64,000 nucleotides of DNA from Thalassospira sp. TSL5-1 (GTDB taxonomy: Bacteria; Pseudomonadota; Alphaproteobacteria; Rhodospirillales; Thalassospiraceae): positions 1,674,001-1,738,000 of the forward strand of contig NZ_KV880637.1 in the NCBI RefSeq assembly GCF_001907695.1. The letters run 5' to 3'. Below the pieces are notes generated by a model that saw only the letters and a list, made by a program, of their open reading frames with translations, did not search any database and was not told the DNA's origin. Both the position numbers and the translations under genes were made by a program. Shown here piece by piece: positions 1 to 64,000 of this stretch; within the stretch, counting starts at the first letter, position 1; each line of letters starts with the position of its first letter.

Positions 1-186
1 GGGAATGCCCCGGATAATAACCGTATAGCTTTCGCCAATCAGGCGCAGAACTTTATAGCGCGACAATTTTGCCGACGCTCCCAGCAGGCCAATAATAATC
101 ATAAAGGGCAGGACGGTCAGGCATAATTTGATGGTGACAAGCCCACCATCAAGCATCTGGTCGCCACGCCCGTATAAATCAAACAT
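1..186 (-). CDS. amino-acid ABC transporter permease, N-terminal part (gene cut by window edge)
   Basis: Only the first 62 codons are in the window. They start at the ATG at 186 and read left off the end. The N-terminus has a hydrophobic segment (about residues 17-40) and reaches RGIP, the place where HisQ/HisM-type permeases have their conserved R-G-x-P before the first cytoplasmic loop. It lies 88 bp downstream of the binding-protein gene on the same strand. It is therefore taken as the first permease of a polar-amino-acid uptake system whose ATPase and binding protein follow at 275-1931. The second permease gene would lie outside the window. Substrate is not visible here. Confidence 0.8.
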   Translation of the reverse strand, partial: MFDLYGRGDQMLDGGLVTIKLCLTVLPFMIIIGLLGASAKLSRYKVLRLIGESYTVIIRGIP

Positions 187-238
187 GTTTTCTCTCGCAA
201 GCCTTGATGCCGGTTAGAAAAAGGACCGGCAATAAGGG

Positions 239-264
239 AAGGGCGACACCAGAGTGCCGCCCTT
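239..264 (-). terminator. stem-loop between binding-protein and permease genes
   Basis: An inverted repeat (AAGGGCG ... CGCCCTT, extended by a GCAC/GTGT step) lies just after the stop of the binding-protein gene. No long U-run follows on the leftward transcript. It is better read as an mRNA-stabilising or partly terminating hairpin, as is common after periplasmic binding-protein genes, than as a full terminator. Confidence 0.5.
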
Positions 265-274
265 TTCCGGTCAA

Positions 275-1072
275 TCACCGCGGATGCAGGTTGATATTCG
301 GGAAATATTTCTTGTTCAGTTTTTCATAGGAGCCGTTGCCCAGCATTTCAGCCAGAGCCTTGTTGAACATTTCTTTCAGGTCCTGGTCTTCTTTGCGCAG
401 ACCAATGCCAACGCCTTCACCAAACCATTCAGACGGCGCAAATGTATCGGAAACGAAGCTGTAGCCCTTGCCTGCATCCGATTCTACCCATTTAACCAAA
501 ACGCCGGAATCAGCCAGGGTTGCATCAATACGGCCAGCCGTCAGGTCAAGCAGAGCGTTATCCTGGGTGTCATACATGCGGATTTCGGCATTCGGGAAGT
601 TGTCTTCCAGGAAGTTTGCATGCGTCGTGGAACGCTGAACACCAATGACCATGCCATCAAGTGCGTCTTCCATAACCTTGCCGTCTTTATAGGCTTCGAT
701 TTTCATGCCATCTTTGCCAACAAAAACTGCCGGTGTAATGCAGTAATAGTTGGTGAAATCGATGGAACGCTTGCGTTCTTCAGTAATCGACATCTGGGCA
801 ATGATGGCATCATATTTTTTTGCCAGAAGGCCCGGAATAATGCCGTCCCAGTCCTGGGCGACGATTTCGCATTCAACGCCAGCAGTTTTGCAAAGCTCTT
901 TGGTGAAATCGACATCAAAACCCTGAAGGTTTCCGTCTTTGTCGATGAAGTTGAACGGAGGATAGGCACCTTCCGTTGCAACGACGACTTTTTCCCAGGC
1001 GGCACTTGCGGCAGATGCGCTAAGTGCAATACCGACAGCTGCAGCCGCAGCAGCCTTAATCCAGTTCTTCAT
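275..1072 (-). CDS. polar amino-acid ABC transporter, periplasmic binding protein
   Basis: A 265-residue protein with a clear signal peptide (MKNWIK, an Ala-rich hydrophobic core, cleavage after ASAASA near residue 24). The mature part starts with a typical SBP_bac_3 fold: VVVATEGAYPPFNFID, then GFDVDFTKELC and a DWDGIIPGL loop. The family (HisJ/ArgT/LAO type) binds basic or other polar amino acids in the periplasm and delivers them to a HisQM-type permease. It sits between the ATPase (1158-1931) and the permease (1-186) on the same strand, so the three form one operon. The exact ligand cannot be read from sequence. Two cysteines (CKTAGVEC) are close together, as in several basic-amino-acid binders. 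Confidence 0.9.
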   Translation of the reverse strand: MKNWIKAAAAAAVGIALSASAASAAWEKVVVATEGAYPPFNFIDKDGNLQGFDVDFTKELCKTAGVECEIVAQDWDGIIPGLLAKKYDAIIAQMSITEERKRSIDFTNYYCITPAVFVGKDGMKIEAYKDGKVMEDALDGMVIGVQRSTTHANFLEDNFPNAEIRMYDTQDNALLDLTAGRIDATLADSGVLVKWVESDAGKGYSFVSDTFAPSEWFGEGVGIGLRKEDQDLKEMFNKALAEMLGNGSYEKLNKKYFPNINLHPR

Positions 1073-1157
1073 TCATAGTCTCCCTTGTTGTAACGGAAAG
1101 GCAACTTATGCTGCATCTTCCCTGTCCGGTCTGCCACCGCCAACCGGTATATCCAGA

Positions 1158-1931
1158 TCAGAAATCGCGCTGAAGAAATTGTTTCATGCGTTCCGATTTT
1201 GGATTCTCGAAAACCTCTTTCGGGTCTCCGGATTCTTCGACAATTCCCTGATGAAGGAACATGACCTTGTTTGATACCCCTTTGGCAAAGCCCATTTCGT
1301 GGGTTACCACCAGCATGGTACGGCCTTCCTCCGCAAGATCTGTCATTACCTTGAGAACTTCGCCAACCAGTTCCGGGTCGAGTGCCGAGGTCGGTTCGTC
1401 AAACAGCATGACTTCGGGTTCGATCGCAAGCGCCCGGGCAATGGCAGCACGCTGCTGTTGGCCCCCGGAAATATGACCGGGATAATAATCGCGGCGTTCA
1501 TACATGCCGACCTTGTGCAACAGGGCATCGGCACGTTCTATTGCCTGTTTGCGCGGTACACCCAAAACATGCACCGGCGCCTCAATCACATTTTGCAAAA
1601 TGGTAAGGTGGCTCCAGAGATTGAAGCTCTGGAAAACCATTGCCAGCTTGGTGCGGATACGCTGAAGCTGTTTTTTGTCGGCAGGTTCCTGGCCTCCATC
1701 GGCCAATGCGCGCATCTTGATCAATTCGCCATGTACATAGACATGGCCTGAATCGGGTGTTTCAAGAAGATTTATGCAGCGCAGGAAGGTACTTTTACCG
1801 GACCCCGATGAGCCAATAATGGAAATGACATCTCCGGTATTGGCAGTCAGATCAATGCCTTTGAGCACTTCGTGATCACCAAAATTCTTGTGCATCCCCT
1901 CGACTTTAAGGGCGGGTGTTGCTGTGCTCAT
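1158..1931 (-). CDS. polar amino-acid ABC transporter, ATP-binding protein (HisP/GlnQ type)
   Basis: A 257-residue ABC ATPase with every motif in place: Walker [10 protein letters not shown] near residue 40, Q-loop VFQSFNLW, signature SGGQQQR, Walker [14 protein letters not shown] and the H-loop in VVTHE. Length and the insertion after the D-box ([10 protein letters not shown]) match the PAAT family (HisP, ArtP, GlnQ). It is the first gene of a leftward operon with the binding protein and permease, and powers uptake at the inner membrane. The start is the ATG at 1931, and the next 400 bp upstream carry no gene. Confidence 0.92.
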
Positions 1932-2346
1932 AACGATAAAAAGAGCCCCCTGTTGGTATTTGTCAGCGTGTCTAGGACATCTGGATACAGAGAAACGTCA
2001 ATTGAATAGCCATTTGATGATTCCCCCGAATATCATTGTGCCCACCAATAATGGCGCGTGATGGGACCGTATTTCTACTGATTTTTTACATATCTATGAA
2101 CAAAAAGCGCTAACCAGTCAGATATGATGCCTGTTTTTTCAATTTCTGGCAAAGATTCTGCCGCCAGAGTTGTTTTTGCGCAATAAAGTGTCTGCCTAGA
2201 TTGAGGGCAATGCAAATCCCTGATTAAACTGTAACCAGAATCCGCTTTTAAAAGATTCGCGTTAAGGCTTGGCTAAACACCTTCCTTGGCTTGGGAAGGC
2301 CTCAGGAATATCTAGGTATAGATTTAGCGCGCTGTAGGGGAACGAA
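1932..2346. other. intergenic region between divergent genes
   Basis: About 415 bp, AT-richer than the flanks, between the divergent ABC ATPase and the small membrane-protein gene. It must hold the leftward promoter of the transporter operon and the rightward promoter of the 96-residue gene. I see no convincing RNA gene, operator palindrome or open frame with a ribosome site in it. Confidence 0.4.
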
Positions 2347-2637
2347 ATGGGAAATATTCTTAAGGCTATTGCCGTAATTGAATTTTTTGCAGCCATTTTC
2401 TGGGCTGCGAAAATTGCAGAATTCGGCCAAAAAACAGATCATTGCAAAGCAATCTCGGATATTCTTGTCAGAATGCAATGCGAAGACCTCGTAAAAAATA
2501 CGTCCGCAGGCTCAGATATTACCGCGATCTATATCATTGCTGGCGGCATTGTTGCGGCTCTCGTTTTCTTCGCCCTTGGGCATATGCTAATTTTGGTAGA
2601 ACAAATTCACAAACGAACATTTGAGGGCACGAAATAG
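2347..2637 (+). CDS. small hypothetical membrane protein, 96 residues
   Basis: Not recognised. An ATG preceded by GGGGAACG opens a frame with two predicted membrane helices: about residues 5-22 (AVIEFFAAIFWAA) and about 60-83 (IYIIAGGIVAALVFFALGHML). A polar loop of about 35 residues between them has two cysteines (C33, C45). The C-terminus is basic. The gene stands alone before tRNA-Ser. The Shine-Dalgarno-like stretch and the clean two-helix pattern favour a real gene, but nothing indicates its job. Confidence 0.6.
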   Translation: MGNILKAIAVIEFFAAIFWAAKIAEFGQKTDHCKAISDILVRMQCEDLVKNTSAGSDITAIYIIAGGIVAALVFFALGHMLILVEQIHKRTFEGTK

Positions 2638-2779
2638 GCCGTTGCAAGACAAGAGATAAGGAGGTTGAGTATCCCATTTTCGGCTGCTTCCAGGCGGCTC
2701 AAACCGGAAAATCCGTCAAGAAACACCACATAAGCAATTGAAATTGTTGATTTTTATTTTTGAATTGCTTTTGGGAAAA

Positions 2780-2869
2780 TGGCGGAGAGACAGGGATTCG
2801 AACCCTGGGTACCCGTAAAGGCACGCCGGTTTTCAAGACCGGTGCATTCAACCACTCTGCCATCTCTCC
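2780..2869 (-). tRNA. tRNA-Ser (anticodon UGA)
   Basis: On the minus strand a complete class II tRNA can be folded. The acceptor stem GGAGAGA pairs with TCTCTCC. The anticodon loop CTTGAAA carries TGA, flanked by CCGGT/ACCGG. A long variable arm, the T-arm GGTTCGAATCC and an encoded CCA end follow. Length is 90 nt. No repeat of its 3' end is found nearby, so it is not occupied by an integrated element in this window. Confidence 0.96.
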
Positions 2870-3039
2870 GCAATGTGGTCGTTTCTGGTGCGGCCATTCA
2901 ATAAGGGCAGGGGGGCGCGCTGTCAATATCTGTTATTCGGTTATTGCACGATAAAATTTAACTTATTTTTGCCGATGCGAGAGGACAGCCGTGCGGGTAT
3001 TCCTGTATCCAAAAGGGCGGGGCGAGGGAGAAGGTCAGA

Positions 3040-3852
3040 GTGTTTTTTGTTTTTTCAAAGATTGCGACATTTTTTATTCTAATGGGAAATCTGGTGACGC
3101 TCGGTTTTGGCGTGGCGTTGCTGATGCTGCTGTTTCGCAAATCCCGCAAGCTGGGGCATCATTTACTGGTCGTGATCGCTGTTTGTTGTGTTTTTGTCTC
3201 GCTTATCCCGGTTGGAGAAATAGGGGTGCGCATACTGGAAGACCGCTTTCCCAAGCCATCGTTTGAAAATATTGCCACACAGGATATTGCCGGTGTGATC
3301 GTTCTGGCCGGTGCGGTTGATGGTGATCAATATGTCGGGCGTGACCAGGTGGAATATAACGCGGCGGCAGACAGAGTTTTGGAAATGCTGGCCCTGGCGC
3401 GGCAATTACCAAAACTGCCGGTCATTTTTACGGGCGGCGATAATGTAATCAATACCCGCAAGTTTAGTGAGGCCATTGCCGTGCGCAATGATTTGGACCG
3501 CCGCAAACTGGACCGCGACAATATTTTTTACGAAGAAAAATCCCGCAACACAGCCGAAAACGCGGCCTATAGCCACCAGATGATTGCTGAAAAATGGCCG
3601 GGAAAAGCTGATGGAACCTGGATTTTGGTGACATCGGCCCGGCATATGCCCCGGGCAATGGGGGTGTTTCGGCGTTACGACTGGTCAATCATTGCCTGGC
3701 CGGTAGATTATATTGCAAGGCCGCAGCGCCATTTAACAGATATTAACGTCTCACATTCTATCAAGATGCTGGAAGATGCGTTGAAAGAGTTTGTCGGGCT
3801 AACGGCCTATTATTGGACCGGGCGGACAACGACGTGGTTTCCGGCACCGTAA
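3040..3852 (+). CDS. YdcF/ElyC-type DUF218 membrane protein
   Basis: A 270-residue protein starting at a GTG preceded by GGGAGAAGG. Two membrane helices (about residues 5-30 and 42-60) are followed by a DUF218 domain: GVIVLAGAV, then IFTGGDN, a conserved ESRNTAENA-like segment (KSRNTAENAAYS) and ILVTSARHMPRAMGVFRR. This order (LGGG-like start, acidic/asparagine pair, S-A-x-H-M-P-R) is typical of the ElyC branch. That branch works in cell-envelope and lipid-carrier metabolism in Enterobacteria. The biochemical reaction is not known with certainty. The downstream neighbours are peptidoglycan-acting enzymes, which fits an envelope role. Confidence 0.85.
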   Translation: MFFVFSKIATFFILMGNLVTLGFGVALLMLLFRKSRKLGHHLLVVIAVCCVFVSLIPVGEIGVRILEDRFPKPSFENIATQDIAGVIVLAGAVDGDQYVGRDQVEYNAAADRVLEMLALARQLPKLPVIFTGGDNVINTRKFSEAIAVRNDLDRRKLDRDNIFYEEKSRNTAENAAYSHQMIAEKWPGKADGTWILVTSARHMPRAMGVFRRYDWSIIAWPVDYIARPQRHLTDINVSHSIKMLEDALKEFVGLTAYYWTGRTTTWFPAP

Positions 3853-3911
3853 GAACGGTTCGTTAAATTCAAAACCGATTAATTCTGAGATATAAGGACA
3901 GGGCAATTACC

Positions 3912-4919
3912 ATGAAAATTCGGACATTCGGAACTGTTGCCACACTTCTTGGTGCGCTTCTGGCAGCGAGCCCGGTTGTGGCTGCGCCCGCAGATGCCCC
4001 ATTGCCCGCCTTTACGACGGAAGGCTTTGATAGCTGGCTGGCTGATTTTAAAACCGAGGCCCTGAAAGATGGTATTTCGCAAAAAACGCTGGATGCCGCC
4101 TTTGCCAATACCCAACCGATCCCGCGCGTGATTGAGCTTGATCGCAGCCAGCCGGAATTTAAGCTGACATTCGAACAATATATGCAGCGCGTTGTGCCGC
4201 AGTCCCGCATTGATGAGGGCCGCAAGAAATTTGCCGAGAACCGCGATATTCTGGAAGCTGCCGCCAAAAAATACGGTGTGCCAGCCCATTACCTGGCAGC
4301 ATTTTGGGGCATTGAAACCGGATATGGCAGACATACGGGCGGCTTTTCGGTGATTGATTCGCTGGCAACCCTGGCCTTTGAAGGGCGCCGGGCTGAATAT
4401 TTCCGCGGTGAATTGATGAAGGCGTTAAAGATCATTGATGCCGGGCATATTTCGGCTGATGCCATGGAAGGATCCTGGGCCGGTGCAATGGGGCAGGCGC
4501 AGTTCATGCCGTCCACCTTTATGGCCTACGCCACCGATGGCAATGGCGACGGAAAAATCAATCTTTGGACTCAGAAAGAGGATGTCTTTGCCTCTGCCGC
4601 CAATTACCTGTCGTCGGTCGGTTGGAAAGAGGATGAACGCTGGGGCCGACAAGTAATCCTGCCCAAAGGGTTTGATGCCGGCAAGGCAGGCCGCGATATC
4701 CGTAAACCCATTGCCGAATGGCAAAAAATGGGCGTACGCATGCCCAATGGTGCCGATTTGCCAAAGGCTGATATGCAGGCTGCGATTGTGCTGGTAAATG
4801 ACGGGAACGGTCCTGCCTATATGGTCTACAACAATTTTAACACCATTATGCACTGGAACCGGTCGACTTATTTTGCCATTGCTGTTGGTACACTTGCCGA
4901 TGCGATTGCCGGTCGTTGA
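3912..4919 (+). CDS. lytic murein transglycosylase (MltB-like)
   Basis: A 335-residue protein with a signal peptide (MKIRTFGTVATLLGALLAASPVVAA). The central domain is SLT_2 type. It has the catalytic glutamate in WGIETGYGRHTGG, then LATLAFEGRRAEYFRGEL, GSWAGAMGQAQFMPSTF and the Ca-loop-like DGNGDGKINLW. No lipobox is seen, so it is probably soluble in the periplasm. No C-terminal PG_binding_1 domain is present. It cleaves the MurNAc-GlcNAc bond with 1,6-anhydro formation. It heads a rightward run of wall genes (rlpA, D,D-carboxypeptidase). Confidence 0.93.
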   Translation: MKIRTFGTVATLLGALLAASPVVAAPADAPLPAFTTEGFDSWLADFKTEALKDGISQKTLDAAFANTQPIPRVIELDRSQPEFKLTFEQYMQRVVPQSRIDEGRKKFAENRDILEAAAKKYGVPAHYLAAFWGIETGYGRHTGGFSVIDSLATLAFEGRRAEYFRGELMKALKIIDAGHISADAMEGSWAGAMGQAQFMPSTFMAYATDGNGDGKINLWTQKEDVFASAANYLSSVGWKEDERWGRQVILPKGFDAGKAGRDIRKPIAEWQKMGVRMPNGADLPKADMQAAIVLVNDGNGPAYMVYNNFNTIMHWNRSTYFAIAVGTLADAIAGR

Positions 4920-4957
4920 TCGGCCTTTAACGACCCAGAGTGACGAGGAAAAACTGG

Positions 4958-6022
4958 ATGCCAAAATCAGCTCTTAGTCCGGCTCGCCCGTGGTGGCGCC
5001 TTGGCTGTCAGGTGACAGGAATCGCGACCATGTTGGTGATGCTGGCGGGCTGTGCGGAAACCCAGCTTGCAGTTCATGGTGTTAAACGGATAGGCGCACA
5101 AAACCAAACAAGTGCACCTACGCAAATCGGCGCTTATAAAATAGGCAAACCTTATGAAATTGGCGGGCAATGGTATTACCCGGCCGTCGATTACGAATAT
5201 CGCGAAACGGGCATTGCATCCTGGTACGGCCCGAAATTTCATGGCAAATACACCGCCAATGGCGAGATTTTTGACCAGAATGAAGTTTCAGCGGCACACC
5301 GAACTTTGCCACTGCCCAGCATTGTGCGCGTGACCAATCTTGAAAATGGCCGCTCGTTAAAGGTGCGTGTTAATGATCGCGGGCCTTTTGCCCGCAGCCG
5401 CATTATCGATATGTCACGCAAGGCTGCCCAGCTTTTGGGGTTTGAAAAGCAGGGCACGGCTAAAGTGATGGTTGAGGTCCTGGAAGCCGAAAGCCAGCAG
5501 GCTGCCCTGATCGCGCAAGGCAAATCTGCAACCCCGACAACCGTGACTGCGGCCGAAAAAAGTACGGTAACGGCCGCCCCCCGGGCATCGGTAGAGACGG
5601 TTTCGCTTGATGCGCCACAAGGGAACCCGACCCCAAAAGATTTTAACGATAGCCCGCAAACCACCAAGCGGGCAAAATATCATCCTGTTTCGCCAGCTAA
5701 TGATGTTGCTGTAACCGCACAGGCCAACCCGGAAGTCAATATTGCCGCCGTACCGCCCAGTGCCATTTATGTGCAGGCGGGTGCCTTTTCGGTTTATGAT
5801 AATGCCCTGAACCTGCGAAACCGGCTTTTTAATCTTGCGCCAACAAAAATCGAACCCATTGATGTTAAGGGAACGACATTTTACCGCGTCCGGCTGGGGC
5901 CAATGGCGACTGTGCCCGAGGCCGATGTTTTGCTTGACCGTGTTCTGGCAACCGGGCAAACCGGGGCAAGGGTGATTGTTGAATGTGCCGGAGCAGGGGA
6001 GATGACTGCTGCCGGATGCTAA
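4958..6022 (+). CDS. rlpA: RlpA-like septal lipoprotein / lytic transglycosylase with SPOR domain
   Basis: 354 residues if started at the ATG at 4958, which has GAGGAAA 8 nt upstream. A GTG 18 nt earlier lacks a ribosome site. A lipobox (MLAGC) makes it a lipoprotein. A double-psi beta-barrel domain follows (ASWYGPKFHGKYTANGE, then RVNDRGPF and IIDMSRKAA), which includes the catalytic aspartate region of RlpA. A long Ala/Thr/Pro linker leads to a C-terminal SPOR domain (YVQAGAFSVYDNA ... FYRVRLGP). In studied species the SPOR domain brings RlpA to denuded septal glycan, which it cuts. It lies directly between MltB-like and D,D-carboxypeptidase genes. Confidence 0.93.
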   Translation: MPKSALSPARPWWRLGCQVTGIATMLVMLAGCAETQLAVHGVKRIGAQNQTSAPTQIGAYKIGKPYEIGGQWYYPAVDYEYRETGIASWYGPKFHGKYTANGEIFDQNEVSAAHRTLPLPSIVRVTNLENGRSLKVRVNDRGPFARSRIIDMSRKAAQLLGFEKQGTAKVMVEVLEAESQQAALIAQGKSATPTTVTAAEKSTVTAAPRASVETVSLDAPQGNPTPKDFNDSPQTTKRAKYHPVSPANDVAVTAQANPEVNIAAVPPSAIYVQAGAFSVYDNALNLRNRLFNLAPTKIEPIDVKGTTFYRVRLGPMATVPEADVLLDRVLATGQTGARVIVECAGAGEMTAAGC

Positions 6023-6149
6023 TTTGATCGGGTAAAAAGGGCGCAAACGCAAGATTTGCACATTTTTGCCCGATTTACGACATAGGACGGCCCTGTTGGC
6101 CTTTGGCCAATCCTCCGGGGACGAAATAAATCAACAGGACAAGGACGTT

Positions 6150-7325
6150 ATGAATTTACTTCCGTCAATTCCGTGCAAAGCCACATTTAGCCGGCTTCTC
6201 GCCGGGGCTGTGCTTCTGGGAACAGCGATGGCGGCTTCGGTCAGCCATGCTCAGTCGATCGAAACGATCGCACGCGAGGCGTATCTTGTTGATTATGATA
6301 CCGGTACCGTCCTGTTAAACAAGAATGGCGACGATCTTGCCGAGCCGGCATCGCTGACCAAAATGATGACGATCTATATGCTGTTTGATCGTATCAAGAA
6401 TGGCAGCCTGACATTGCAGGATACCTTTCACGTTAGTGAGCATGCCTGGAAAAAAGGCGGCTCGAAGATGTTTGTCGAGGTCAATTCCGATGTTTCCATC
6501 TATGATTTGATCCACGGTATTATCGTGCAGTCGGGTAATGATGCCGCCATTGTTGTTGCCGAAGGTATCGCCGGTACCGAAGATGCTTTTGCCCATGAGA
6601 TGACGGAAAAGGCCCGTGAAATTGGCATGACCAAATCGGTCTTTAAAAATGCCACCGGCTGGCCTGCCGAAGGACATGTGGTTACTGCGCATGACCTTGC
6701 GACTCTGGCGCACCGCACGATCCATGATTTCCCGGAACTGTATAAATTTTATAGCGAACCTGTTTTTACCTATAACGGCATTCGTCAACATAACCGCAAC
6801 CCGCTTTTGGGCACCAGTGCTGGTGTTGACGGCATGAAAACAGGTCATACCGAGGCCGCTGGTTATGGTTTGACGGCTACTGCCAAGCGTGATGGCCGTC
6901 GCCTGATTTTGGTGGTAATGGGCCTTAATTCGATGCGTGAACGCCGCACCGAGGGCCAGAAGTTGCTGGATTGGGGATTCCGCGAGTTTGACAATTACCA
7001 CCTGTTTAAAAAAGGTGACGTTGTCAGTACGGCCGATGTCTGGCTGGGAGATTCCGGCAAGGTTGATCTGGTGACGGATCAGGATATTACCCTGACGATA
7101 CCGCGCAAAGATCGCAAGGATATGAAGGTTTCTGTCGTTTATGAAGGTCCGATCCCGGCTCCGGTTAGTGCTGGTCAGCAGGTTGCGACCCTGAAAGTCG
7201 AAATTCCCAACCAGGATCCACAATCCTTCCCGCTTTATGCCAAAACCGGGGTTGAACGCCTTGGCCTGGTCGGCCGCATTGGTGCAGCGATCAAATATCT
7301 TGTCTGGGGGGGCAGCAACGGGTGA
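6150..7325 (+). CDS. D-alanyl-D-alanine carboxypeptidase (PBP5/6 class)
   Basis: 391 residues from the ATG at 6150, which has AAGGA just upstream and a signal peptide ending near VSHAQS. A longer frame upstream begins only with TTG. The three penicillin-binding motifs are present: SLTK (in EPASLTKMM), SGN (in QSGNDAA) and KTG (in DGMKTGHT). A C-terminal all-beta PBP5_C domain follows, and the end is an amphipathic segment (RIGAAIKYLVWGG) that usually anchors the enzyme to the outer face of the inner membrane. It trims the terminal D-Ala of peptidoglycan stem peptides. Its stop overlaps the tmk start. Confidence 0.94.
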   Translation: MNLLPSIPCKATFSRLLAGAVLLGTAMAASVSHAQSIETIAREAYLVDYDTGTVLLNKNGDDLAEPASLTKMMTIYMLFDRIKNGSLTLQDTFHVSEHAWKKGGSKMFVEVNSDVSIYDLIHGIIVQSGNDAAIVVAEGIAGTEDAFAHEMTEKAREIGMTKSVFKNATGWPAEGHVVTAHDLATLAHRTIHDFPELYKFYSEPVFTYNGIRQHNRNPLLGTSAGVDGMKTGHTEAAGYGLTATAKRDGRRLILVVMGLNSMRERRTEGQKLLDWGFREFDNYHLFKKGDVVSTADVWLGDSGKVDLVTDQDITLTIPRKDRKDMKVSVVYEGPIPAPVSAGQQVATLKVEIPNQDPQSFPLYAKTGVERLGLVGRIGAAIKYLVWGGSNG

Positions 7326-7978
7326 GCCTCCCGGACGGAATTTTTATCAGCTTTGAAGGCGGTGAGGGCAGTGGAAAATCCACCCAGATCCGCCTTCTGG
7401 AGCAATGGTTTCGCCATCGTGGCTGTGACGTCATTGTCACCCGTGAACCAGGCGGATCACCGGGTGCGGAGGAAATCCGCGCCCTTTTGCTTACCGGGGA
7501 TTCCGGTCGTTGGGATGCTGTTGCCGAGGCCCTGTTGATGTTTGCGGCACGGCGCGACCATGTGGAGCGCACAATTCGCCCGGCACTGACGCGCGGGCAG
7601 GTGGTGTTATGTGACCGTTTTGCCGATTCATCGGTTGCCTATCAGGGCTATGGTCACGGGCTGGGCGCGGAATTTATTGCGCAATTGTGGCAACTCGCGA
7701 TTGGCGGTTTTAAACCCGATCTGACCTTGATGATGGATTTGCCGATTGAAACCGGCCTTGCTCGTGCCTTTGCCCGCTTTGCCGATGCCAAAGCTGCCGA
7801 AGACCGGTTTGAAAAAATGGAACTCGATTTTCATCATCGCCTGCAACAGGGCTTTCGCGAAATTGCGGCAGCCGAACCTGAACGCTGCCGGGTGATTGAT
7901 GCCGACGGTGACATCGAAACGGTTTCAGGGCGTGTTAATGCCGTTGTTGAGAAATTTGTCGCAGGTCGATCATTATGA
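7322..7978 (+). CDS. tmk: thymidylate kinase
   Basis: 218 residues from a GTG that overlaps the end of the carboxypeptidase gene. P-loop FEGGEGSGKSTQ, the DR-motif CDRFADSSVAYQGYG and a LID region with basic residues (RAFARFADAKAAEDRFE) identify dTMP kinase, which phosphorylates dTMP to dTDP. It is translationally coupled upstream, and its stop overlaps the start of holB. The pair tmk-holB is a common bacterial order that links precursor supply with the replication clamp loader. Confidence 0.96.
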   Translation: MSLPDGIFISFEGGEGSGKSTQIRLLEQWFRHRGCDVIVTREPGGSPGAEEIRALLLTGDSGRWDAVAEALLMFAARRDHVERTIRPALTRGQVVLCDRFADSSVAYQGYGHGLGAEFIAQLWQLAIGGFKPDLTLMMDLPIETGLARAFARFADAKAAEDRFEKMELDFHHRLQQGFREIAAAEPERCRVIDADGDIETVSGRVNAVVEKFVAGRSL

Positions 7979-9078
7979 CAAGCGATGACAGTGCTGAAAA
8001 CGGATATCCCGAACCGCGCCAGAATCATCAGCTTTTGGGCCATGACGCGGTTGAAAAGGTAATTATGGACGCCTGGAACAGCGGGCGCATGCACCATGCC
8101 TGGCTTTTGTGTGGACCGCGCGGGGTCGGGAAGGCGACGCTGGCCTATCGTATGGCGCGCTTTGTGCTGTCGCAGGGCGGTGAAAACGCAGGCGGGGGCC
8201 TGTTTAACGACAAACCAACCAGTTTGTATGTTGCGCCGGAAGACCCGGTTTTTCGTAGAATTGCAGGCGGCGGGCATGGCGACCTGAAAGTCGTCCAGCG
8301 TCTTTATGACGAAAAGAAGAAACGTCTGCAGGGCGAAATTACCGTTGATAATGTCCGCGCTGTTGGCGGTTTTATGTCAAAAACCTCGGCCGAGGGCGGC
8401 TGGCGAATTGTTATTGTTGACGCAGCAGACGAGCTTAATCGCAATGCAGCCAACGCCATTTTGAAGGTTTTGGAAGAACCGCCGTCAAATGCCATGATGA
8501 TCCTTGTTGCCCATCAGCCAGGCAAGCTGTTGCCGACCATTCGGTCGCGCTGTCGCCGGTTGAATCTGGGCACGCTGGAAGATCAAACGGTAACATCGCT
8601 TCTGGCGCAATATTGCCCGGATATGGCAACGGATGACTTATATGCGCTGGCTGGCCTTGCCGATGGCAGCGTTGGCCGGGCCTTGCAATTGCACGATGTT
8701 GGCGGCCTGGAGCTTTATACCGAGCTTGTTCGTCTTATTGCCGGCTTACCGGAGCTTGACGTGGCGGCCCTGCATAAATTCGCCGAACGTTTTTCACTGG
8801 CCGATCGCGACGAAGCCTTTGTGACGGTAACGGCACTTTTGAACTGGTGGCTGGCGCGAATGATACGGTTTGCCGCAACCGGAAGTGCACCGCGCGAAGT
8901 GGTTGAAGGTGAATTGCCCGCGATGCAACGCATGGCAGCTGCGCAACCGCTTGATCAATGGCTGGAGGTATGGGAAAAGATCACCGACCTGATGTCAGCG
9001 ACGCGCGGGCTTCATCTGGATCGCAAGCAGGCAATTTTGAATGCGTTTTTCCTGCTTGAAGAAACGATTAGAAGCTAG
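7975..9078 (+). CDS. holB: DNA polymerase III delta-prime subunit (clamp loader)
   Basis: 367 residues with a clamp-loader AAA+ domain. It has an N-terminal LLGHDAVEKVI, a P-loop-like GPRGVGKATLA, a Walker-B-like IVIVDAADELN and LKVLEEPP, followed by SRCRRL. The delta-prime subunit does not hydrolyse ATP in studied species. It acts as the stator of the gamma complex that opens the beta clamp. It overlaps tmk by 4 nt and is followed by a terminator hairpin before metG. Confidence 0.93.
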   Translation: MTSDDSAENGYPEPRQNHQLLGHDAVEKVIMDAWNSGRMHHAWLLCGPRGVGKATLAYRMARFVLSQGGENAGGGLFNDKPTSLYVAPEDPVFRRIAGGGHGDLKVVQRLYDEKKKRLQGEITVDNVRAVGGFMSKTSAEGGWRIVIVDAADELNRNAANAILKVLEEPPSNAMMILVAHQPGKLLPTIRSRCRRLNLGTLEDQTVTSLLAQYCPDMATDDLYALAGLADGSVGRALQLHDVGGLELYTELVRLIAGLPELDVAALHKFAERFSLADRDEAFVTVTALLNWWLARMIRFAATGSAPREVVEGELPAMQRMAAAQPLDQWLEVWEKITDLMSATRGLHLDRKQAILNAFFLLEETIRS

Positions 9079-9112
9079 TGCTGCCGGGCTGATTTAAATA
9101 TAAATGACCTGA

Positions 9113-9132
9113 CGGCCCGCAAGGGCCGTTTT
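9113..9132 (+). terminator. rho-independent terminator after holB
   Basis: CGGCCC-GCAA-GGGCCG followed by TTTTG, 34 bp past the holB stop. The tetraloop stem with short U-run fits an intrinsic terminator that separates the tmk-holB run from metG. Confidence 0.7.
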
Positions 9133-9163
9133 GCGTCATGCTTTAATACGAAGGATTGCGACC

Positions 9164-10729
9164 ATGACCGGGCAAAAACCGCCCTTTTACATCACGACGC
9201 CGATCTATTATGTCAATGACAAGCCGCATATTGGCCATGCCTATACCACGCTGGCTGTTGACGTGATGGCACGTTTCAAACGGCTTGATGGCTATGATGT
9301 GATGTTCCTGACGGGAACGGACGAGCACGGTCAGAAGGTGGACGCATCGGCGGCGGCCAAGGGCATTGACCCACAGACCTTTACCGATCAGGTATCGCAG
9401 AATTTCCGCGATCTTGCCGTGCATATGAATTATTCCAACGATGATTTCATCCGCACCACCGAAGAGCGCCACAAAAAGGCCTGTCAGGCCCTGTGGAACA
9501 CACTGGTGGAAAAAGGCGAGATTTATCTGGGTTCCTATGACGGCTGGTATTCGGTTCGTGACGAGGCGTTTTACGCCGAAAAGGAACTGATTGAAAAAGA
9601 CGGCAAAAAACTTGCCCCGACGGGTGCGCCCGTCGAATGGGTTTCCGAACCCAGCTATTTCTTCAAGCTGTCGGAATGGGGCGACCGTCTGATTCAGTTT
9701 TACGAAGACAACCCTGATTTTATCGCACCGAATTCGCGCCGTAACGAAGTGATGAGCTTTGTGAAGGGCGGCATGCACGACCTTTCGGTCTCGCGCACCA
9801 GCTTTAAATGGGGGGTGCCGGTTCCGGGTGATGAAAAGCACGTCATGTATGTGTGGGTGGATGCGCTGACCAATTATCTGACGGCGGTTGGGTATCCCGA
9901 TGTAAACCCGGACATGATGGAAAAATACTGGCCGGCGGATTTGCATATGGTAGGCAAGGATATTGCCCGTTTCCATGCGGTTTATTGGCCGGCCCTGTTG
10001 ATGGCAGCAGGGATCAAGCCGCCCAAACGTGTTTTTGCACATGGCTGGTGGACCAATGAAGGCCAGAAGATTTCAAAATCGATTGGCAATGTGATTGATC
10101 CGTATGATTTAACCGCAAAATACGGCCTGGATCAGACCCGTTATTTCCTGCTGCGCGAAGTGCCGTTTGGCAATGATGGTGATTTTTCCCATCAGGCGAT
10201 GGTTAACCGCATGAACAGCGAACTGGCAAACGACCTGGGCAATCTGTGCCAGCGCGTTTTGTCGATGATTGGGAAAAACTGTAATGCCAAGGTGCCGGCT
10301 GCAGGTGAATTTACCGATGCCGACAATGCCATTTTGAGCAAGGCACACGGCATGCTGGAAACCGCACGCAACCATATTGATGCCCAGGCATTTCATAAAA
10401 TGATCGAAGCGATTTGGTCGCTGGTCGGCGATGCCAACCGCTATGTCGATGAAATGGCGCCCTGGGGCCTGAAAAAAACCGATCCGGCACGGATGGAAAC
10501 GGTTCTTTACGTGCTGGCCGAAGTTATCCGCCATGTCGGTATTCTGGTGCAGCCTTTGATGCCGGAATCGGCGGCAAAAATTCTGGATCAGTTGGCTTTG
10601 GGAGAAGATGTTCGCGGTTTTGACAGTCTGGGTGCTGACAATGCACTGGTTGCCGGCACCGATTTGCCCAAACCGGCTGGCGTGTTTCCCCGTTATGTTG
10701 AACCTGAAACAGAAGGAGAGAAGGCATGA
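9164..10729 (+). CDS. metG: methionyl-tRNA synthetase
   Basis: 521 residues from the ATG at 9164, with AAGGA about 10 nt upstream (an earlier in-frame ATG at 9131 lacks a site). Class I signatures: HIGH as HIGHAYTTL, then FLTGTDEHGQKV, and KMSKS as KISKSIGN. No zinc-knuckle cysteines are visible in the connective peptide and there is no C-terminal EMAP-like domain, which matches the short alphaproteobacterial MetG form. It charges tRNA-Met. It overlaps tatD by 4 nt. Confidence 0.96.
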   Translation: MTGQKPPFYITTPIYYVNDKPHIGHAYTTLAVDVMARFKRLDGYDVMFLTGTDEHGQKVDASAAAKGIDPQTFTDQVSQNFRDLAVHMNYSNDDFIRTTEERHKKACQALWNTLVEKGEIYLGSYDGWYSVRDEAFYAEKELIEKDGKKLAPTGAPVEWVSEPSYFFKLSEWGDRLIQFYEDNPDFIAPNSRRNEVMSFVKGGMHDLSVSRTSFKWGVPVPGDEKHVMYVWVDALTNYLTAVGYPDVNPDMMEKYWPADLHMVGKDIARFHAVYWPALLMAAGIKPPKRVFAHGWWTNEGQKISKSIGNVIDPYDLTAKYGLDQTRYFLLREVPFGNDGDFSHQAMVNRMNSELANDLGNLCQRVLSMIGKNCNAKVPAAGEFTDADNAILSKAHGMLETARNHIDAQAFHKMIEAIWSLVGDANRYVDEMAPWGLKKTDPARMETVLYVLAEVIRHVGILVQPLMPESAAKILDQLALGEDVRGFDSLGADNALVAGTDLPKPAGVFPRYVEPETEGEKA

Positions 10730-11544
10730 ATGTCGCCCTTGTCGACAGCCATTGCCATCTGGACTTTCCCCAGTTTTCTGAAGATTTTGCGGGCACGATG
10801 GCGCGTGCCCGCGATGCCGGTGTTGGCATGATGGTCAGCATCGGTGTGCGATTGTCTGCCTTTGACAAGGTGCGCGAGATTGCCGGGCGGGCCGATAATA
10901 TTTACTGTACGGTCGGTGTGCATCCGCATGAAGCAGGTAAAGAGGGGCTGTCGACTCCCGATATCCTGATTGAAAAGGCCCAGGACCCGAAGGTTATTGG
11001 CATTGGAGAAAGCGGGCTGGATTATTTTTACGATAATGCCCCGCGTGATGCCCAACAAGAAAGCTTTCGCGCTCATATTGCCGCCTGTCGTGAAACGCAA
11101 TTGCCGTTGGTCGTTCATACACGCGATGCCGATGACGACACGATGGATATTCTTGAAGAAGAATATGCCAAAGGTGCGTTTCCCGGTGTGATCCATTGTT
11201 TCAGCTCGTCGGCCGAACTGGCCCAGAGGGCACTTAAAATCGGGTTTTACATTTCGTGTTCGGGCATTATCACGTTTAATTCCGCAACCGCCATTCGTGA
11301 TGCGGTAAAGGATGTGCCGCTGGACCGGTTGCTGGTTGAAACGGATTCACCGTATCTGGCACCGGTGCCCAAACGCGGTAAAACCAACGAACCCGGATAT
11401 GTGGCCCATACCGCTGCAAAACTTGCAGAAATCAAAAATGTTAGTATCGAGGAAATCGCCCGCATTACTACGGATAATTTCTTTACCCTGTTTTCCAAGG
11501 CTGATCGTTCGCTTCTGAGCAACACAGGAGCAAGCGGGCAGTGA
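10726..11544 (+). CDS. TatD-family metal-dependent hydrolase / DNase
   Basis: 272 residues with all TatD metal ligands: VDSHCHLDF at the N-terminus, GESGLDYFY, VHTRDADDD, IHCFSS and the terminal ETDSPYLAP. The family acts as 3'-5' exonuclease or deoxyribonuclease on DNA. The metG-tatD-MBL order is a frequent trio in alphaproteobacteria. Start and stop overlap both neighbours by 4 nt, so the three are probably co-translated. Confidence 0.92.
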   Translation: MNVALVDSHCHLDFPQFSEDFAGTMARARDAGVGMMVSIGVRLSAFDKVREIAGRADNIYCTVGVHPHEAGKEGLSTPDILIEKAQDPKVIGIGESGLDYFYDNAPRDAQQESFRAHIAACRETQLPLVVHTRDADDDTMDILEEEYAKGAFPGVIHCFSSSAELAQRALKIGFYISCSGIITFNSATAIRDAVKDVPLDRLLVETDSPYLAPVPKRGKTNEPGYVAHTAAKLAEIKNVSIEEIARITTDNFFTLFSKADRSLLSNTGASGQ

Positions 11545-12311
11545 CGAAAATTACCATCCTTGGCTGCGGGTCCTCAAACGGGGTGCCTTCCGTTGGTTTG
11601 GGATGGGGGGCGTGCAACCCGGATAATCCGAAAAACCGGCGGCTGCGCAGTTCGATCCTGATCGAGGAAGCGGGCAAAAAAATCCTGGTGGATGTGGGGC
11701 CCGATTTTCGCGAACAGGCATTGGCCGCCGATATCCGGCATATTGATGCGATCCTGTTTACGCATTCACATGCCGATCATGTGCATGGCATTGATGATCT
11801 GCGCTGGATCAACGTTGCCATGCACAGTCCGATTGATATTTATGCCTCTGCCGAGACAATCCAGACCCTGGAACACCGGTTTGATTATGTGCTGCAACCG
11901 TTGGCTGAGGGGGTGGATTTTTATTATAAGCCCGTCCTCGTTCCCCATCAGATAGATGGACATATCGATATTGGCGGGGTGCCGGTAAAAGTTTTCCCGC
12001 AGGATCATGGCTTTTGTGAAAGTCTGGGCTTCCGGGTGGGCAACTTTGCCTATTCAACCGATGTGGTGAATTTGCCGGAATACTCACACCAGTTTCTCTA
12101 TGACCTGGATGTCTGGGTGGTTGATTGCATGCGCTTAACGCCGCATGCAACCCATGCACATCTTGAAAAAGTAATGGGCTGGATCTCGGAATTTAAGCCC
12201 CGGCAGGTTTATTTTACGCATATGAGCATCCAGGTCGATTATGACCAGATCAATGACATAACGCCGGACCATGTGGGGCCGGCATATGATGGGTTGGTGA
12301 TTGAAATTTGA
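11541..12311 (+). CDS. PhnP-like metallo-beta-lactamase-fold phosphodiesterase
   Basis: 256 residues from a GTG overlapping tatD. The fold signature THSHADHVHGIDDLR gives the HxHxDH zinc site. Further ligands are at the FPQDHG and TDV segments and at the late H in FTHMS. The N-terminal ILGCGSSNGVPSVGLGWG with conserved Cys/Asn/Pro is that of the PhnP branch, which hydrolyses cyclic phosphodiesters. No phosphonate genes are nearby, so the substrate here is unknown. Confidence 0.88.
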   Translation: MTKITILGCGSSNGVPSVGLGWGACNPDNPKNRRLRSSILIEEAGKKILVDVGPDFREQALAADIRHIDAILFTHSHADHVHGIDDLRWINVAMHSPIDIYASAETIQTLEHRFDYVLQPLAEGVDFYYKPVLVPHQIDGHIDIGGVPVKVFPQDHGFCESLGFRVGNFAYSTDVVNLPEYSHQFLYDLDVWVVDCMRLTPHATHAHLEKVMGWISEFKPRQVYFTHMSIQVDYDQINDITPDHVGPAYDGLVIEI

Positions 12312-12335
12312 TTTATAATCAAAATATTACGCTGA

Positions 12336-13292
12336 TTATTTCATCCATCGCGCAATCATTTTGTGCTGCACATTAGCCTGAGCTGCCACGCGATAATAAG
12401 ACAGCATCTCGCGCATTGGATCGGATAATCGGTCAAAGCCGGAAATAAAGGCCACAACAATCCCGATGGTGGTTTGTCCTTCAATCACCATATACCCGCC
12501 GACAATCAACACAATCAGTGGTGTCACACCATTAAGGAAGTTGATAATCGCCTTCATGCCGAATTTCAGCACAAAGGTCACCATGCGGTTGCGATAAAGA
12601 ATATCGATCCGGTCGGGAAGCTCCGTTTCTTCCAGGTCTGTATCTTTGTGGGGCAGGTGGGTAAGGTCGTCCCCAACCCGGCGCATGGTATTAACGCGCC
12701 GTGCAATCAGCACATTAATGCGTTTTTGAACAACCGGGACCAGCAACACCTGGGGAATAAGGGCTGCCAACCCGATTGCCGCAACAAGCGGTGCCTGGGA
12801 CAACATATAGCCCAGACCAAAAATCAGCATCGCGCTGTTGACCACCGGCTGGGACATGCATTCGCCAACGAAACCACCAAGTTTGTCAATTTCGGTACCG
12901 ATGATCGAAACGACTTTTCCGTCTTCTTCATGGGCACGTTCGCTTTCATTGTCCTCGTGCAACTGGCTGAGATGCAAGCGGTTATAGCGAATGGAACTTT
13001 CGCTGAGCCACCCCTGATAAAGCCGCAACAGATATTTGCAAAGCCCGTGCAGGATTAATACCGTCGCATAGGCAGCGGCAAGCTTGAGCAGCAGGTCGAG
13101 CTTGCCATCAGATATGGCATCATCTACTAACCTTCGCTGCAATTCGATGGGCAGCATATTCAGGGCAGCAACAACAACGGCCAGTAACGATACCCAAAGC
13201 TGGTGAACTCCGCTCATCCGCCAGACATAGCGCCACAAGGATGGGGCAGGCGTATCATCACCGGTTCTTTCGGGTTTACGGGGCTCGATCAT
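12336..13292 (-). CDS. ABC-exporter transmembrane domain protein without an ATPase domain
   Basis: 318 residues resembling only the six-helix membrane domain of a type I ABC exporter. Helices lie at about 31-53 (VSLLAVVVAALNMLPIEL), 70-95, 150-190 and 255-290, and a cytoplasmic RVGDDLTHLPH coupling-helix-like loop is present. The chain ends with helix six (MLSYYRVAAQANVQHKMIARWMK), exactly where an ATPase domain would begin. No Walker or signature motif follows, and no separate ATPase gene is adjacent. It is convergent with the PhnP-like gene. It may need an unlinked ATPase or may be a derived protein. Confidence 0.75.
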   Translation of the reverse strand: MIEPRKPERTGDDTPAPSLWRYVWRMSGVHQLWVSLLAVVVAALNMLPIELQRRLVDDAISDGKLDLLLKLAAAYATVLILHGLCKYLLRLYQGWLSESSIRYNRLHLSQLHEDNESERAHEEDGKVVSIIGTEIDKLGGFVGECMSQPVVNSAMLIFGLGYMLSQAPLVAAIGLAALIPQVLLVPVVQKRINVLIARRVNTMRRVGDDLTHLPHKDTDLEETELPDRIDILYRNRMVTFVLKFGMKAIINFLNGVTPLIVLIVGGYMVIEGQTTIGIVVAFISGFDRLSDPMREMLSYYRVAAQANVQHKMIARWMK

Positions 13293-13363
13293 GTCGAAAT
13301 GCCTTTAACAAAGAAGATACGAAAACAGGATCAGAAGAATGAATTAGATTATTGAGTATGAAC

Positions 13364-13392
13364 GAAAAAAGCTCCCGAATGATCCGGGAGCT
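13364..13392 (-). terminator. intrinsic terminator of the RND efflux operon
   Basis: On the leftward strand, AGCTCCCGG-ATCATT-CGGGAGCT is followed by TTTTTT, 36 bp after the stop of the efflux permease gene. It is a strong stem with a classic U-run. Confidence 0.88.
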
Positions 13393-13427
13393 CTAGGATG
13401 TTTTTTCACGATTGTGTGACGACCTGC

Positions 13428-16400
13428 TTATTCAGCCGGGTGCGAGACAATCGGAATATGTTCGTTATCATGGCCATGCTGGGTGAGAGGCCGGTTTCCG
13501 GTGAGGCGGCGCATCATTACGTAGAAAACCGGGGTTAAAAACAGACCGAAGGCCGTAACCCCGATCATGCCGGAAAATACCGCAATCCCCATTGCCTGCC
13601 GCATTTCAGCGCCTGCGCCAGTGGAAAGAACCAATGGTACAACCCCCATGATAAAGGCCATCGATGTCATCAGGATCGGACGCAGACGCAGTCGGCTGGC
13701 CTCTATCGCAGCCTGGATGGGTGTTTTACCGCCAAATTCAAGCTCGCGGGCAAATTCGACAATAAGGATCGCATTTTTTGCCGATAACCCGACCAGAACC
13801 ATAAGGCCGATCTGGGTGAAAACGTTATTTTCTCCACCCGTAAGATACAGCCCGGTAAAGGCGGAAAGAAGCCCCATCGGCACGATCAGGATAATCGCGA
13901 TGGGCAGTGTCAGGCTTTCATATTGCGCGGCAAGAACCAGGAAAACCAGAAGCAGAGCAATCGGAAAGACGATAACACCCGTGTTGCCAGCAAGGATTTC
14001 CTGATAGGTCAGTTCCGTCCATTCATATGAAATGCCCGGCGGCAGGGTTTCGTCGGCAATGCGTTGCAGGGCATCCTGCGCCTGACCCGATGAATAACCC
14101 GGGGCAGGATTGCCGTTAATATCGGCCGACAGAAAACCATTATAGTGCATGGCACGTTCCGGCCCGAAGGTCGGGGAAACCTTTAGCACGGCTGACAACG
14201 GCACCATGTCACCATTGGCACTGCGCACTTCAAGGTCGCCGATATTGTCTTCGTGGGCTCGATAAGGGGCATCTGCCTGTACCCGCACGCTGTATGTCCG
14301 GCCAAAAATTGTGAAATCATTGACATACATGCTGCCCAGATAGATTTGCATGGTTTGCAAAACATCACTGACCGAAACACCCAACTGACGGGCTTTGGTT
14401 CGGTCAATGTCGGCATAAAGCTGCGGAACACTAACCTGATAAGTCGAATACACACCCGCCAGTTCAGGCGTTTGATAGGCTTTGGCCAGTAATGCCTTGC
14501 GGGCATCATCCAGTGCCTTGTAGCCCAGCGAGGCACGGTCTTCGAGCTGCATTTTAAAGCCGCCCGTTGTGCCCAGCCCCTGAACCGGCGGTGGGGGAAA
14601 GATGACCGTGAAGGCCTGCGGGATAGAGGCGAATTGCTGGTTAAGTTGCCCGGCAATGGCACCGGCGCTCAGGCTCGGGTCTTTGCGTTCAGCAAAAGGT
14701 TTGAGGGTGGCAAAAACAATGCCGGAGTTTGAACTGTTGGTGAAGCCATTGATTGAAAGGCCCGGGAAAGATACTGCGTGTGCAACACCGGGATTGGCAA
14801 GAGCAATATCGCCCATCTTGCGAATGACATCGTCAGTGCGGTCCAATGTTGCGCCATCAGGCAACTGGGCAAAACCGATCAGATATTGTTTGTCCTGTGA
14901 CGGAACAAAGCCACGGGGAATTTCGCGAAACAGGCCGAATGTCAAGGCAACCAGTGCCAGATACAGACCCATCATGACGGTTTTGCGGGTTACGATGCCG
15001 CCAACACTTTTGCTGTAACCATTTGATCCCTTGGTAAACACCTTGTTAAAGCCGCGAAAAAACCAGCCGAATGCCCCATCAAGGATGCGGGTTGGCAAAT
15101 CGCGCGGGGCATCATGCTTTTTAAGTAACAGGGCAGAAAGGGCAGGTGACAGGGTGAGCGAGTTAATGGCAGAGATCACCGTCGAGATGGCAATCGTTAG
15201 GGCGAACTGACGATAGAACTGTCCGGTCAAACCACTAATGAAGGCCAGCGGTACGAACACCGCCACCAGCACCAGGGCGATGGCGACAATCGGTCCTGAA
15301 ACCTCCCGCATGGCGCGATAGGTTGCCTGGCGCGGTGAATAGCCTAATTCGATATTGCGTTCGACGTTTTCAACAACAACGATGGCATCATCCACGACAA
15401 TCCCGATGGCAAGCACCAGTCCAAACAGACTAAGCGCATTGATCGAGAAGCCAAACAGATACATCACCGCAAATGTCCCAACCACGGAAACCGGTACGGA
15501 CAAAACCGGGATCAGCGATGCCCGCCATGTCTGAAGGAAGACAATTACCACCAGCACCACCAGAGCGATGGCTTCAAGCAGGGTATGAATAACCGCATCA
15601 ATCGAGGCACGAACAAATTCAGTCGTGTCATAGACGATTTTGTAATCAACGCCTTCCGGCATGTAGGCTTTGACTTCCTTCATCGTCTCGCGCACATGAT
15701 CGGCAATGTCGATCGCGTTGGACCCGGGAGCCGCGAAAATACCCAGGCCGACCGCATCCTTGTTGTCAAGCAGGGCGCGCAGGGAATAATCGGCGGCACC
15801 AATTTCGATGCGGGCCACATCGCGCAGCCGCGTAACAGAGCCATTGGGCCCCGAACGTACAATGATGTTGCCAAATTCCTCCGGGTCCTCCAGGCGGCCC
15901 TGGGCATTGACCGACAATTGCAGGTCAAGATCGGGGGAAGAGGGGGACGCCCCGATAACGCCGGCTGCCGCCTGAACGTTCTGATCGCGGATTTCATTGA
16001 CGATATCGCTGGCCGAAAGGCCCTGTTCGGCAACCTTTTGCGGGTCCAGCCAAATGCGCATGGAATATTCGCCGCCGCCAAAGGCATTTACCTGGCCCAC
16101 CCCCTGAATACGCGCAAGACGGTCCTTGATATTCAGGATGGCATAGTTACGCAGATAGTTCATATCGTACCGCCCGTTGGGCGACACCAGGTGAACCACC
16201 ATCGTCAAATCTGGTGAACTTTTAATCGTTGTGACACCCAGGCGCCGGACTTCCTCAGGTAGGCGCGGTTCTGCCTGTGAAACGCGGTTTTGAACCAATT
16301 GCTGGGCTTTGTCCGGGGCTGTTCCGAGCGCAAAGGTCACGGTTAGTGTCATGACGCCATCGGTGGTCGCCTGACTGCTCATGTAAAGCATGTCTTCAAC

Positions 16401-16619
16401 GCCGTTGATGGATTCTTCAAGCGGTGTTGCGACACTCTCCGCAATCACTTTCGGGTTGGCCCCCGGATATTGGGCCCGCACCACCACGGAAGGCGGCACG
16501 ACCTCGGGATATTCTGCCACTGGCAGCAACGGGATCGAGATAATCCCTGCCAACAGGATAAGCAGTGACAGCACCGCCGCGAAGATCGGGCGATCGACAA
16601 AAAACTTTGAGATGTTCAT
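13428..16619 (-). CDS. RND multidrug efflux permease (HAE1, AcrB/MexB type)
   Basis: 1063 residues, normal for the family. It starts MNISKFFVDRPIFAAVLS with helix 1. Helix 4 carries the proton-relay aspartate pair (LAIGIVVDDAIVVVENVERN) and helix 10 the conserved lysine (GLSAKNAILIVEFAREL). Two large periplasmic loops are present (about 40-330 and 560-870). It forms the inner-membrane trimer of a tripartite pump, driven by protons and coupled to the adaptor encoded 24 bp upstream. No outer-membrane channel gene or regulator is adjacent, so it likely uses a distant TolC-type protein. Confidence 0.95.
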   Translation of the reverse strand: MNISKFFVDRPIFAAVLSLLILLAGIISIPLLPVAEYPEVVPPSVVVRAQYPGANPKVIAESVATPLEESINGVEDMLYMSSQATTDGVMTLTVTFALGTAPDKAQQLVQNRVSQAEPRLPEEVRRLGVTTIKSSPDLTMVVHLVSPNGRYDMNYLRNYAILNIKDRLARIQGVGQVNAFGGGEYSMRIWLDPQKVAEQGLSASDIVNEIRDQNVQAAAGVIGASPSSPDLDLQLSVNAQGRLEDPEEFGNIIVRSGPNGSVTRLRDVARIEIGAADYSLRALLDNKDAVGLGIFAAPGSNAIDIADHVRETMKEVKAYMPEGVDYKIVYDTTEFVRASIDAVIHTLLEAIALVVLVVIVFLQTWRASLIPVLSVPVSVVGTFAVMYLFGFSINALSLFGLVLAIGIVVDDAIVVVENVERNIELGYSPRQATYRAMREVSGPIVAIALVLVAVFVPLAFISGLTGQFYRQFALTIAISTVISAINSLTLSPALSALLLKKHDAPRDLPTRILDGAFGWFFRGFNKVFTKGSNGYSKSVGGIVTRKTVMMGLYLALVALTFGLFREIPRGFVPSQDKQYLIGFAQLPDGATLDRTDDVIRKMGDIALANPGVAHAVSFPGLSINGFTNSSNSGIVFATLKPFAERKDPSLSAGAIAGQLNQQFASIPQAFTVIFPPPPVQGLGTTGGFKMQLEDRASLGYKALDDARKALLAKAYQTPELAGVYSTYQVSVPQLYADIDRTKARQLGVSVSDVLQTMQIYLGSMYVNDFTIFGRTYSVRVQADAPYRAHEDNIGDLEVRSANGDMVPLSAVLKVSPTFGPERAMHYNGFLSADINGNPAPGYSSGQAQDALQRIADETLPPGISYEWTELTYQEILAGNTGVIVFPIALLLVFLVLAAQYESLTLPIAIILIVPMGLLSAFTGLYLTGGENNVFTQIGLMVLVGLSAKNAILIVEFARELEFGGKTPIQAAIEASRLRLRPILMTSMAFIMGVVPLVLSTGAGAEMRQAMGIAVFSGMIGVTAFGLFLTPVFYVMMRRLTGNRPLTQHGHDNEHIPIVSHPAE

Positions 16620-16643
16620 AAAATTGGTGTCCCGAGCCCCTAA

Positions 16644-17873
16644 TTAAGAGCGGGAATCTCCCTTAATTGTACGACCGGCCTCGACGACGGCACGACGATC
16701 CATAGAAACGATTTCAGGGGCGACGGTCATACCCGGGCGAATATGCTGCAGGCCTTCGACAAGGATACGATCGCCATCTTTTAGGCCACTTGTGACAATG
16801 CGCATGCCATTCTGTTCGTCACCAACACGAATTTCGCGATATTCGACAACATTTTGTGGGTTTACCACCAGAACGAACTTTTTATCCTGATCGGTGCCAA
16901 CAGCGCGTTCGGCAATCATGATTGCCTTGCCAGCATTGGCCTGGCCCAATTCAAGGCGGGCAAACTGGCCCGGTACAAGACGGCCTTTCTTGTTGTCAAA
17001 CACGGCCTGGACGCGAATGGTGCCGCTTTTTGAGTTGAATTCATTATCGATCATCTGAACATGACCGGTAATGACATCAGGGCCAATAAAATCACTGCTT
17101 AGCTGCACCGGGATTTTCTGAACGGTATCGACAGACGGCTCGTCATTTTGGTGCATGGCCTGCAACAATGCCTGTTCGTTGACATCAAATGTCGCATAGA
17201 TTGGGTTAACCGAGACCAGCGTGGTCAGGATTTCGGCATTTGCACCGGCAGCAACCAGATTGCCTGGGGTGAGGCGAATGTCGCCCACACGGCCTGAAAT
17301 TGGTGCTCTGATTTCAGTATAACCCAGATTAAGTTTGGCGAAACGAAGCTGTGCCTGGGCCGAATGCAGGTCGGCTTCGGCATTCTGTTTGGTTTCCTGG
17401 CGTTGATCCAGAATTGTGCGGGTAATAACACGGGTTTTCCAAAGCTCGTTACCGCGTTCAAGCTCCGTTGTTGCCAGTTTCAGACGCGACCGGGCCGAAG
17501 AAACGGCAGCTCCTGCACGGGCAACCTCGGTCTCAAATGGGGCAGGGTCCAGGGTAAACAGTAAATCCCCCTGTTTGACCAGTTCGCCCTCGCGAAAATG
17601 AACTGCCTTGATCGCCCCGGCCACGCGCGGGCGTATTTCAACACGATCAATGGCTTCCAGTCGGCCCGAAAAACGTGACCAACGGGTGATATTTTGATTG
17701 TGAATTTCGGCAACAGCCGCCGGAACCGGCGCGGGGGCCTGGGCCGGAGCAGGGGCTTCCTGTTGTTCTTCGGCGTGAATGAATGGCACTGCAACCAATC
17801 CACTCGCGCCAAGGGCAACCAGCGCAGCAATGACAGCGCCAGCCCCGTATCGCAATTTGGATTTCGATGACAC
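16644..17873 (-). CDS. RND efflux periplasmic adaptor (AcrA/MexA type)
   Basis: 409 residues from a GTG at 17873, which has GGAGAG 5 nt upstream. Longer in-frame starts at 17900 and 17996 lack such a site. An N-terminal helix (GAGAVIAALVALGASGLVAV) acts as membrane anchor or signal. Then come the lipoyl half-motifs (RVAGAIKAVHFREGELVKQGD and IRAPISGRVGD), a hairpin with two heptad helices between them (about 125-185), and beta-barrel and membrane-proximal domains. It bridges the permease at 13428 to an outer-membrane channel. No lipobox is seen. Confidence 0.93.
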   Translation of the reverse strand: MSSKSKLRYGAGAVIAALVALGASGLVAVPFIHAEEQQEAPAPAQAPAPVPAAVAEIHNQNITRWSRFSGRLEAIDRVEIRPRVAGAIKAVHFREGELVKQGDLLFTLDPAPFETEVARAGAAVSSARSRLKLATTELERGNELWKTRVITRTILDQRQETKQNAEADLHSAQAQLRFAKLNLGYTEIRAPISGRVGDIRLTPGNLVAAGANAEILTTLVSVNPIYATFDVNEQALLQAMHQNDEPSVDTVQKIPVQLSSDFIGPDVITGHVQMIDNEFNSKSGTIRVQAVFDNKKGRLVPGQFARLELGQANAGKAIMIAERAVGTDQDKKFVLVVNPQNVVEYREIRVGDEQNGMRIVTSGLKDGDRILVEGLQHIRPGMTVAPEIVSMDRRAVVEAGRTIKGDSRS

Positions 17874-18383
17874 TATGTCTCTCCAGATTTCATTGGGCAT
17901 ATGACATGCAACTTTGGTGCGACCATATGCCGCAATGCGAGATTGCAATAGCTGGTGTTTCCAACACTTAGCGTTCCAAAATAAGAACGAAGCCAAATCT
18001 CAATACAAATCACGCACTCAATGCGCCGACAAATCGGTATAGCAATGATGTGATATGAGAAAGTCCGGGAAGGAAGTTCCAGCCGAAGCAATCGGGGAAT
18101 ATGTGGCAAAAGATACGTACAATCAGAGCCGCTACGTTAGAGCAATGATCGCCGTTTTTTGCACGATCCTGCAAATTAGCGCCGCAAAGATATATGTGCT
18201 TAAGAAATCCAGAGGGTTATCGTTCTGCATTCAGATAAGGAGATATGGAGACGATACGGAAATCCACTAAGGTTTGAAGTGCAGAGTTTGTTCAAGTTAA
18301 CGCAATGGCCTACGAGAATGGAACATACGTCTAGAAATCATGAGCAGAGCGGCAGAAACGGGCGTTTCTTTTTGCACCACCAA
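17874..18383. other. intergenic region between RND adaptor and attL
   Basis: About 510 bp, clearly AT-richer than the neighbours, with no gene I can support. It must contain the leftward promoter of the efflux operon. Close to its right end a short GAAAC/GTTTC hairpin followed by five T (about 18355-18373) could terminate rightward transcripts just before the element. Short frames here have no ribosome site. Confidence 0.45.
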
Positions 18384-18411
18384 AAGTTCTATAATATATA
18401 TTATGACAAAT
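18384..18411 (+). other. left attachment site attL, dif-like
   Basis: A 28-bp XerC/XerD-type site: arm AAGTTCTATAA, 6-bp centre TATATA (18395-18400) and arm TTATGACAAAT (18401-18411). Centre plus right arm agree with E. coli dif at 14 of 17 positions. The same 17 bp recur at 29333-29349, and the distance between copies is 10,938 bp. The left arm is different at the two copies and is a better mirror image of the right arm here. The host dif is therefore predicted to combine this left arm with the right arm of the other junction. Confidence 0.82.
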
Positions 18412-18496
18412 TAAGATCATTAACCGAGTACATCAGGCGATTGATATATGCTTTAAAAAACAACAGGTTAAACGTCCCTGTAAAAGCATAGAAACA

Positions 18497-18946
18497 ATGA
18501 TCTCCTTTCCCGTACTCTCACTGAAAACGCTACCTCCCGCCGAATTAGACAGACTATCCCAACATTTCCAGTACTTAGCCGATACTTGCGCAGACTTTGC
18601 AAAGGCAAATCGCAAGCGCGACCATCACACAGCATACGTGCGCGATTATCGCAAGCAAATTGACGCGACCGTAGACGCGATACGCGCCAAGATCGACAAG
18701 GGCCTTGATGAAGCTACCGCTCTACGTAAAGTTGTGGCAGAGACCCGCCTTCCAGAGGCAACAATTTTTGCAAGATGGCGGTTGCATAAAAAGCGAAAGA
18801 CCCGTGATTATGTCAAATTACGGGGTCAAAAAATCATGCAACTGAAGCGACGCGGGCACACGAATAAGGAAATCGCACAAAAAATCGGCCTATCCGCAAG
18901 TCAGATAGGCCGCATCATTGCCAAAATTTCGGTCGAAACGGGTTAA
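18497..18946 (+). CDS. element-encoded DNA-binding protein with C-terminal HTH
   Basis: 149 residues. The N-terminal half is helical and charged (PPAELDRLSQHFQYLADTC, then repeated basic/acidic heptads to about 85). The C-terminal part (about 108-145) is a resolvase/sigma-region-4 style helix-turn-helix: MQLKRRGHTNKEIAQKIG, then SASQIGRIIAKI. There is no good ribosome site. In the circular element its ATG would lie 5 nt behind the stop of the extended repressor frame, so it was probably designed to be translated by coupling with it. In the integrated form that link is broken and the gene lies behind host DNA. Its stop overlaps the convergent holin gene by 4 nt. Function unknown; a regulator of lytic genes is likely. 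Confidence 0.78.
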   Translation: MISFPVLSLKTLPPAELDRLSQHFQYLADTCADFAKANRKRDHHTAYVRDYRKQIDATVDAIRAKIDKGLDEATALRKVVAETRLPEATIFARWRLHKKRKTRDYVKLRGQKIMQLKRRGHTNKEIAQKIGLSASQIGRIIAKISVETG

Positions 18947-19170
18947 CGTCCGCCCTTTTCGTGCATGAAGATCGACAGCAGACCAAACAGACCTGCGCCG
19001 ATGGCGGTTGCATAATCGCCCTGGGCGATGGCATGGCCCGCATTCGTGACGGTATCTGCAATCGCCGGGGCTTCGTTGATTTTCCCCAAGACACCCACCG
19101 ACGTAATCACACCGGCAAGCCCTGCATAAGTGGACGGTTCCTTGAGACGGTCTTTCACTTTTTCCCACAT
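18943..19170 (-). CDS. putative holin, 75 residues
   Basis: Starts MWEKVKDRLKEPSTYAGLAG, which resembles small alphaproteobacterial phage holins, then has hydrophobic stretches (about 15-33 and 50-68: IGAGLFGLLSIFMHEKG) and a basic end. It is the last gene of the leftward virion block and lies next to another small membrane protein and near the SleB-type hydrolase, so a role in releasing that enzyme is plausible. GGGGAG lies upstream of the start. The assignment rests on form and position. Confidence 0.72.
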   Translation of the reverse strand: MWEKVKDRLKEPSTYAGLAGVITSVGVLGKINEAPAIADTVTNAGHAIAQGDYATAIGAGLFGLLSIFMHEKGGR

Positions 19171-19172
19171 TC

Positions 19173-19301
19173 TTAATGCTCCCCTGAAAGCTGGATTTCG
19201 AGTTTCAACAAGCGGCGATCAAACCGCCACATGATCAGCACAAGGGCGATAGACGCGAGATTTCCGCCCCCCTGCAAGATTTCGGCAATTGGCAAATCCA
19301 T
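19173..19301 (-). CDS. 42-residue one-helix membrane protein (possible holin partner)
   Basis: Too short for routine gene calls. ATG at 19301 overlaps the end of the upstream gene, and the stop is 3 bp before the next gene. Sequence MDLPIAEILQGGG, then a helix NLASIALVLIMW followed by FDRRLLKLE and a charged tail. A single helix followed by an arginine-rich amphipathic tail is common in small holin-like or lysis-accessory proteins. The tight overlap with both neighbours is the main support that it is real. Confidence 0.65.
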   Translation of the reverse strand: MDLPIAEILQGGGNLASIALVLIMWRFDRRLLKLEIQLSGEH

Positions 19302-19304
19302 AGC

Positions 19305-19454
19305 TCACCATTTTTTCATGTATTTGCCAGCCAGATAGATGCCGCCGCCGATCAGGGCCGCATTACCGACCTTTTGCGCGGCGTCACTGGCAAGCCAGAC
19401 CCCACCACCACCGACAACCACACCGATAGCAACCCCGATAAGCAATACCGGCAT
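19305..19454 (-). CDS. 49-residue glycine-rich membrane protein
   Basis: ATG at 19454 shares its A with the stop of the preceding 31-residue gene (TAATG). The protein MPVLLIGVAIGVVVGGGGVW continues with an Ala/Gly second half (AALIGGGIYLAGKYM) and ends KKW. Two short hydrophobic segments with Gly repeats suggest an integral protein of the internal virion membrane, as in PM2. Its stop overlaps the next start. Function unknown. Confidence 0.68.
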   Translation of the reverse strand: MPVLLIGVAIGVVVGGGGVWLASDAAQKVGNAALIGGGIYLAGKYMKKW

Positions 19455-19549
19455 TACTTGCGGCCTTTGGCCTTGACCACGCGCCCGCCTTTAGCGAAAC
19501 GATAGCCTTTTTTCAGTCGTCCGTTTGATTTCAAGCCAGTCTTGGCCAT
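19454..19549 (-). CDS. 31-residue strongly basic protein
   Basis: Start at the ATG at 19549, 10 nt behind a GGGGG ribosome-site element. An ATG 4 nt earlier is too close and opens only seven codons. The product MAKTGLKSNGRLKKGYRFAK continues GGRVVKAKGRK: 12 of 31 residues are Lys or Arg and no acidic residue is present. Such a protein could neutralise or condense packaged DNA, or sit on the inner face of the virion membrane. This is inference from composition only. Confidence 0.65.
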   Translation of the reverse strand: MAKTGLKSNGRLKKGYRFAKGGRVVKAKGRK

Positions 19550-19599
19550 GTCATTTTCCCCCTTATTGATCGTCTGCAATCGCAACCCCAAGCGCACGA

Positions 19600-19869
19600 T
19601 TACCCCCTTTTAAAACTTGCCATGACCATCAGAGCCCCGGCGACAAGCAGGCCGATTAACGGCCAATTGATCACGGTCTTTTCGATACCGACCACAAGCG
19701 GCGTGTCATTGCCCTCAAACGGGCCCGGCGTTGCGTTCGGCTCTTTTTCATAGGCGGCGACCTCTTCCGCCATGTTAATGCAGGCGGTTTGATCCAGTGC
19801 GTTGCAGGCCAACCATTTACCGTTTGCATATTCGACCGCGTGTAAGTCTGGATCGTAATAGACCGCCAT
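19600..19869 (-). CDS. 89-residue C-terminally anchored membrane protein
   Basis: N-terminal soluble part with two cysteines (YYDPDLHAVEYANGKWLACN, then LDQTACINMAEE), an acidic linker rich in Pro/Asn, and one C-terminal helix (INWPLIGLLVAGALMVMASF) followed by KRG. Start codon follows GGGGGAATA. The N-out, C-anchored form repeats in several genes of this block and suggests virion-membrane proteins facing the capsid shell. No family recognised. Confidence 0.72.
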   Translation of the reverse strand: MAVYYDPDLHAVEYANGKWLACNALDQTACINMAEEVAAYEKEPNATPGPFEGNDTPLVVGIEKTVINWPLIGLLVAGALMVMASFKRG

Positions 19870-19878
19870 TATTCCCCC

Positions 19879-20394
19879 TTACGCCCGATAAAAGGCATGT
19901 CGGCCAATGTCGATAAGGTGGCTCATTGTTTGCGCCCAACTGGGTAAAACCACGTTGGGATTGAAATAATGATCCGCGCCCCCGGTAATATCTGGCAACG
20001 TGCCAGCAACCGCACGGGCGGCAATCTGCAAGGCTTCTGCAAAGGCCGGGTTGTTCGTGGTTACGGCATGGGCCGGTTGATAGTTCGGATCGCCTTTTGT
20101 CCAGGCCGTAAACTGGCCTTTTTTCTGGCAGACTTCGACAACGGTTTTGCCGTACCAAGTCTGTTTTGCAACCCGGTTCATCACCACGTTCGCCACGGCC
20201 TGCATACCGCGAGTGCCCTCGCCGCGTGCCTCGCCCCAGATCGTGCGGGCGAGGATGTCAACATCTTGCGCCGTGCGACCGGGATTTGACCCGACGTCAT
20301 AGTTTGACGGTTCGGTAGCGCCCGACCGTGCGGCCATGAAAGCGGCATAGGCAAGCCCACCGGCACCGATTAGCAAAAGTGCATCTTTATTCAT
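19879..20394 (-). CDS. SleB-type cell wall hydrolase (virion entry or lysis enzyme)
   Basis: 171 residues from the ATG at 20394, which overlaps the upstream gene by 8 nt. A longer frame upstream is only the shadow of that gene. A single N-terminal helix (DALLLIGAGGLAYAAFMAA) precedes a Hydrolase_2 domain: ILARTIWGEARGEGTRGMQAV with the conserved Glu, VVMNRV, GQFTAW and DHYFNP...PSWA. The family cleaves peptidoglycan. The membrane anchor suggests that the enzyme is carried in the virion membrane for entry, or is exported for lysis. Confidence 0.88.
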   Translation of the reverse strand: MNKDALLLIGAGGLAYAAFMAARSGATEPSNYDVGSNPGRTAQDVDILARTIWGEARGEGTRGMQAVANVVMNRVAKQTWYGKTVVEVCQKKGQFTAWTKGDPNYQPAHAVTTNNPAFAEALQIAARAVAGTLPDITGGADHYFNPNVVLPSWAQTMSHLIDIGRHAFYRA

Positions 20395-20662
20395 TTGGCG
20401 CGGCCTCCGGTTCGGGTTTTGGCAGTTCAACCATTTCCCTCTTAATGACCTTTTCGGCACCATCAGCGAAAATTTCGGTTGTGACCCGGCGACCGTCCGG
20501 AAACTGATCGACGCGACCCCCGACAACATCGTCGGGACCGGGTGCAGCAGGTTCAAAAACCGCCATGTCCTGTTTAACGCTGGCAACGATTTCAGAAAGC
20601 GGGCGGTCGTCGCCCTGGCCCCGCAATTGATAGGCCAACTGCATGATTTCCATGTTTGTCAT
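20387..20662 (-). CDS. 91-residue hypothetical soluble protein
   Basis: ATG at 20662 overlaps the stop of the spike-candidate gene (ATGA). The N-terminus is helical and acidic (MTNMEIMQLAYQLRGQGDD, then PLSEIVASVKQDM). It is followed by a Pro/Asp-rich stretch and a short beta-like part (VTTEIFADGAEKVIKREMV) with a Pro/Glu-rich tail. No helix spans the membrane. It sits between the spike candidate and the hydrolase, so it may be an assembly or vertex-associated protein. Not recognised. Confidence 0.65.
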   Translation of the reverse strand: MTNMEIMQLAYQLRGQGDDRPLSEIVASVKQDMAVFEPAAPGPDDVVGGRVDQFPDGRRVTTEIFADGAEKVIKREMVELPKPEPEAAPNE

Positions 20663-21417
20663 CACAGATAATCCCACGTCAGTTGCAGCGAACCGGAATT
20701 AGAGCCGCTGCCAATAAAATAGACGCCGTCACCAGCAGGGAGATAAATCGGATCGCAATAGTTATAAGCAACTGTATAATTGTTATAAAATTGCAGTATT
20801 TTACGTTTCGTCGCGTCATTCCATGAAGACGGTGCGTCTGGACCGACAAAAACAGCGCAAGCATCCCCAGCGGCATTAGCTCCGGTAACCGTGCGAATAA
20901 TGACCCCATTCGTGTTAGATGCTGGGTCAAGCATCACAAACGGCACAGCATCTACGTTTATTCTTGACGCAAATGACGCGCCGACTTTGTGTTTTGGTGC
21001 TTTGAAATTGCTCTGATAACCGGTCTCTTCAAAGGCAGACCGACTAAAACGGTACCAATATGTATTATTTACATCACCGTTACCTTTTAAGGCGGCAAAA
21101 CTCTCCCCGGTATCAGGATCAGCAACGCGCAAAATGCCGGATGCAGTCAGGCGGTTGTCGTTGACGCGCCCCATCGCGGTTGCAATCTGAAACGTTACGG
21201 GCGTGTCGTTCGGGTTCAGCAACTGGATGCGTTTGAACTCGTAATCAAAATCCAGACTGACACCGGCAAAGAATGCAGAACTTGAACCGTCATCAATGAC
21301 GATTTCAAGGGCAGCACTTGCCTCAAAACAGGTAACAGAACGCCCTGCCCGCGTGATGGTGAACAGTTCGCCCGGCTGGATCGTCCCTGCATAAGTCTGA
21401 TAACGGGTAATGCTCAT
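20662..21417 (-). CDS. beta-rich protein, candidate vertex spike / penton
   Basis: 251 residues, the second largest virion-block protein. It has no membrane helix and a strongly beta-type composition: alternating hydrophobic and polar strands, many Asn, Ser, Thr and Gly (SGSGSNSGSLQ-type segments), and aromatic strands such as NTYWYRFSRSAF. Strand pairs such as GELFTITRAGRSVTCFEAS and TPVTFQIATAMG resemble jelly-roll or receptor-binding domains. By size and position in a tailless-phage gene block it is the best candidate for the fivefold vertex protein (role of P1 in PM2). No sequence family recognised. Confidence 0.62.
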   Translation of the reverse strand: MSITRYQTYAGTIQPGELFTITRAGRSVTCFEASAALEIVIDDGSSSAFFAGVSLDFDYEFKRIQLLNPNDTPVTFQIATAMGRVNDNRLTASGILRVADPDTGESFAALKGNGDVNNTYWYRFSRSAFEETGYQSNFKAPKHKVGASFASRINVDAVPFVMLDPASNTNGVIIRTVTGANAAGDACAVFVGPDAPSSWNDATKRKILQFYNNYTVAYNYCDPIYLPAGDGVYFIGSGSNSGSLQLTWDYL

Positions 21418-21425
21418 GTTTAAAC

Positions 21426-21794
21426 CTATTTCTTAAGAATTGCGGGCAGGATGAAGGCCGCACCAAGGACCGGCACGCCGATTTTGATCAACAGTTCAAG
21501 CGTGTTTGCGGTTTCCGACGTGTTGGCTTTACGCACTGCTTCCATTGCAGCACCTACCGTCTTGTTCGCGTCTGACAGCGCCCCGAATGTGCTCCCGACA
21601 ACAACGCTTGTCAGGTCAATCACATCGGCGGCAACGTCCCCGGCAAAGTCGAAGGCTTCCGGGCTGGTCGCGTCAATCGTAACGGATGCGCTACCACTTG
21701 CCGCGATAGACCCGTTGTCGGCCCCGGCCCGCTGGTCATAGTTCTGGCTGGTCGTGCTGCTTTTGCTGCTCGAATGACTGAAACCCGCGCTCAT
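21426..21794 (-). CDS. 122-residue Ser-rich, C-terminally anchored membrane protein
   Basis: The first 25 residues are Ser/Thr/Gln-rich (GFSHSSSKSSTTSQNYDQRAG). A mainly helical middle follows (FDFAGDVAADVIDLTSVV). The C-terminal helix (LLIKIGVPVLGAAFILPAIL) ends in KK. The start overlaps the stop of the GNAT-like gene by 4 nt. The same layout (polar N-part, terminal helix, Lys/Arg cap) is seen in the products at 22186 and 22435, which suggests a family of virion-membrane proteins. Function unknown. Confidence 0.72.
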   Translation of the reverse strand: MSAGFSHSSSKSSTTSQNYDQRAGADNGSIAASGSASVTIDATSPEAFDFAGDVAADVIDLTSVVVGSTFGALSDANKTVGAAMEAVRKANTSETANTLELLIKIGVPVLGAAFILPAILKK

Positions 21795-22207
21795 ACCAGA
21801 ACCTTTCTCATGACCGTTTTCGCAACGGTGTAGCCCTGTTTTTTCATCTTATGCACCAAGCCGGGGCGATGCGTTGGCGCGTCAACGGCCCGACAACCCA
21901 GCTTTTTCGCCCATGCTTCAAGGGCCGGCATACAGGTCTTAACCAGATCAACCCCGGCCAAATGGCTATTGGCGCATTCAATGATAAAATATTTGCCGTC
22001 CCCGCCCTGCTCGATGCGGACAAGCAGGGTGCCAATGCGTTCGCCCCTGGCCTCGACCGCGAGAATTGCGGCGCGACCGCTTTCAACATCATTGCGCAAT
22101 CCGTCAAGACCCGCCGGGCATTCAGGCAGGACAACGGGGCGGATATGGTCCGCCGCCGTTTGATCCCACTGTGACAGGCCGATGTTTATTTTTTCAGGAC
22201 CAGCCAT
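21791..22207 (-). CDS. GNAT-like protein within the virion gene block
   Basis: 138 residues from the ATG at 22207, which has GGGGGGAG 4 nt upstream (an earlier ATG at 22231 lacks this). The chain shows the order of a GNAT fold: GLDGLRNDVESGRAAILAVE, then RIGTLLVRIEQ (beta 2-4), KYFIIECANSHLAG, a helix ALEAWAKKLGCRAVD and the terminal strand-helix HKMKKQGYTVAKTVM. The classical acetyl-CoA loop (R/Q-x-x-G-x-G/A) is not obvious, so it may be a catalytically changed or purely structural member. GNAT-like genes also occur in structural blocks of some tailed phages. Confidence 0.6.
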   Translation of the reverse strand: MAGPEKINIGLSQWDQTAADHIRPVVLPECPAGLDGLRNDVESGRAAILAVEARGERIGTLLVRIEQGGDGKYFIIECANSHLAGVDLVKTCMPALEAWAKKLGCRAVDAPTHRPGLVHKMKKQGYTVAKTVMRKVLV

Positions 22208-22425
22208 GCCACTCCCCCCATAACAATCCAAGGCACAACGGACGCAATCAGGTTGACCGGCGTTTGAGCCGCGCCACCGACTGAAAACGGGGCCGTATTG
22301 TAGGAATAAATATGCCCGCTATCGGCTTTGCTGCCCGCCGTGGCATGGCTGGTCGTGTCGATAAACGAACCGCCACCCCCGCCAGCCATGCCGCCGCCGA
22401 ACATGCTCATAAGACCCTGAAACAT
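22186..22425 (-). CDS. 79-residue Gly-rich, C-terminally anchored membrane protein
   Basis: Start after GGGGGCGAAC. The N-terminus (MFQGLMSMFGGGMAGGGGG) is a Met/Gly-rich hydrophobic stretch, the middle is Ser/Thr/Ala-rich, and one helix (VNLIASVVPWIVMGGVAWLVL) ends in KK. It overlaps the next gene by 22 nt. It probably belongs to the lipid membrane under the capsid. No family recognised. Confidence 0.7.
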   Translation of the reverse strand: MFQGLMSMFGGGMAGGGGGSFIDTTSHATAGSKADSGHIYSYNTAPFSVGGAAQTPVNLIASVVPWIVMGGVAWLVLKK

Positions 22426-22434
22426 GTTCGCCCC

Positions 22435-22737
22435 CTATTTGCGCCCTCGCGTGATCAAGATCATCCCCGCCAGCAGTGCCACGCCAACGCCGATGTAAAG
22501 CCCAAGATTGGGATTACTGGCTTGCACCGGGGCAGCCGGATTTGACCAACCGCTGTTATAGTTCTCACCATCGGCATAATTGTTGGAATTGCTGGCATTG
22601 TTTTCCCCGCCAAAGGTGTTTTGCCAATCGGAATAGGTCGAAAAGACCGCATCTTTGGCCTGTCCAAAATACTTAAACAGGTTGTCTAATGCGCCTTCCC
22701 AGCCCCCCGGACTGGTCTGATTGTCTTGTTCTGCCAT
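22435..22737 (-). CDS. 100-residue C-terminally anchored membrane protein
   Basis: ATG at 22737 with GGGGGGATCAC directly before it (an upstream ATG at 22773 has no site). Acidic N-part (AEQDNQTSPGGWEGALDNLF), an Asn/Tyr/Gly-rich middle (NNASNSNNYADGENYNSGW), then one helix (LGLYIGVGVALLAGMILI) and TRGRK. It follows directly after the capsid gene. The low-complexity Asn-rich part suggests a flexible link between membrane and shell. Function unknown. Confidence 0.72.
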   Translation of the reverse strand: MAEQDNQTSPGGWEGALDNLFKYFGQAKDAVFSTYSDWQNTFGGENNASNSNNYADGENYNSGWSNPAAPVQASNPNLGLYIGVGVALLAGMILITRGRK

Positions 22738-22788
22738 GTGATCCCCCCAAGGCAAGCCGGAGTGCATAAGCACCCCGGCCTATTCCGA

Positions 22789-23607
22789 TTAGGCAGCAAC
22801 CGCCCCGCGCACTTCTTCGGTGTACAGGTTGAAATTGCCGGTCGCGCCCATTTCAAGGCGTACCCGGAAATCTTCCAGCAGCATCGGTAGCATGTCTGAA
22901 AGCCGATCACTTTCCACCATGTCAATGTGCGTGAAACCGGGCTGCCATACCTTGCCGGTCTGGATGGCCGTTGCCTCGCCCACTACCCGGTCAAAATCGC
23001 GGATAATGCGCTGGTTTGCTTCAAGCTGAACGCTCGAAATCTGATCAGTGCTGATGTGCATTGCCAGCAGGTTGTAGGACGTGCGCGGCAAATCCTGCAA
23101 TTCGCGGGTGCCTTGGTTGCCAACGTTAAACGGATATTTCTTGATCGCGTAAAACTGGCCGAGCGGCGTATTCGGCCCGATCCGGGCATAAACCACCAGT
23201 CCCGGGGACGTCACACCGTCCTTGATGTCAATTTCAAGCGAAAGCGACTGAATATCCGCCGTGCCGATGGCCGGGGCATCCTCACCAGCCGCTGTGCGCT
23301 GTGACGGATTAGCAAACATCAAGGGCAAGGCACCGGCTTTAACCGTCTGCCCTTTATATTTCAGGATCACGGCGAGATCAGCCGCATCAACGCGGATGCT
23401 TTCCTGTCCGTCGATATACAAGCGAATTTCGCCGATCACATCGCCCAAGCTGGAAACCGGCACGTCAACAATGCCGCTGCCAAGGTCCGCACGGATGCGT
23501 AGCATAAGCTGATAATACGTAATGCCCAGCGGCAGATTGAAAGTGGCCGTCTGGCCCGCACCAATGCCCGAACCGTTCGGCATTTTCTTGAAAATTCGTG
23601 TGGTCAT
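22789..23607 (-). CDS. major capsid protein, double jelly-roll, PM2 P2-like
   Basis: 272 residues (PM2 P2 has about 269). Compared with P2 as I remember it, the same landmarks occur in the same order. There is an early strand pair with LPxGxTY (FNLPLGITYYQLMLR, residues 24-37), an IRLYIDG strand (61-67; VRVELDG in P2) and a central segment with NxGTxEIxDLP (GNQGTRELQDLP, 163-174) followed by a hydrophobic strand with AxHI (LLAMHI). Near the end is DFRVRLEM (246-253; DLRLKID in P2). No membrane helix is seen. It would form trimeric pseudo-hexameric capsomers. GGGGGAG lies upstream of its start. The homology claim needs an alignment and structure prediction. Confidence 0.8.
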   Translation of the reverse strand: MTTRIFKKMPNGSGIGAGQTATFNLPLGITYYQLMLRIRADLGSGIVDVPVSSLGDVIGEIRLYIDGQESIRVDAADLAVILKYKGQTVKAGALPLMFANPSQRTAAGEDAPAIGTADIQSLSLEIDIKDGVTSPGLVVYARIGPNTPLGQFYAIKKYPFNVGNQGTRELQDLPRTSYNLLAMHISTDQISSVQLEANQRIIRDFDRVVGEATAIQTGKVWQPGFTHIDMVESDRLSDMLPMLLEDFRVRLEMGATGNFNLYTEEVRGAVAA

Positions 23608-23655
23608 CGCCTTGCGGCTCCCCCTGTTTTCTTTTCGTTATCTGGCCGCGCCAGA

Positions 23656-23778
23656 TCACATGTCGAAGCCGTCGGACGCCTGCTTAACAACAGAAATGCC
23701 GTAACCGACATTCATGATGTAACCGGCAACCAGAACCCCAAGGGCGACAAGGCCCACCGTCTTGATGTCTTTGGTCAT
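23656..23778 (-). CDS. 40-residue one-helix membrane protein
   Basis: ATG at 23778 after GGGGGAAAA. MTKDIKTVGLVALGVLVAGY is followed by IMNVGYGISVVKQASDGFDM. It has one helix (about residues 7-22) with a short polar C-part, and the same size and form as the small internal-membrane proteins of PM2. It lies directly upstream of the capsid gene. It was missed by length cut-offs, but ribosome site, context and composition support it. Confidence 0.68.
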   Translation of the reverse strand: MTKDIKTVGLVALGVLVAGYIMNVGYGISVVKQASDGFDM

Positions 23779-23795
23779 TTTTCCCCCGAAAAGCC

Positions 23796-23882
23796 TTACA
23801 CGTTGGCTTTGATGAATTTGTCGTAAATGACCATTGCAAGCACCGAAGTCGCAACGGTCACAGCGATTGATTTAACGTTCAC
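23796..23882 (-). CDS. 28-residue membrane micro-protein
   Basis: Starts with GTG at 23882, with GGGGG 5 nt before it. The product MNVKSIAVTVATSVLAMVIY ends DKFIKANV. It is a single helix with one basic residue on the inner side and a charged tail. It is the first gene after the terminator-palindrome block, so it opens the virion transcript. At this size only the ribosome site and position support it. Confidence 0.55.
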   Translation of the reverse strand: MNVKSIAVTVATSVLAMVIYDKFIKANV

Positions 23883-23903
23883 GAGAACCCCCAACTTTGC
23901 GCC

Positions 23904-23940
23904 GAAAACAAAAAAGCCCGGTCGCCTGTTGACAACCGGG
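23904..23940 (-). terminator. intrinsic terminator between packaging ATPase and virion genes
   Basis: Leftward strand: CCCGGT and ACCGGG arms with a loop of about 12 nt, followed by CTTTTTTG. It lies 73 bp after the ATPase stop and 22 bp before the first virion-block gene. It would stop readthrough from the early block unless overcome. A new promoter between it and 23882 has little room, so readthrough or a promoter upstream of the hairpin is implied. Confidence 0.75.
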
Positions 23941-23971
23941 TTACGCCCAAATTTTCGGGAACTCAAATCTA

Positions 23972-23988
23972 GGTAACGTTACGTTACC
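23972..23988. promoter_or_regulatory. 17-bp palindrome upstream of the virion genes
   Basis: GGTAACGTTACGTTACC is an inverted repeat of two 8-bp arms around one base. It is followed at once by a second, shorter palindrome-like block (CCTTACGTAGG, 23987-23997). It lies between the ATPase stop and the terminator. It could be an operator for one of the two element-encoded HTH proteins or a nicking/packaging site. Confidence 0.6.
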
Positions 23989-24012
23989 TTACGTAGGAAA
24001 AATCATGATTTT

Positions 24013-24654
24013 TCAGTTTTTTCCCTTACGGATTTCACCATCCTTTTCCCAAAGGTAACAATGGGGCAGAAGGCTTTGAATTTGTTCCGGTTTCACCCCG
24101 CCAAGTTCATCACACGCTGCTTTAATGTCACGCGGCCCTTTTTGCCGGAAAACATAAGTTTCGGTGCAATTGCCACGAAAATTTGTGTTTACGTTGGCAA
24201 TGCGTTGCGAAACGCCAATAATGTTAATTCCTGAATGACGACCGCGTGAGCAAAGATCACCAAAACCGCCAAACTTGCGCGGGATGCCGGTTACAGGAAA
24301 TGACGTGTGCATTTCCTCAACCAGTAGCGTAATCTGGCGATTGTCCCTGCCTTCAAAAAATGGCGTTTGTGCCAGTTTCAGCAGCTTGGACAATCTGTCC
24401 AGGGCCTCCATTTCGGCACAGGCGGGCGGCACATAAGCCACCTTGAAATTGCGTTTCCAGTTTCGCGCCATATATCGGCGCACCTCATCAATGGATCGTA
24501 CTGTGAAAACTCCTTTCACCTCGCTGTATTCGTCTTGGGTGTCGAAAATGACCGCCCGCTTGCATTTCGCAATCAGCGCCTTTGCCCGGCGTGATTTGCC
24601 GGAACCGGACCGGCCCCAAATGCCGATCCGTCCCGCGTCCGAAATCGCGACCAT
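24013..24654 (-). CDS. genome-packaging ATPase, HerA/FtsK superfamily (PM2 P9 / PRD1 P9-like)
   Basis: 213 residues. Walker A GRSGSGKS (14-21), a first acidic strand VIFDTQDEY (36-43), Walker B ITLLVEE (108-114) and a late GINIIGVSQR (142-151) with arginines before it (SRGRHSG) as in HerA-type ATPases. This small single-domain form is the hallmark packaging motor of tailless PRD1-like and PM2-like viruses, which pump dsDNA into preformed capsids at one vertex. A Zot-like protein was considered, but no membrane helix follows the ATPase domain. The start shares its A with the stop of the upstream gene. Confidence 0.85.
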   Translation of the reverse strand: MVAISDAGRIGIWGRSGSGKSRRAKALIAKCKRAVIFDTQDEYSEVKGVFTVRSIDEVRRYMARNWKRNFKVAYVPPACAEMEALDRLSKLLKLAQTPFFEGRDNRQITLLVEEMHTSFPVTGIPRKFGGFGDLCSRGRHSGINIIGVSQRIANVNTNFRGNCTETYVFRQKGPRDIKAACDELGGVKPEQIQSLLPHCYLWEKDGEIRKGKN

Positions 24655-25343
24655 TATGCAGCGGGTGCCCAGCCAACAACATCGGGGGTTTCAGCCTGTT
24701 TTTCGCCCGGTGGCGCATCTTTGGCCGGTTCGGCATCGTTTGCCCCGGCCCGTTTCTTTTCGGCCCACAGCGCGGCGTTTTGGGCGGCAATGCGTTTTTC
24801 ACGCAATTCCTTGGCAACACCCATGACCTTAGGCACTGCAAACATGCCGATAACGGACAGGCGCTTGTACCAGACGCCCCCCGGCTGAATAATGAAATGC
24901 AGCCCCGGTGTTTCCAGACAGATTTCATACATTTCATCCGATGCAGCCCGGGCTTGCTGCATTTCGTCTTTTTCGATCTTGAGAGATTGCACATAAGGCG
25001 GAATCAGTGCGGTCAGGTTAAAGGCGGCACAAAACCCGACAAAAAACGCATCCTTGCCGATAAATTCGGCCTGTGTGGCACCTTCCCCCATTTCCCCGGC
25101 TTCTGTGTCGGTTTCGGTGGTAATCCCTTCCATGCCACCAAAATCGTCCCCCTCGCCTTCAATCGGGTCAACCGTGAAGGACGCCAAATGTTCGGCCCCC
25201 GCTGCAAAGTCCGGTTCAGGATCGGAGATATTCCCGGATTGCGTCAACCGCTCGGGGTTTATGGCCGTGCTGGATTTCAGGTTGTTCTTTGTCGTCTTGC
25301 TGGTCGTTGCCCCCGGCAACCATTCGTTTTGTTCGGTCATCAT
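24654..25343 (-). CDS. 229-residue protein coupled to the packaging ATPase, unknown
   Basis: Start at the ATG pair 25343/25340, 6 nt behind AAGG. Upstream codons up to 25448 are in the shadow of the zinc-protein gene. The N-terminal half is polar, acidic and probably disordered (DDFGGMEGITTETDTEAGE). The C-terminal half has a conserved-looking helical domain (FFVGFCAAFNLTALIPPYVQ, KDEMQQARAASDEMYEICLE) and a hydrophobic strand (RLSVIGMFAVPKVMGVAKEL), then a charged Ala/Lys/Glu/Pro tail. It overlaps the ATPase gene by 1 nt, which suggests a packaging or assembly partner. No family recognised. Confidence 0.7.
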   Translation of the reverse strand: MMTEQNEWLPGATTSKTTKNNLKSSTAINPERLTQSGNISDPEPDFAAGAEHLASFTVDPIEGEGDDFGGMEGITTETDTEAGEMGEGATQAEFIGKDAFFVGFCAAFNLTALIPPYVQSLKIEKDEMQQARAASDEMYEICLETPGLHFIIQPGGVWYKRLSVIGMFAVPKVMGVAKELREKRIAAQNAALWAEKKRAGANDAEPAKDAPPGEKQAETPDVVGWAPAA

Positions 25344-25575
25344 CAAAGCCCTTGCGTTCATGCGCTTTTTTGGCATCCCAATAAGCGCGCAATTTCTGAT
25401 TTGAAGCGACCCGTCCCCATTTTTCGTGGTGCGAACACCCTTGACCATTATTCATGTCGTTGGGTGTGCAAAAGTAATATGCGATCTGGTTTTTATTGGC
25501 CTTGATATGCACGGGGTTCCCACACCCCGAACAAGTACCAATTTCGATCACTGTCCCCGGATCAACGGTAGCCAT
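25216..25575 (-). CDS. small zinc-ribbon-like protein, 119 residues
   Basis: Cys15 and Cys18 (CSGC), then Cys36 and Cys47 with His49-His50 (CSHH) form a plausible zinc site in the first 50 residues. A helical, strongly charged tail follows (KLRAYWDAKKAHERKGFDDD). The length from CxxC to the second pair fits a zinc-ribbon or treble-clef module binding DNA or protein. It overlaps the 53-residue gene by 14 nt and the ATPase-partner gene by over 100 nt. Role unknown; position between rep and packaging suggests replication or transcription control. Confidence 0.68.
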   Translation of the reverse strand: MATVDPGTVIEIGTCSGCGNPVHIKANKNQIAYYFCTPNDMNNGQGCSHHEKWGRVASNQKLRAYWDAKKAHERKGFDDDRTKRMVAGGNDQQDDKEQPEIQHGHKPRAVDAIREYLRS

Positions 25576-25723
25576 TTTCTAAGGCTTCGATCCGTGCGGC
25601 CATTGTTTCCATCAATGCAACCGCATCCTGCAAGGCCAATTCTGCTTGTTGCGCCTTAGCAAATAGCGGGACTTTTTTCGCCTCCGCAATGCGCTGCTTG
25701 AGACGCTGCAATTGTTCGTTCAT
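25562..25723 (-). CDS. 53-residue coiled-coil micro-protein
   Basis: ATG at 25723 inside the end of the rep gene (68-nt overlap, other frame). The stop overlaps the zinc-protein gene by 14 nt. MNEQLQRLKQRIAEAKKVPL continues with AKAQQAELALQDAVALMETM and ends ARIEALENGYR. Leu/Ile/Met/Ala spaced in heptads across the whole chain predicts a coiled coil. The overlapping chain and helix pattern support translation. Function unknown. Confidence 0.55.
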   Translation of the reverse strand: MNEQLQRLKQRIAEAKKVPLFAKAQQAELALQDAVALMETMAARIEALENGYR

Positions 25724-26864
25724 CAAGGATCACCCCATCTTCGTCATGGATTTCATACCGGCGAAAAACCTTTGTCATTTTGTCCTTAAACTCCTTGGCG
25801 CTTTCTCCTTTCACGTTGTTGGCAATCATTTCGGAAATCAGTTTAGGCAGTTCGGCCAGTCGGTCTTTGTGGACCCCGGCCAGAACGGCAAAATTTGCAG
25901 ACAGACCGATCATCATTGCGGAAATGGTTTGCCGTTGCTGTTCCTGCATGACCTGTTTCACAACGCCCGGTGTGGCATTGCTGGTATATTCAAACAGGTT
26001 TTCCCCGACGACACGGCGGCAGCTTTCCCACATTTCATCGTCGGGTATCCGCGTTACGTTATCGGCCTCGTCCCACAATTCGGCCTTGTAACGTATACGT
26101 AGGAGCGCGTGAGCATATATGTCGCCTAATTTGGCCCGCAAATCGGCCCATGACGTAACGCCCCATTGATCCTTTAAATGTTTCTTCCCGGCGCGTAATT
26201 CGATGCGCCACATCTGATCCCCGGAGGCTTCAAATTCGTCCCGGTCAATCCCCCAAATCTTCCACCATTCATCTTTACGCTTGGCGACAATATCGCGACG
26301 TTTGTCGTAAATGCAGATTTGCCGCCCCGGCATTTTGCCAATGGTCAAGCCGGTACACTGGCGCTTTTGCCAGTGCTGCCCGATTTCTTCCCCGTGCATG
26401 TCTGCCTTGGTTGTTCCGTGCAAGGCAAAACGATGTGGATCAAGGCGAAAATCGCCGGACATACGCCAATCCATTGCAAAATCAACGCGGGCTATTGCCT
26501 CTTGCAGAACGGTCGCGCCAACCGCGTCAAGGTCCGCATACATGCGCGATATGGCCCCTTCAAAGCCATAGGCGGCCAGGGTCGCAGACTTGCAGGAAAC
26601 CCGAATATTCCATCCTTCCCGCTTCTGCGATTTGGAAAAGAACCATGTAAAGCCAAGGTTGCCTGTATCAACCCGGTAGGTATACCCGCCCCGCGCCCCG
26701 GTTTCAGCGACATGCCCCTTAAATTTCCCGACTTGCGCAAAGGTTTCCTGCTTGGTTTCTTGCGCTGTCACCTTGGCAGCTTCAAACAATTCGACCGCCC
26801 GCAATGGAATGAAACCCTGAAACGTCACGTCTAAGCCATCAAAACCCGCGTAAATTAAATCCAT
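25656..26864 (-). CDS. replication initiator, Rep_trans / replication-initiation-factor type
   Basis: 402 residues. Three family landmarks are visible. RVDFAMDWRMSGDF (about 146-159) is an acidic metal-binding strand. GRQICIYDKRRDIVAKR (about 204-220) carries the IYDK motif whose tyrosine is the nicking residue in Rep_trans proteins. MWRIELRAGKKHLKDQWG (about 239-256) is the third. These proteins start rolling-circle replication in plasmids and in many filamentous phages. PM2 itself uses a phiX174-A-like initiator, so this block has a different origin. The C-terminal 130 residues are extra and helical. Confidence 0.8.
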   Translation of the reverse strand: MDLIYAGFDGLDVTFQGFIPLRAVELFEAAKVTAQETKQETFAQVGKFKGHVAETGARGGYTYRVDTGNLGFTWFFSKSQKREGWNIRVSCKSATLAAYGFEGAISRMYADLDAVGATVLQEAIARVDFAMDWRMSGDFRLDPHRFALHGTTKADMHGEEIGQHWQKRQCTGLTIGKMPGRQICIYDKRRDIVAKRKDEWWKIWGIDRDEFEASGDQMWRIELRAGKKHLKDQWGVTSWADLRAKLGDIYAHALLRIRYKAELWDEADNVTRIPDDEMWESCRRVVGENLFEYTSNATPGVVKQVMQEQQRQTISAMMIGLSANFAVLAGVHKDRLAELPKLISEMIANNVKGESAKEFKDKMTKVFRRYEIHDEDGVILDERTIAASQAAHCGGEKSPAIC

Positions 26865-26896
26865 TTTTCCCGTTCCCAGTCATCCGTTGTAATCAG

Positions 26897-26925
26897 AAGG
26901 GGGCGTGATACAAAAATGCCCCCTT
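26897..26925. repeat. inverted repeat in the rep leader
   Basis: AAGGGGGC and GCCCCCTT, 13 nt apart, in the 69-bp gap between the methyltransferase stop and the rep start. It could terminate or attenuate transcripts into rep, or form the hairpin of a double-strand origin next to the initiator gene. It has a short T-run on the plus strand only. Confidence 0.55.
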
Positions 26926-26933
26926 TTGCCTCT

Positions 26934-27620
26934 CTAACCTGGCAACAATTCGGCCTGGCCGGCCGTATTCTTGGCATGGAAGTGAGCCAGGTCATTATTG
27001 GCCTGGTCATCGATCACTTTCTTGGCCCAGCCAGCAATGAACCGCGAATATGCTGGCGGGACTGCCTGCACAATTTCCCGTCTGTTCATCCAATGAATTC
27101 CCATAGCGTCGCACCAGGCCGAGAACGTGCCAGCTGACCCCCCGCCACCACCGGCGACAGTGACCGATCCGGGCCGCGTATCTGGACCAAATCGCGGCCC
27201 GGGCGCAGGGGCCAAAACAGGAAAATTCACCTCGAAAATGCGTTTGCGATAAGTGTTTAATCCGAACATGTCCCCGGTTAAAACGACATCAGGTCGCAAG
27301 GGCGCACATTCAACATTTTCCATACAATAAGGCTTGCCGGATGCTTCAAGCGCCGCACGACAAGGCTCTATCAAATCTTCATGCAAGGCCCGCCTGTCCA
27401 TTGGTGTCGCTTTTGAAAATTGCTGGCATGGCGGCGAAGCCCAAATAAAATCAAACATGCCAAGATCAAGCCAGGTCAGAACCTCGAAAACATCACCAAC
27501 GATTTTTGGAAATGGATAGTTTTTTGAATACTTGCGATCCACTCCGATCACTTCAAAACCGGCTTCGGCTATCCCTTTAGACGCGCCACCTGCACAGCAA
27601 AACAAATCAAGAGCTTTCAT
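26934..27620 (-). CDS. orphan DNA (cytosine-5) methyltransferase, short form
   Basis: 228 residues. Motif I DLFCCAGGASKGIAEAGF, motif IV with the catalytic Cys in SPPCQQFS, motif VI MENV, motif VIII TYRKRIFEV and motif X PPAYSRFIAGW. The target-recognition part between VIII and X is very short (about 60 residues). No endonuclease gene is near. In phages such enzymes usually protect the DNA against host restriction or mark it. The start overlaps the upstream gene by 4 nt. Target sequence unknown. Confidence 0.9.
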   Translation of the reverse strand: MKALDLFCCAGGASKGIAEAGFEVIGVDRKYSKNYPFPKIVGDVFEVLTWLDLGMFDFIWASPPCQQFSKATPMDRRALHEDLIEPCRAALEASGKPYCMENVECAPLRPDVVLTGDMFGLNTYRKRIFEVNFPVLAPAPGPRFGPDTRPGSVTVAGGGGGSAGTFSAWCDAMGIHWMNRREIVQAVPPAYSRFIAGWAKKVIDDQANNDLAHFHAKNTAGQAELLPG

Positions 27621-27994
27621 CGCTCAAACCCCTCGACATAGCCCCACCTGGCAAACTCCATTGACCACATGCGATAATTGTTGAACTCGCGCAGATTGCG
27701 CACCTGCCCCCACAAACGGTTAAGCGTTGACTGGGTCAGCAGCCTGCACATCGGCCAGATTTCAAAGCTGTCTATCGGGGCCGGTTCTGCTAGCGTCATC
27801 TTTTCGCAAGCTGCCAGCAGGTCAAAACCGCGATCTCGCGGAAGGAATGCGGCAAACTCGTTACCGTCCTCATTCCATTCAACAAAGACGTGCTTGCACC
27901 GCTGCAAAGCTTCTCCAAAGGCCACCATGTGAACGGGCGGGGCCTTACGGTCCCGCCCTTGCTCGTTTGCCCTGTTAAGCGGCTGCATTTGCAC
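27617..27994 (-). CDS. 125-residue hypothetical protein of the early block
   Basis: Not recognised. Overlaps the DUF736 gene by 20 nt and the methyltransferase by 4 nt, so it is embedded in a coupled chain. Composition is of a soluble alpha/beta protein with many Trp, Arg and Glu (CKHVFVEWNEDGNEFAAFL, RLWGQVRNLREFNNYRMW). No membrane helix or metal motif is seen. Possibly a DNA-metabolism or anti-host factor, by position only. Confidence 0.65.
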   Translation of the reverse strand: MQMQPLNRANEQGRDRKAPPVHMVAFGEALQRCKHVFVEWNEDGNEFAAFLPRDRGFDLLAACEKMTLAEPAPIDSFEIWPMCRLLTQSTLNRLWGQVRNLREFNNYRMWSMEFARWGYVEGFER

Positions 27995-28355
27995 CCGCCC
28001 GGCGCGGGCGCTCCCATTTGATTTCGTAGGTTCCGGCTTTCAGTTCCCACGCTGTCAGGTTCAGCGACATATGAAAGCTGGGATCGTCGAGCGTCATGGT
28101 CAGGAACTTTTTGCCTGCATTGTCCCCGCGCTTGATTTCCTTGATCCATGCCGCGCCAATCTTAACAGCACCCCGGCGACCGGCCCCGAAAACGTCGAAG
28201 GCAGGGCGTCCCGGTCCGTTTTCATCACCAACGGGCGGTTTGCCACTTTTCCAGTTTTCAGGGATTGCATGCAATTCAATGTCAATCCCGAAATCCAGCG
28301 TTTCAAACTTGCCGTTTGCACTGGTGAACTTTTCATCAAAATTCAAAACATTCAT
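27975..28355 (-). CDS. DUF736-like protein
   Basis: 126 residues. The C-terminal half carries the DUF736 pattern: VKIGAAWIKEI, then GKKFLTMTLDDPSFHMSLNL and GTYEIKWERPRR. In known members this reads IGAAWKK, YLSVKLDDPSF and an aromatic end strand. The family is common on alphaproteobacterial plasmids and integrative elements and has been thought to be a small OB-like or ssDNA-associated protein, which is unproven. An ssDNA-binding role would suit a rolling-circle element. Start overlaps the upstream gene (ATGA). Confidence 0.75.
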   Translation of the reverse strand: MNVLNFDEKFTSANGKFETLDFGIDIELHAIPENWKSGKPPVGDENGPGRPAFDVFGAGRRGAVKIGAAWIKEIKRGDNAGKKFLTMTLDDPSFHMSLNLTAWELKAGTYEIKWERPRRAGANAAA

Positions 28356-28555
28356 CGGTCCATTTCCCTAGTGTGATTGCAAATTGGCGCTTCGCGCAGA
28401 GGGTTTTCTTTGGGTTTAAAAGGGGGCGGCAGGTTTTCGTTGCTCACATCTGGCGCATTACCTTGTGGTGACTTACGGCACTGCCCGCCCCGCTTGATGG
28501 AGAAGCGCAAAACGCCCCTTCCAAACCCCCGGTAATTTTGGCTCCCCAGCCTCAA
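28352..28555 (-). CDS. 67-residue basic hypothetical protein
   Basis: Starts MRLGSQNYRGFGRGVLRFSI and is rich in Arg, Gly, Lys and Pro. Two Cys (residues 26 and about 60) are too far apart for an obvious zinc knuckle. The stop overlaps the DUF736 start in an ATGA arrangement, which is the main reason to accept it. Probably a small nucleic-acid-binding protein; unproven. Confidence 0.5.
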   Translation of the reverse strand: MRLGSQNYRGFGRGVLRFSIKRGGQCRKSPQGNAPDVSNENLPPPFKPKENPLREAPICNHTREMDR

Positions 28556-28567
28556 CCGGGCGAAACT

Positions 28568-28789
28568 TTAAAGACTTAAAAGGCTGGTTTGGTCCGTGTT
28601 GGCCTGCCTTGCGCGTGCTTCAAGGATTTCTGCAATATCGCCTAACCCTGCCTCGTGGCATTTAACCGCGGCTTCCAGCATTGCTTTTTCTGCAACCTCA
28701 CAGGCTAAAACCGCCCAGATCATCGCTTTGCGCGCTGAATTGCCCTGATTTTGCTTTGATTGCGTCATTTTTCGGTTCCCTTTTCCCAT
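28568..28789 (-). CDS. 73-residue first gene of the leftward operon
   Basis: First frame after the divergent operator region. Either the ATG at 28789 or the one at 28768 (MTQSKQNQGN, with AAAAGGGAA about 8 nt upstream) may be used. Helical and Ala/Glu-rich (ARKAMIWAVLACEVAEKAML, then GDIAEILEARARQ). No transmembrane stretch or family is recognised. By place it would be the earliest lytic product. Confidence 0.58.
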   Translation of the reverse strand: MGKGNRKMTQSKQNQGNSARKAMIWAVLACEVAEKAMLEAAVKCHEAGLGDIAEILEARARQANTDQTSLLSL

Positions 28790-28807
28790 TTACCGTTCCC
28801 GGGATTT

Positions 28808-28835
28808 GAGGGGCCAGCCGGGTAGCCAGCCCCTC
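28808..28835. repeat. inverted repeat in the leader of the leftward operon
   Basis: GAGGGGC and GCCCCTC with a 14-nt loop, nested inside a longer-range pair TTTTCCCA (28781-28788) and TGGGAAAA (28842-28849). It would fold as an extended hairpin in the leader of the leftward mRNA, with the first start codon inside one outer arm. It is a candidate for translational control or for a replication origin structure. Confidence 0.5.
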
Positions 28836-28869
28836 GACCGCTGGGAAAACGGATCGCTATTAGCAACGC

Positions 28870-28964
28870 ATCAACGTCACATGACGTTAGACAAAACAAA
28901 TCAGAAATCATTGTCAATGTCTAATATCACATGACATATTGATTTCTGGGAAACGGAGGTTGCT
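28870..28964. promoter_or_regulatory. divergent operator-promoter region of the element
   Basis: Two copies of TCACATGAC lie exactly 50 bp apart (28877-28885 and 28927-28935). The first is the centre of a perfect AACGTCA-CA-TGACGTT inverted repeat. TTAGACAA and its mirror TTGTC..TGTCTAA are also present. A consensus -35 TTGACA faces left (minus strand, 28912-28917). For the rightward gene TTGTCA (28911-28916) and CATATT (28935-28940) form a promoter whose spacer contains the second TCACATGAC. GGAGGT precedes the rightward ATG. This looks like a lambda-type switch controlled by the HTH protein it borders. Confidence 0.72.
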
Positions 28965-29351
28965 ATGAATACGATTGACGATTATTTGGACGCCGCCATC
29001 ATCAACGAAAAGTTGCGCTCGGATCGCGCTTTGAGTGTCAAGTTGGGATTGTCGCCGGGATCAGTTAACCATTTCCGCACAAAAAAGGCTTGGCCTTCTG
29101 ACAACACAATGATCAAGATTGCCAGTCTTGCTAACATGGACGAAACCGAGGCCCTTTTAAGCCTTAACATTTGGCGCAACATGGATGGTGCCGCCGCGCC
29201 CTTGTATTCGCGCCTCATGGACAAATTAAAAGCCGCCGCGATGCTTGGAATTGCTATGTTTTTTATTATTGCAGCCTTTAGCGGAACGTCTACCCCTGCT
29301 CACGCCGACCAGTTGCATGGGGTATTCAATGGTATATATTATGACAAATAA
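28965..29351 (+). CDS. membrane-tethered HTH repressor-like protein, truncated by integration
   Basis: 128 residues in the integrated form. A Cro/CI-like HTH (about 18-62: ALSVKLGLSPGSVNHFR, TMIKIASLANMDETEALL) is followed by one hydrophobic segment (88-106, AMLGIAMFFIIAAFSG) and an outer tail ending GIYYDK. This layout is like DUF3693-type proteins of Xer-dependent filamentous phages. The last six codons lie in attR, and two bases of the stop codon are host DNA. In the circular element the frame continues with LRSLTEYIRRLIYALKNNRL and NVPVKA, giving 154 residues. Excellent GGAGGT site. Probably represses the leftward operon. Confidence 0.82.
   Translation: MNTIDDYLDAAIINEKLRSDRALSVKLGLSPGSVNHFRTKKAWPSDNTMIKIASLANMDETEALLSLNIWRNMDGAAAPLYSRLMDKLKAAAMLGIAMFFIIAAFSGTSTPAHADQLHGVFNGIYYDK
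29322..29349 (+). other. right attachment site attR, dif-like
   Basis: Arm GTATTCAATGG, centre TATATA (29333-29338), arm TTATGACAAAT (29339-29349). Centre and right arm repeat attL exactly. The left arm is poorly dif-like and, by exchange logic, belongs to the phage site. The site lies inside the last codons of the repressor-like gene. Host DNA starts at about 29350, 10 bp before the stop of the convergent host gene. Confidence 0.82.
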
Positions 29352-29359
29352 TTTCCAGT

Positions 29360-29986
29360 CTACAGATACCGACGATGAAGTTTCTGCATGCGCCGTCTTT
29401 CGTTGCGCGACCGGCATTGCCGGGTTTCAGCATCCCGTGGATGAATATGACCGTGTTCATCAATATCGAATGTCCGGCTGGCCCCGATAACACCATTTTC
29501 CGAACTGTAAACCCCGACAACCATAATTTCAAAGGAACGGCATTTGATACCTTGATCTGTCACAAGCCCGGCTTCGCCTCGTTTGTGATCTTCCGCATGA
29601 CGCTGTGAAATCAGCCGTTTGATGTCGCCAATGTCAAGGGAGCATCCGGCCGCCAAAGGCCCCTGAAACGTTCCGTAAGCATTCGTGTCAGCCTGGCTGT
29701 CCTCCTGCATGGGTTCCCAGTCGCTAACCAGGTGCCATGTTTGTTCATCGTTGTTAAAAAGCCCGACCAGAATGACTTCTATATGGACGCTTTCCAGACT
29801 CATATTGCTGACAAGAAACCGCGAATGCAGTGTGCGTCCACGGGTTTGGTTGATCAGGATTTTGGGACGTTTGGTACGCCGATATTGCGCAAGCAGGATC
29901 TGGGCATAAAAGATCCAAATTCCCAGCGTAACAAAACTGATGGCTAGCTGGAGAACGGTATTGTGAGTCGTGATCCATTCAAGCAT
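29360..29986 (-). CDS. hypothetical membrane-anchored protein (host)
   Basis: 208 residues if started at the ATG at 29986 (a longer frame to 30070 has a less natural N-terminus). One N-terminal helix (VLQLAISFVTLGIWIFYAQ) precedes a cytoplasmic beta-rich domain (ILINQTRGRTLHSRFLVSN, then IEVILVGLFNNDEQTWHLV) with a charged tail (RCRSRNERRRMQKLHRRYL). No family recognised. It ends 10 bp from the right junction and is intact, so the phage did not break a gene here. Confidence 0.7.
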   Translation of the reverse strand: MLEWITTHNTVLQLAISFVTLGIWIFYAQILLAQYRRTKRPKILINQTRGRTLHSRFLVSNMSLESVHIEVILVGLFNNDEQTWHLVSDWEPMQEDSQADTNAYGTFQGPLAAGCSLDIGDIKRLISQRHAEDHKRGEAGLVTDQGIKCRSFEIMVVGVYSSENGVIGASRTFDIDEHGHIHPRDAETRQCRSRNERRRMQKLHRRYL

Positions 29987-30184
29987 GCAAACCTGCGAGA
30001 CTGCGAATTGAGGAAAACCTTCAAGACGCACCTTTAACGTCATAAAAACGTGAAAGGTTCCAGCAGCCATTCACCGGAAAAATAATAACAGTGCGACACC
30101 AGCATAGAGATAAAAAACACCCGCGTCGCAATTACACCCTGCCCGTCTAAGTTAACCGATAATCAATGTGTAACCGTCATTGGC

Positions 30185-30682
30185 TCAGACATTTTTTCCG
30201 GTATCGGGGCTCTTTTCGACGATTGCTTCATGATCAAGAAGTGGTGCGACATCGATATCTCCAGCGTCCATCATGGTTGAGACCCGCTGTAAAGCGGCGA
30301 CGAGAAAGCTTTGCTCCCATTCCTCAAGATTCTTGAATTTCTCGGAAAAACGGTCATGCAATGCCATCGGCGCCTTGCCCAGCACATCATGCGCCATATC
30401 TGTCAGCCTGACATATACTTTGCGTTTGTCGGAATGTCCGCGGGCGCGCTTCACAAGTCCCATTGACTGCAATTTATCGACAAGAGAAGTAGTCGAGGCC
30501 TGGGCAAGGTTCACTTTAGCCGCGATTTCGCCAACGGTCATTTCCCCTGCATCGTCAAGAGACTGCAAGACAAGCAACTGTGATGTTTTCAGGCCAGCGA
30601 GTTTACTAAGCCGTTTGGCATGAATGTCACTGGCGCGAAGAATGCGGCGAATTGAAATCAATGCGTCGTGCAACTTGTCCAT
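30185..30682 (-). CDS. ectR: MarR-family regulator, probable EctR
   Basis: 165 residues with a MarR winged helix: TVGEIAAKVNLAQASTTSLV (recognition region), then KRARGHSDKRKVYVRLTD, the wing with the D-x-R pair. It is divergent from ectA across 311 bp. MarR-type EctR proteins next to ectABC repress ectoine genes in methylotrophs and other Proteobacteria, so the same job is inferred. The C-terminal tail after residue 145 is unusually acidic. Confidence 0.82.
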   Translation of the reverse strand: MDKLHDALISIRRILRASDIHAKRLSKLAGLKTSQLLVLQSLDDAGEMTVGEIAAKVNLAQASTTSLVDKLQSMGLVKRARGHSDKRKVYVRLTDMAHDVLGKAPMALHDRFSEKFKNLEEWEQSFLVAALQRVSTMMDAGDIDVAPLLDHEAIVEKSPDTGKNV

Positions 30683-30993
30683 TTGCGGATCCGATAGAAC
30701 TCATTCCAGATTTTTTTATAGCCCTCAAACCCCTGAAAGACAAAGGCTTTTCTCATGATCAATCGCAAAACTATGTAAGTTTATATCGAATACTATATTT
30801 TTGTGACGCTGAAAAACTTTGATAATGAATTTGTTCCGCATCATAATAAAAATTATTTTTACGTTTTATATCAATGAATTAATCGAAATTTTTGACTGCG
30901 GAGGATCAATGATGTTGATTAAAATGTATCGATAATCTATATTTCTTTTCATTCATCTAGATCGATTGGCGAAACAATTAGGCAGATAGAACG
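30683..30993. promoter_or_regulatory. ectR-ectA intergenic region with a direct repeat
   Basis: 311 bp, very AT-rich. A near-identical direct repeat is seen: TATCGAATACTATATTT at 30784-30800 and TATCGATAATCTATATTT at 30927-30944, the latter 50 bp before ectA. These could be the EctR binding sites or parts of osmotically controlled promoters. No open frame is credible here. Confidence 0.55.
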
Positions 30994-31545
30994 ATGAAAG
31001 TTGCCACAAGCGACGGCAAGTCAAAAAGCAAGACCAAGAATCTGGTTATTCGTAAGCCGAATTCCACAGACGGAGCGGCGGTGAACGAGTTGATTGCAGA
31101 TTGCAAGCCGCTTGATGAGAACTCTGTTTATTGCAACCTGCTTCAATGTTCCCATTTTGCGCCGACCTGCGCCCTTGCAGAGCTTAACGGTGAAGTTGTG
31201 GGGTTTGTTTCCGGCTACCTTGTGCCCGAAGCCCCGGAGCGCCTGTTTATCTGGCAGGTCGCGGTATCTCCCAAGGCGCGCGGACTTAAACTTGGCAAGC
31301 GCATGATCCTCGATATTCTGGATCGTGGGATCTGCCATGATGTAACGGAGCTTCATACGACCATTACGACCTCCAATGCACCGTCTCAGGGTGTTTTCAG
31401 GTCCGTGGCCCGCGAGCTGGAAACAGACGTTAACCGCAAGGTGCTTTTTGACCGTGAGAAGCATTTTGATGGCGCAGCCGCCAGCGAAATTCTCTGGCAG
31501 ATCGGCCCGTTTGAGCGGGTTGATGTTGAACGCGTTGCTGCCTGA
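30994..31545 (+). CDS. ectA: L-2,4-diaminobutyrate acetyltransferase
   Basis: 183 residues. GNAT fold with [20 protein letters not shown], then [20 protein letters not shown] and [20 protein letters not shown], which holds the acetyl-CoA loop. [20 protein letters not shown] is characteristic of EctA. It makes N-gamma-acetyl-diaminobutyrate, the second step of ectoine synthesis. First gene of the ectA-ectB-ectC-ask run, divergent from the MarR regulator. Confidence 0.95.
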
Positions 31546-31567
31546 GGCTCTTACGCCGTGATTTTAA

Positions 31568-31611
31568 AAAACGCCGAATTTCCGGAACAAAACCGGACCT
31601 TCGGCGTTTAA
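31568..31611 (+). terminator. hairpin between ectA and ectB (attenuator or processing site)
   Basis: AACGCCGAA (31570-31578) pairs with TTCGGCGTT (31600-31608), enclosing a second TCCGG/CCGGA stem. Only a weak T-tract (TTAATTT) follows. It lies in the 110-bp gap between ectA and ectB, so it likely lets part of the transcripts through or stabilises the ectA mRNA. Confidence 0.6.
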
Positions 31612-31655
31612 TTTGCCAGACGAATTTTATTTCTTCCCAAAAGAAAGAGAAAGTT

Positions 31656-32942
31656 ATGACTGTATTTGATCGCCTTGAGTCGGAAGTTCAGAGCTATGCA
31701 CGCTCCTTCCCTGTTACCTTTGATAAAGCCGAAGGTGCCTGGCTGACGGATACGGATGGAAATCGTTATCTGGACTTCCTCGCCGGTGCCGGTAGTCTGA
31801 ATTACGGGCACAACAACCCTGTTCTTCAGGAAGCCCTGATTGACTATATCAAGTCAAACGGCATCACGCATGGCCTTGACATGCACAGCAGCGCCAAGGA
31901 AAAATTCCTGACCGCGATGGAAGAGAAACTCTTCAAACCGCGCAATATGGAATATAAAATCCAGTTTACCGGCCCGACCGGTACCAATGCTGTTGAAGCA
32001 GCTTTGAAGTTGGCACGCCGTGTGAAAGGCCGTGAAAACGTCATTTCCTTTACAAACGGTTTTCATGGCGTAACCCTTGGGGCGCTGGCTGTTACCGGTA
32101 ACGAACATCACCGTGGTGCTGCTGGCGTATCGCTGGATAATGCCGTTTCTGTCCCGTTCGACGGTTATATGGGCGATGGTGTGGATACCACCGACTATCT
32201 TGACCGCGTCCTGAGCGACAATTCCAGCGGCGTTGAATTGCCTGCAGCCATCATTGTTGAAACTGTTCAGGGTGAAGGTGGCCTTAATGCTGCTGACTTT
32301 GACTGGCTGAAAAAAGTCGAGGCCCTGTGCCGCAAGCACGACATCCTTCTGATTGTTGATGATATTCAGGCTGGGTGTGGCCGTACCGGTACATTCTTCA
32401 GCTTTGAACCGGCCGGTATTAAACCGGACATTGTGACGCTGTCGAAATCCCTTTCAGCCTATGGCCTTCCGTTCGCGGTTGTTCTGATCAAACCGGAATA
32501 CGATGTATGGCATCCGGGCGAACATAACGGCACGTTCCGTGGCAACAATCATGCCTTTATCACCGCTGCTGCGGCGCTGGATCATTTCTGGTCGGACGAT
32601 GCGTTTGCCAAAAGCATCCAGGAAAAAGGCGAATTTCTTGGCAAGCGCCTTGAAGAAATCGCCTCGCGCTATGGTGACAATGGCAGCATCTATCGCAAAG
32701 GTCGCGGACTGATGCAGGGGATTTGCTTTGAAAACGGCGAAATCGCCGACAAGGTAACATCTGAATGCTTCACTCATAACCTGGTTATCGAAACCAGTGG
32801 CCCGGAAGATGAAGTTGTCAAATGCCTGGTGCCCCTGATTATTTCGATGGAAGATCTGGCGCATGGCCTGGATATTCTCGAAATGTCGACCGCCAAGGTC
32901 ATGGGCAAGGACGTTGTGACCGCAAAGGCCGCAGCCGAATAA
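31656..32942 (+). CDS. ectB: L-2,4-diaminobutyrate aminotransferase
   Basis: 428 residues, class III PLP aminotransferase. [20 protein letters not shown] at the N-terminus, [15 protein letters not shown], and [20 protein letters not shown] followed by [15 protein letters not shown] with the PLP lysine, then [10 protein letters not shown]. All are typical of EctB. It converts aspartate semialdehyde to diaminobutyrate with glutamate as donor, the first dedicated ectoine step. Confidence 0.96.
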
Positions 32943-33018
32943 TAAAAGTCTTTTAGGGTGACGGTACGTGCCGTCACCCACTTCACCCAGTTATATATGA
33001 TAGATCAAAGAGTTAGAG

Positions 33019-33420
33019 ATGATTGTTCGTACACTGAAAGAATGTGAAGAATCTGGCCGTCGTGTTGTTTCGGACAACTGGGAAAGCACCCGTTTGTCCC
33101 TGGCGGATGATGGCATGGGCTTTTCGTTCCACATCACGACCATCTATGCCGGTACCGAAACCGAAATCTGCTATGCCAACCATTTTGAAACGGTTTACTG
33201 CATTTCGGGTAATGGCGAAGTTGAAACCATTGAAGATGGCAAGAAATACAAGATCGTACCGGGAACTGTTTACATCCTGAACAAACATGATCGCCATTAC
33301 CTGCGGGGTGGCACGGAAGACATGGTTGTTGCCTGTGCCTTTAATCCGCCGCTTAACGGCCGCGAAACCCATGACGAAAATGGTGTTTATCCGCTCGATG
33401 GCGAAGCCCTTGCCAGTTAA
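33019..33420 (+). CDS. ectC: ectoine synthase
   Basis: 133 residues, cupin fold. [20 protein letters not shown] at the start, then [19 protein letters not shown] and the metal-site region [16 protein letters not shown], and [17 protein letters not shown]. Length and motif order match EctC, which closes the ring of N-acetyl-diaminobutyrate to ectoine. No hydroxylase gene (ectD) follows, so hydroxyectoine is not made from this operon. Confidence 0.96.
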
Positions 33421-33505
33421 CAACTGTAAGACGGGGCAGGTATTGCATACCCTGCCCCGCTCCAAGAGAGAAACTTTCAAGGAAACGGCCCCTAAAGGAG
33501 GCATC

Positions 33506-35014
33506 ATGGTTTCAGCCCGTAAACAAGCGGACGCCGGACATAGTGTCCACAAAATCGGTGGAACGTCCATGACGCAGGTTCAGGCTGTGATGGATAACAT
33601 TCTGGTTGGTGATCGCAGCGAGAGCGACCTTTATAACAGGATTTTTGTTGTTTCAGCCTATGGCGGCTTTACCGACCTGCTGCTTGAAAACAAAAAAACC
33701 GGCGAGGCGGGCGTCTACCAGCTTTATGCCGGTTCGGAAACGGATTGGGCATGGGGTGACGCCCTGACCAAGGTAGCCGATAAAATGTGTGCCTTGAACG
33801 AGGAAATTTTTCAGGATCAGAACGATCTGAAGCTGGCAAATTCCTTTGTTCAGGAACGCGTTGAAGGTACACGCAGTTGCCTGATGGATTTGCATCGCCT
33901 GTGCAGCTTTGGTCATTTCAAGCTGGAAAAACACCTGCTAACCGTACGTGAAATGTTAAGCGCCATTGGCGAAGCCCACAGTGCACACAACACCATGTTG
34001 CTGTTGCGCGGCAAGGGCGTAAATGCCGTATTTGCCGATCTTTCCGGCTGGCGCGAGCCCGAAGCATCGACCTTGGATCAACGCATCAATAGTGTTTTTG
34101 ACAATATTGATGTGAACTCCCAGCTGCCGATTGTAACCGGCTATGCTCAGTGCAGCGAAGGTTTGATGAGCATCTATGGGCGTGGCTACAGTGAAGTGAC
34201 CTTCTCGCGCATTGCCTGCCTGACAGGTGCGCATGAGGCCATCATTCACAAGGAATTCCATCTTAGCAGTGCCGATCCGCGCATTGTTGGTGAGGATGCG
34301 GTCCGTCCGATCGGACGCACCAGCTATGACGTTGCTGACCAGCTGTCAAACATGGGTATGGAAGCCATTCATCCGCGTGCGGCCAAGGGCCTGCGCCAGA
34401 ACGGTATTCCTCTGCGTATTGCCAATACCTTTGAGCCCGAACATCCGGGTACTGTTATTGATGATGACTGGAAACCGGACGACAGCCGTGTCGAGATTGT
34501 GACCGGCATCGGTGCTGCATTCGAGATCGAGGTTTTCAACCAGGATATGGTTGGTGTGCCGGGTGCGGAAGAGGAAGTACTGAGTGTTCTGAAACGCTAC
34601 AAGGTTCCGACCGTAACAAAGAACCTGAATGCGAATACGATTACGCATTATGTTTCAGCGCCGCTCAAGCAGATACGCCGTTGTGTTGAAGAGATTGAAA
34701 CCCGCCAGCCTGAAGCGACGGTTAAAACGCGCAAGGTTGCGATTGTTTCGGTCATTGGTGCCAACATCAACCAGCCGGGCCTTTTTGCCCGTGCGGTCAG
34801 CATCCTTGATGATGCCGGTGTTGAACTGGTTGCCAGCCATTCGCCCAGTCGCCGGGTTGACCTGCAATTCGTGGTGACAGAAAGCGACTTTAACAAAGCA
34901 ATCGTTGCCCTGCATCGCGGTCTGGTCGAAGGCAAAAAAAACACCTCAAAGAAAGCCAAATCCTCGGATGAGGATAGCGGTTCAGAAGACCAGGTAAAAC
35001 TGTCTGCCGCCTGA
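33506..35014 (+). CDS. ask: ectoine-operon aspartate kinase (Ask_Ect)
   Basis: 502 residues from the ATG at 33506, with AAAGGAGG directly upstream (longer frames run back over ectC). N-terminal VHKIGGTSM is the kinase nucleotide motif. The middle has ITFSR-like TFSRIACLTGAHEAIIHKE and the C-terminal half has two ACT domains (GVPGAEEEVLSVLKRYKVPT, VSVIGANINQPGLFARAVSI). The tail is Lys/Ser/Glu-rich. Ask_Ect supplies aspartyl-phosphate for ectoine under salt stress, with altered feedback control in studied species. Confidence 0.92.
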   Translation: MVSARKQADAGHSVHKIGGTSMTQVQAVMDNILVGDRSESDLYNRIFVVSAYGGFTDLLLENKKTGEAGVYQLYAGSETDWAWGDALTKVADKMCALNEEIFQDQNDLKLANSFVQERVEGTRSCLMDLHRLCSFGHFKLEKHLLTVREMLSAIGEAHSAHNTMLLLRGKGVNAVFADLSGWREPEASTLDQRINSVFDNIDVNSQLPIVTGYAQCSEGLMSIYGRGYSEVTFSRIACLTGAHEAIIHKEFHLSSADPRIVGEDAVRPIGRTSYDVADQLSNMGMEAIHPRAAKGLRQNGIPLRIANTFEPEHPGTVIDDDWKPDDSRVEIVTGIGAAFEIEVFNQDMVGVPGAEEEVLSVLKRYKVPTVTKNLNANTITHYVSAPLKQIRRCVEEIETRQPEATVKTRKVAIVSVIGANINQPGLFARAVSILDDAGVELVASHSPSRRVDLQFVVTESDFNKAIVALHRGLVEGKKNTSKKAKSSDEDSGSEDQVKLSAA

Positions 35015-35039
35015 TTTTCAATCCTGAAAACGATCGCCA

Positions 35040-35078
35040 AACAGCCACGTCATTGATTTGACGTGGCTGTTTTTGTTT
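35040..35078 (+). terminator. intrinsic terminator of the ectoine operon
   Basis: Twelve-base perfect arms ACAGCCACGTCA and TGACGTGGCTGT around a 6-nt loop, followed by TTTTGTTT, 26 bp after the ask stop. Confidence 0.92.
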
Positions 35079-35253
35079 GGATGACGGTTTGATTACTTAA
35101 AGGTAACAGAGAAAAGAACTTTCCGCCCGGCACTAGCAAGCTGCCCAGCCCTCACCTTAATATTCAACAAAACGTCCTATCAAATCCCTGACGACGCCGC
35201 CGAGTTTCCTTTTCCGTCGTTGTAATCCAGTGATTTCATGCAAATAGACACAT

Positions 35254-37029
35254 ATGACTAATGATGCTGCGATGGATATTCATGTGCGAAAATCGGTTGT
35301 AACACCGCTTTTATCGCGTTTCCGCCCGTCAGGCATAAGCAGCGACCTGATATTGCCGCTGGTGCTGTTTTTTATTGGTGTGATCGCCTATTTACCAGGC
35401 CTGTGGCAGGTGCCGCCGCTTGATCGCGATGAACCGCGTTTCACCCAGGCGACCAAGCAAATGCTTGAAACCCGTCAATATGTCGATATTCGCTTTCAGG
35501 ATCAGCCGCGCTATAAAAAACCTGTCGGAATATACTGGCTGCAATCTGCCGCAGTCCTTTTGACCGGGCATGATGCCAGGGCCCCGCTTTGGGTTTACCG
35601 CCTGCCCTCCTTTGCCGGTGGCATTTTGGCCATTCTGCTGACTTATTGGGTTGCCCGGGCTTTTTGCGATCCCAAAGCCTCTTTTATTGCTGCCCTTTTT
35701 GTTGGGTCGACGATTATTTTAGGCGTTGAATCCCGCCTGGCAAAAACCGACGCTTCCCTTTTATGGACCATTCTGATGGCGCAAGGAGCGCTGGCCCGCC
35801 TTTGGCTTAGGCAAACACAGCACCCACGCTGGGGATTGGCCTTTGTTTTTTGGACAGCCCTTGCCGTGGGGATTTTAATCAAGGGGCCGATTGCGCCAAT
35901 GGTTGTCTGCTTTACGGTGCTGGGCCTTTGTGTCGTAAAACGGGACATCAAGTGGTTCAAAGCCGCCGCACCGTTATATGGGTTTTTATGGCTATGTGTT
36001 CTGATATTGCCATGGTTTTTTGCGATTGCAAAATTGACTGACTATTCCTTTTTTCAGGAATCCATCGGTCATGACCTGCTGGGAAAAGTGGTCGGGGGCC
36101 AGGAAAGTCATGGCAAGCCACCAGGGATGCACCTGGTGTTTATGTTCTTTGTGTTCTGGCCGCTTACCGGATTTTTTGTGCTGGTCCTGCCACATCTGTG
36201 GCGCAAACGTTCGCAAAAAATGGTCCAGTTTTGCGCCTGTTGGTTTGTCCCGTCCTGGATTGTCTTTGAGCTGACAGGCACAAAATTACCGCACTACACC
36301 ATGCCGCTTTTACCGGCTCTTGCGATATGCGTGACGGCAAGCCTATGGAATAACAATACAGTTCGTCAGACCAACAACTATCTTGCATGGGGCAGTGCAA
36401 TTGTGTTGGCTCTGCCTGCAATCTTGTTACCCATTACGACAATCGTGCTTCCCCTGCACCTGAAAATTTCTCCCTCTGTCCCGGGTGTCGGCGTGTCCAT
36501 TCTTGCTGCCGTCCTGGCAATAATCGCGGCCATCTACATCATCAAACATCGTGTTCGTCACGCCATGCCCTTTGCAATTATTGGCGCAATTATAATGAGC
36601 ACCGGTTTTTGGGGATTTGTCGCGCCATCCCTAAGCCCGATCTGGATCAGCTCGCGCCTGGTGACGGCAATTTCAAAAGTCGCCCCCTGCCCTTACCCCG
36701 CTGTTGCAATTGCTGGCTTTAACGAACCCAGTTTCATCTTTCTTGAAGGCACCCATACGCGCGTTTTATCCGGCGCCCAAGCGGCAGACTTTCTATCAAC
36801 CAGCCAGGAAGCCACACCAGCCGATGCTATTGCCCCTGCAACAGATCAAACAAACACCTGCCGAATTGCCGCGATTGAAAGCCGTCAAAAGGCCGCCTTT
36901 CTTGACGAAGTTGCGAAGATGGGCCTCCGCACCAAGCCAGCAGCATCGGTGCAAGGTCTTAATATCAATGGCGGCCATCATTTAAATATCGAAGTTTATG
37001 TGAATTCCCGAAACAAAACGGATCAATGA
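35254..37029 (+). CDS. ArnT-like lipid-linked glycosyltransferase (GT-C fold)
   Basis: 591 residues with 11-13 membrane helices. It has the ArnT/PMT motif PPLDRDEPRFTQATKQMLE (acidic D-E pair in the first periplasmic loop), YKKPVGIYWLQ and FDPK/ESRLAKTD-type segments. The C-terminal periplasmic part is about 130 residues. Members transfer sugars such as aminoarabinose from undecaprenyl phosphate to lipid A or other acceptors. No arn synthesis genes are near, so the sugar is unknown. The stop overlaps the PAP2 phosphatase start by 4 nt. Confidence 0.88.
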   Translation: MTNDAAMDIHVRKSVVTPLLSRFRPSGISSDLILPLVLFFIGVIAYLPGLWQVPPLDRDEPRFTQATKQMLETRQYVDIRFQDQPRYKKPVGIYWLQSAAVLLTGHDARAPLWVYRLPSFAGGILAILLTYWVARAFCDPKASFIAALFVGSTIILGVESRLAKTDASLLWTILMAQGALARLWLRQTQHPRWGLAFVFWTALAVGILIKGPIAPMVVCFTVLGLCVVKRDIKWFKAAAPLYGFLWLCVLILPWFFAIAKLTDYSFFQESIGHDLLGKVVGGQESHGKPPGMHLVFMFFVFWPLTGFFVLVLPHLWRKRSQKMVQFCACWFVPSWIVFELTGTKLPHYTMPLLPALAICVTASLWNNNTVRQTNNYLAWGSAIVLALPAILLPITTIVLPLHLKISPSVPGVGVSILAAVLAIIAAIYIIKHRVRHAMPFAIIGAIIMSTGFWGFVAPSLSPIWISSRLVTAISKVAPCPYPAVAIAGFNEPSFIFLEGTHTRVLSGAQAADFLSTSQEATPADAIAPATDQTNTCRIAAIESRQKAAFLDEVAKMGLRTKPAASVQGLNINGGHHLNIEVYVNSRNKTDQ

Positions 37030-37976
37030 CGGATAATGTCATGCGTTTTCGAGAGCTATTTCTGGGCACCTGCCAACGCATTATCGCAAATGCCACAGGG
37101 TCATACCGCATTTTCAAAAATCGCAAATGTCGGATTCGGTTATCTGGCAGCTCGGTTTTACCGGTATGTTATCCGCAAAACCTGGCCGCCCTTGTGCTGA
37201 TTGGCACTGGCTTGTGCATGATCTTTCTGGACGAGCCAAGCCATTACTGGCGCGAAACCCTGCCAGTGGGTTTTTTGCATACATTTGGCTGGCTCAACGC
37301 GCTGGGTAATTCATCGTGGCTGTTGATTGGCAGCGGTGTTTTATGTCTGGTTTTGCTTGCTCAAAACACCCGAAGATATGGTTTTCGGTTGCGGATGGCG
37401 CTTTATTCCGCCTTCATTTACAGTGCTTTTTTGTGTTACACAGTGGCGGCCAGTGGCCTGCTTGTCATCGCAATCAAATGGCCGCTAGGGCGCGCCCGGC
37501 CCAAATTATTTGACACAATGGGGGCTTTTCATTTTGATCCCCTGATTTTTAAGGCCGCATATTCAAGCTTTCCTTCTGGTCACTCCACCACAGTCGGTGC
37601 GACGATTGTAACGCTGTCGCTAATTTTTCCATCTTGGCGGGGCTTCATTATTGCGGCCGGTTTTTGGGTGGCGATCAGTCGTGTCATATGGGGCGCGCAT
37701 TATCCATCTGATGCCTATACCGGTGTTTTGTTGGGGGCGGCTTTTTCATATTATAGCGCACGTATTTTGGCCCGCCGCCATATCGGATTCAAGTTATCCG
37801 ATGATGGGCGTTTACATCGATCTTTAGGGGTTTCATCTGCTCGCCAATGCAGGCATGTTATCGGCAAGATGCTGAAAAGGCAAAAGAACAGGCAGGCGAC
37901 GACATCTTCCTCAGTCCCGGATATCGTTGTGCAACCACCCGCCCCTTTAAGATCGAGAAAATGGAATGTCCGATAG
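37026..37976 (+). CDS. PAP2-family membrane phosphatase
   Basis: 316 residues. After several helices come the three phosphatase motifs: KWPLGRARP, then SSFPSGHSTT, and SRVIWGAHYPSDAYTG with the catalytic His. This matches lipid phosphatases such as LpxE/LpxF or undecaprenyl-diphosphate phosphatase. The pairing with an ArnT-like transferase favours a lipid A or lipid-carrier substrate. A basic cytoplasmic tail follows (KRQKNRQATTSSS). It overlaps mazG by 11 nt. Confidence 0.88.
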   Translation: MTDNVMRFRELFLGTCQRIIANATGSYRIFKNRKCRIRLSGSSVLPVCYPQNLAALVLIGTGLCMIFLDEPSHYWRETLPVGFLHTFGWLNALGNSSWLLIGSGVLCLVLLAQNTRRYGFRLRMALYSAFIYSAFLCYTVAASGLLVIAIKWPLGRARPKLFDTMGAFHFDPLIFKAAYSSFPSGHSTTVGATIVTLSLIFPSWRGFIIAAGFWVAISRVIWGAHYPSDAYTGVLLGAAFSYYSARILARRHIGFKLSDDGRLHRSLGVSSARQCRHVIGKMLKRQKNRQATTSSSVPDIVVQPPAPLRSRKWNVR

Positions 37977-38802
37977 CTCCAAGACTGCAATAAATGATCT
38001 ACTTATGATCATGGCCCGACTGCGCGACCCGAAAACTGGCTGTCCGTGGGATATTGAACAGGATTTCTCGACGATTGCCCCCTACACCATCGAAGAAGCC
38101 TATGAAGTGGCCGATGCCATCGCCGATAACGATATGGTGGAGTTGCGCGAAGAGCTGGGAGACCTGTTGTTACAGGTCGTCTTTCATGCGCAAATGGCTG
38201 AAGAATTGCAGCTTTTTACTTTTAATGATGTCGCCCAAAGCATTACCGATAAAATGATTGCCCGGCACCCTCATGTTTTTGGCGACGGGGATGCCAAAAC
38301 TCCTGAAAATGTCAACCAGACCTGGGAAAAACTGAAAGCGGCCGAACGCGCGCGCAAGGCAGATCGAAAAGGTGATGCCGTGCCAAGTGCGCTGGATGGT
38401 GTGGCCTCCGCCCTTCCCGCCCTGATGCGGGCAGAAAAGCTGACCAAACGTGCCGCCCGTGTCGGCTTTGACTGGCCCGATATTGAGCAGGTTTTTGATA
38501 AGCTGACCGAGGAAATTGGCGAATTACGCGCTGAAATGACCGAAAACCCGGTACAGGATCGCCTGGAAGATGAATTGGGGGATATGTTATTTGTGATGGC
38601 CAACCTGGCCCGCAAGATGAAAATTGACCCGGAAGTGGCCTTGCGACGCGCCAATCATAAATTTACCCGACGGTTTCAGTTCATTGAAAAGGAACTGGCA
38701 CAGGTGGGTAAAACACCGGATCAATCCTGCCTCGACGAAATGGATGATCTTTGGAATGCTGCCAAAATTGCCGAACGGAAGAAGGCCGCAAGCAAGAGCT
38801 GA
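37966..38802 (+). CDS. mazG: nucleoside triphosphate pyrophosphohydrolase
   Basis: 278 residues with two MazG domains. First: RDPKTGCPWDIEQDF, TIEEAYEVADAI, then ELREELGDLLLQVVFHA. Second: KLTEEIGELRAEM, then RLEDELGDMLFVMANLARKM. The EExxE and ExxD metal sites are complete in both. It hydrolyses abnormal or excess NTPs to NMP and PPi. Convergent with the inositol-phosphatase gene. Confidence 0.95.
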   Translation: MSDSSKTAINDLLMIMARLRDPKTGCPWDIEQDFSTIAPYTIEEAYEVADAIADNDMVELREELGDLLLQVVFHAQMAEELQLFTFNDVAQSITDKMIARHPHVFGDGDAKTPENVNQTWEKLKAAERARKADRKGDAVPSALDGVASALPALMRAEKLTKRAARVGFDWPDIEQVFDKLTEEIGELRAEMTENPVQDRLEDELGDMLFVMANLARKMKIDPEVALRRANHKFTRRFQFIEKELAQVGKTPDQSCLDEMDDLWNAAKIAERKKAASKS

Positions 38803-38821
38803 CGACCTTCAAGCAGATTAT

Positions 38822-39643
38822 TTATTGCCAAACAGGTTGCAGCAATTGGTTGATCTCGTCCCATAATTCAGGTGAGGATGCGCAAATCAGGGCTGCTCCA
38901 CTGCCATTGGCATGATAATCGTCTTTTTGGCCATCTTTCGAGAAATATCGGGCAATCCCGCCGGCCTCACGAACCAGCAAGGTTCCCGGTGCGTGGTCCC
39001 ACGGCTTTAGGGTGCGATAAACGCAAAAATCATAGTTTCCTAGCGCTACATCCTGATATTCGGCACCACAACAGGAATAGTAGGACAGTTTTTCAAAAAA
39101 ATGGCGCTTGCCATAGGCCTTGGCAAGACGGTTGCGAACATAGAAAATCAGAAAACCACGGGCGCTAGAGGCCGACATTATTTCAGATCGGACCTTCACG
39201 GGCATTCCGTTATGAAAGGTGCCACTTCCGTGCTCAGCAACGGTCACGTCACCGGTCAAGGGATCAACGATCCAGGCGGCAACTGTCCTGCCATCTTGAT
39301 AAAGAGCCAGCATGGAGCGAAACGGCTGGCGCTGGTGGGCAAAGTTTTTGGTGCCGTCAACCGGATCAATAATCCAGATCGGTGCTGTGCCCGCAAAAAC
39401 GGTCTTTTGCAAGGAGGCATCATGATGTGCTGCCTCCTCACCCAGCGCGACACTGCCTGGAAGTAATGCTGTCAAACGCCGGGTTAAGATACGTTCGGCC
39501 TCGGTATCAGCAATTGTCACCAAATCCTGGGCATGGGTCTTGGTGTCGATATCACCGGCTTCAAGTTGCCCGAATCGTGGCGCAATTTCTTCTGCGGCGA
39601 CCTCGCGGATAATGGTTGTTACCTTGTCTATATCCGGTGTCAT
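38822..39643 (-). CDS. inositol-monophosphatase family phosphatase
   Basis: 273 residues from the ATG at 39643; upstream codons to 39778 overlap the end of hflX. Metal and catalytic motifs: ALGEEAAHHD, IIDPVDGTKNFAHQ and KPWDHAPGTLLVREAGG. The family covers inositol-1-phosphatase, histidinol-phosphatase and CysQ-like enzymes, and the branch cannot be fixed here. It lies behind hflX on the same strand. Confidence 0.88.
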   Translation of the reverse strand: MTPDIDKVTTIIREVAAEEIAPRFGQLEAGDIDTKTHAQDLVTIADTEAERILTRRLTALLPGSVALGEEAAHHDASLQKTVFAGTAPIWIIDPVDGTKNFAHQRQPFRSMLALYQDGRTVAAWIVDPLTGDVTVAEHGSGTFHNGMPVKVRSEIMSASSARGFLIFYVRNRLAKAYGKRHFFEKLSYYSCCGAEYQDVALGNYDFCVYRTLKPWDHAPGTLLVREAGGIARYFSKDGQKDDYHANGSGAALICASSPELWDEINQLLQPVWQ

Positions 39644-39680
39644 CACGTTAAACTTCCTGCGTCCTGTTCGGGTTAAACGG

Positions 39681-41060
39681 TTAAACGGAATAAAGTTCCA
39701 AACCGTTTTTCTGGCACCAGTCCTCGAATCGACCCAAACGTGTCTCATCAAGACGGATCTCGATACTGATGCCGTCATTGCCTTCGATACGGTTCAAAAC
39801 TTCGCCCTGCTGGTAAAGTCCGGCCAGTGCCTTGCCATTGGCATAAGGCACCAGAACCTGAAATACCGGCATTTCGGCGGTCAGGCGGTCTTCGACCAAA
39901 CGCAGCAAGCTGTCACAGTTTTCGCCGCTCAGAGCAGAAACCACAATGGTGTTATTTTGACGGCTGCTTTGTTCCAGCACGGCAAGGCGGTCTTCTTCAT
40001 CCAGAAGATCAACCTTGTTTAAGGCTTCAACCAGTTCTGCACCATCAATAACCTGCTGCAAGCCAAGTTCTTTAAGGACTTCCAGCACATCTTGTTTTTG
40101 TGCATCGGTTTCAGGCGAGGACGCATCGCGAACATGAACAATCAGGTCCGCTTCCAGCACTTCTTCAAGTGTTGCACGAAAGGCAGCCACCAAGTCATGC
40201 GGCAAATCGGAAACAAACCCCACCGTATCAGACAGGATGACCTTGCGACCGCTTGGCAGCTCCAACCCGCGCATGGTGGGATCAAGAGTGGCAAACAGCA
40301 TGTCCTCGGCAAACACGTCGGACTTGGTTAAGCGGTTAAACAGTGTCGATTTCCCGGCATTGGTATAACCAACCAAAGCCACAATCGGATAAGGCACACG
40401 GCGGCGGGCCTTGCGGTGCAAATCGCGTGTGCGTTTCACTTCTTCAAGTTCACGCCGCAACTTTGCCAGCTTGTCCCCGATCAGGCGACGGTCAATTTCG
40501 ATCTGTCTTTCACCCGGTCCGGCCAGAAAACCACGGCCCCCACGCTGGCGCTCAAGGTGCGTCCATGTACGCACCAGACGCGAACGCTGATAGCTTAACA
40601 GCGCAAGCTGAACCTGCAGGCTACCTTCACGGGTTTGCGCACGATTGGCGAAGATCTCGAGGATCAGGCCAGTCCGGTCAATAACCTTGGCCTTCCACGC
40701 ACGTTCAAGGTTACGTTGCTGAATCGGGGTTAACTGGCCATTGACCATAACAAGGTCCGCTTCTTCGTCACGGATCCAGTCGCCGATTTTTTCGACGGTT
40801 CCCGTTCCGAAAAGCGTGGCCGGGCGCGGCTTTGCCACCGAGACGATTTCTGCCCCGGATACGTCAAAATCAAGCGCACCAGTGAGATTTACCGCTTCGT
40901 CCAGACGCGACTGAGCGTCACGCCAAACTGAAGCGGCGTCCATACGTTTGGGATCCGGATGGATCACCAAGACGCGGGGGCGAGCGTCTTTATCGTCCAC
41001 CCCCGATGTCAAAGTTTCGTCAGCTATTTTCTTCGTCCGTGGCTGGCTGGCTTGGATCAA
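39681..41060 (-). CDS. hflX: GTPase HflX
   Basis: 459 residues if the first possible codon (TTG at 41060, within hfq) is used. A GTG at 41000 may be the real start, as the conserved part begins [18 protein letters not shown]. Then an N-domain with [20 protein letters not shown] and [18 protein letters not shown], a glycine-rich linker [11 protein letters not shown], and the G-domain: G1 [10 protein letters not shown]3 [12 protein letters not shown]4 NKVD. HflX acts on ribosomes, for example splitting stalled 70S under heat stress. The hfq-hflX pair is classical. Confidence 0.93.
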
Positions 41061-41277
41061 ACAATTTAATGGGCGTCGTCGGCATTACCGTCGAAATCGC
41101 ATGTTTGTAAACAAGCTGTGTATGGGCATCGCGCCGCAGCAAAACAGAAAAGTTGTCAAACCAGGTAATAATCCCCTGAAGCTTGACTCCGTTGACCAGA
41201 AATACGGTAACCGGCGTTTTGTTTTTACGGCAATAATTCAGGAATACGTCCTGAACATTTTGTGATTTTTCCGCCAT
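41020..41277 (-). CDS. hfq: RNA chaperone Hfq
   Basis: 85 residues. Sm1 part [20 protein letters not shown], then [13 protein letters not shown] and the Sm2 part with [10 protein letters not shown]. Short acidic C-terminal tail, as in other alphaproteobacteria. It forms a hexamer that matches small RNAs with mRNAs. It overlaps the longest hflX frame by 41 nt. Confidence 0.97.
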
Positions 41278-41400
41278 TGGTTAGACCTAGCCTTCTTTTA
41301 TGAGCGTTTTTTTGGTTTTGGGCGGTCAAGGAAAATACCGAACCATTACCCCCCTCAGGAATTAACAGTTCGCGTCCCACCTTCTTATGACCTTGTGGAA

Positions 41401-42084
41401 CTATAAGGCTTTCCCCAAGTGTTTTACAACCCCTGCAAGCTCTTCGCAATCACGGAAATGCCAATCAGGGCAAAAAGCCGCCGTTTCAGCGGCATCAGCA
41501 CCACCGGTTACTTCGTCGCCAACGATGATGGCAACGGCCCCGGCATTGCGTGCGCATTCAATATCAACAACGCTATCACCGACAAACCACAGAGTCCCGG
41601 TTTGCGTTGCAGCATTTTCACCCAGCGCCATGTGAACCGGGTCAATTGCCGGTTTATCCTGGGCCGCATCAGTTGCCCCAATCTGTTTGCCAAAAAAATG
41701 CCCCCACTCCAGATGGGCAACTTCGGCGCGCAAAAACGCACCCTGTTTGTTGCTGACGATTGCCGTGTAAATGCCCGCATCCTTCAAAGCCAGCAAAAGG
41801 TCATGCGCGCCCTTCAGGGGCTCAACCTTTTCAAGGTGAATGCGTGCAAAATGGTTATAAAACCGGTCCTTGGCACCTTCCCAGTCATCGCCGAACAGAG
41901 CAGGAAAACTGTCGCGCATGGAGCGGGCAACACGGACATGGGCTTCTTCCATTGTCCAGCGTTCCAGGCCGTAATCATCAAATGTCAAATTCAACGCTAC
42001 AAGAATCGGCCCCCAACTATCGACAAGGGTATTGTCCCAATCAAACAGGACGGCATCCGGGCGCGTAAGTTCAGGTTTTGACAT
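41401..42084 (-). CDS. HAD-family hydrolase, phosphoglycolate-phosphatase-like
   Basis: 227 residues. HAD motif I LFDWDNTLVDSWGP, motif II IVSNKQGAF, the Lys region (LGENAATQ) and motif IV WFVGDSVVDIECARNAG. The helical cap (MEEAHVRVARSMRDSFPALF) resembles phosphoglycolate phosphatase. Substrate is not certain. It lies alone between hfq and the aminotransferase on the same strand. Confidence 0.88.
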   Translation of the reverse strand: MSKPELTRPDAVLFDWDNTLVDSWGPILVALNLTFDDYGLERWTMEEAHVRVARSMRDSFPALFGDDWEGAKDRFYNHFARIHLEKVEPLKGAHDLLLALKDAGIYTAIVSNKQGAFLRAEVAHLEWGHFFGKQIGATDAAQDKPAIDPVHMALGENAATQTGTLWFVGDSVVDIECARNAGAVAIIVGDEVTGGADAAETAAFCPDWHFRDCEELAGVVKHLGKAL

Positions 42085-42201
42085 TGTTAAAATTTCAGTT
42101 CGTTAGAATGTAAAGTAACACCCTGCTTGATATAAACGGTATCTTACAGGGAAAGGTGAAAAGAGCGGGCACAAAGCACCCTACCCGTCTTGATCCAGTG
42201 A

Positions 42202-43071
42202 TCAGCGTCCCTGTTTTGCCTGGTCAGCCAGTTTTTCCATCGCATCGAAATAGGCATTGCGCAAGGTTTGGGCGACTGGCCCCATCTCGCCATTGCTAAT
42301 GGCAACATGATCGATTTTCCAAACCGGCATCACAAAGGTTGAGGCACTGGATATAAAGGCCTCGCGTGCGTTTTGCGCTTCTTCGACGGTGAAAGGGCGT
42401 TCTTCAAAACGAAACCCATTTTCGCGGGCAAATTCAAGCAAGGCCATGCGCGTAATCCCGCGCAGGATATTATGGTCCGCCTGTCGGGTGACGATGACGT
42501 TATCCTTTGTCACAATCCAGGCATTCGATGATGCCCCCTCGGTGACATATCCGTCTTCATCAACCTGCCATGCCTCAAAGGCCTTGGCCTCGCGGGCTTT
42601 TTGTTTGGCAAGGGCTGCGGGCAACAGGCCAACCGTTTTGATATCGCGCCGCGCCCAGCGTTGATCGCGGGTTGTAATAACCGCTACCGGCTTCACATCG
42701 CGCCCCGGAAAGCTTTTGCTGCGCGCGGTGACAACAATCGTGGGCATGGCAGCATAGGGAAACGGAAAATCACGTGCAGCAACGCCGCGCGTGACCTGAA
42801 AATAAACCAGCCCGTCGCGTACCAGATTTAACCGCACCATCCGGCGCAAAACCTGCGACAAGGCCGCCCGTGCCATCGGCATGGCGATTTGCAATTCCGA
42901 AAGCGACCGTTCAAGCCGGTCAAGATGCCCCGCCTCGTCTATTAACTGGCCTTTATAAACCGCCACCACTTCATAAACGCCATCTGCGAACTGAAAACCA
43001 CGGTCTTCAACATGAACGGATGCTTCTGAATGTGGAACATAACGTCCATTCACATAGGCGATGCGCGACAT
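42202..43071 (-). CDS. dat: D-amino-acid aminotransferase
   Basis: 289 residues, PLP fold type IV. YVNGRYVPHSEASVHVEDRG at the N-terminus, then the PLP lysine in RRDIKTVGLLPAAL, and EGASSNAWIVTKD with the phosphate-binding region and ILRGITRMALLE. This arrangement fits D-alanine/D-amino-acid aminotransferase better than branched-chain enzymes. It could supply D-glutamate or D-alanine for the wall. Confidence 0.87.
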   Translation of the reverse strand: MSRIAYVNGRYVPHSEASVHVEDRGFQFADGVYEVVAVYKGQLIDEAGHLDRLERSLSELQIAMPMARAALSQVLRRMVRLNLVRDGLVYFQVTRGVAARDFPFPYAAMPTIVVTARSKSFPGRDVKPVAVITTRDQRWARRDIKTVGLLPAALAKQKAREAKAFEAWQVDEDGYVTEGASSNAWIVTKDNVIVTRQADHNILRGITRMALLEFARENGFRFEERPFTVEEAQNAREAFISSASTFVMPVWKIDHVAISNGEMGPVAQTLRNAYFDAMEKLADQAKQGR

Positions 43072-43146
43072 TTAACAATTTCCAGATAAATCAATATGGT
43101 GGTGGATGTTTAAAAAGCAGTTTGCAAAGTAATCAGGTTCGACAGG

Positions 43147-44526
43147 TTAGAAATATTCCAGCCGGACCGCAAACATCTTTTCAACCTTTTTAATCTGCTC
43201 GGATCCGGCGAAAACCACGATACGGTCATTCGCCTCGATCACGGTATTGGCACGCGGCATAACAACCTTGTCATCACGCAGGATCGCACCAAAAACAACA
43301 CCCGGTGGCATTGCAATGTCTTTAATCGCTTTGCCAACAATCGGTGCTGTTTCAAGGGCCTCTGCCTCCAGCACTTCACCAAACCCTTCGGACAGGCTGT
43401 GAACCGCACGGATACGGCCACGGCGCACATGTTGCAGAATGGTGGAAACCGTCGTCATGCGCGGGCTGATTACCACGTCCACACCGAGTTCGGATACCAG
43501 TGAGGTATAAGTACTTTTATTGACCAGCGTTAAGGCACGCGGGCAGCCATACCGTTTAGCCAGAAGCGACGACAAAATGTTGGTTTCGTCGTCATTTGTC
43601 AGGGCCACCACAGCCTCGGCATTGGCAACGTTGGCTTCTTCAAGCAGTTCGGGGTCCAGCACGTCCCCACACAGAACAACGCTTTTCTTTGGCAGCTTCT
43701 GGGCGACAAACCGGGCCCGTTCCGGGTCGGATTCAATAAGGCGGGTCGTAACCCCCGGGAAATTGTTATTGATTTCTTCGGCAAGGAACAGGGCAATATT
43801 GCCGCCGCCAAAAATAACAATACGGCGTGCTTCGGGGTCTTCATGACCAAAGGCCGACATGGCCCGGTCCACCTGATCACTGGAAACAGCCAGATACACC
43901 AGGTCGCCCGCCAGCATCTGGTCTTCGCCTTTGGGATAAACCGGTTTGTCATTACGGATCATCCCAAGGATCGAAATATTGAGATCGGGAAACAACTGAT
44001 GCAGCTGGCGTAGCGGCGTATTGATCACCGGGCAGTCTTCGTTGCACCGCAAGCCAAGAATTTTAACCATGTCATCGGCAAACGGGATCATATCAAATGC
44101 CCCGGGGGCCCTAAGGCGGCGCGCAACCGCACGGGCCACTTCCATTTCCGGTGAAATGACAACGTCAATCGGCAGCTTTTCCCGGCCAAATAATCCGGCC
44201 CATTCAGGCTGCAGATAGGTCTGGCTGCGAATACGGGCGATTTTGGTGGGAACGTTAAAAAGCGAATGCGCCACCTGGCAGGCCGTCATATTGACTTCAT
44301 CGGCAAAGGTCACCGCGATCAGCATATCGGCTTCTTCTGCGCCGGCCTGCTGCAGAACATCGGGGTGCGACCCAAAGCCGATGATCCCCTTAACTTCCAG
44401 GGTGTCGGAAATTTTGCGAATCAGTTCTTCGGACTGATCAATAACCGTCACATCGTTTTGTTCGGCTGCAAGATACTTGGCAATGTGGAACCCCACCTGC
44501 CCCGCGCCGCAAATGATGACTTTCAT
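43147..44526 (-). CDS. trkA: Trk potassium uptake regulatory NAD-binding protein
   Basis: 459 residues with two repeats of Rossmann (TrkA_N) plus TrkA_C. First repeat MKVIICGAGQVGFHIAKYLA, second IVIFGGGNIALFLAEEINN. TrkA_C parts follow each. It forms the cytoplasmic gating ring of TrkH/TrkG channels. It lies downstream of ntrX, the same order (ntrBC-ntrYX-trkA-hfq-hflX) as in many alphaproteobacteria. Confidence 0.95.
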   Translation of the reverse strand: MKVIICGAGQVGFHIAKYLAAEQNDVTVIDQSEELIRKISDTLEVKGIIGFGSHPDVLQQAGAEEADMLIAVTFADEVNMTACQVAHSLFNVPTKIARIRSQTYLQPEWAGLFGREKLPIDVVISPEMEVARAVARRLRAPGAFDMIPFADDMVKILGLRCNEDCPVINTPLRQLHQLFPDLNISILGMIRNDKPVYPKGEDQMLAGDLVYLAVSSDQVDRAMSAFGHEDPEARRIVIFGGGNIALFLAEEINNNFPGVTTRLIESDPERARFVAQKLPKKSVVLCGDVLDPELLEEANVANAEAVVALTNDDETNILSSLLAKRYGCPRALTLVNKSTYTSLVSELGVDVVISPRMTTVSTILQHVRRGRIRAVHSLSEGFGEVLEAEALETAPIVGKAIKDIAMPPGVVFGAILRDDKVVMPRANTVIEANDRIVVFAGSEQIKKVEKMFAVRLEYF

Positions 44527-44577
44527 TTATGTTTTCTCCTGATCAAAACCCTGTGGACCAGAACCGGTGCGATGGCA

Positions 44578-45963
44578 TCAATCGCCAACACGGTCCCCGT
44601 AAATTCCCAGGCTTTTGAGCTTTCTATGCAAAGCGGAACGTTCCATTCCGATAAAATTGGCAGTTTTCGAAATATTGCCACCAAATCTGTCCACTTGTGT
44701 TTGCAAATATTCCTTTTCAAACAATTCGCGGGCTTCACGTAAAGGCAGGGCCATGATTTCGCTGGTTTTATCAAAGACAAGCGATTCAGGCATGTCGGAA
44801 AACAATTCACTTGGCAGCATTTTGCCGCTGATCATCTGGGTGCTGTCGCCTGGTGCCATGATCATCAAACGTTCGATCACGTTTTTAAGCTGACGCACAT
44901 TTCCCGGCCAGTCATAGGCATGCAGGGCGGCAATCGCTTCGGGGGACAGGGTACGACGGGGCAAACCGGTGGCATCAGCATAACGCGACAGGAAATAATC
45001 AGCCAGTTCGGGAATATCATCCCGCCGGGCCACCAGTGGCGGCACTTCAAGCGGTACAACGTTGAGCCGGTAATAGAGATCCTGGCGAAATTTCTGTTCT
45101 TCGATCTTTTCTTCGAGATTCCGCGACGTGGTCGCGATTACCCGCACATCAACACTGACCGGTACGGAACCGCCGACCCGCACAAAGGTTTGATCCTGCA
45201 GGACCCGCACAATTTTGCCCTGGGTTTCAAGCGGCATATCAGCCACTTCATCAAGCAAAAGAGTGCCGCCATGTGCGATTTCCAGCATTCCGGTGCGCGC
45301 TTCACGCGTTGCATTGCCAACCGCACCAAACAACGAATCTTCCATCGTCTCGGGTGATATATTTGCGCAATTCAACACAACAAAGGGACCATTTGCCCTT
45401 GCTGAATTCTTGTGAACCAGCCGTGCAACCACTTCTTTGCCAACGCCGGCCGGGCCGGAAATAAGAATACGGCTGCCGGTACGGGCGACACGGTCAATCG
45501 CCTGGCGCAAATTAACGATTGAAGGGGTTTTTCCGACAATTTCAACATCGCCGCCAGCGCGAAGTGTCAGTTCACGGTTTTCACGGCGCAGGCGCGCATC
45601 CTCGATCGCCCGTTCAACAACAAGCAATAACCGGTCCGTATTAAACGGTTTTTCGATAAAATCGTATGCACCATTACGCGATGCTTCAAGCGCGGTTTCA
45701 ATATTGCCGTGACCGGAAATCATGACTACAGGGACTTCGGGATGTTCGCGCTGGATCAGCTTTAAGGTCTCGATCCCGTCATGCTCGCTCCCCTCCATCC
45801 AGATATCAAGCACCACCAGTGTCGGTCGCCGTGCGGCAACCTCAGAGAGGGCCTGCTGGCTCGATGCCGCAGCCCGGGTGGTGTAACCTTCGTCTTCCAG
45901 AATGCCAGCAATGAGCGACCGGATGTCTTCTTCATCGTCGACGATTAAAATATCGTGCGCCAT
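44578..45963 (-). CDS. ntrX: response regulator NtrX
   Basis: 461 residues. Receiver (ILIVDDEEDIRSLI; phospho-Asp in VVLDIWM), AAA+ domain with an altered Walker A (ISGPAGVGKEVVA instead of GESGTGKE) and, where sigma-54 activators have GAFTGA, the stretch DSLFGAVGNATREARTG. A Fis-type HTH ends the protein. The missing GAFTGA loop is typical for alphaproteobacterial NtrX and implies no classical sigma-54 activation. Partner of NtrY encoded just upstream. Confidence 0.94.
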   Translation of the reverse strand: MAHDILIVDDEEDIRSLIAGILEDEGYTTRAAASSQQALSEVAARRPTLVVLDIWMEGSEHDGIETLKLIQREHPEVPVVMISGHGNIETALEASRNGAYDFIEKPFNTDRLLLVVERAIEDARLRRENRELTLRAGGDVEIVGKTPSIVNLRQAIDRVARTGSRILISGPAGVGKEVVARLVHKNSARANGPFVVLNCANISPETMEDSLFGAVGNATREARTGMLEIAHGGTLLLDEVADMPLETQGKIVRVLQDQTFVRVGGSVPVSVDVRVIATTSRNLEEKIEEQKFRQDLYYRLNVVPLEVPPLVARRDDIPELADYFLSRYADATGLPRRTLSPEAIAALHAYDWPGNVRQLKNVIERLMIMAPGDSTQMISGKMLPSELFSDMPESLVFDKTSEIMALPLREARELFEKEYLQTQVDRFGGNISKTANFIGMERSALHRKLKSLGIYGDRVGD

Positions 45964-46019
45964 GTTTCGACAATAACCTTGGTGTTTCTATTCATTTTTC
46001 TTGCCGCACAAAAAATGCG

Positions 46020-48299
46020 TCATACGGCTGGCGGCAAACTATCACTGTCCGAAGAATTTTCAGTTAATTTTGTAGAATTCTTTGGAAAAGACAATGTCAC
46101 TCGCGCGCCTGTTTCTTCTCTGTCGGCGAGTATAAGCTCTCCGCCGTGGTCTTCCATGATTTTCTTAACGATCGCCAGACCAAGCCCGGTTCCCTTGCTG
46201 CGTGTCGTAACATAAGGCTCGGTCAAACGTTCGCGGTGTTCGGTAGGCAAGCCCCTGCCGTTATCCTCTATCACAATATCAATCCGCTGATCCGGATCGT
46301 TGCCTGGGCGAATATAAACGCCAATATGCCCCGGCGGCAGGTCGCCGTCACCTTTATCGCGCCCGGCAATGGCCTCTGCCGCATTTTTAAGGGTATTGAT
46401 CAGGCACTGGTTCACCTGGCGGGAATCGCATTGGATATGCGTATCGATCCCGTCATCAATGACAAAGTCATATTTAATTGCTGAATGCGCCTGCTGTTGC
46501 AAAAATAGGGCATTTTTAGCTAGGTCAGCCAGATTTTCATTGCGCATTTTCGGGCTGGGCATTCGGGCAAAAGACGAAAACTCGTCCACCATTCGACCAA
46601 TATCGCCAACCTGACGGATGATGGTTTCAATGCAGGTTTTAAATATCTCGGTATCGCTTTGAATTTCCTTAAGATATTTGCGACGCAGCCTCTCCGCCGA
46701 AAGTTGGATCGGTGTCAGCGGATTTTTGATTTCATGTGCAATACGTCGTGCAACATCAGCCCAGGCCGCCATACGCTGCGCATTCTGAAGTTCAGTCACA
46801 TCATCAAAGGTTACAACATAGCCAAAAATGGAACGATCCCCTGCACGCTCGACCGTAACTCGGGCAAGTAACATCAGGTTTAGCCCGTCACGCCGAATTT
46901 CGATCTGGCGGGGTTTGGAACGTTCTCCTTCCTTGATGGCCTCGTCAAAAAGCACGTTAAATTCGGGTATAACCTCGCAAATGGGCTGCCCCAATTTGTT
47001 GTCAATATCCAGCCCCAACAGTTCCGACGCACTTCGGTTTGGCAAATTAATGCGACAATCGGCATCAAGACCAATCACACCTGCTGTCACCCCACCCAAA
47101 ATAGCTTCGGTGAAGCGCCGTCTTTCGTCATTCAGACGATTCGCTGCAATCAGTTCGGCACGTTGCGTATCAAGCTGAGCTGTCATCCGGTTAAAGGCCC
47201 GGCTTAAGGCCTCCAGCTCGTCTCCCTGCCCGTCTAACGGTACACGGAAGGACAAATCACCGTCACGGACCTTTTCGGCCCCGTTAATCAATTGCGAGAT
47301 CGGCTCCACCAGCCGCGTTGCAACCGTAAGGCCCAACATCACGGCAGCAAGCAACAGGACCACAGCGATGATGACAAAAATCATCACAAAGGTCACGACG
47401 ATGCCGGAACGTTCACCTTCAAGGTTTTCATAGGCCTTAACCGCACGTCGGGCCTGTTCGATGCGATCAAGAACGCTGCTGTCAACGAACCGACCCACCA
47501 GCAAAAAGCCATCGATAAAATTATCCAGCCGCACAACGGCACGAATGCGGTCCTCGGTATCGCCCAGCATCAGAACAACGTCATTGACCCGCGCCCGGTC
47601 AAAGACCTCCTGTGGAACGGGCGCCCCTTCGGGATCATAGGAAAAACTGTAATCGGACTGGGCAATCACCTTGCCGCTGCCATCAATGATCAGGGCTTCG
47701 GGTAGACCGCGGGCATCGGCCTGCGCCGTCAATATGCGCGACAAGCGGTTGGGATCGGTTGCAAAGGAAACCCCAAGGCGCTGCAAATCGCTTGCGGTTG
47801 CCAAGGCATCGGCGCGGATAAGTTCCTGATGTTCCTGAAGATAAGCTTGGGCAATGACCATGCTTTCTTCAACCGCCGTGCGAATACGGTCGCTAAACCA
47901 GCCCTGAATGCCAAAATGCAGAAACAGGGCCGAAAACACGGCCACAATAATGGCGGGCGTTACGGCAACCAGACTGAACATCAAAACCAGCCGTGTGTGC
48001 AGCTTTGCCCCGGCGGTTCCCTTGCGCCGCTCCACCCAGATTTGCACCAGCTTGCGCGCCACCAACGTTGCCAGTGCAAGAAGCAATATCAGGTCGATAT
48101 TAAGCAGGATAATAATGGTACGTGGATCGGGCCGTAATGGCGCCGTTCCCGTCATGGCAAGATAGGTGACTGTCGCGGAAATCAGGGCGGCGATGACCAG
48201 TCCGATTGCAAATTTGCGCGACTGTGCAATCCGTCCCAGCAATTTGACAAATGCCGATTGCTGCCATGCCTTACGGCGCTGGCGCACGGGTAAGCTCAT
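46020..48299 (-). CDS. ntrY: sensor histidine kinase NtrY
   Basis: 759 residues. Several N-terminal helices ([57 protein letters not shown]) and a periplasmic sensor of about 150 residues. Then a further helix, HAMP, PAS, HisKA with [17 protein letters not shown] and HATPase ([19 protein letters not shown]). Together with NtrX it controls nitrogen and redox or envelope-related responses in related species. It overlaps ntrC by 4 nt. Confidence 0.95.
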
Positions 48300-49744
48300 T
48301 TTGCGCCCCGTACCACTTCCAAACCCAGATCCCGGATTTTCTTGCGTAAGGTATTGCGGTTAAGCCCCAAAACTTCGGCCGCCTTCACCTGATTACCCCG
48401 AGTTGCCTCAAGCGTCACGGTTAATAGTGGGCGTTCCATTTCGCGCAAAATGCGGTCATACAGACCACTGGAAGGCAAATCATCGTCATGGGCGTCATAA
48501 TATTCACGCACATGCCGCTCAATTGATTCCGAAAGCGATTGCGGTTCACCAGCCGGGGCCGATTCTGCCACGCTGTTTTCCGCAAACTCGGTTTCAATCA
48601 CGTCAACGCCAATCATGTCCTGCGAATAGAGCGCGGTTAAACGCCGCACCATATTCTCAAGCTCGCGAATGTTACCGGGCCAGCGATGCGCCTTCAGGCG
48701 TGCCATTGCTTCAGCAGACAGGGTTTTGCGTGGCAGGCCCTGCTCGCTTGCCTGGGCAAGAAAATGATTGACCAGTTCCGGGATATCTTCAAGGCGTTCA
48801 CGCAGGCTGGGCAAACGAATGGGAACCACATTCAACCGATAGAAAAGATCCTCGCGGAAACTGCCTTCGCGGATCAATTTGCGTAAATCACGGTGTGTTG
48901 CGGCAACAATTCGCACATTGACGCGAATGGGGGTTCGACCGCCAACACGGGTATATTCGCCTTCCTGCAAGACACGTAAAAGCCGGGTTTGCGCCTCTAG
49001 CGGCATGTCCCCGATTTCATCAAGAAACAGTGTGCCACCTTCGGCCTGCTCAAACCGGCCTACCTTGCGTTCATTGGCACCGGTAAAGGCGCCTTTTTCA
49101 TGACCAAAAAGCTCGCTTTCAATCAATTCACGCGGGATGGCGGCCATATTGATGGCAACAAACGGGCCGTGCCGACGCGATCCATATTCATGAAGTGCGC
49201 GTGCCACCAGTTCCTTACCGGTCCCGCTTTCGCCCGTTACCATCACGGTCAGGTCAGTATTCATCAGGCGCGCCAGCGAACGATAAATTTCCTGCATTGC
49301 CGCGGAACGGCCGATTAGCGGCAGGCGATCATCACCCTCCTCGCCTGCCGGTTTGGCATTTTCCTGATTTACCGGTGTTTCAAGCGCACGATCAACAATT
49401 CCCATCAATTCGTTCAAATCAAAGGGTTTTGGAAGATATTCAAACGCACCGCGCTGGGCGGCTTTAACCGCTGTTAACAGGGTATTTTGCGCACTCATGA
49501 CGATAACACGCAGATCGGGGCGCAGCTTGCGAATACGCGGCACCATATCCAGGCCATTTTCGTCGGGCATCATCACATCGGTGATCACCAGATCACCCTC
49601 GCCATCCGCGATCCAGTCCCACAGGGTTTTACCGTGTCCGGTGCTACGAACTTCGTGGCCCTGCCGCGACAGAGCCTGCGTCAGAACGGTACGAATGGCG
49701 CGATCATCATCGGCGACAAGAATACGGGCTGGTTGCGCACTCAT
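48296..49744 (-). CDS. ntrC: nitrogen regulator NtrC
   Basis: 482 residues. Receiver ([28 protein letters not shown]), sigma-54 AAA+ domain with intact [20 protein letters not shown] and [10 protein letters not shown], then a Fis-type HTH ([19 protein letters not shown]). It activates sigma-54 promoters for nitrogen assimilation when phosphorylated by NtrB. The contrast with the adjacent NtrX, which lacks GAFTGA, is clear. It overlaps ntrB by 4 nt. Confidence 0.96.
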
Positions 49745-50889
49745 AGTGTTTCTTCCTTGATCCAGCTATCTTTCTGATTGGCTTGAATATCTTCTGCCAG
49801 GGTCCGATGATAGATCGGCAGCATAATTTGAAATTCCGCCCCGCCTGTCGGCACGTCTTTTACCTCGATCACGCCGCCATGATCGGCAATGATTTTCGCA
49901 ACCAAAGCCAACCCCAAACCGGACCCGGTAGGCTTGGTGGTGACGAAGGGATCAAACAGGCTTTCGCGCATATCGGGCGGAATCCCCGGGCCATTATCAC
50001 GAACGGAAACCACCAGCGGCAAATGCACACGGGTATCGCCGCCTGCAACTGCAAGGCGTACACCATGTTGATAGCGGGTGGAAATCGTAATCAAACCTGT
50101 TTCGGACTGTACTGCCTCGGCCGCGTTTTTCACCAGATTTAAAAACACCTGGATCAGCTGATCGCGGTTACCATAAACCGGCGGTAAGGACGGGTCATAG
50201 ATTTCTTCAAAATGCAGGTTATGACCAAAACCATTTTCGGCCAGGCGACGCACATGTTCCAGCACCGTATGAATATTGACCGCACCGCGCTCCAGCGGCT
50301 TGTCCGAAAATATTTCCATGCGGTCAACCAGGTTCACAATCCGGTCGGCTTCATCACAAATCAAGCGGGTCAATACCCGGTCATCTTCGGTTGCCGTCTG
50401 TTCGATCAACTGGGCGGCCCCCCGGATGCCTGACAGCGGATTTTTGATTTCATGGGCTAAAATGGCGGCCATCGCACTGACAGATCGTGCCGAATTACGG
50501 CTCAGCAACTGGTTATCAATTTTTTGCGCAATCGAACGTGGTTCGAATGTTAAAACGGCACACCCCGTTTCATCCGCCATTGATCCAACCGTTAAATTAA
50601 CGGCATGGCGCCCAATTTTCGGGCTCTCGATCAGCAGGTCATGGTCAGCAACAAGCGTCGCCTCATCAATCGCCTGCGCAACAAGCGAGAAAACGGGGCT
50701 GTCTTCCGGAATGAAATCTTTGAGGTTGCTGCGGCATAATACTGCCGCACTGGTGTTAAACAGTTGTTCGCTCGCCTGGTTGACAAAGCGTATTTTGCCA
50801 TCCCGATCAGCAACCACAACTGCACTGGCAATGGCGTTCAAAACGCCAGCGGGATCAACAGAATATCCCTTGCCAAAGCCTAGCCTCAT
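49741..50889 (-). CDS. ntrB: nitrogen sensor kinase NtrB
   Basis: 382 residues, no membrane helix. PAS domain first ([20 protein letters not shown]), then His[21 protein letters not shown] and HATPase ([22 protein letters not shown]). A cytoplasmic PII-controlled kinase/phosphatase for NtrC. It lies 50 bp after dusB on the same strand, the well-known nifR3-ntrB-ntrC order. Confidence 0.96.
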
Positions 50890-50939
50890 TTTTGTCCCCC
50901 GATCGTCAATCAGTTATCAGGCAAATGATTGCGGCCATT

Positions 50940-51947
50940 TCAGGCGGCACATTCACGTAATTCGGTTTCAATTTTGGGTTCATAAAAGGCACGAATGGCA
51001 TCTTTAACCTGAACCGGATCATCCAGCACATTAACAGTTCGGCGAAACTCGGTTGCGTCGCGCAAACCGTTGCAATACCAGCCAAGATGCTTTCGCGCGA
51101 TGCGATAACCGGGAATGAGCCCGTGATGATCCAATATTGCATCATAATGGGCCAAAATGGTTTCAAGCTGCTGTTCGAGCGTCGGTGACGGCAGTTTTGT
51201 TCCCGTTTTCAGATAATGGGAAACCTGCTTTAAAAACCAGGGCCGCCCCTGCACGCCCCGACCAATCATAACGCCATCGGTACCGGACCGTCGCAAAAGC
51301 TCTGCGGCGTCTTCTTCGCTTTGCACATCGCCATTACCAATGACCGGTATGGACACGGCGGCCTTGACGTCAGTAATCGCATCCCAGTCCGCCTCGCCCT
51401 TATAGAACTGGCAGCGCGTGCGACCATGAATAGTCAACATCTGTATTCCCAAGTCCTCGGCAATACGAGCCAGACGCGGCGCATTGCGGTCATCGTCATC
51501 CCAGCCAAGGCGCATTTTAAGGGTAACGGGCACCTTCACCGCATTTACGGTTGCTTCCATGATCTCGGCAGCCAGCTTTTCCTGGCGCATCAGGGCTGAA
51601 CCGGCATATCCCTTGGTCACTTTCTTTGCCGGGCAGCCCATATTGATATCAATGATCATGGCTCCACGGGCTTCATTCATTTTCGCCGCTTCGGCCATTT
51701 CTGACGGTTCGGTGCCGGCCAACTGCACCGAAAGCGGGCTTTCGGCTGCACAATCGCCGTGCATTTTACGCACTTCTTTCTGATGCTGCTGAATACGGGT
51801 CATGGCGTCCGACGCAATCATTTCCGACACAACGAGATGATCACCAAAACGGCGCACCTGCTGACGAAATGGGAGGTCAGTAACACCTGACATCGGTGCC
51901 AGAACAACATTTTCCGGCACGGTCACAGAACCGATCTGCAAAGACAT
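50940..51947 (-). CDS. dusB: tRNA-dihydrouridine synthase
   Basis: 335 residues, TIM barrel with FMN. VVLAPMSGVTDLPFR, then INMGCPAKKVTKGYAGSALM with the catalytic Cys, LTIHGRTRCQFYKGEADW, VIGNGDVQSEEDA and MIGRGVQGRPWF. Reduces uridine to dihydrouridine in tRNA D-loops. Known as nifR3 in older alphaproteobacterial work because of its place before ntrBC. Confidence 0.96.
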   Translation of the reverse strand: MSLQIGSVTVPENVVLAPMSGVTDLPFRQQVRRFGDHLVVSEMIASDAMTRIQQHQKEVRKMHGDCAAESPLSVQLAGTEPSEMAEAAKMNEARGAMIIDINMGCPAKKVTKGYAGSALMRQEKLAAEIMEATVNAVKVPVTLKMRLGWDDDDRNAPRLARIAEDLGIQMLTIHGRTRCQFYKGEADWDAITDVKAAVSIPVIGNGDVQSEEDAAELLRRSGTDGVMIGRGVQGRPWFLKQVSHYLKTGTKLPSPTLEQQLETILAHYDAILDHHGLIPGYRIARKHLGWYCNGLRDATEFRRTVNVLDDPVQVKDAIRAFYEPKIETELRECAA

Positions 51948-52062
51948 GAAGAACTTCCGATTGCCTAAAACTTGGGCAGATTAATGAAACTGAAGGCAGA
52001 GTGCAACAACTCTAAGCGTAATAAGCCTACGAATAGTGTAAACAGCATAAAATTGGCTGTTT

Positions 52063-52869
52063 TCACCCCAAAAGATAGACCGTTACGAAACGCACCCCCG
52101 GAAATGCCAGCGTTAGTAACAACCACGCGCCCAGCACAAACCTTACCGCCATGCGCCCGCGCAAACTGGATCGTTCATGTATCCAGATCAGGGTGCAGAT
52201 AACGGCAAAACCCGACAGCGTCAGCAGCATTTTATGATCAATTGTCCATAAAGCGGTGCCTTCTATCTGACGCAGGGCAAAACCAGTGACAATACCAACG
52301 ACAAGCACCCAGGCAGACCATTTAAGATAGCTGATCAACATCAGCTCACTATCGCGCAATGGCGGCAAACGCCTGCTCCAGCGGTTGGGGCGCCGGTTTT
52401 TAAGGGCATTTTCCTGCACGACATAGGCCATTGCCGCAATGGCTGCGATGGTAACAAGCGCATAAGTGATCAGGGATGTTCCTATATGCACCCACAACCA
52501 GGCGGAATAAAGCACCTGTTCCTCAACCTGGCCCGGTGCGGCACCGCCGATAGATTCGAAAATGGCGGCAACAACGCCAAACAGGATCAGGTATGCCCCA
52601 ACATAACCGCCCAGTCGCCAAACCTGCTGATGGAGCACACAGGTCGCAACACCCCCGAAGATAAACAGCACCGTTAACTCCGACCAATGCAAGGCAGCAG
52701 AAAACCCGCGCGATTGCACAGCCTCGCCCGTCAGGCTTAATACCGCGATGGTTCCTGCAATACCCACACCGATCGAGGCATAAAACCAGAAATCACGCTG
52801 TGGCTCACGCCGCATGATCTGGCATGTCAGGGGCAAAAGGGACAGAATATGAATGGCGGTGGCGAACAT
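52063..52869 (-). CDS. YpjD-like integral membrane protein (cytochrome c assembly family)
   Basis: 268 residues from the ATG at 52869; the upstream part is polar and unlikely to be translated. About eight helices. It has the CcsA/CcmC-like core (WVHIGTSLITYALVTIAAIA, then LLTLSGFAVICTLIWIHERS) with conserved His residues but no WWD haem loop. YpjD-type proteins are of unclear function. Some are linked with haem export or with the nearby signal-recognition gene ffh in other species. Confidence 0.82.
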   Translation of the reverse strand: MFATAIHILSLLPLTCQIMRREPQRDFWFYASIGVGIAGTIAVLSLTGEAVQSRGFSAALHWSELTVLFIFGGVATCVLHQQVWRLGGYVGAYLILFGVVAAIFESIGGAAPGQVEEQVLYSAWLWVHIGTSLITYALVTIAAIAAMAYVVQENALKNRRPNRWSRRLPPLRDSELMLISYLKWSAWVLVVGIVTGFALRQIEGTALWTIDHKMLLTLSGFAVICTLIWIHERSSLRGRMAVRFVLGAWLLLTLAFPGVRFVTVYLLG

Positions 52870-52983
52870 GCAAAAATGTCCAGAATGGTTGCAGGCAACA
52901 GAAGATAAAATTTGGCGACTTGGCAAATCGGGTTGGTAAAGTTAGCTTGTCGCCCACTTTATTGATGTGAGCATATATCGTTT

Positions 52984-54201
52984 ATGAACAAAAAAATCTC
53001 GGTTGTCATCGTTGCTGCCGGTAGCGGTAGCAGATTTGGTGATCCGCTGCCAAAACAATATCATCACATAGGTGACAAAACGCTTCTGCGTCATAGCATC
53101 GAAGCGTTCATGCAGCTTTGCCCAGCCCATCATATTCAGGTTGTTTATAATCCCCTGCATCAAAATCATCTGGACGCCGCGATTGGCGATTTGATAACGG
53201 GCAAAGGGTTGCGTCCAGCTGTTGCCGGTGGTGCCACGCGACAGCAATCAGTGCTCAACGGCTTGCGTGCCCTGAGCGATGTCACACCGGATTATGTCCT
53301 TGTGCACGATGCGGCCCGCCCCGGCATTGATCCTGATGTCATTTACCGCGTTCTTGATGCCTTGCAAGATCACAAAGGGGCCATTCCCGGCATTGCCGTG
53401 CATGACACCATTAAACAATGCGATGATGACAAGGTCATTTTGCGTACCATTGCGCGTGATACCCTGATGCGGGCGCAAACGCCGCAGGGATTTGACTTTA
53501 ACGCCCTTCTGATGGCCCACACCAAATTCGAGGGCCAGGAAATGACAGATGATGCCAGCCTGCTTGAGCAACTGGGTATCCCTGTCAAATGTGTGCCCGG
53601 CAGTGAGCGGAACGATAAAATCACCCGACGCGACGACATTGCCCGGCTGAGCGAATATTTAACCCCGGAAAATCCCCCCGAAAATCCCCTGAAAGAGCAC
53701 GCCATGATTGCAGAAGAATATCGCACCGGCACCGGCTTTGATGTCCATCGCTTTGCACCGGGTGATGCCTGCATGTTATGTGGTGTCTCGGTACCGCATA
53801 AGGCCCGGCTAGAGGGACATTCCGATGCCGATGTTGGCCTGCATGCCCTGACCGATGCCATTTTAGGCGCAATCGCTGCCGGGGATATTGGCCAGCACTT
53901 CCCGCCCAGTGATCCGCAATGGAAAGGTGCGGCATCGGACCAGTTTTTAAAACATGCAGCCAACCTGGTTGCCCAGCGTAACGGGCGCATTGTGAATGTC
54001 GATGTGACGCTGATTTGCGAACGCCCGAAAATCGGCCCGCATACGCCAGCCATGCGCCAGGCCATTGCTACTATCCTGTCCATCGACATTGACCGCGTCA
54101 ATGTAAAGGCCACCACGTCCGAACGTTTGGGTTTTACCGGCCGCGAAGAAGGCATTGCCGCACAGGCCGTCGCCAGTATCGCGCTTCCCCGCACGGCATA
54201 A
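52984..54201 (+). CDS. ispDF: bifunctional IspD/IspF (MEP pathway)
   Basis: 405 residues in one chain. Residues 1-230 form IspD ([39 protein letters not shown]), the CMP transfer onto MEP. Residues about 240-400 form IspF ([32 protein letters not shown] and the zinc His), the cyclodiphosphate step. The fusion is common in alphaproteobacteria and a few others, and skips the IspE step between the two reactions. Confidence 0.96.
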
Positions 54202-54237
54202 ACGCGTAAAGCAACCGATAAAACCTTCACGCACTTA

Positions 54238-54273
54238 CGACAACAGGCGGGCCACATGACCCGCCTGTTGTCG
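54238..54273. terminator. bidirectional hairpin between ispDF and ispZ
   Basis: Perfect 14-bp arms CGACAACAGGCGGG and CCCGCCTGTTGTCG with an 8-nt loop, lying between two convergent genes. No clear U-run on either side, so termination is inferred from position and stem strength. Confidence 0.7.
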
Positions 54274-54293
54274 CATCAACGCAGAATAATCTC

Positions 54294-54854
54294 TCAGGCT
54301 TCCGCTTTTTCTTCTTCCGGCAATTGATATTTTAAAATTACCGGCACTTGGGCCAACCCAAACAGCAATGTGATGGGGGTAACGGCCCAAACCTTAAAGG
54401 CAACCCAAAAGTCGGTACCAAAATTGCGCCAGACCACCTCGTTGGCAATGGCCAGCACCACAAAAAACAGGCCCCAACGCCAGGTCAAAGTACGCCAGCC
54501 TGCATCCGTTACCTGAAACGCCGTTTCCAAAACGAGTTTCAAAAACAGCTTTCCCATCGCAAGACCACCAAACAGAATGGCCGCAAACATCAAATTCACG
54601 ATGGTCGGCTTGATCTTGATGAAAAGCTCATCTTGAAGATACAGCGTTAAACCACCGAAAATAATAACAAAAAAACCACCGATAAGTGGCATCATCGGAA
54701 TGGTACGGTTGATCAGAAACGACACAGCAAGCGCAACGACTGTCGCCACAACAAAAACCAGCGTTGCCGTCATCAGATTATGTGTAATGCTGTTAATTGC
54801 AAAAAACAGCACCAGCGGCCCCATTTCCAGGACCAGTTTGGTTACATGGTTCAT
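54294..54854 (-). CDS. inner-membrane septation protein IspZ/YciB
   Basis: 186 residues, five or six helices. LVLEMGPLVLFFAINSITHN at the N-terminus, GLTLYLQDELFIKIKPTIVN in the middle (family signature region), then LGLAMGKLFLKLVLE-like and NEVVWRNFGTDFWVAFKVW. The family affects septation and envelope in Shigella and E. coli. The ispZ name does not imply isoprenoid work. Confidence 0.92.
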   Translation of the reverse strand: MNHVTKLVLEMGPLVLFFAINSITHNLMTATLVFVVATVVALAVSFLINRTIPMMPLIGGFFVIIFGGLTLYLQDELFIKIKPTIVNLMFAAILFGGLAMGKLFLKLVLETAFQVTDAGWRTLTWRWGLFFVVLAIANEVVWRNFGTDFWVAFKVWAVTPITLLFGLAQVPVILKYQLPEEEKAEA

Positions 54855-54946
54855 TGTGTCACTTCTTTTGTCATTAAGGCGCCATCCTATTGTCGGCAGG
54901 GGCGCGGCGCAACAGCGCGATTGCCTTAAGGCCCCTCAAATTTCCG

Positions 54947-55285
54947 TCAGCTCACTTGTTGGTGCAGCCAGGCCGCATAGCCATCATTAATCCGGCCAAG
55001 CGGCACTTCAAGTACACAAGGGGTATCATAAGGATGAATGTCCAGCACATGGGCCTGCAATTTGGAAAATATCTGTTTTTCGGTTTTCAGCAGCAAAACA
55101 GTTTCACTTGCCTCTTCCACTTCGCCATTCCATTCATAAACCGATGTCATTGACGGTAAAATGTTGGCGCAGGCCGCCAGCCTTGCGCCGAGCGCGGAAC
55201 GGGCGATTTTGCGTGCACAATCCATATCCGGCACCGTGACATAAGCCATTACCATTTCAAGCGCATTGGTTTTGATATTTGTCAT
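54947..55285 (-). CDS. cutA: CutA-like divalent-cation tolerance protein
   Basis: 112 residues from the ATG at 55285 with AAAGGG about 10 nt upstream (the longer frame starts inside a polar stretch). AYVTVPDMDCARKIARSALG, LAACANILPSMTSVYEWNGE, ETVLLLKTEKQIFSKLQAHV and HPYDTPCVLEVP are the four CutA blocks. A trimeric protein whose link with copper tolerance is weak. Confidence 0.93.
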   Translation of the reverse strand: MTNIKTNALEMVMAYVTVPDMDCARKIARSALGARLAACANILPSMTSVYEWNGEVEEASETVLLLKTEKQIFSKLQAHVLDIHPYDTPCVLEVPLGRINDGYAAWLHQQVS

Positions 55286-55383
55286 GGCAGTTGCCCTTTC
55301 TGCGAAATTCGGCAAGACTTTGGCTATGATACGCCTACCAGATCCCCCCCGTTTTTGGGGTACGTTCAACAGGGAGTTTTATC

Positions 55384-55623
55384 ATGCCAGCGGCAAAGGC
55401 GACAAAGCCGACCAGCACCCAGAAAAACTGGCTTAAACGTGGCCTTTCACAGCCAGGAGGCAAATTGCCACTTTTTGATGAACAGGGAAAGCAGGTATCG
55501 GCAAAAACGGTTCAGGCCTGCATTGACCGTGGCTGGGCCGAACCCTGGTTTGCCAATCCGTTAAAACCCGACTGGCTGGTCTGCAAGCTTACCGATAATG
55601 GTCGCAGTGTGATAAAGGAATAA
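55384..55623 (+). CDS. 79-residue conserved hypothetical protein
   Basis: Preceded by AGGGAG. Basic N-part (MPAAKATKPTSTQKNWLKRG) and a compact domain with LPLFDEQGKQVSAKTVQACI, WAEPWFANPLKPDWLVCKLT and NGRSVIKE, which resembles a small winged-helix-like end (a common C-term: WLVCKLTDNGR). No function known. It lies between cutA and tRNA-Pro. Confidence 0.7.
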   Translation: MPAAKATKPTSTQKNWLKRGLSQPGGKLPLFDEQGKQVSAKTVQACIDRGWAEPWFANPLKPDWLVCKLTDNGRSVIKE

Positions 55624-55742
55624 TCTGTCTCTGGCGATCCGGTATATTCGTCATCCCTACTAAGGCCAGAGTTTGGAGAAGATAATAAAAAACCCGCGCC
55701 ACGAACTGGTGCAGGTTAACTGTTTTGGATCCTTGAAGGAAT

Positions 55743-55819
55743 TGGTCGGAGCGAGAGGATTCGAACCTCCGACCCCCTGCACCCCATGCAGGTGCGCTAC
55801 CAGGCTGCGCCACGCTCCG
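55743..55819 (-). tRNA. tRNA-Pro (anticodon GGG)
   Basis: Minus strand: acceptor CGGAGCG/CGCTCCG, D-arm GCGCAGCCTGGTAGCGC, anticodon stem CCTGC/GCAGG with loop ATGGGGT (GGG), T-arm GGAGGTTCGAATCCTC, discriminator A and encoded CCA. 77 nt. Confidence 0.96.
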
Positions 55820-55884
55820 ACCGATGTGCGCCTTGCGGCGCGGACAGATACATAGCCCCGCCGCGCCCAAGACGCAAATGGTTT

Positions 55885-56391
55885 TTACGGATTTTTTTTC
55901 ACTTCCTGAAGAGTAGCCCTCAAAAGCGATTGCAATCCTTCAAGTTCGCCTAAAACGTTCATCAGCGACTGCCGATCAATCGCTTTTTTCGACGAATCTG
56001 AAACAACATCAATGGCATCGTCTGAAACTGATTCGGCATAAGACACAGTTTCGCTGTCCGCCACGGAAGCATCTTTTGAGGCAGGCTGGATAGCGCCACC
56101 AGGCAACGTCCCGCCATTTTGCGCGATCAGTTTTTGTACACCCTTGATGGTGTAACCCTGATCATGCAAAAGCGCACGAATACCTTTGAGAAACTCAATA
56201 TCATCCGGCCGATAATAGCGACGACCACCCGCCCGCTTCATCGGTTTGATTTGCGGAAATTTCTGCTCCCAGAAACGCAAGACGTGCTGCTGCAGACCCA
56301 ATTCGGTTGCCGCCTCGCTGATTGTTCTGAAAGCAGAGTCAGATTTCATGGTACGGCGATTTTTCGCCGTCTCCCCCAATTCATTTTTCAT
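55885..56391 (-). CDS. MerR-family regulator
   Basis: 168 residues. HTH_MerR with [40 protein letters not shown] and [21 protein letters not shown] linker with many Asp, Ser and Val follows, and a short Leu-rich helix at the end ([19 protein letters not shown]). This gene stands next to ihfA in many alphaproteobacteria; the ligand is unknown. Another in-frame ATG at 56349 could be the start. Confidence 0.88.
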
Positions 56392-56412
56392 TGATCGCGT
56401 TTATTCGTAATT

Positions 56413-56703
56413 TTATGCGTTAATGCGCGATTTGAGAACCTGGGACGGTCTGAAAACGAGCACTTTGCGGGGTAGAATCGGCACTTCTTCACCCGTTTTC
56501 GGGTTCCGGCCGATACGCTCGCCTTTGCTGCGTACGGAAAAACTGCCAAAAGAAGAAATTTTGACAACCTCGTCCCGGATCAGCGCACTGGAGATTTCGT
56601 CCAACACTGTTTCCAGTAATTGGGCAGATTCATTTCGCGACAGGCCGACTTCCTGATAGACCGCTTCGGCTAGATCGGCGCGGGTAACCGTTGTTTCCGA
56701 CAT
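56413..56703 (-). CDS. ihfA: integration host factor, alpha subunit
   Basis: 96 residues from the ATG at 56703, with AGGAGG upstream. [20 protein letters not shown], then [20 protein letters not shown] and [20 protein letters not shown], the HU/IHF DNA-bending arms with the Pro that inserts in DNA. It works with IhfB. IHF can take part in phage and recombination functions. Confidence 0.96.
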
Positions 56704-56883
56704 GCAGACCGCCTCCTCATAACAGGGCAATGAACACAAAGGTATAGTTGGTGGCTAAATCAGTCAATATCAATAGGATACACGTGATTGTGGCGGAAAA
56801 TTGCACTTTTTACGCCAAATCACTGATTTTTAATCATTTTTCCTGATTTTAGCTTATTTTGACCTTTAAAACAGATAAAAATT

Positions 56884-57855
56884 TTACCAACGTACCAGTG
56901 AAGCACCCCAGGTAAATCCGCCGCCCATTGCCTCAAGAACAACAATATCGCCGCGTTTGATACGCCCATCATGCACGGCTTCACTCAGTGCCAGCGGAAT
57001 GGACGCGGCTGATGTATTGGCATGACGATCAACCGTCACGACCACACGATCCGGCGAAATGCCAAATTTGCGCGCCGTACCATCCAAAATGCGCTGGTTG
57101 GCCTGATGCGGTACCAGCCAGTCGATTTGCTCTGCTTCGATCCCTGTATCTGCAAGGACTTCACGAATAACCGATGCCAGATTGGTAACAGCATGACGAA
57201 AAACCTCGCGGCCTTCCATTTGAAGATGACCAACGGTCTGGGTTGAAGACGGCCCGCCATCGACATAAAGCAGTTCATATTTGCTGCCGTCAGAATGAAG
57301 CCGGGATGCCAGAATCCCCTGATCCTCAATTGTGCCGGTCCCTTCATAGCCCTGCACAATAACCGCCCCTGCCCCGTCACCAAACAACACACAGGTACGA
57401 CGGTCTTCCCAGTCCAGAATGCGCGAAAAAGTTTCGGCACCAATCACAAGTACGGTTTTGGCCTGACCATTGCGAATATACATATCCGCGGTTGTCAGCG
57501 CATAAATAAAACCTGAACAAACCGCCTGCACATCAAAGGCAAAACCAACCACACCAAGGCGATGCTGAATTTTTGTTGCCGTCGCCGGGAACGTGTTATC
57601 CGGCGTAGCCGTCGCAACAATGATCATATTGATGTCAGAGGCCGATACCCCGGCATGTTCCATCGCCTGAACAGCAGCATGATAGGCCAGATCACTGGTT
57701 GTTTCGCCCTCGGCTGCAATATGGCGCTGACGAATACCGGTTCGGGATACTATCCACTCATCTGTTGTATCAACACGATGTGCAAGTTCTTCGTTGGTCA
57801 GCACATTAGAAGGAAGATAGGAACCACAACCAATGATGCGTGAACGAATTGTCAT
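56884..57855 (-). CDS. fabH: 3-oxoacyl-ACP synthase III
   Basis: 323 residues. Active-site Cys in [13 protein letters not shown], His in VPHQANQRI and Asn in RHANTSAAS complete the Cys-His-Asn triad. [16 protein letters not shown] at the N-terminus. Condenses acetyl-CoA with malonyl-ACP to start fatty-acid synthesis. Directly downstream of plsX, an old and common order. Confidence 0.97.
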
Positions 57856-57894
57856 GATGATGAACTGCCAATATGCGAAGGTTTAAACAAGGAA

Positions 57895-58968
57895 TTACTG
57901 TGCGGTATCTTCAGGCGCAACGTCAGGGTCTTTAACTTCCGCCTTGGACATTTCAGCCTCGAAAGAGGCAATTTCCGCCTTGATCGTTTCATTCAGCCGA
58001 TTGGCAATCAAATCATGGCACACACCAATGGCGTTTGAAAAACCAAGCGCATCCGTGCCACCGTGGCTTTTGACGGCAATACCATTAAGCCCCAAAAGCA
58101 TCGCTCCATTGTAACGACGCGGGTCCATACGTTCGCGAAAACGCTGAAGCGAACGTCGTGCAAGCAAATAGCCGATCTTAGCCCAAAAAGAACTGCGAAA
58201 TGTTTCGCGCAGGAAATGCACCAATAGACGTGCTGTTCCTTCTGCCGTCTTAAGGGCCACATTGCCGGTGAAACCATCGGTGACAATGACATCGACGGTT
58301 CCCTTTGCCAGATCATCCCCCTCGACAAACCCGGCAAATTGAATAGGCAAATTGATTTCCCGCAGGATCGATGCCGCCTTTTTGACAGACTCATTGCCCT
58401 TGAGTTCCTCAATACCAACATTGAGCAAACCAACAGAAGGCTTTTCAATGCCAAACAAAACGCGGGCAAAAACCTCGCCCAACAGGGCAAACTGCACCAG
58501 GTTTTCTTCGTTGCATTCAATATTTGCGCCCAGATCCAGCATAATGGTTTCACCACGCTGGGTCGGCATATAAGTGGCAATTGCCGGGCGATCAATTCCC
58601 GGCAGTGTTTTAAGAACAAACTTTGCCATTGCCATCAATGCACCGGTATTCCCGGCAGAAACGACGCCCTGGGCGTCACCTTCCTTTACGGCGTTGATTG
58701 CCAGACGCATACTGGAGTCACGACGCTGGCGCAGGGCAACGGACGGCTTGTCGTCCATCGTTACTTCCTGCGTTGCATGACGAACCTCGGTCACAGCTGC
58801 CAGTTCCGGACAATTATCCAGAAGCGGTTTGATCCGCGCCTCGTCGCCATACATCAGAAACTTCAAATGCGGCAAACGTTTAAGCGCGATTTCAGCCCCC
58901 GCGACAACCATGTCGGGCGCGTGGTCTCCCCCCATCGCGTCAAGTGAAATGCGAACCTGTTCAGGCAA
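57895..58968 (-). CDS. plsX: phosphate acyltransferase PlsX
   Basis: 357 residues. ISLDAMGGDHAPDMVVAGAE at the N-terminus, VSAGNTGALMAMAKFVLKTL, MLDLGANIECNEENLVQFAL, and TDGFTGNVALKTAEGTARLL. Makes acyl-phosphate from acyl-ACP for phospholipid synthesis. Followed by fabH, with DUF177 upstream. Confidence 0.97.
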   Translation of the reverse strand: MPEQVRISLDAMGGDHAPDMVVAGAEIALKRLPHLKFLMYGDEARIKPLLDNCPELAAVTEVRHATQEVTMDDKPSVALRQRRDSSMRLAINAVKEGDAQGVVSAGNTGALMAMAKFVLKTLPGIDRPAIATYMPTQRGETIMLDLGANIECNEENLVQFALLGEVFARVLFGIEKPSVGLLNVGIEELKGNESVKKAASILREINLPIQFAGFVEGDDLAKGTVDVIVTDGFTGNVALKTAEGTARLLVHFLRETFRSSFWAKIGYLLARRSLQRFRERMDPRRYNGAMLLGLNGIAVKSHGGTDALGFSNAIGVCHDLIANRLNETIKAEIASFEAEMSKAEVKDPDVAPEDTAQ

Positions 58969-59116
58969 TGTATTCTCTTGTCGTTGTTTTAAACATTATA
59001 TACAGGAAAACGTAACCGCCGCGAAACCGGTCTGCGCCGCGGTTCAGCGAGATACGCCCGGAAAGCCCGTAATTACCGGAAATTCCGTTGCGGCACAAGG
59101 TAAAGCATCAGAAGCT

Positions 59117-59689
59117 TCAGTTCTTGTTTTCCAATTTTTCCTTTAAGCCCGCCAGTTTGGCGAACGGGTTCGGCTGTTCTTCAACTTCCTCTTCCTCGGC
59201 GAAATCGTCAATATCAACACCGTCCTTGCGCGGATACGGGTCCATCGAAATTGCCAGGAACTGGGAAGCCACTTCACCAAGGTCAATCTCGCCATCGGTC
59301 AAGGGTTCGGGCTGATCCAGCAACGCCATCAGTTCTTCTTCACTGAGGCCTTCAAGATCATCCGCGGTCGATGGCAGGTTGTCCTCGCTGACATGCGGCG
59401 AATACAGAACCTCGATTTCATCATCAACGGTTTCGGGAACCGGCTCTAGGGAAACGACACAACGCTGTGTAATTTCAGCATGCAGCGGGCCACGCACCGT
59501 GACTTCGCCGTTCCCGGCAACGGTCAGGGTCAGCTTGGCGACCATTTTCTCGATACCCACCAAATCGAACCGGTCCGCAAGAGCCGCACGTTCGGCTGCA
59601 GTCGCTTCGATATCATGGGTGGTTTTTTTCGCGGTCAGTTCGTGCACTTTAACAATGCGCGAAAATTCCGGTGTCAGATTTTCAGACAT
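59117..59689 (-). CDS. DUF177 (YceD-like) protein
   Basis: 190 residues. RIVKVHELTAKKTTHDIEAT at the N-terminus, then GPLHAEITQRCVVSLEPVPE (the conserved C-V-x-x-L-x-P strand) and DLGEVASQFLAISMDPYPRK. DUF177 proteins act in ribosomal RNA maturation in plants and bacteria, or take part in rpmF-plsX expression. Usual rpmF neighbour is absent here. Confidence 0.9.
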   Translation of the reverse strand: MSENLTPEFSRIVKVHELTAKKTTHDIEATAAERAALADRFDLVGIEKMVAKLTLTVAGNGEVTVRGPLHAEITQRCVVSLEPVPETVDDEIEVLYSPHVSEDNLPSTADDLEGLSEEELMALLDQPEPLTDGEIDLGEVASQFLAISMDPYPRKDGVDIDDFAEEEEVEEQPNPFAKLAGLKEKLENKN

Positions 59690-59716
59690 TACGTAAGCTC
59701 TTTTGTTTTCAGTTTT

Positions 59717-60298
59717 TTACTGTCCGGCGGCTTCGTATGGCGGCGCCGGAAACGAGACTTCACCACGCAAAAGCGCATCATCATCCAAAAGCGAGAGATG
59801 GTCTAACGTGGCAAAAACATAAGCCGTCATCGTTGCAAGCTGATCAGGTGTGACCTGGGTATCTGCAAACAGGTTGCGATCCAATGCCGCAGCCAGACTG
59901 GCATCACCGGCCAAAACACCCTCTTCATAGGCGACAATACGGCCATGATAGGATTCTGACATTTTGCGTATGCGTTTGAGGATGCCAACATCCCCAATCC
60001 CCATTTCCCGCATATTCTGATCAAGATCAGCAAACATCACATCAAACACCTGCTGGGCAAGTTCTTTTTGTGCAGAGCTGCCTTTCAGCCGGCGAAACAG
60101 CATAAAGGCATGGACCAGAATCAGATCAAAGCGGCCTTCTTTTGTATCGGTAACACCGCCCTGAAGATAAAACTCAGGTCGGCGCGCCTGGTTTACCAAA
60201 GCAGTATATAACGCATAGGCAGAATCAGGATTTTTGCCTTTTTTTGTTAACCAGCCGAACAACGTGCCACTCCTTCGTTGACATTCGAGCCACAGCAA
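59717..60298 (-). CDS. ubiquinol-cytochrome c chaperone (CBP3/UQCC1-like)
   Basis: 193 residues. LYTALVNQARRPEFYLQGGV, then TKEGRFDLILVHAFMLFRRL and QEVFDVMFADLDQNMREMGI-like sequence, followed by GDVGILKRIRKMSESYHGRI. These are the conserved parts of the CBP3 family, which helps cytochrome b assembly in mitochondria and alphaproteobacteria. The first codon is uncertain by about ten residues. Divergent from bamE. Confidence 0.9.
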   Translation of the reverse strand: MLWLECQRRSGTLFGWLTKKGKNPDSAYALYTALVNQARRPEFYLQGGVTDTKEGRFDLILVHAFMLFRRLKGSSAQKELAQQVFDVMFADLDQNMREMGIGDVGILKRIRKMSESYHGRIVAYEEGVLAGDASLAAALDRNLFADTQVTPDQLATMTAYVFATLDHLSLLDDDALLRGEVSFPAPPYEAAGQ

Positions 60299-60424
60299 GC
60301 AGAATGCCTTGAAATTTTCGGGACGAACGTCCCATCCTGTTGCCCGGCACTATCATGCGCTCTGCGCTGAAACTCAAGGCAATTCATTTAAGATATCAAC
60401 AAACGGATCAATCCGGTGGGTTCA

Positions 60425-60877
60425 ATGGATTCAAGACTAAAACGCTTCACCTTCCTGTGCGTCGCTGGTTTAACCGCCGCCTATCTTGCCGCCTGCAGCC
60501 CACAAATAGCTAATCGTGGTAATTTGCCCGAACCCGAAGATCTGGCTCAGATCAAGGTGGGGCAATCTACCAAAGGAGATGTCACCGATCTCCTTGGAAC
60601 GCCATCAAGTGTTGCGACATTTGATCCGAATGTGTGGCTTTATATCTCCCGTCAGGTTGAAACGCTGGCCTTTTTCAAGCCGGAAGTCACCAAGCAGGAA
60701 GTTGTTGTTATCAGCTTTGACGCCTCAAACCGGGTCGATCTGGTGAAAGAATATCATCTTGAAGATGGCAAGCGGGTTGAACCCAGTGATCGCGTCACAC
60801 CGACGGCCGGTCGCGAACTGACCATCCTGCAACAGTTGTTTGGCAACCTTGGCCGCTTTAGTGAGACGGCCAAATAA
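60425..60877 (+). CDS. bamE: outer-membrane assembly lipoprotein BamE (SmpA/OmlA)
   Basis: 150 residues. Lipoprotein signal (FTFLCVAGLTAAYLAACSP, lipobox LAAC). Then IKVGQSTKGDVTDLLGTPSS and ATFDPNVWLYISRQVE, the two halves of the SmpA_OmlA fold, plus an extra C-terminal tail of about 50 residues. Part of the BAM complex, which inserts beta-barrel proteins. A GTG 9 nt upstream is a weaker start. Confidence 0.93.
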   Translation: MDSRLKRFTFLCVAGLTAAYLAACSPQIANRGNLPEPEDLAQIKVGQSTKGDVTDLLGTPSSVATFDPNVWLYISRQVETLAFFKPEVTKQEVVVISFDASNRVDLVKEYHLEDGKRVEPSDRVTPTAGRELTILQQLFGNLGRFSETAK

Positions 60878-60915
60878 AACCACCCTGATCTAATCCATAA
60901 AATCAGGAAAATATT

Positions 60916-61893
60916 TTAAGGCTTTGAAAAATGGTCGAACCCGCCTTTGGCGAGTTCGGCCATTTTACCATCCAGAGACTTCATTAAAATCTCGCCCGGA
61001 GTCTCCGTTACCGTGCCAATAACAGTAACGTCATTTCCCAAGCGGGCAATATCGTCTGCCGGGCCGCACAGCAAGAGTTCGTAATCATCACCACCGGTCA
61101 TAATTTGCTGCCAACAGGTGGCATCGTGGTCTACAGCCGCCCTACCCGCAACAGATAACGGAATGGCAGCCTGATCCAGAATCACACCGACATTAGAAGC
61201 ATGGGCAATTTTGCGAATATCGCCCGCCAGTCCATCCGAAATATCCATTGCGGCAATACGTGCCCCCAGTGCCGAGGCTTTCATACCGATTGTTAATCTG
61301 GGCTGTGGCAGCCAGTAGCGATCTGTCAAAAATGCCCTTAAATGCTGATCCGTCAGATCAAGCCGATTTTGCAGGATCGCCAGGCCAAGTGCGGCGTCAC
61401 CCAAGGTGCCTGTCACGGCAATAACGTCACCTGGCCGCGCTGCATCGCGTCGCAATGCCCGTTCGGCAACCACTTCGCCGATGGCCGTTAAGCTGAAAAA
61501 ACTGGGCCCGACCGTGGATACGGTATCACCACCATACAGTTCGACGCCCCAAAAGGCGCAGTCCTCGCCAAATGACTTGGCAAAAGAAACAATCCAGTCT
61601 TCGGGAAGGTGCCGATTATAGCCGCACGCCAATACCACGCCCGTCGGCCGCGCCCCCATTGCCGCGATATCGGATAAATTGACGCGCAATACCTTGCGGG
61701 CAATGGTTTCAGGAGCATCAACGGCACGAAAATGTACGTCGGCCACCAACGCATCGCACGTTACAACACTGCTGTTCCCTGGCATTTGCGCAAAAATGGC
61801 GGCATCATCGGTTAATCCCAATGATGCCGCCGAATGGCGGGCAATCGGCGTGAAATAGCGCGCGATCAGTTCAAATTCGCCTGATCGCTGCAC
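60916..61893 (-). CDS. thiL: thiamine-monophosphate kinase
   Basis: 325 residues. LGLTDDAAIFAQMPG with the metal pair, TCDALVADVHFRAVDAPETI, AMGARPTGVVLACG, ELYGGDTVSTVGPSFFSLTA, and MDISDGLAGDIRKIAH. Makes thiamine diphosphate from thiamine monophosphate. Directly follows nusB by 3 bp on the same strand. Confidence 0.96.
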   Translation of the reverse strand: MQRSGEFELIARYFTPIARHSAASLGLTDDAAIFAQMPGNSSVVTCDALVADVHFRAVDAPETIARKVLRVNLSDIAAMGARPTGVVLACGYNRHLPEDWIVSFAKSFGEDCAFWGVELYGGDTVSTVGPSFFSLTAIGEVVAERALRRDAARPGDVIAVTGTLGDAALGLAILQNRLDLTDQHLRAFLTDRYWLPQPRLTIGMKASALGARIAAMDISDGLAGDIRKIAHASNVGVILDQAAIPLSVAGRAAVDHDATCWQQIMTGGDDYELLLCGPADDIARLGNDVTVIGTVTETPGEILMKSLDGKMAELAKGGFDHFSKP

Positions 61894-61896
61894 AGC

Positions 61897-62394
61897 TCAC
61901 TCCTTGTTTGCTTCAAGCGGACGCAATGACTTTCCGATACGGTCCAGTACCGCATTAACTAAACGGGGTTCGTTTTCATCAAAGAACGAATGCGCCACAT
62001 CAACATATTCGGTGATGACAACCCGCATCGGGACATCTTCACGCATCATCAATTCATACGTGCCAGCGCGCATGATACTGCGCAAAACAGATTCCAGCCG
62101 TTTTGTCGTCCAGCCTTTTTCAAGGGCACCGTCAATCAGGGCATCAATATCCACCAACCGGTTTTCAACACCCTGCACCAGATCGGCAAAAAAACCGCGA
62201 TCCGGATCAATCAGGTTTTCATTCGGTTCGTCACTGTCACGCTGCCCCTGTCCATCAAGGCGGAACTCGGAATATTCCTGCACAACGCGCCCTGCGCCGG
62301 CCTGCGACAGATCAGCCTGATACAATGCCTGAATGGCGGCAAAACGTGCGGCACTGCGACGCTGGGCAATGGTGGGTTTGGATTTCTCGGTCAT
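61897..62394 (-). CDS. nusB: transcription antitermination factor NusB
   Basis: 165 residues. RSAARFAAIQALYQADLSQA at the N-terminus, FADLVQGVENRLVDIDALID, RLESVLRSIMRAGTYELMM, and VVITEYVDVAHSFFDENEPR near the end. Takes part in rRNA antitermination with NusE. Shares its ATG with the ribH stop (1-nt overlap). Confidence 0.96.
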   Translation of the reverse strand: MTEKSKPTIAQRRSAARFAAIQALYQADLSQAGAGRVVQEYSEFRLDGQGQRDSDEPNENLIDPDRGFFADLVQGVENRLVDIDALIDGALEKGWTTKRLESVLRSIMRAGTYELMMREDVPMRVVITEYVDVAHSFFDENEPRLVNAVLDRIGKSLRPLEANKE

Positions 62395-62864
62395 TACTTG
62401 TGATGTATTCCAAAATGGTTTTGAACTTCGATCATGCGCAGAACGGCATTGGCAGCCTCGCCACCCTTGTTCTTTTCGTCCGCACTGGCACGCGCCAAAG
62501 CCTGGGCTTCGTTTTCAACGGTCAGAATACCATTGCCGATGGCCAGGTTATAATCCAGGCAAAGCTGCATCAGCGCCCGGTTGGCTTCGTTACAGATATG
62601 ATCGTAATGAGTGGTTTCACCCCGGATCACGCAGCCCAGGGCCAAATAACCGTCATAACGCGGGCCGGTTGCCAGTTCGTTCATCGACTGAACAGCATAA
62701 CGGATCGCAACAGGCACCTCGAAGGCACCACTCACGGAAAGACGGTCCCAGGTTGCCCCGCCCGCTTCAAGCGTGCTGGCAGCACCTTTCACCAGATCTT
62801 CGACGATATGAGTGTAATATGGCGCATCAACAATCAGGATGTGCGGGGAGCTTGTGCTTTTCAT
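62394..62864 (-). CDS. ribH: 6,7-dimethyl-8-ribityllumazine synthase
   Basis: 156 residues from the ATG at 62864 with GGAGG directly before (an earlier ATG at 62882 lies in the ribBX end). ILIVDAPYYTHIVEDLVKGA, GAFEVPVAIRYAVQSM and LGCVIRGETTHYDHICNEAN with the catalytic His are standard. Forms the lumazine ring in riboflavin synthesis. Confidence 0.96.
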   Translation of the reverse strand: MKSTSSPHILIVDAPYYTHIVEDLVKGAASTLEAGGATWDRLSVSGAFEVPVAIRYAVQSMNELATGPRYDGYLALGCVIRGETTHYDHICNEANRALMQLCLDYNLAIGNGILTVENEAQALARASADEKNKGGEAANAVLRMIEVQNHFGIHHK

Positions 62865-64000
62865 TTTTCCTCCGAGACGCAAAGCGGACGCTGATCAACC
62901 AGATTTAGACCAAATCCGTCAAGCCCTACGATGTGACGTTTGGTGTTTGAGAGCAAAATCATGTCTCGCACCCCCAAATCATGCAAAATCTGGGCGCCAA
63001 CTCCATAGTCTCTAAGATCGGAGTCTACCGAGTCTGTGCCCGCAATATCTGCGCGCAATCCCGATCCATCACCACCATGATGGTCGATCAGGCCGGCAAC
63101 GGCACTAGAAAGGCTGTTGGCCCGTGCCTCGCGAATAAGGACAATAACACCCCTGCCTTCTTCGGCAATGGCATTCATCGCTGCATGCAAATCGCCCCCA
63201 TGCCCGGTCTGGCGGTCGCCCAGCACATCCTCAAGCACATTTAAGGCATGAACACGCGTCAACACCGGTTCGCCATCCGAAATATCGCCTTTGGTCAGGG
63301 CAATATGTTCGGCATAGTTTAGCGTATTTACAAACAAATGAAGATCAAACGCGCCGCCATGAATGCTTTCGATTTTGGTCGTCGCTTTACGCTGCACGAC
63401 TTTTTCATGCTTGCGGCGATAACGAATCAAATCGGCAATCTGGGCGATTTTTAAATTGTGCTTTTGCGCAAATTCCACCAGTTCGGGCAAACGGGCCATT
63501 TCGCCGTTTTCGTTCATGATCTCGCAAATCACACCCGACGGATTAAGCCCCGCCAGGCGGGCAATATCCACCGATGCCTCGGTATGGCCTGCACGAACCA
63601 GAACGCCGCCATCACGCGCACGCAAAGGAAATACATGCCCAGGCGTGACAATATCATGCCGGTCGCTTGTCGGATCGATGGCAACTGCAACCGTCCGGGC
63701 ACGGTCCGGTGCGGAAATGCCGGTGGTTACACCGGTTTTAGCCTCGATTGACACGGTAAAGGCAGTTTCATGCCGCGTCCCGTTGGTTGCTGTCATCAAG
63801 GACAGGCCCAAATGGTCGCAACGGGTGGATTCCAACGTCAGACAAATCAAACCGCGCCCGTGGGTCGCCATAAAATTGATGGCTTCAGGTGTCGCCATTT
63901 GGGCCGGTATCACCAGATCCCCTTCATTCTCGCGATCTTCATCATCTACAAGAATGAACATGCGCCCGTTGCGGGCTTCCTCGATAACATCTTCAATGGG
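62861..64000 (-). CDS. ribB: RibBX: DHBP synthase with degenerate GTP-cyclohydrolase-like domain (cut at window end)
   Basis: 379 codons are in the window and the frame runs off the right edge. The first half is an intact DHBP synthase (MFILVDDEDRENEGDLVIPA, MATHGRGLICLTLE, TPGHVFPLRARDGGVLVRAG-type run). The second half follows the GTP cyclohydrolase II fold (KIESIHGGAFDLHLFVNTLN, GDRQTGHGGDLHAAMNAIAE), but the zinc Cys cluster and the EGRGIGL loop are missing: EEGRGVIVLIREAR stands there. This matches the RibBX form, where the second half no longer works as cyclohydrolase. Overlaps ribH by 4 nt. Confidence 0.92.
   Translation of the reverse strand, partial: PIEDVIEEARNGRMFILVDDEDRENEGDLVIPAQMATPEAINFMATHGRGLICLTLESTRCDHLGLSLMTATNGTRHETAFTVSIEAKTGVTTGISAPDRARTVAVAIDPTSDRHDIVTPGHVFPLRARDGGVLVRAGHTEASVDIARLAGLNPSGVICEIMNENGEMARLPELVEFAQKHNLKIAQIADLIRYRRKHEKVVQRKATTKIESIHGGAFDLHLFVNTLNYAEHIALTKGDISDGEPVLTRVHALNVLEDVLGDRQTGHGGDLHAAMNAIAEEGRGVIVLIREARANSLSSAVAGLIDHHGGDGSGLRADIAGTDSVDSDLRDYGVGAQILHDLGVRDMILLSNTKRHIVGLDGFGLNLVDQRPLCVSEEK

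What the first reader, a model, noticed from the sequence alone, without database searches (positions are those of the whole stretch)
28965..29351. The repressor frame crosses attP: integration removes 26 C-terminal residues
The attR core lies inside the last six codons (GIYYDK) of the HTH gene, and the final two bases of its TAA stop (29350-29351) are host DNA. Joining attR to attL in silico keeps the frame open: the codon AAA is followed by TTA at 18411, and then 25 more sense codons to TAG at 18489-18491. The circular phage would therefore make a 154-residue protein and the lysogen a 128-residue one. In mycobacteriophages such as BPs the same trick, with attP in the repressor gene, gives integration-dependent immunity because the longer form is unstable. 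Here it would work through host XerC/XerD and on a membrane-tethered regulator. To my knowledge this is not described for a tailless phage.
Basis: partly seen in the sequence, partly recalled or inferred. Interest (0 to 1): 0.93.

Follow-up and report, generated by a model that had tools for sequence, protein, structure and literature searches.

The report
Phage repressor changes tail on integration
A small tailless virus living in a marine bacterium keeps its docking site inside its own control gene, so settling into the host chromosome cuts a tail off the control protein; the same arrangement occurs in unrelated thread-shaped viruses, which suggests a shared way of telling free virus DNA from settled DNA.

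Summary
Confirmed. A corticovirus-like prophage sits at the host dif site between 17-bp cores (18395-18411, 29333-29349). In the lysogen the HTH gene (28965-29351) gives 128 residues; joined phage ends keep the frame open to 154, ending 5 nt before a second HTH gene. An open run of 26 codons alone is within chance. Comparison makes the case: HTH-plus-membrane-segment regulators (phrog_638) cross a dif-like attP in many elements, including two viral contigs with terminal repeats and deposited filamentous phage genomes annotated with the long form. attP-form tails are net positive in 24 of 24 and carry a [KR][KR]-hydrophobic motif in 14 of 24 (deduplicated 14 of 21, 3.6 expected; 5 of 8 after the prediction was written). 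The module is exchangeable: the nearest relative (capsid 93% identical) has a short regulator that stops before its att. New here, as far as my searches show: tailless phages, the recurring cationic tail, one module in two virus realms. That the two forms act differently is inferred.

The parts
18384..18394 (+). XerC-type arm of the host dif (AAGTTCTATAA), left of attL
   Evidence: sequence; dif pattern with up to 3 mismatches found in 29 of 29 genomes of the genus; arm names recalled
18395..18411 (+). attL core: 6-bp centre TATATA plus XerD-type arm TTATGACAAAT
18411..18491 (+). attP-side tail of the HTH regulator: 26 codons LRSLTEYIRRLIYALKNNRLNVPVKA plus TAG, joined in frame only in the circular phage
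   Evidence: comparison
18497..18946 (+). second HTH gene (149 aa), starts 5 nt after the long-form stop; C-terminal HTH, weak family matches only
28965..29351 (+). HTH-membrane-segment regulator, lysogen form 128 aa (phrog_638, E 1.9e-18; HTH_3 below Pfam cut-off)
29232..29306 (+). hydrophobic segment (17-residue hydropathy 2.30 from residue 90) followed by PAHA, a signal-peptidase-like A-x-A
   Evidence: motif meaning recalled
29333..29349 (+). attR core, identical to attL core, without the XerC-type arm
28876..28935 (.). two TCACATGAC copies within 18-nt inverted arms (28876-28893, 28918-28935) upstream of the regulator, candidate operators
22789..23607 (-). double-jelly-roll major capsid protein (Pfam P2_N 1.2e-18, P2_C 2.3e-18)
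24013..24654 (-). packaging ATPase (phrog_2666)
25656..26864 (-). 402-aa protein conserved in relatives, probable replication initiator (inferred; no Pfam match, one weak PHROG match of unknown function)
19879..20586 (-). cell-wall hydrolase (Pfam Hydrolase_2)

Best explanation
The gene is an integration-switched, membrane-anchored phage regulator of the phrog_638 family. In the circular phage its frame runs through the dif-like attP into a short cationic, hydrophobic tail and ends next to a second HTH gene. Host XerC/XerD join attP to the chromosomal dif, so in the lysogen the tail is replaced by whatever the host frame gives (here an immediate stop) and the second HTH gene is cut off from the regulator's transcript. 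Shown from sequence: the architecture, its recurrence, and shared features of the attP-form tails beyond shuffled controls. Inferred: Xer catalysis in this host, protein production, a common transcript, and the effect. I think the tailed form is the weaker or short-lived one and the tailless form maintains lysogeny, so repression is strong only once integrated. The tail could act as a degradation signal for a membrane or cytoplasmic protease, or by changing the topology of the membrane segment.
For: Core and frame. Empty site in a congener. Tailed regulators whose lysogen frame crosses a recognisable dif-like core: 11 of 13 read from the class and order scans (G097 and G030 unclear). Phylum scan: 9 of 18 loci read cross the core or stop inside it. 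attP-form frames open in 24 of 24 with both sides available, including IMG/VR contigs L079 and L080 with terminal repeats and records SMA9, PSH1, phiSHP2, Cf1c, phiXv2, Cf2, VCY, deposited with the long form; phiXv2 and Cf2 annotate attP inside the HTH gene. Tails: net charge positive 24 of 24, [KR][KR][FILMVWY] in 14 of 24. Deduplicated 14 of 21 against 3.6 expected (0 of 20,000 draws); after the prediction was written 5 of 8 against 1.4, p 0.003; the other two frames of the same DNA 5 of 42; 13 lysogen tails 0 within 40 residues. Codons for the basic pair differ (AGGCGA window, AAAAAG G265, CGGCGC G400), so the likeness is in the protein. SMA9 and PSH1 tails: pS 0.39, pN 0.16. An ORF on the same strand starts close to the long-form stop in 21 of 24: window +5 nt; SMA9, PSH1 and G682 4-nt overlap.
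Against: No functional data on either form. The closest relative, with capsid 93% identical, lacks the arrangement. G675 has a hydrophobic end but stops 8 nt before its dif-like site; G700 and G898 stop inside the XerD-type arm in the lysogen and their other ends were not found. Ten tails lack the motif: G542, G451, L079, L080, G682, Cf1c, phiXv2, phiSHP2, PSH1, WC36-1; in VCY it lies near the very end and may be incidental. Net positivity is partly composition: 32 of 42 out-of-frame readings are positive too. The motif was seen in four tails first, and its relaxed form was fixed after nine more had been seen; only the last set is a true prediction. The shuffles treat tails as independent. Lysogen tails are mostly short (three are empty), so they are a weak control, and the full 77-residue G400 lysogen tail does hold the motif. 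pS above pN was shown only within one filamentous group. The structure model gives only about 60 pLDDT for the tail helix.
Confidence: 0.66

Rival explanations
1. Operon splitting is what matters: in the circle the regulator and the second HTH gene are one transcript; integration separates them, and the change of the regulator's C-terminus is a by-product.
For: attP lies between two regulator-type genes also where the first gene stops before the site (NO16 genes 6/7, PG21, T. marina prophage). Window gap 5 nt, 4-nt overlaps in SMA9, PSH1 and G682. In NO16 genes 6 and 7 are both more expressed at low phage-to-host ratio (PMC9966536 passage).
Against: Does not explain the tail motif excess nor why regulators with a membrane segment cross the core while those without one stop before it, G675 excepted.
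Confidence: 0.35
2. The tail is a degradation signal, as in mycobacteriophage BPs: long form destroyed, short form stable and repressive.
For: Same logic shown for BPs gp33-136 and gp33-103 (PMC4557955 abstract and passages). attP-form ends include EIAA, AAPA, PAFA; 12 of 24 end in Ala, three of them sharing one tail.
Against: If the membrane segment is inserted with the HTH inside, the tail is outside and unreachable for ClpXP. Terminal Ala may follow from NNA codons before the stop near the next start. No degron test possible.
Confidence: 0.35
3. Neutral packing: attP simply sits at the end of a compact gene, and the added residues have no function.
For: Open runs of 11-61 codons are ordinary in length. 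Reading phase through the core varies among elements. Lysogen tails are arbitrary.
Against: Motif excess, charge excess (89 against 54.8 expected) and pS above pN in the SMA9 group.
Confidence: 0.15
4. DNA-level constraint: the sequence right of the core is a binding site for recombination helpers and encodes similar residues by accident.
For: It adjoins the Xer site.
Against: The basic pair is written by different codons at varying distance (1 to about 30 residues) from the core.
Confidence: 0.05

Closest known systems
Filamentous phages phiRSS0 (ORF13) and XacF1/Cf1c/Cf2/phiXv2 (ORF12/cp8), Xer-dependent integration
   Same: HTH regulator (SMA9, Cf1c and Cf2 match phrog_638) with hydrophobic segment, dif-like attP in its 3' end, frame continuing into a basic tail, second small gene adjacent; phiRSS0 is said to lose 26 residues (PMC3816273 passage)
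   Different: Virion type and realm: Inoviridae, not double-jelly-roll. In the passages seen no conserved tail is described, and the functional difference is only a hypothesis. The 5' deletion of XacF1 ORF12 destabilises the integrated state (PMC5666396 passages). phiRSS0 sequence not read here
Mycobacteriophage BPs integration-dependent immunity
   Same: attP inside the repressor; integration truncates it C-terminally (136 to 103 aa) (PMC4557955)
   Different: Phage with its own integrase; ssrA-like tag shown; no membrane segment mentioned in what I read; no homology tested here
Asemoviridae NO16 and PG21 (tailless vibriophages)
   Same: Capsid relation; dif-like site just downstream of an HTH gene and before a second regulator-type gene
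   Different: HTH gene is short, without a tail segment, and stops before the site
Jorvik and Jorvik-like prophages (Rhodobacter)
   Same: Tailless, dif-like attP, Xer integration proposed, HTH gene gp1 near attP with proposed role in lysogeny (PMC10589892 passages)
   Different: A non-coding region lies between attP and gp1; genome not read here

Membership tests
Corticovirus-like (Vinavirales) tailless phage | P2-type double-jelly-roll capsid protein | tested here: met
   P2_N and P2_C far above cut-off; 26-29% identity to the best-matching NO16-type capsids
Corticovirus-like (Vinavirales) tailless phage | Packaging ATPase near the capsid gene | tested here: met
   phrog_2666, DUF87/Zot-type
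Corticovirus-like (Vinavirales) tailless phage | Virion with internal membrane | not testable with these tools
   needs particles
Xer-dependent integrating element | Direct repeats of a dif core near the skew switch, full arms only on one side | tested here: met
Xer-dependent integrating element | Empty dif in a relative between the same flanks | tested here: met
   G014, L138
Xer-dependent integrating element | No integrase of its own; host XerC/XerD present | tested here: met
   no integrase match above a cut-off in 20 prophage ORFs scanned (Pfam; PHROGs for 10 of them); weak hits only: a transposase PHROG on the second HTH protein (4e-4) and a zinc-ribbon below cut-off; some ORFs under 90 aa not scanned. 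Host XerD plus homologue
Xer-dependent integrating element | Recombination catalysed by XerC/XerD | not testable with these tools
   experiment needed
phrog_638 regulators of Xer-dependent phages | HTH profile plus membrane segment | tested here: met
   1.9e-18; hydropathy only
phrog_638 regulators of Xer-dependent phages | attP inside the 3' end with frame continuing into a basic tail | tested here: met
Integration-dependent immunity (BPs type) | attP inside regulator gene, shorter lysogen form | tested here: met
Integration-dependent immunity (BPs type) | Phage-encoded integrase | tested here: not met
   none found
Integration-dependent immunity (BPs type) | Long form degraded, short form repressive | not testable with these tools
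   no expression data

The most novel reading that the evidence does not exclude
Phages that borrow Xer recombination, from two unrelated realms (tailless double-jelly-roll and filamentous), share one exchangeable module: a membrane-anchored HTH regulator whose attP-encoded cationic tail reports that the DNA is still circular. Excision and integration switch the protein without any phage integrase, and exchange at attP mixes DNA-binding halves with tails.
Probability: 0.6. Interest if true: 0.83.

Novelty: new variant of a known kind. Interest (0 to 1): 0.74.

Why it matters
It would explain how small integrase-less phages tie immunity to being integrated, with a switch read from DNA arrangement alone. 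It offers a common rule for filamentous and tailless prophages at dif; together these classes are reported as the majority of prophages in marine Vibrio (PMC11630473 abstract). It gives a defined peptide whose loss can be tested, turning the phiRSS0 hypothesis of 2013 into a general, checkable claim. It also warns annotators that lysogen genomes show a truncated or host-tailed regulator.

Tried and rejected
Close relatives by short peptide patterns: capsid in viral contigs and genome contigs, two regulators in viral contigs, none confirmed. Window regulator against the phage records: no match, so relatives' regulators were used. Frame length as evidence: rejected, alternative frames can be longer. 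Fixed reading phase through the core: rejected, phases differ. Synonymous count for Cf1c against phiXv2: discarded, the pair was compared one codon out of register. Promoter scan: 4 sites against 1.2 expected by shuffle, not used. Rows dropped before the 21-tail count: G682, PSH1 and phiXv2, because they share tails with SMA9 or Cf1c; none of the three has the motif, so keeping them gives 14 of 24 (and 5 of 11 after the prediction), and taking G682 or PSH1 in place of SMA9 would give 13 of 21 (and 4 of 8). L084 (terminal repeat 127 bp) has a tailed regulator but its att was not located, so it is not counted. The structure model was not taken further.

Full report
What is there. The window lies on contig C1 of a 4.97-Mb genome. 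One congener, G010, has a contig of the same length (908,044 bases) and capsid hit as Thalassospira marina NZ_CP024200.1, so the host is taken as a Thalassospira. Between two copies of TATATATTATGACAAAT (18395-18411 and 29333-29349) lies a 10,938-bp prophage with a P2-type double-jelly-roll capsid, a packaging ATPase and a cell-wall hydrolase. The left copy has a full XerC-type arm in front, the right copy does not. GC skew is mostly positive left of about 15 kb and mostly negative right of about 19 kb. The same flanks meet at an intact dif in congener G014; about 400 bp next to the core on the left did not align. The host has XerD and a second homologue. No integrase match above a cut-off was seen among 20 prophage ORFs scanned.

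The regulator ORF 28965-29351 (phrog_638, E 1.9e-18) ends inside the right core in the lysogen. Joined to the left end it continues LRSLTEYIRRLIYALKNNRLNVPVKA and stops at 18489-18491, giving 154 residues. A second HTH gene starts 5 nt later.

Is it more than chance? One open run of 26 codons is not. I therefore looked for relatives. Capsid search: 9 of 385 genomes of the class, own genome included. Regulator searches: 2 of 29 in the genus (own and G010); with profiles, 14 of 385 class, 7 of 142 (order of G265), 1 of 43, 1 of 18, 1 of 1, the last three being only the seed genome, and 19 of 398 phylum. From the class and order scans I read 13 tailed regulators (window included): 11 cross a recognisable dif-like core, 2 (G097, G030) could not be judged. 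Class hits without membrane segment (G037, G123, G144) stop before a dif-like site; four weak hits (G109, G079, G092, G247) show none. From the phylum scan I read 18 loci besides the window: 9 cross or stop inside a dif-like core (G614, G700, G900, G823, G898, G860, G750b, G682, G942; G614 and G823 judged by eye), 6 stop before one (G889, G750a, G675, G902, G806, G693; G750a and G902 judged by eye), 3 show none (G832, G789, G672); G752 shows none.

attP forms. Both sides, or an uninterrupted gene, were available for 24. All 24 are open through the core, with tails of 11 to 61 residues. G540 is the least secure: beside its phage side lie genes that look by eye like a restriction-modification pair instead of an HTH gene. 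L079 and L080 are contigs with terminal direct repeats of 60 and 127 bp, so the uninterrupted frame is seen directly; the L079 core, and those of VCY, phiSHP2 and WC36-1, were placed by likeness to dif only. In SMA9, PSH1, phiSHP2, Cf1c, phiXv2, Cf2 and VCY the long form is the deposited gene, and phiXv2 and Cf2 carry an attP feature inside it; WC36-1 has no annotation.

The tails share features. After the first four tails I wrote down a basic-pair motif, and before the phylum scan a prediction in fixed, relaxed form. Among 21 tails with duplicates removed, [KR][KR][FILMVWY] occurs in 14 (3.6 expected from dinucleotide shuffles without stops; 0 of 20,000 draws), summed charge is 89 (54.8 expected, p 0.0000 to the digits printed), and 21 are net positive (17.2 expected, p 0.008). 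Leaving out the first four: 10 of 17 against 2.8. For tails obtained after the prediction: 5 of 8 (1.4 expected, p 0.003); charge p 0.011; net positive 8 of 8, p 0.08. Out-of-frame readings: motif 5 of 42, positive 32 of 42. Lysogen tails: motif 0 of 13 in the first 40 residues; they are short, so this control is weak. The tests treat tails as independent. G682, 97% identical to SMA9 in the regulator, and PSH1 are only 30.5% identical there, yet SMA9, PSH1 and G682 share nearly the same tail and next gene, which suggests exchange at attP; within that group synonymous exceeds non-synonymous divergence (SMA9-PSH1 0.39 and 0.16). No such test was done for the tailless phages.

Two classes. Regulators with a hydrophobic segment (17-residue hydropathy 1.41 to 2.39 in the 24, followed by a loose A-x-[AGS] in 18 of 24) cross the core. 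Those without it (T. marina prophage, G037, NO16, PG21, L081, L082 and others) stop a few to about 130 nt before it. Hydropathy was computed for six of these; PG21 reaches 2.07, but at residue 51 inside the HTH domain. The others were judged by eye. G675 is an exception. The T. marina prophage is 93% identical in capsid and 96.5% in the 402-aa protein, 66% in ATPase and spike. It carries the second class and, judged by eye, the opposite dif orientation, so the control-attP module has been exchanged.

Mechanism. Shown: architecture, recurrence, shared tail features. Inferred: that the long form belongs to the circular phage and the short form to the lysogen at protein level, and that they act differently. 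I favour the short form as the stable lysogenic repressor, by analogy with BPs (PMC4557955, abstract and passages) and with the instability of integrated XacF1 after deletion of most of ORF12 (PMC5666396, abstract and passages). Splitting of the two-gene unit happens in both classes and may act together with the tail. A model of the L079 protein gives a confident HTH domain and low-confidence helices towards the end.

Known and new. For filamentous phages attP inside the regulator is in print: phiRSS0, with a 26-residue truncation and a stated hypothesis (PMC3816273, passages), and XacF1 (PMC4076744, passages). For tailless phages dif integration is in print (PMC9966536, PMC11630473, PMC10589892; passages), but in those passages and in two searches I saw no regulator crossing attP. 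The library holds only open-licence papers, so older subscription work on phage Cf (Cheng 1999, seen only as cited in PMC5666396) was not read and may contain more.

Noticed in passing
L026 9829-10119 and L029 (G010 C2, T. marina): Near-identical prophage on a 908-kb replicon with a different short HTH regulator and reversed dif orientation: the control and attP module has been swapped.
   Followed up: partly
L117 2070-2184, L122 5921-6040, L111: SMA9, PSH1 and G682 share tail and next gene although the PSH1 DNA-binding half is only about 30% identical to the other two, suggesting recombination at attP.
   Followed up: partly
L110 (G860): The lysogen tail resembles the attP tail (RRTWRYYW against RRVWRYYW), as if a related element lay next to it.
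   Followed up: partly
L083: Apparently two tandem prophages in one viral contig: two dif-type cores and two packaging-ATPase matches.
   Followed up: no
phrog_34897 (279 positions): The regulator of SMA9 matches positions 1-129 and its next gene 154-252 of one family, as if the two genes can be fused across attP.
   Followed up: no
L003, contig C4 240967-240983: A second dif-like site (2 mismatches), probably the dif of another replicon.
   Followed up: no
window 26934-27620 and 27975-28355: Cytosine methyltransferase and DUF736 genes in the prophage.
   Followed up: no
L070/L085 (G540 C1): Genes that look by eye like a restriction-modification pair sit where the second HTH gene is expected.
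   Followed up: no
window regulator and relatives, after the hydrophobic segment: A-x-A motifs (PAHA in the window) would allow signal-peptidase cleavage and release of the tail as a peptide.
   Followed up: partly
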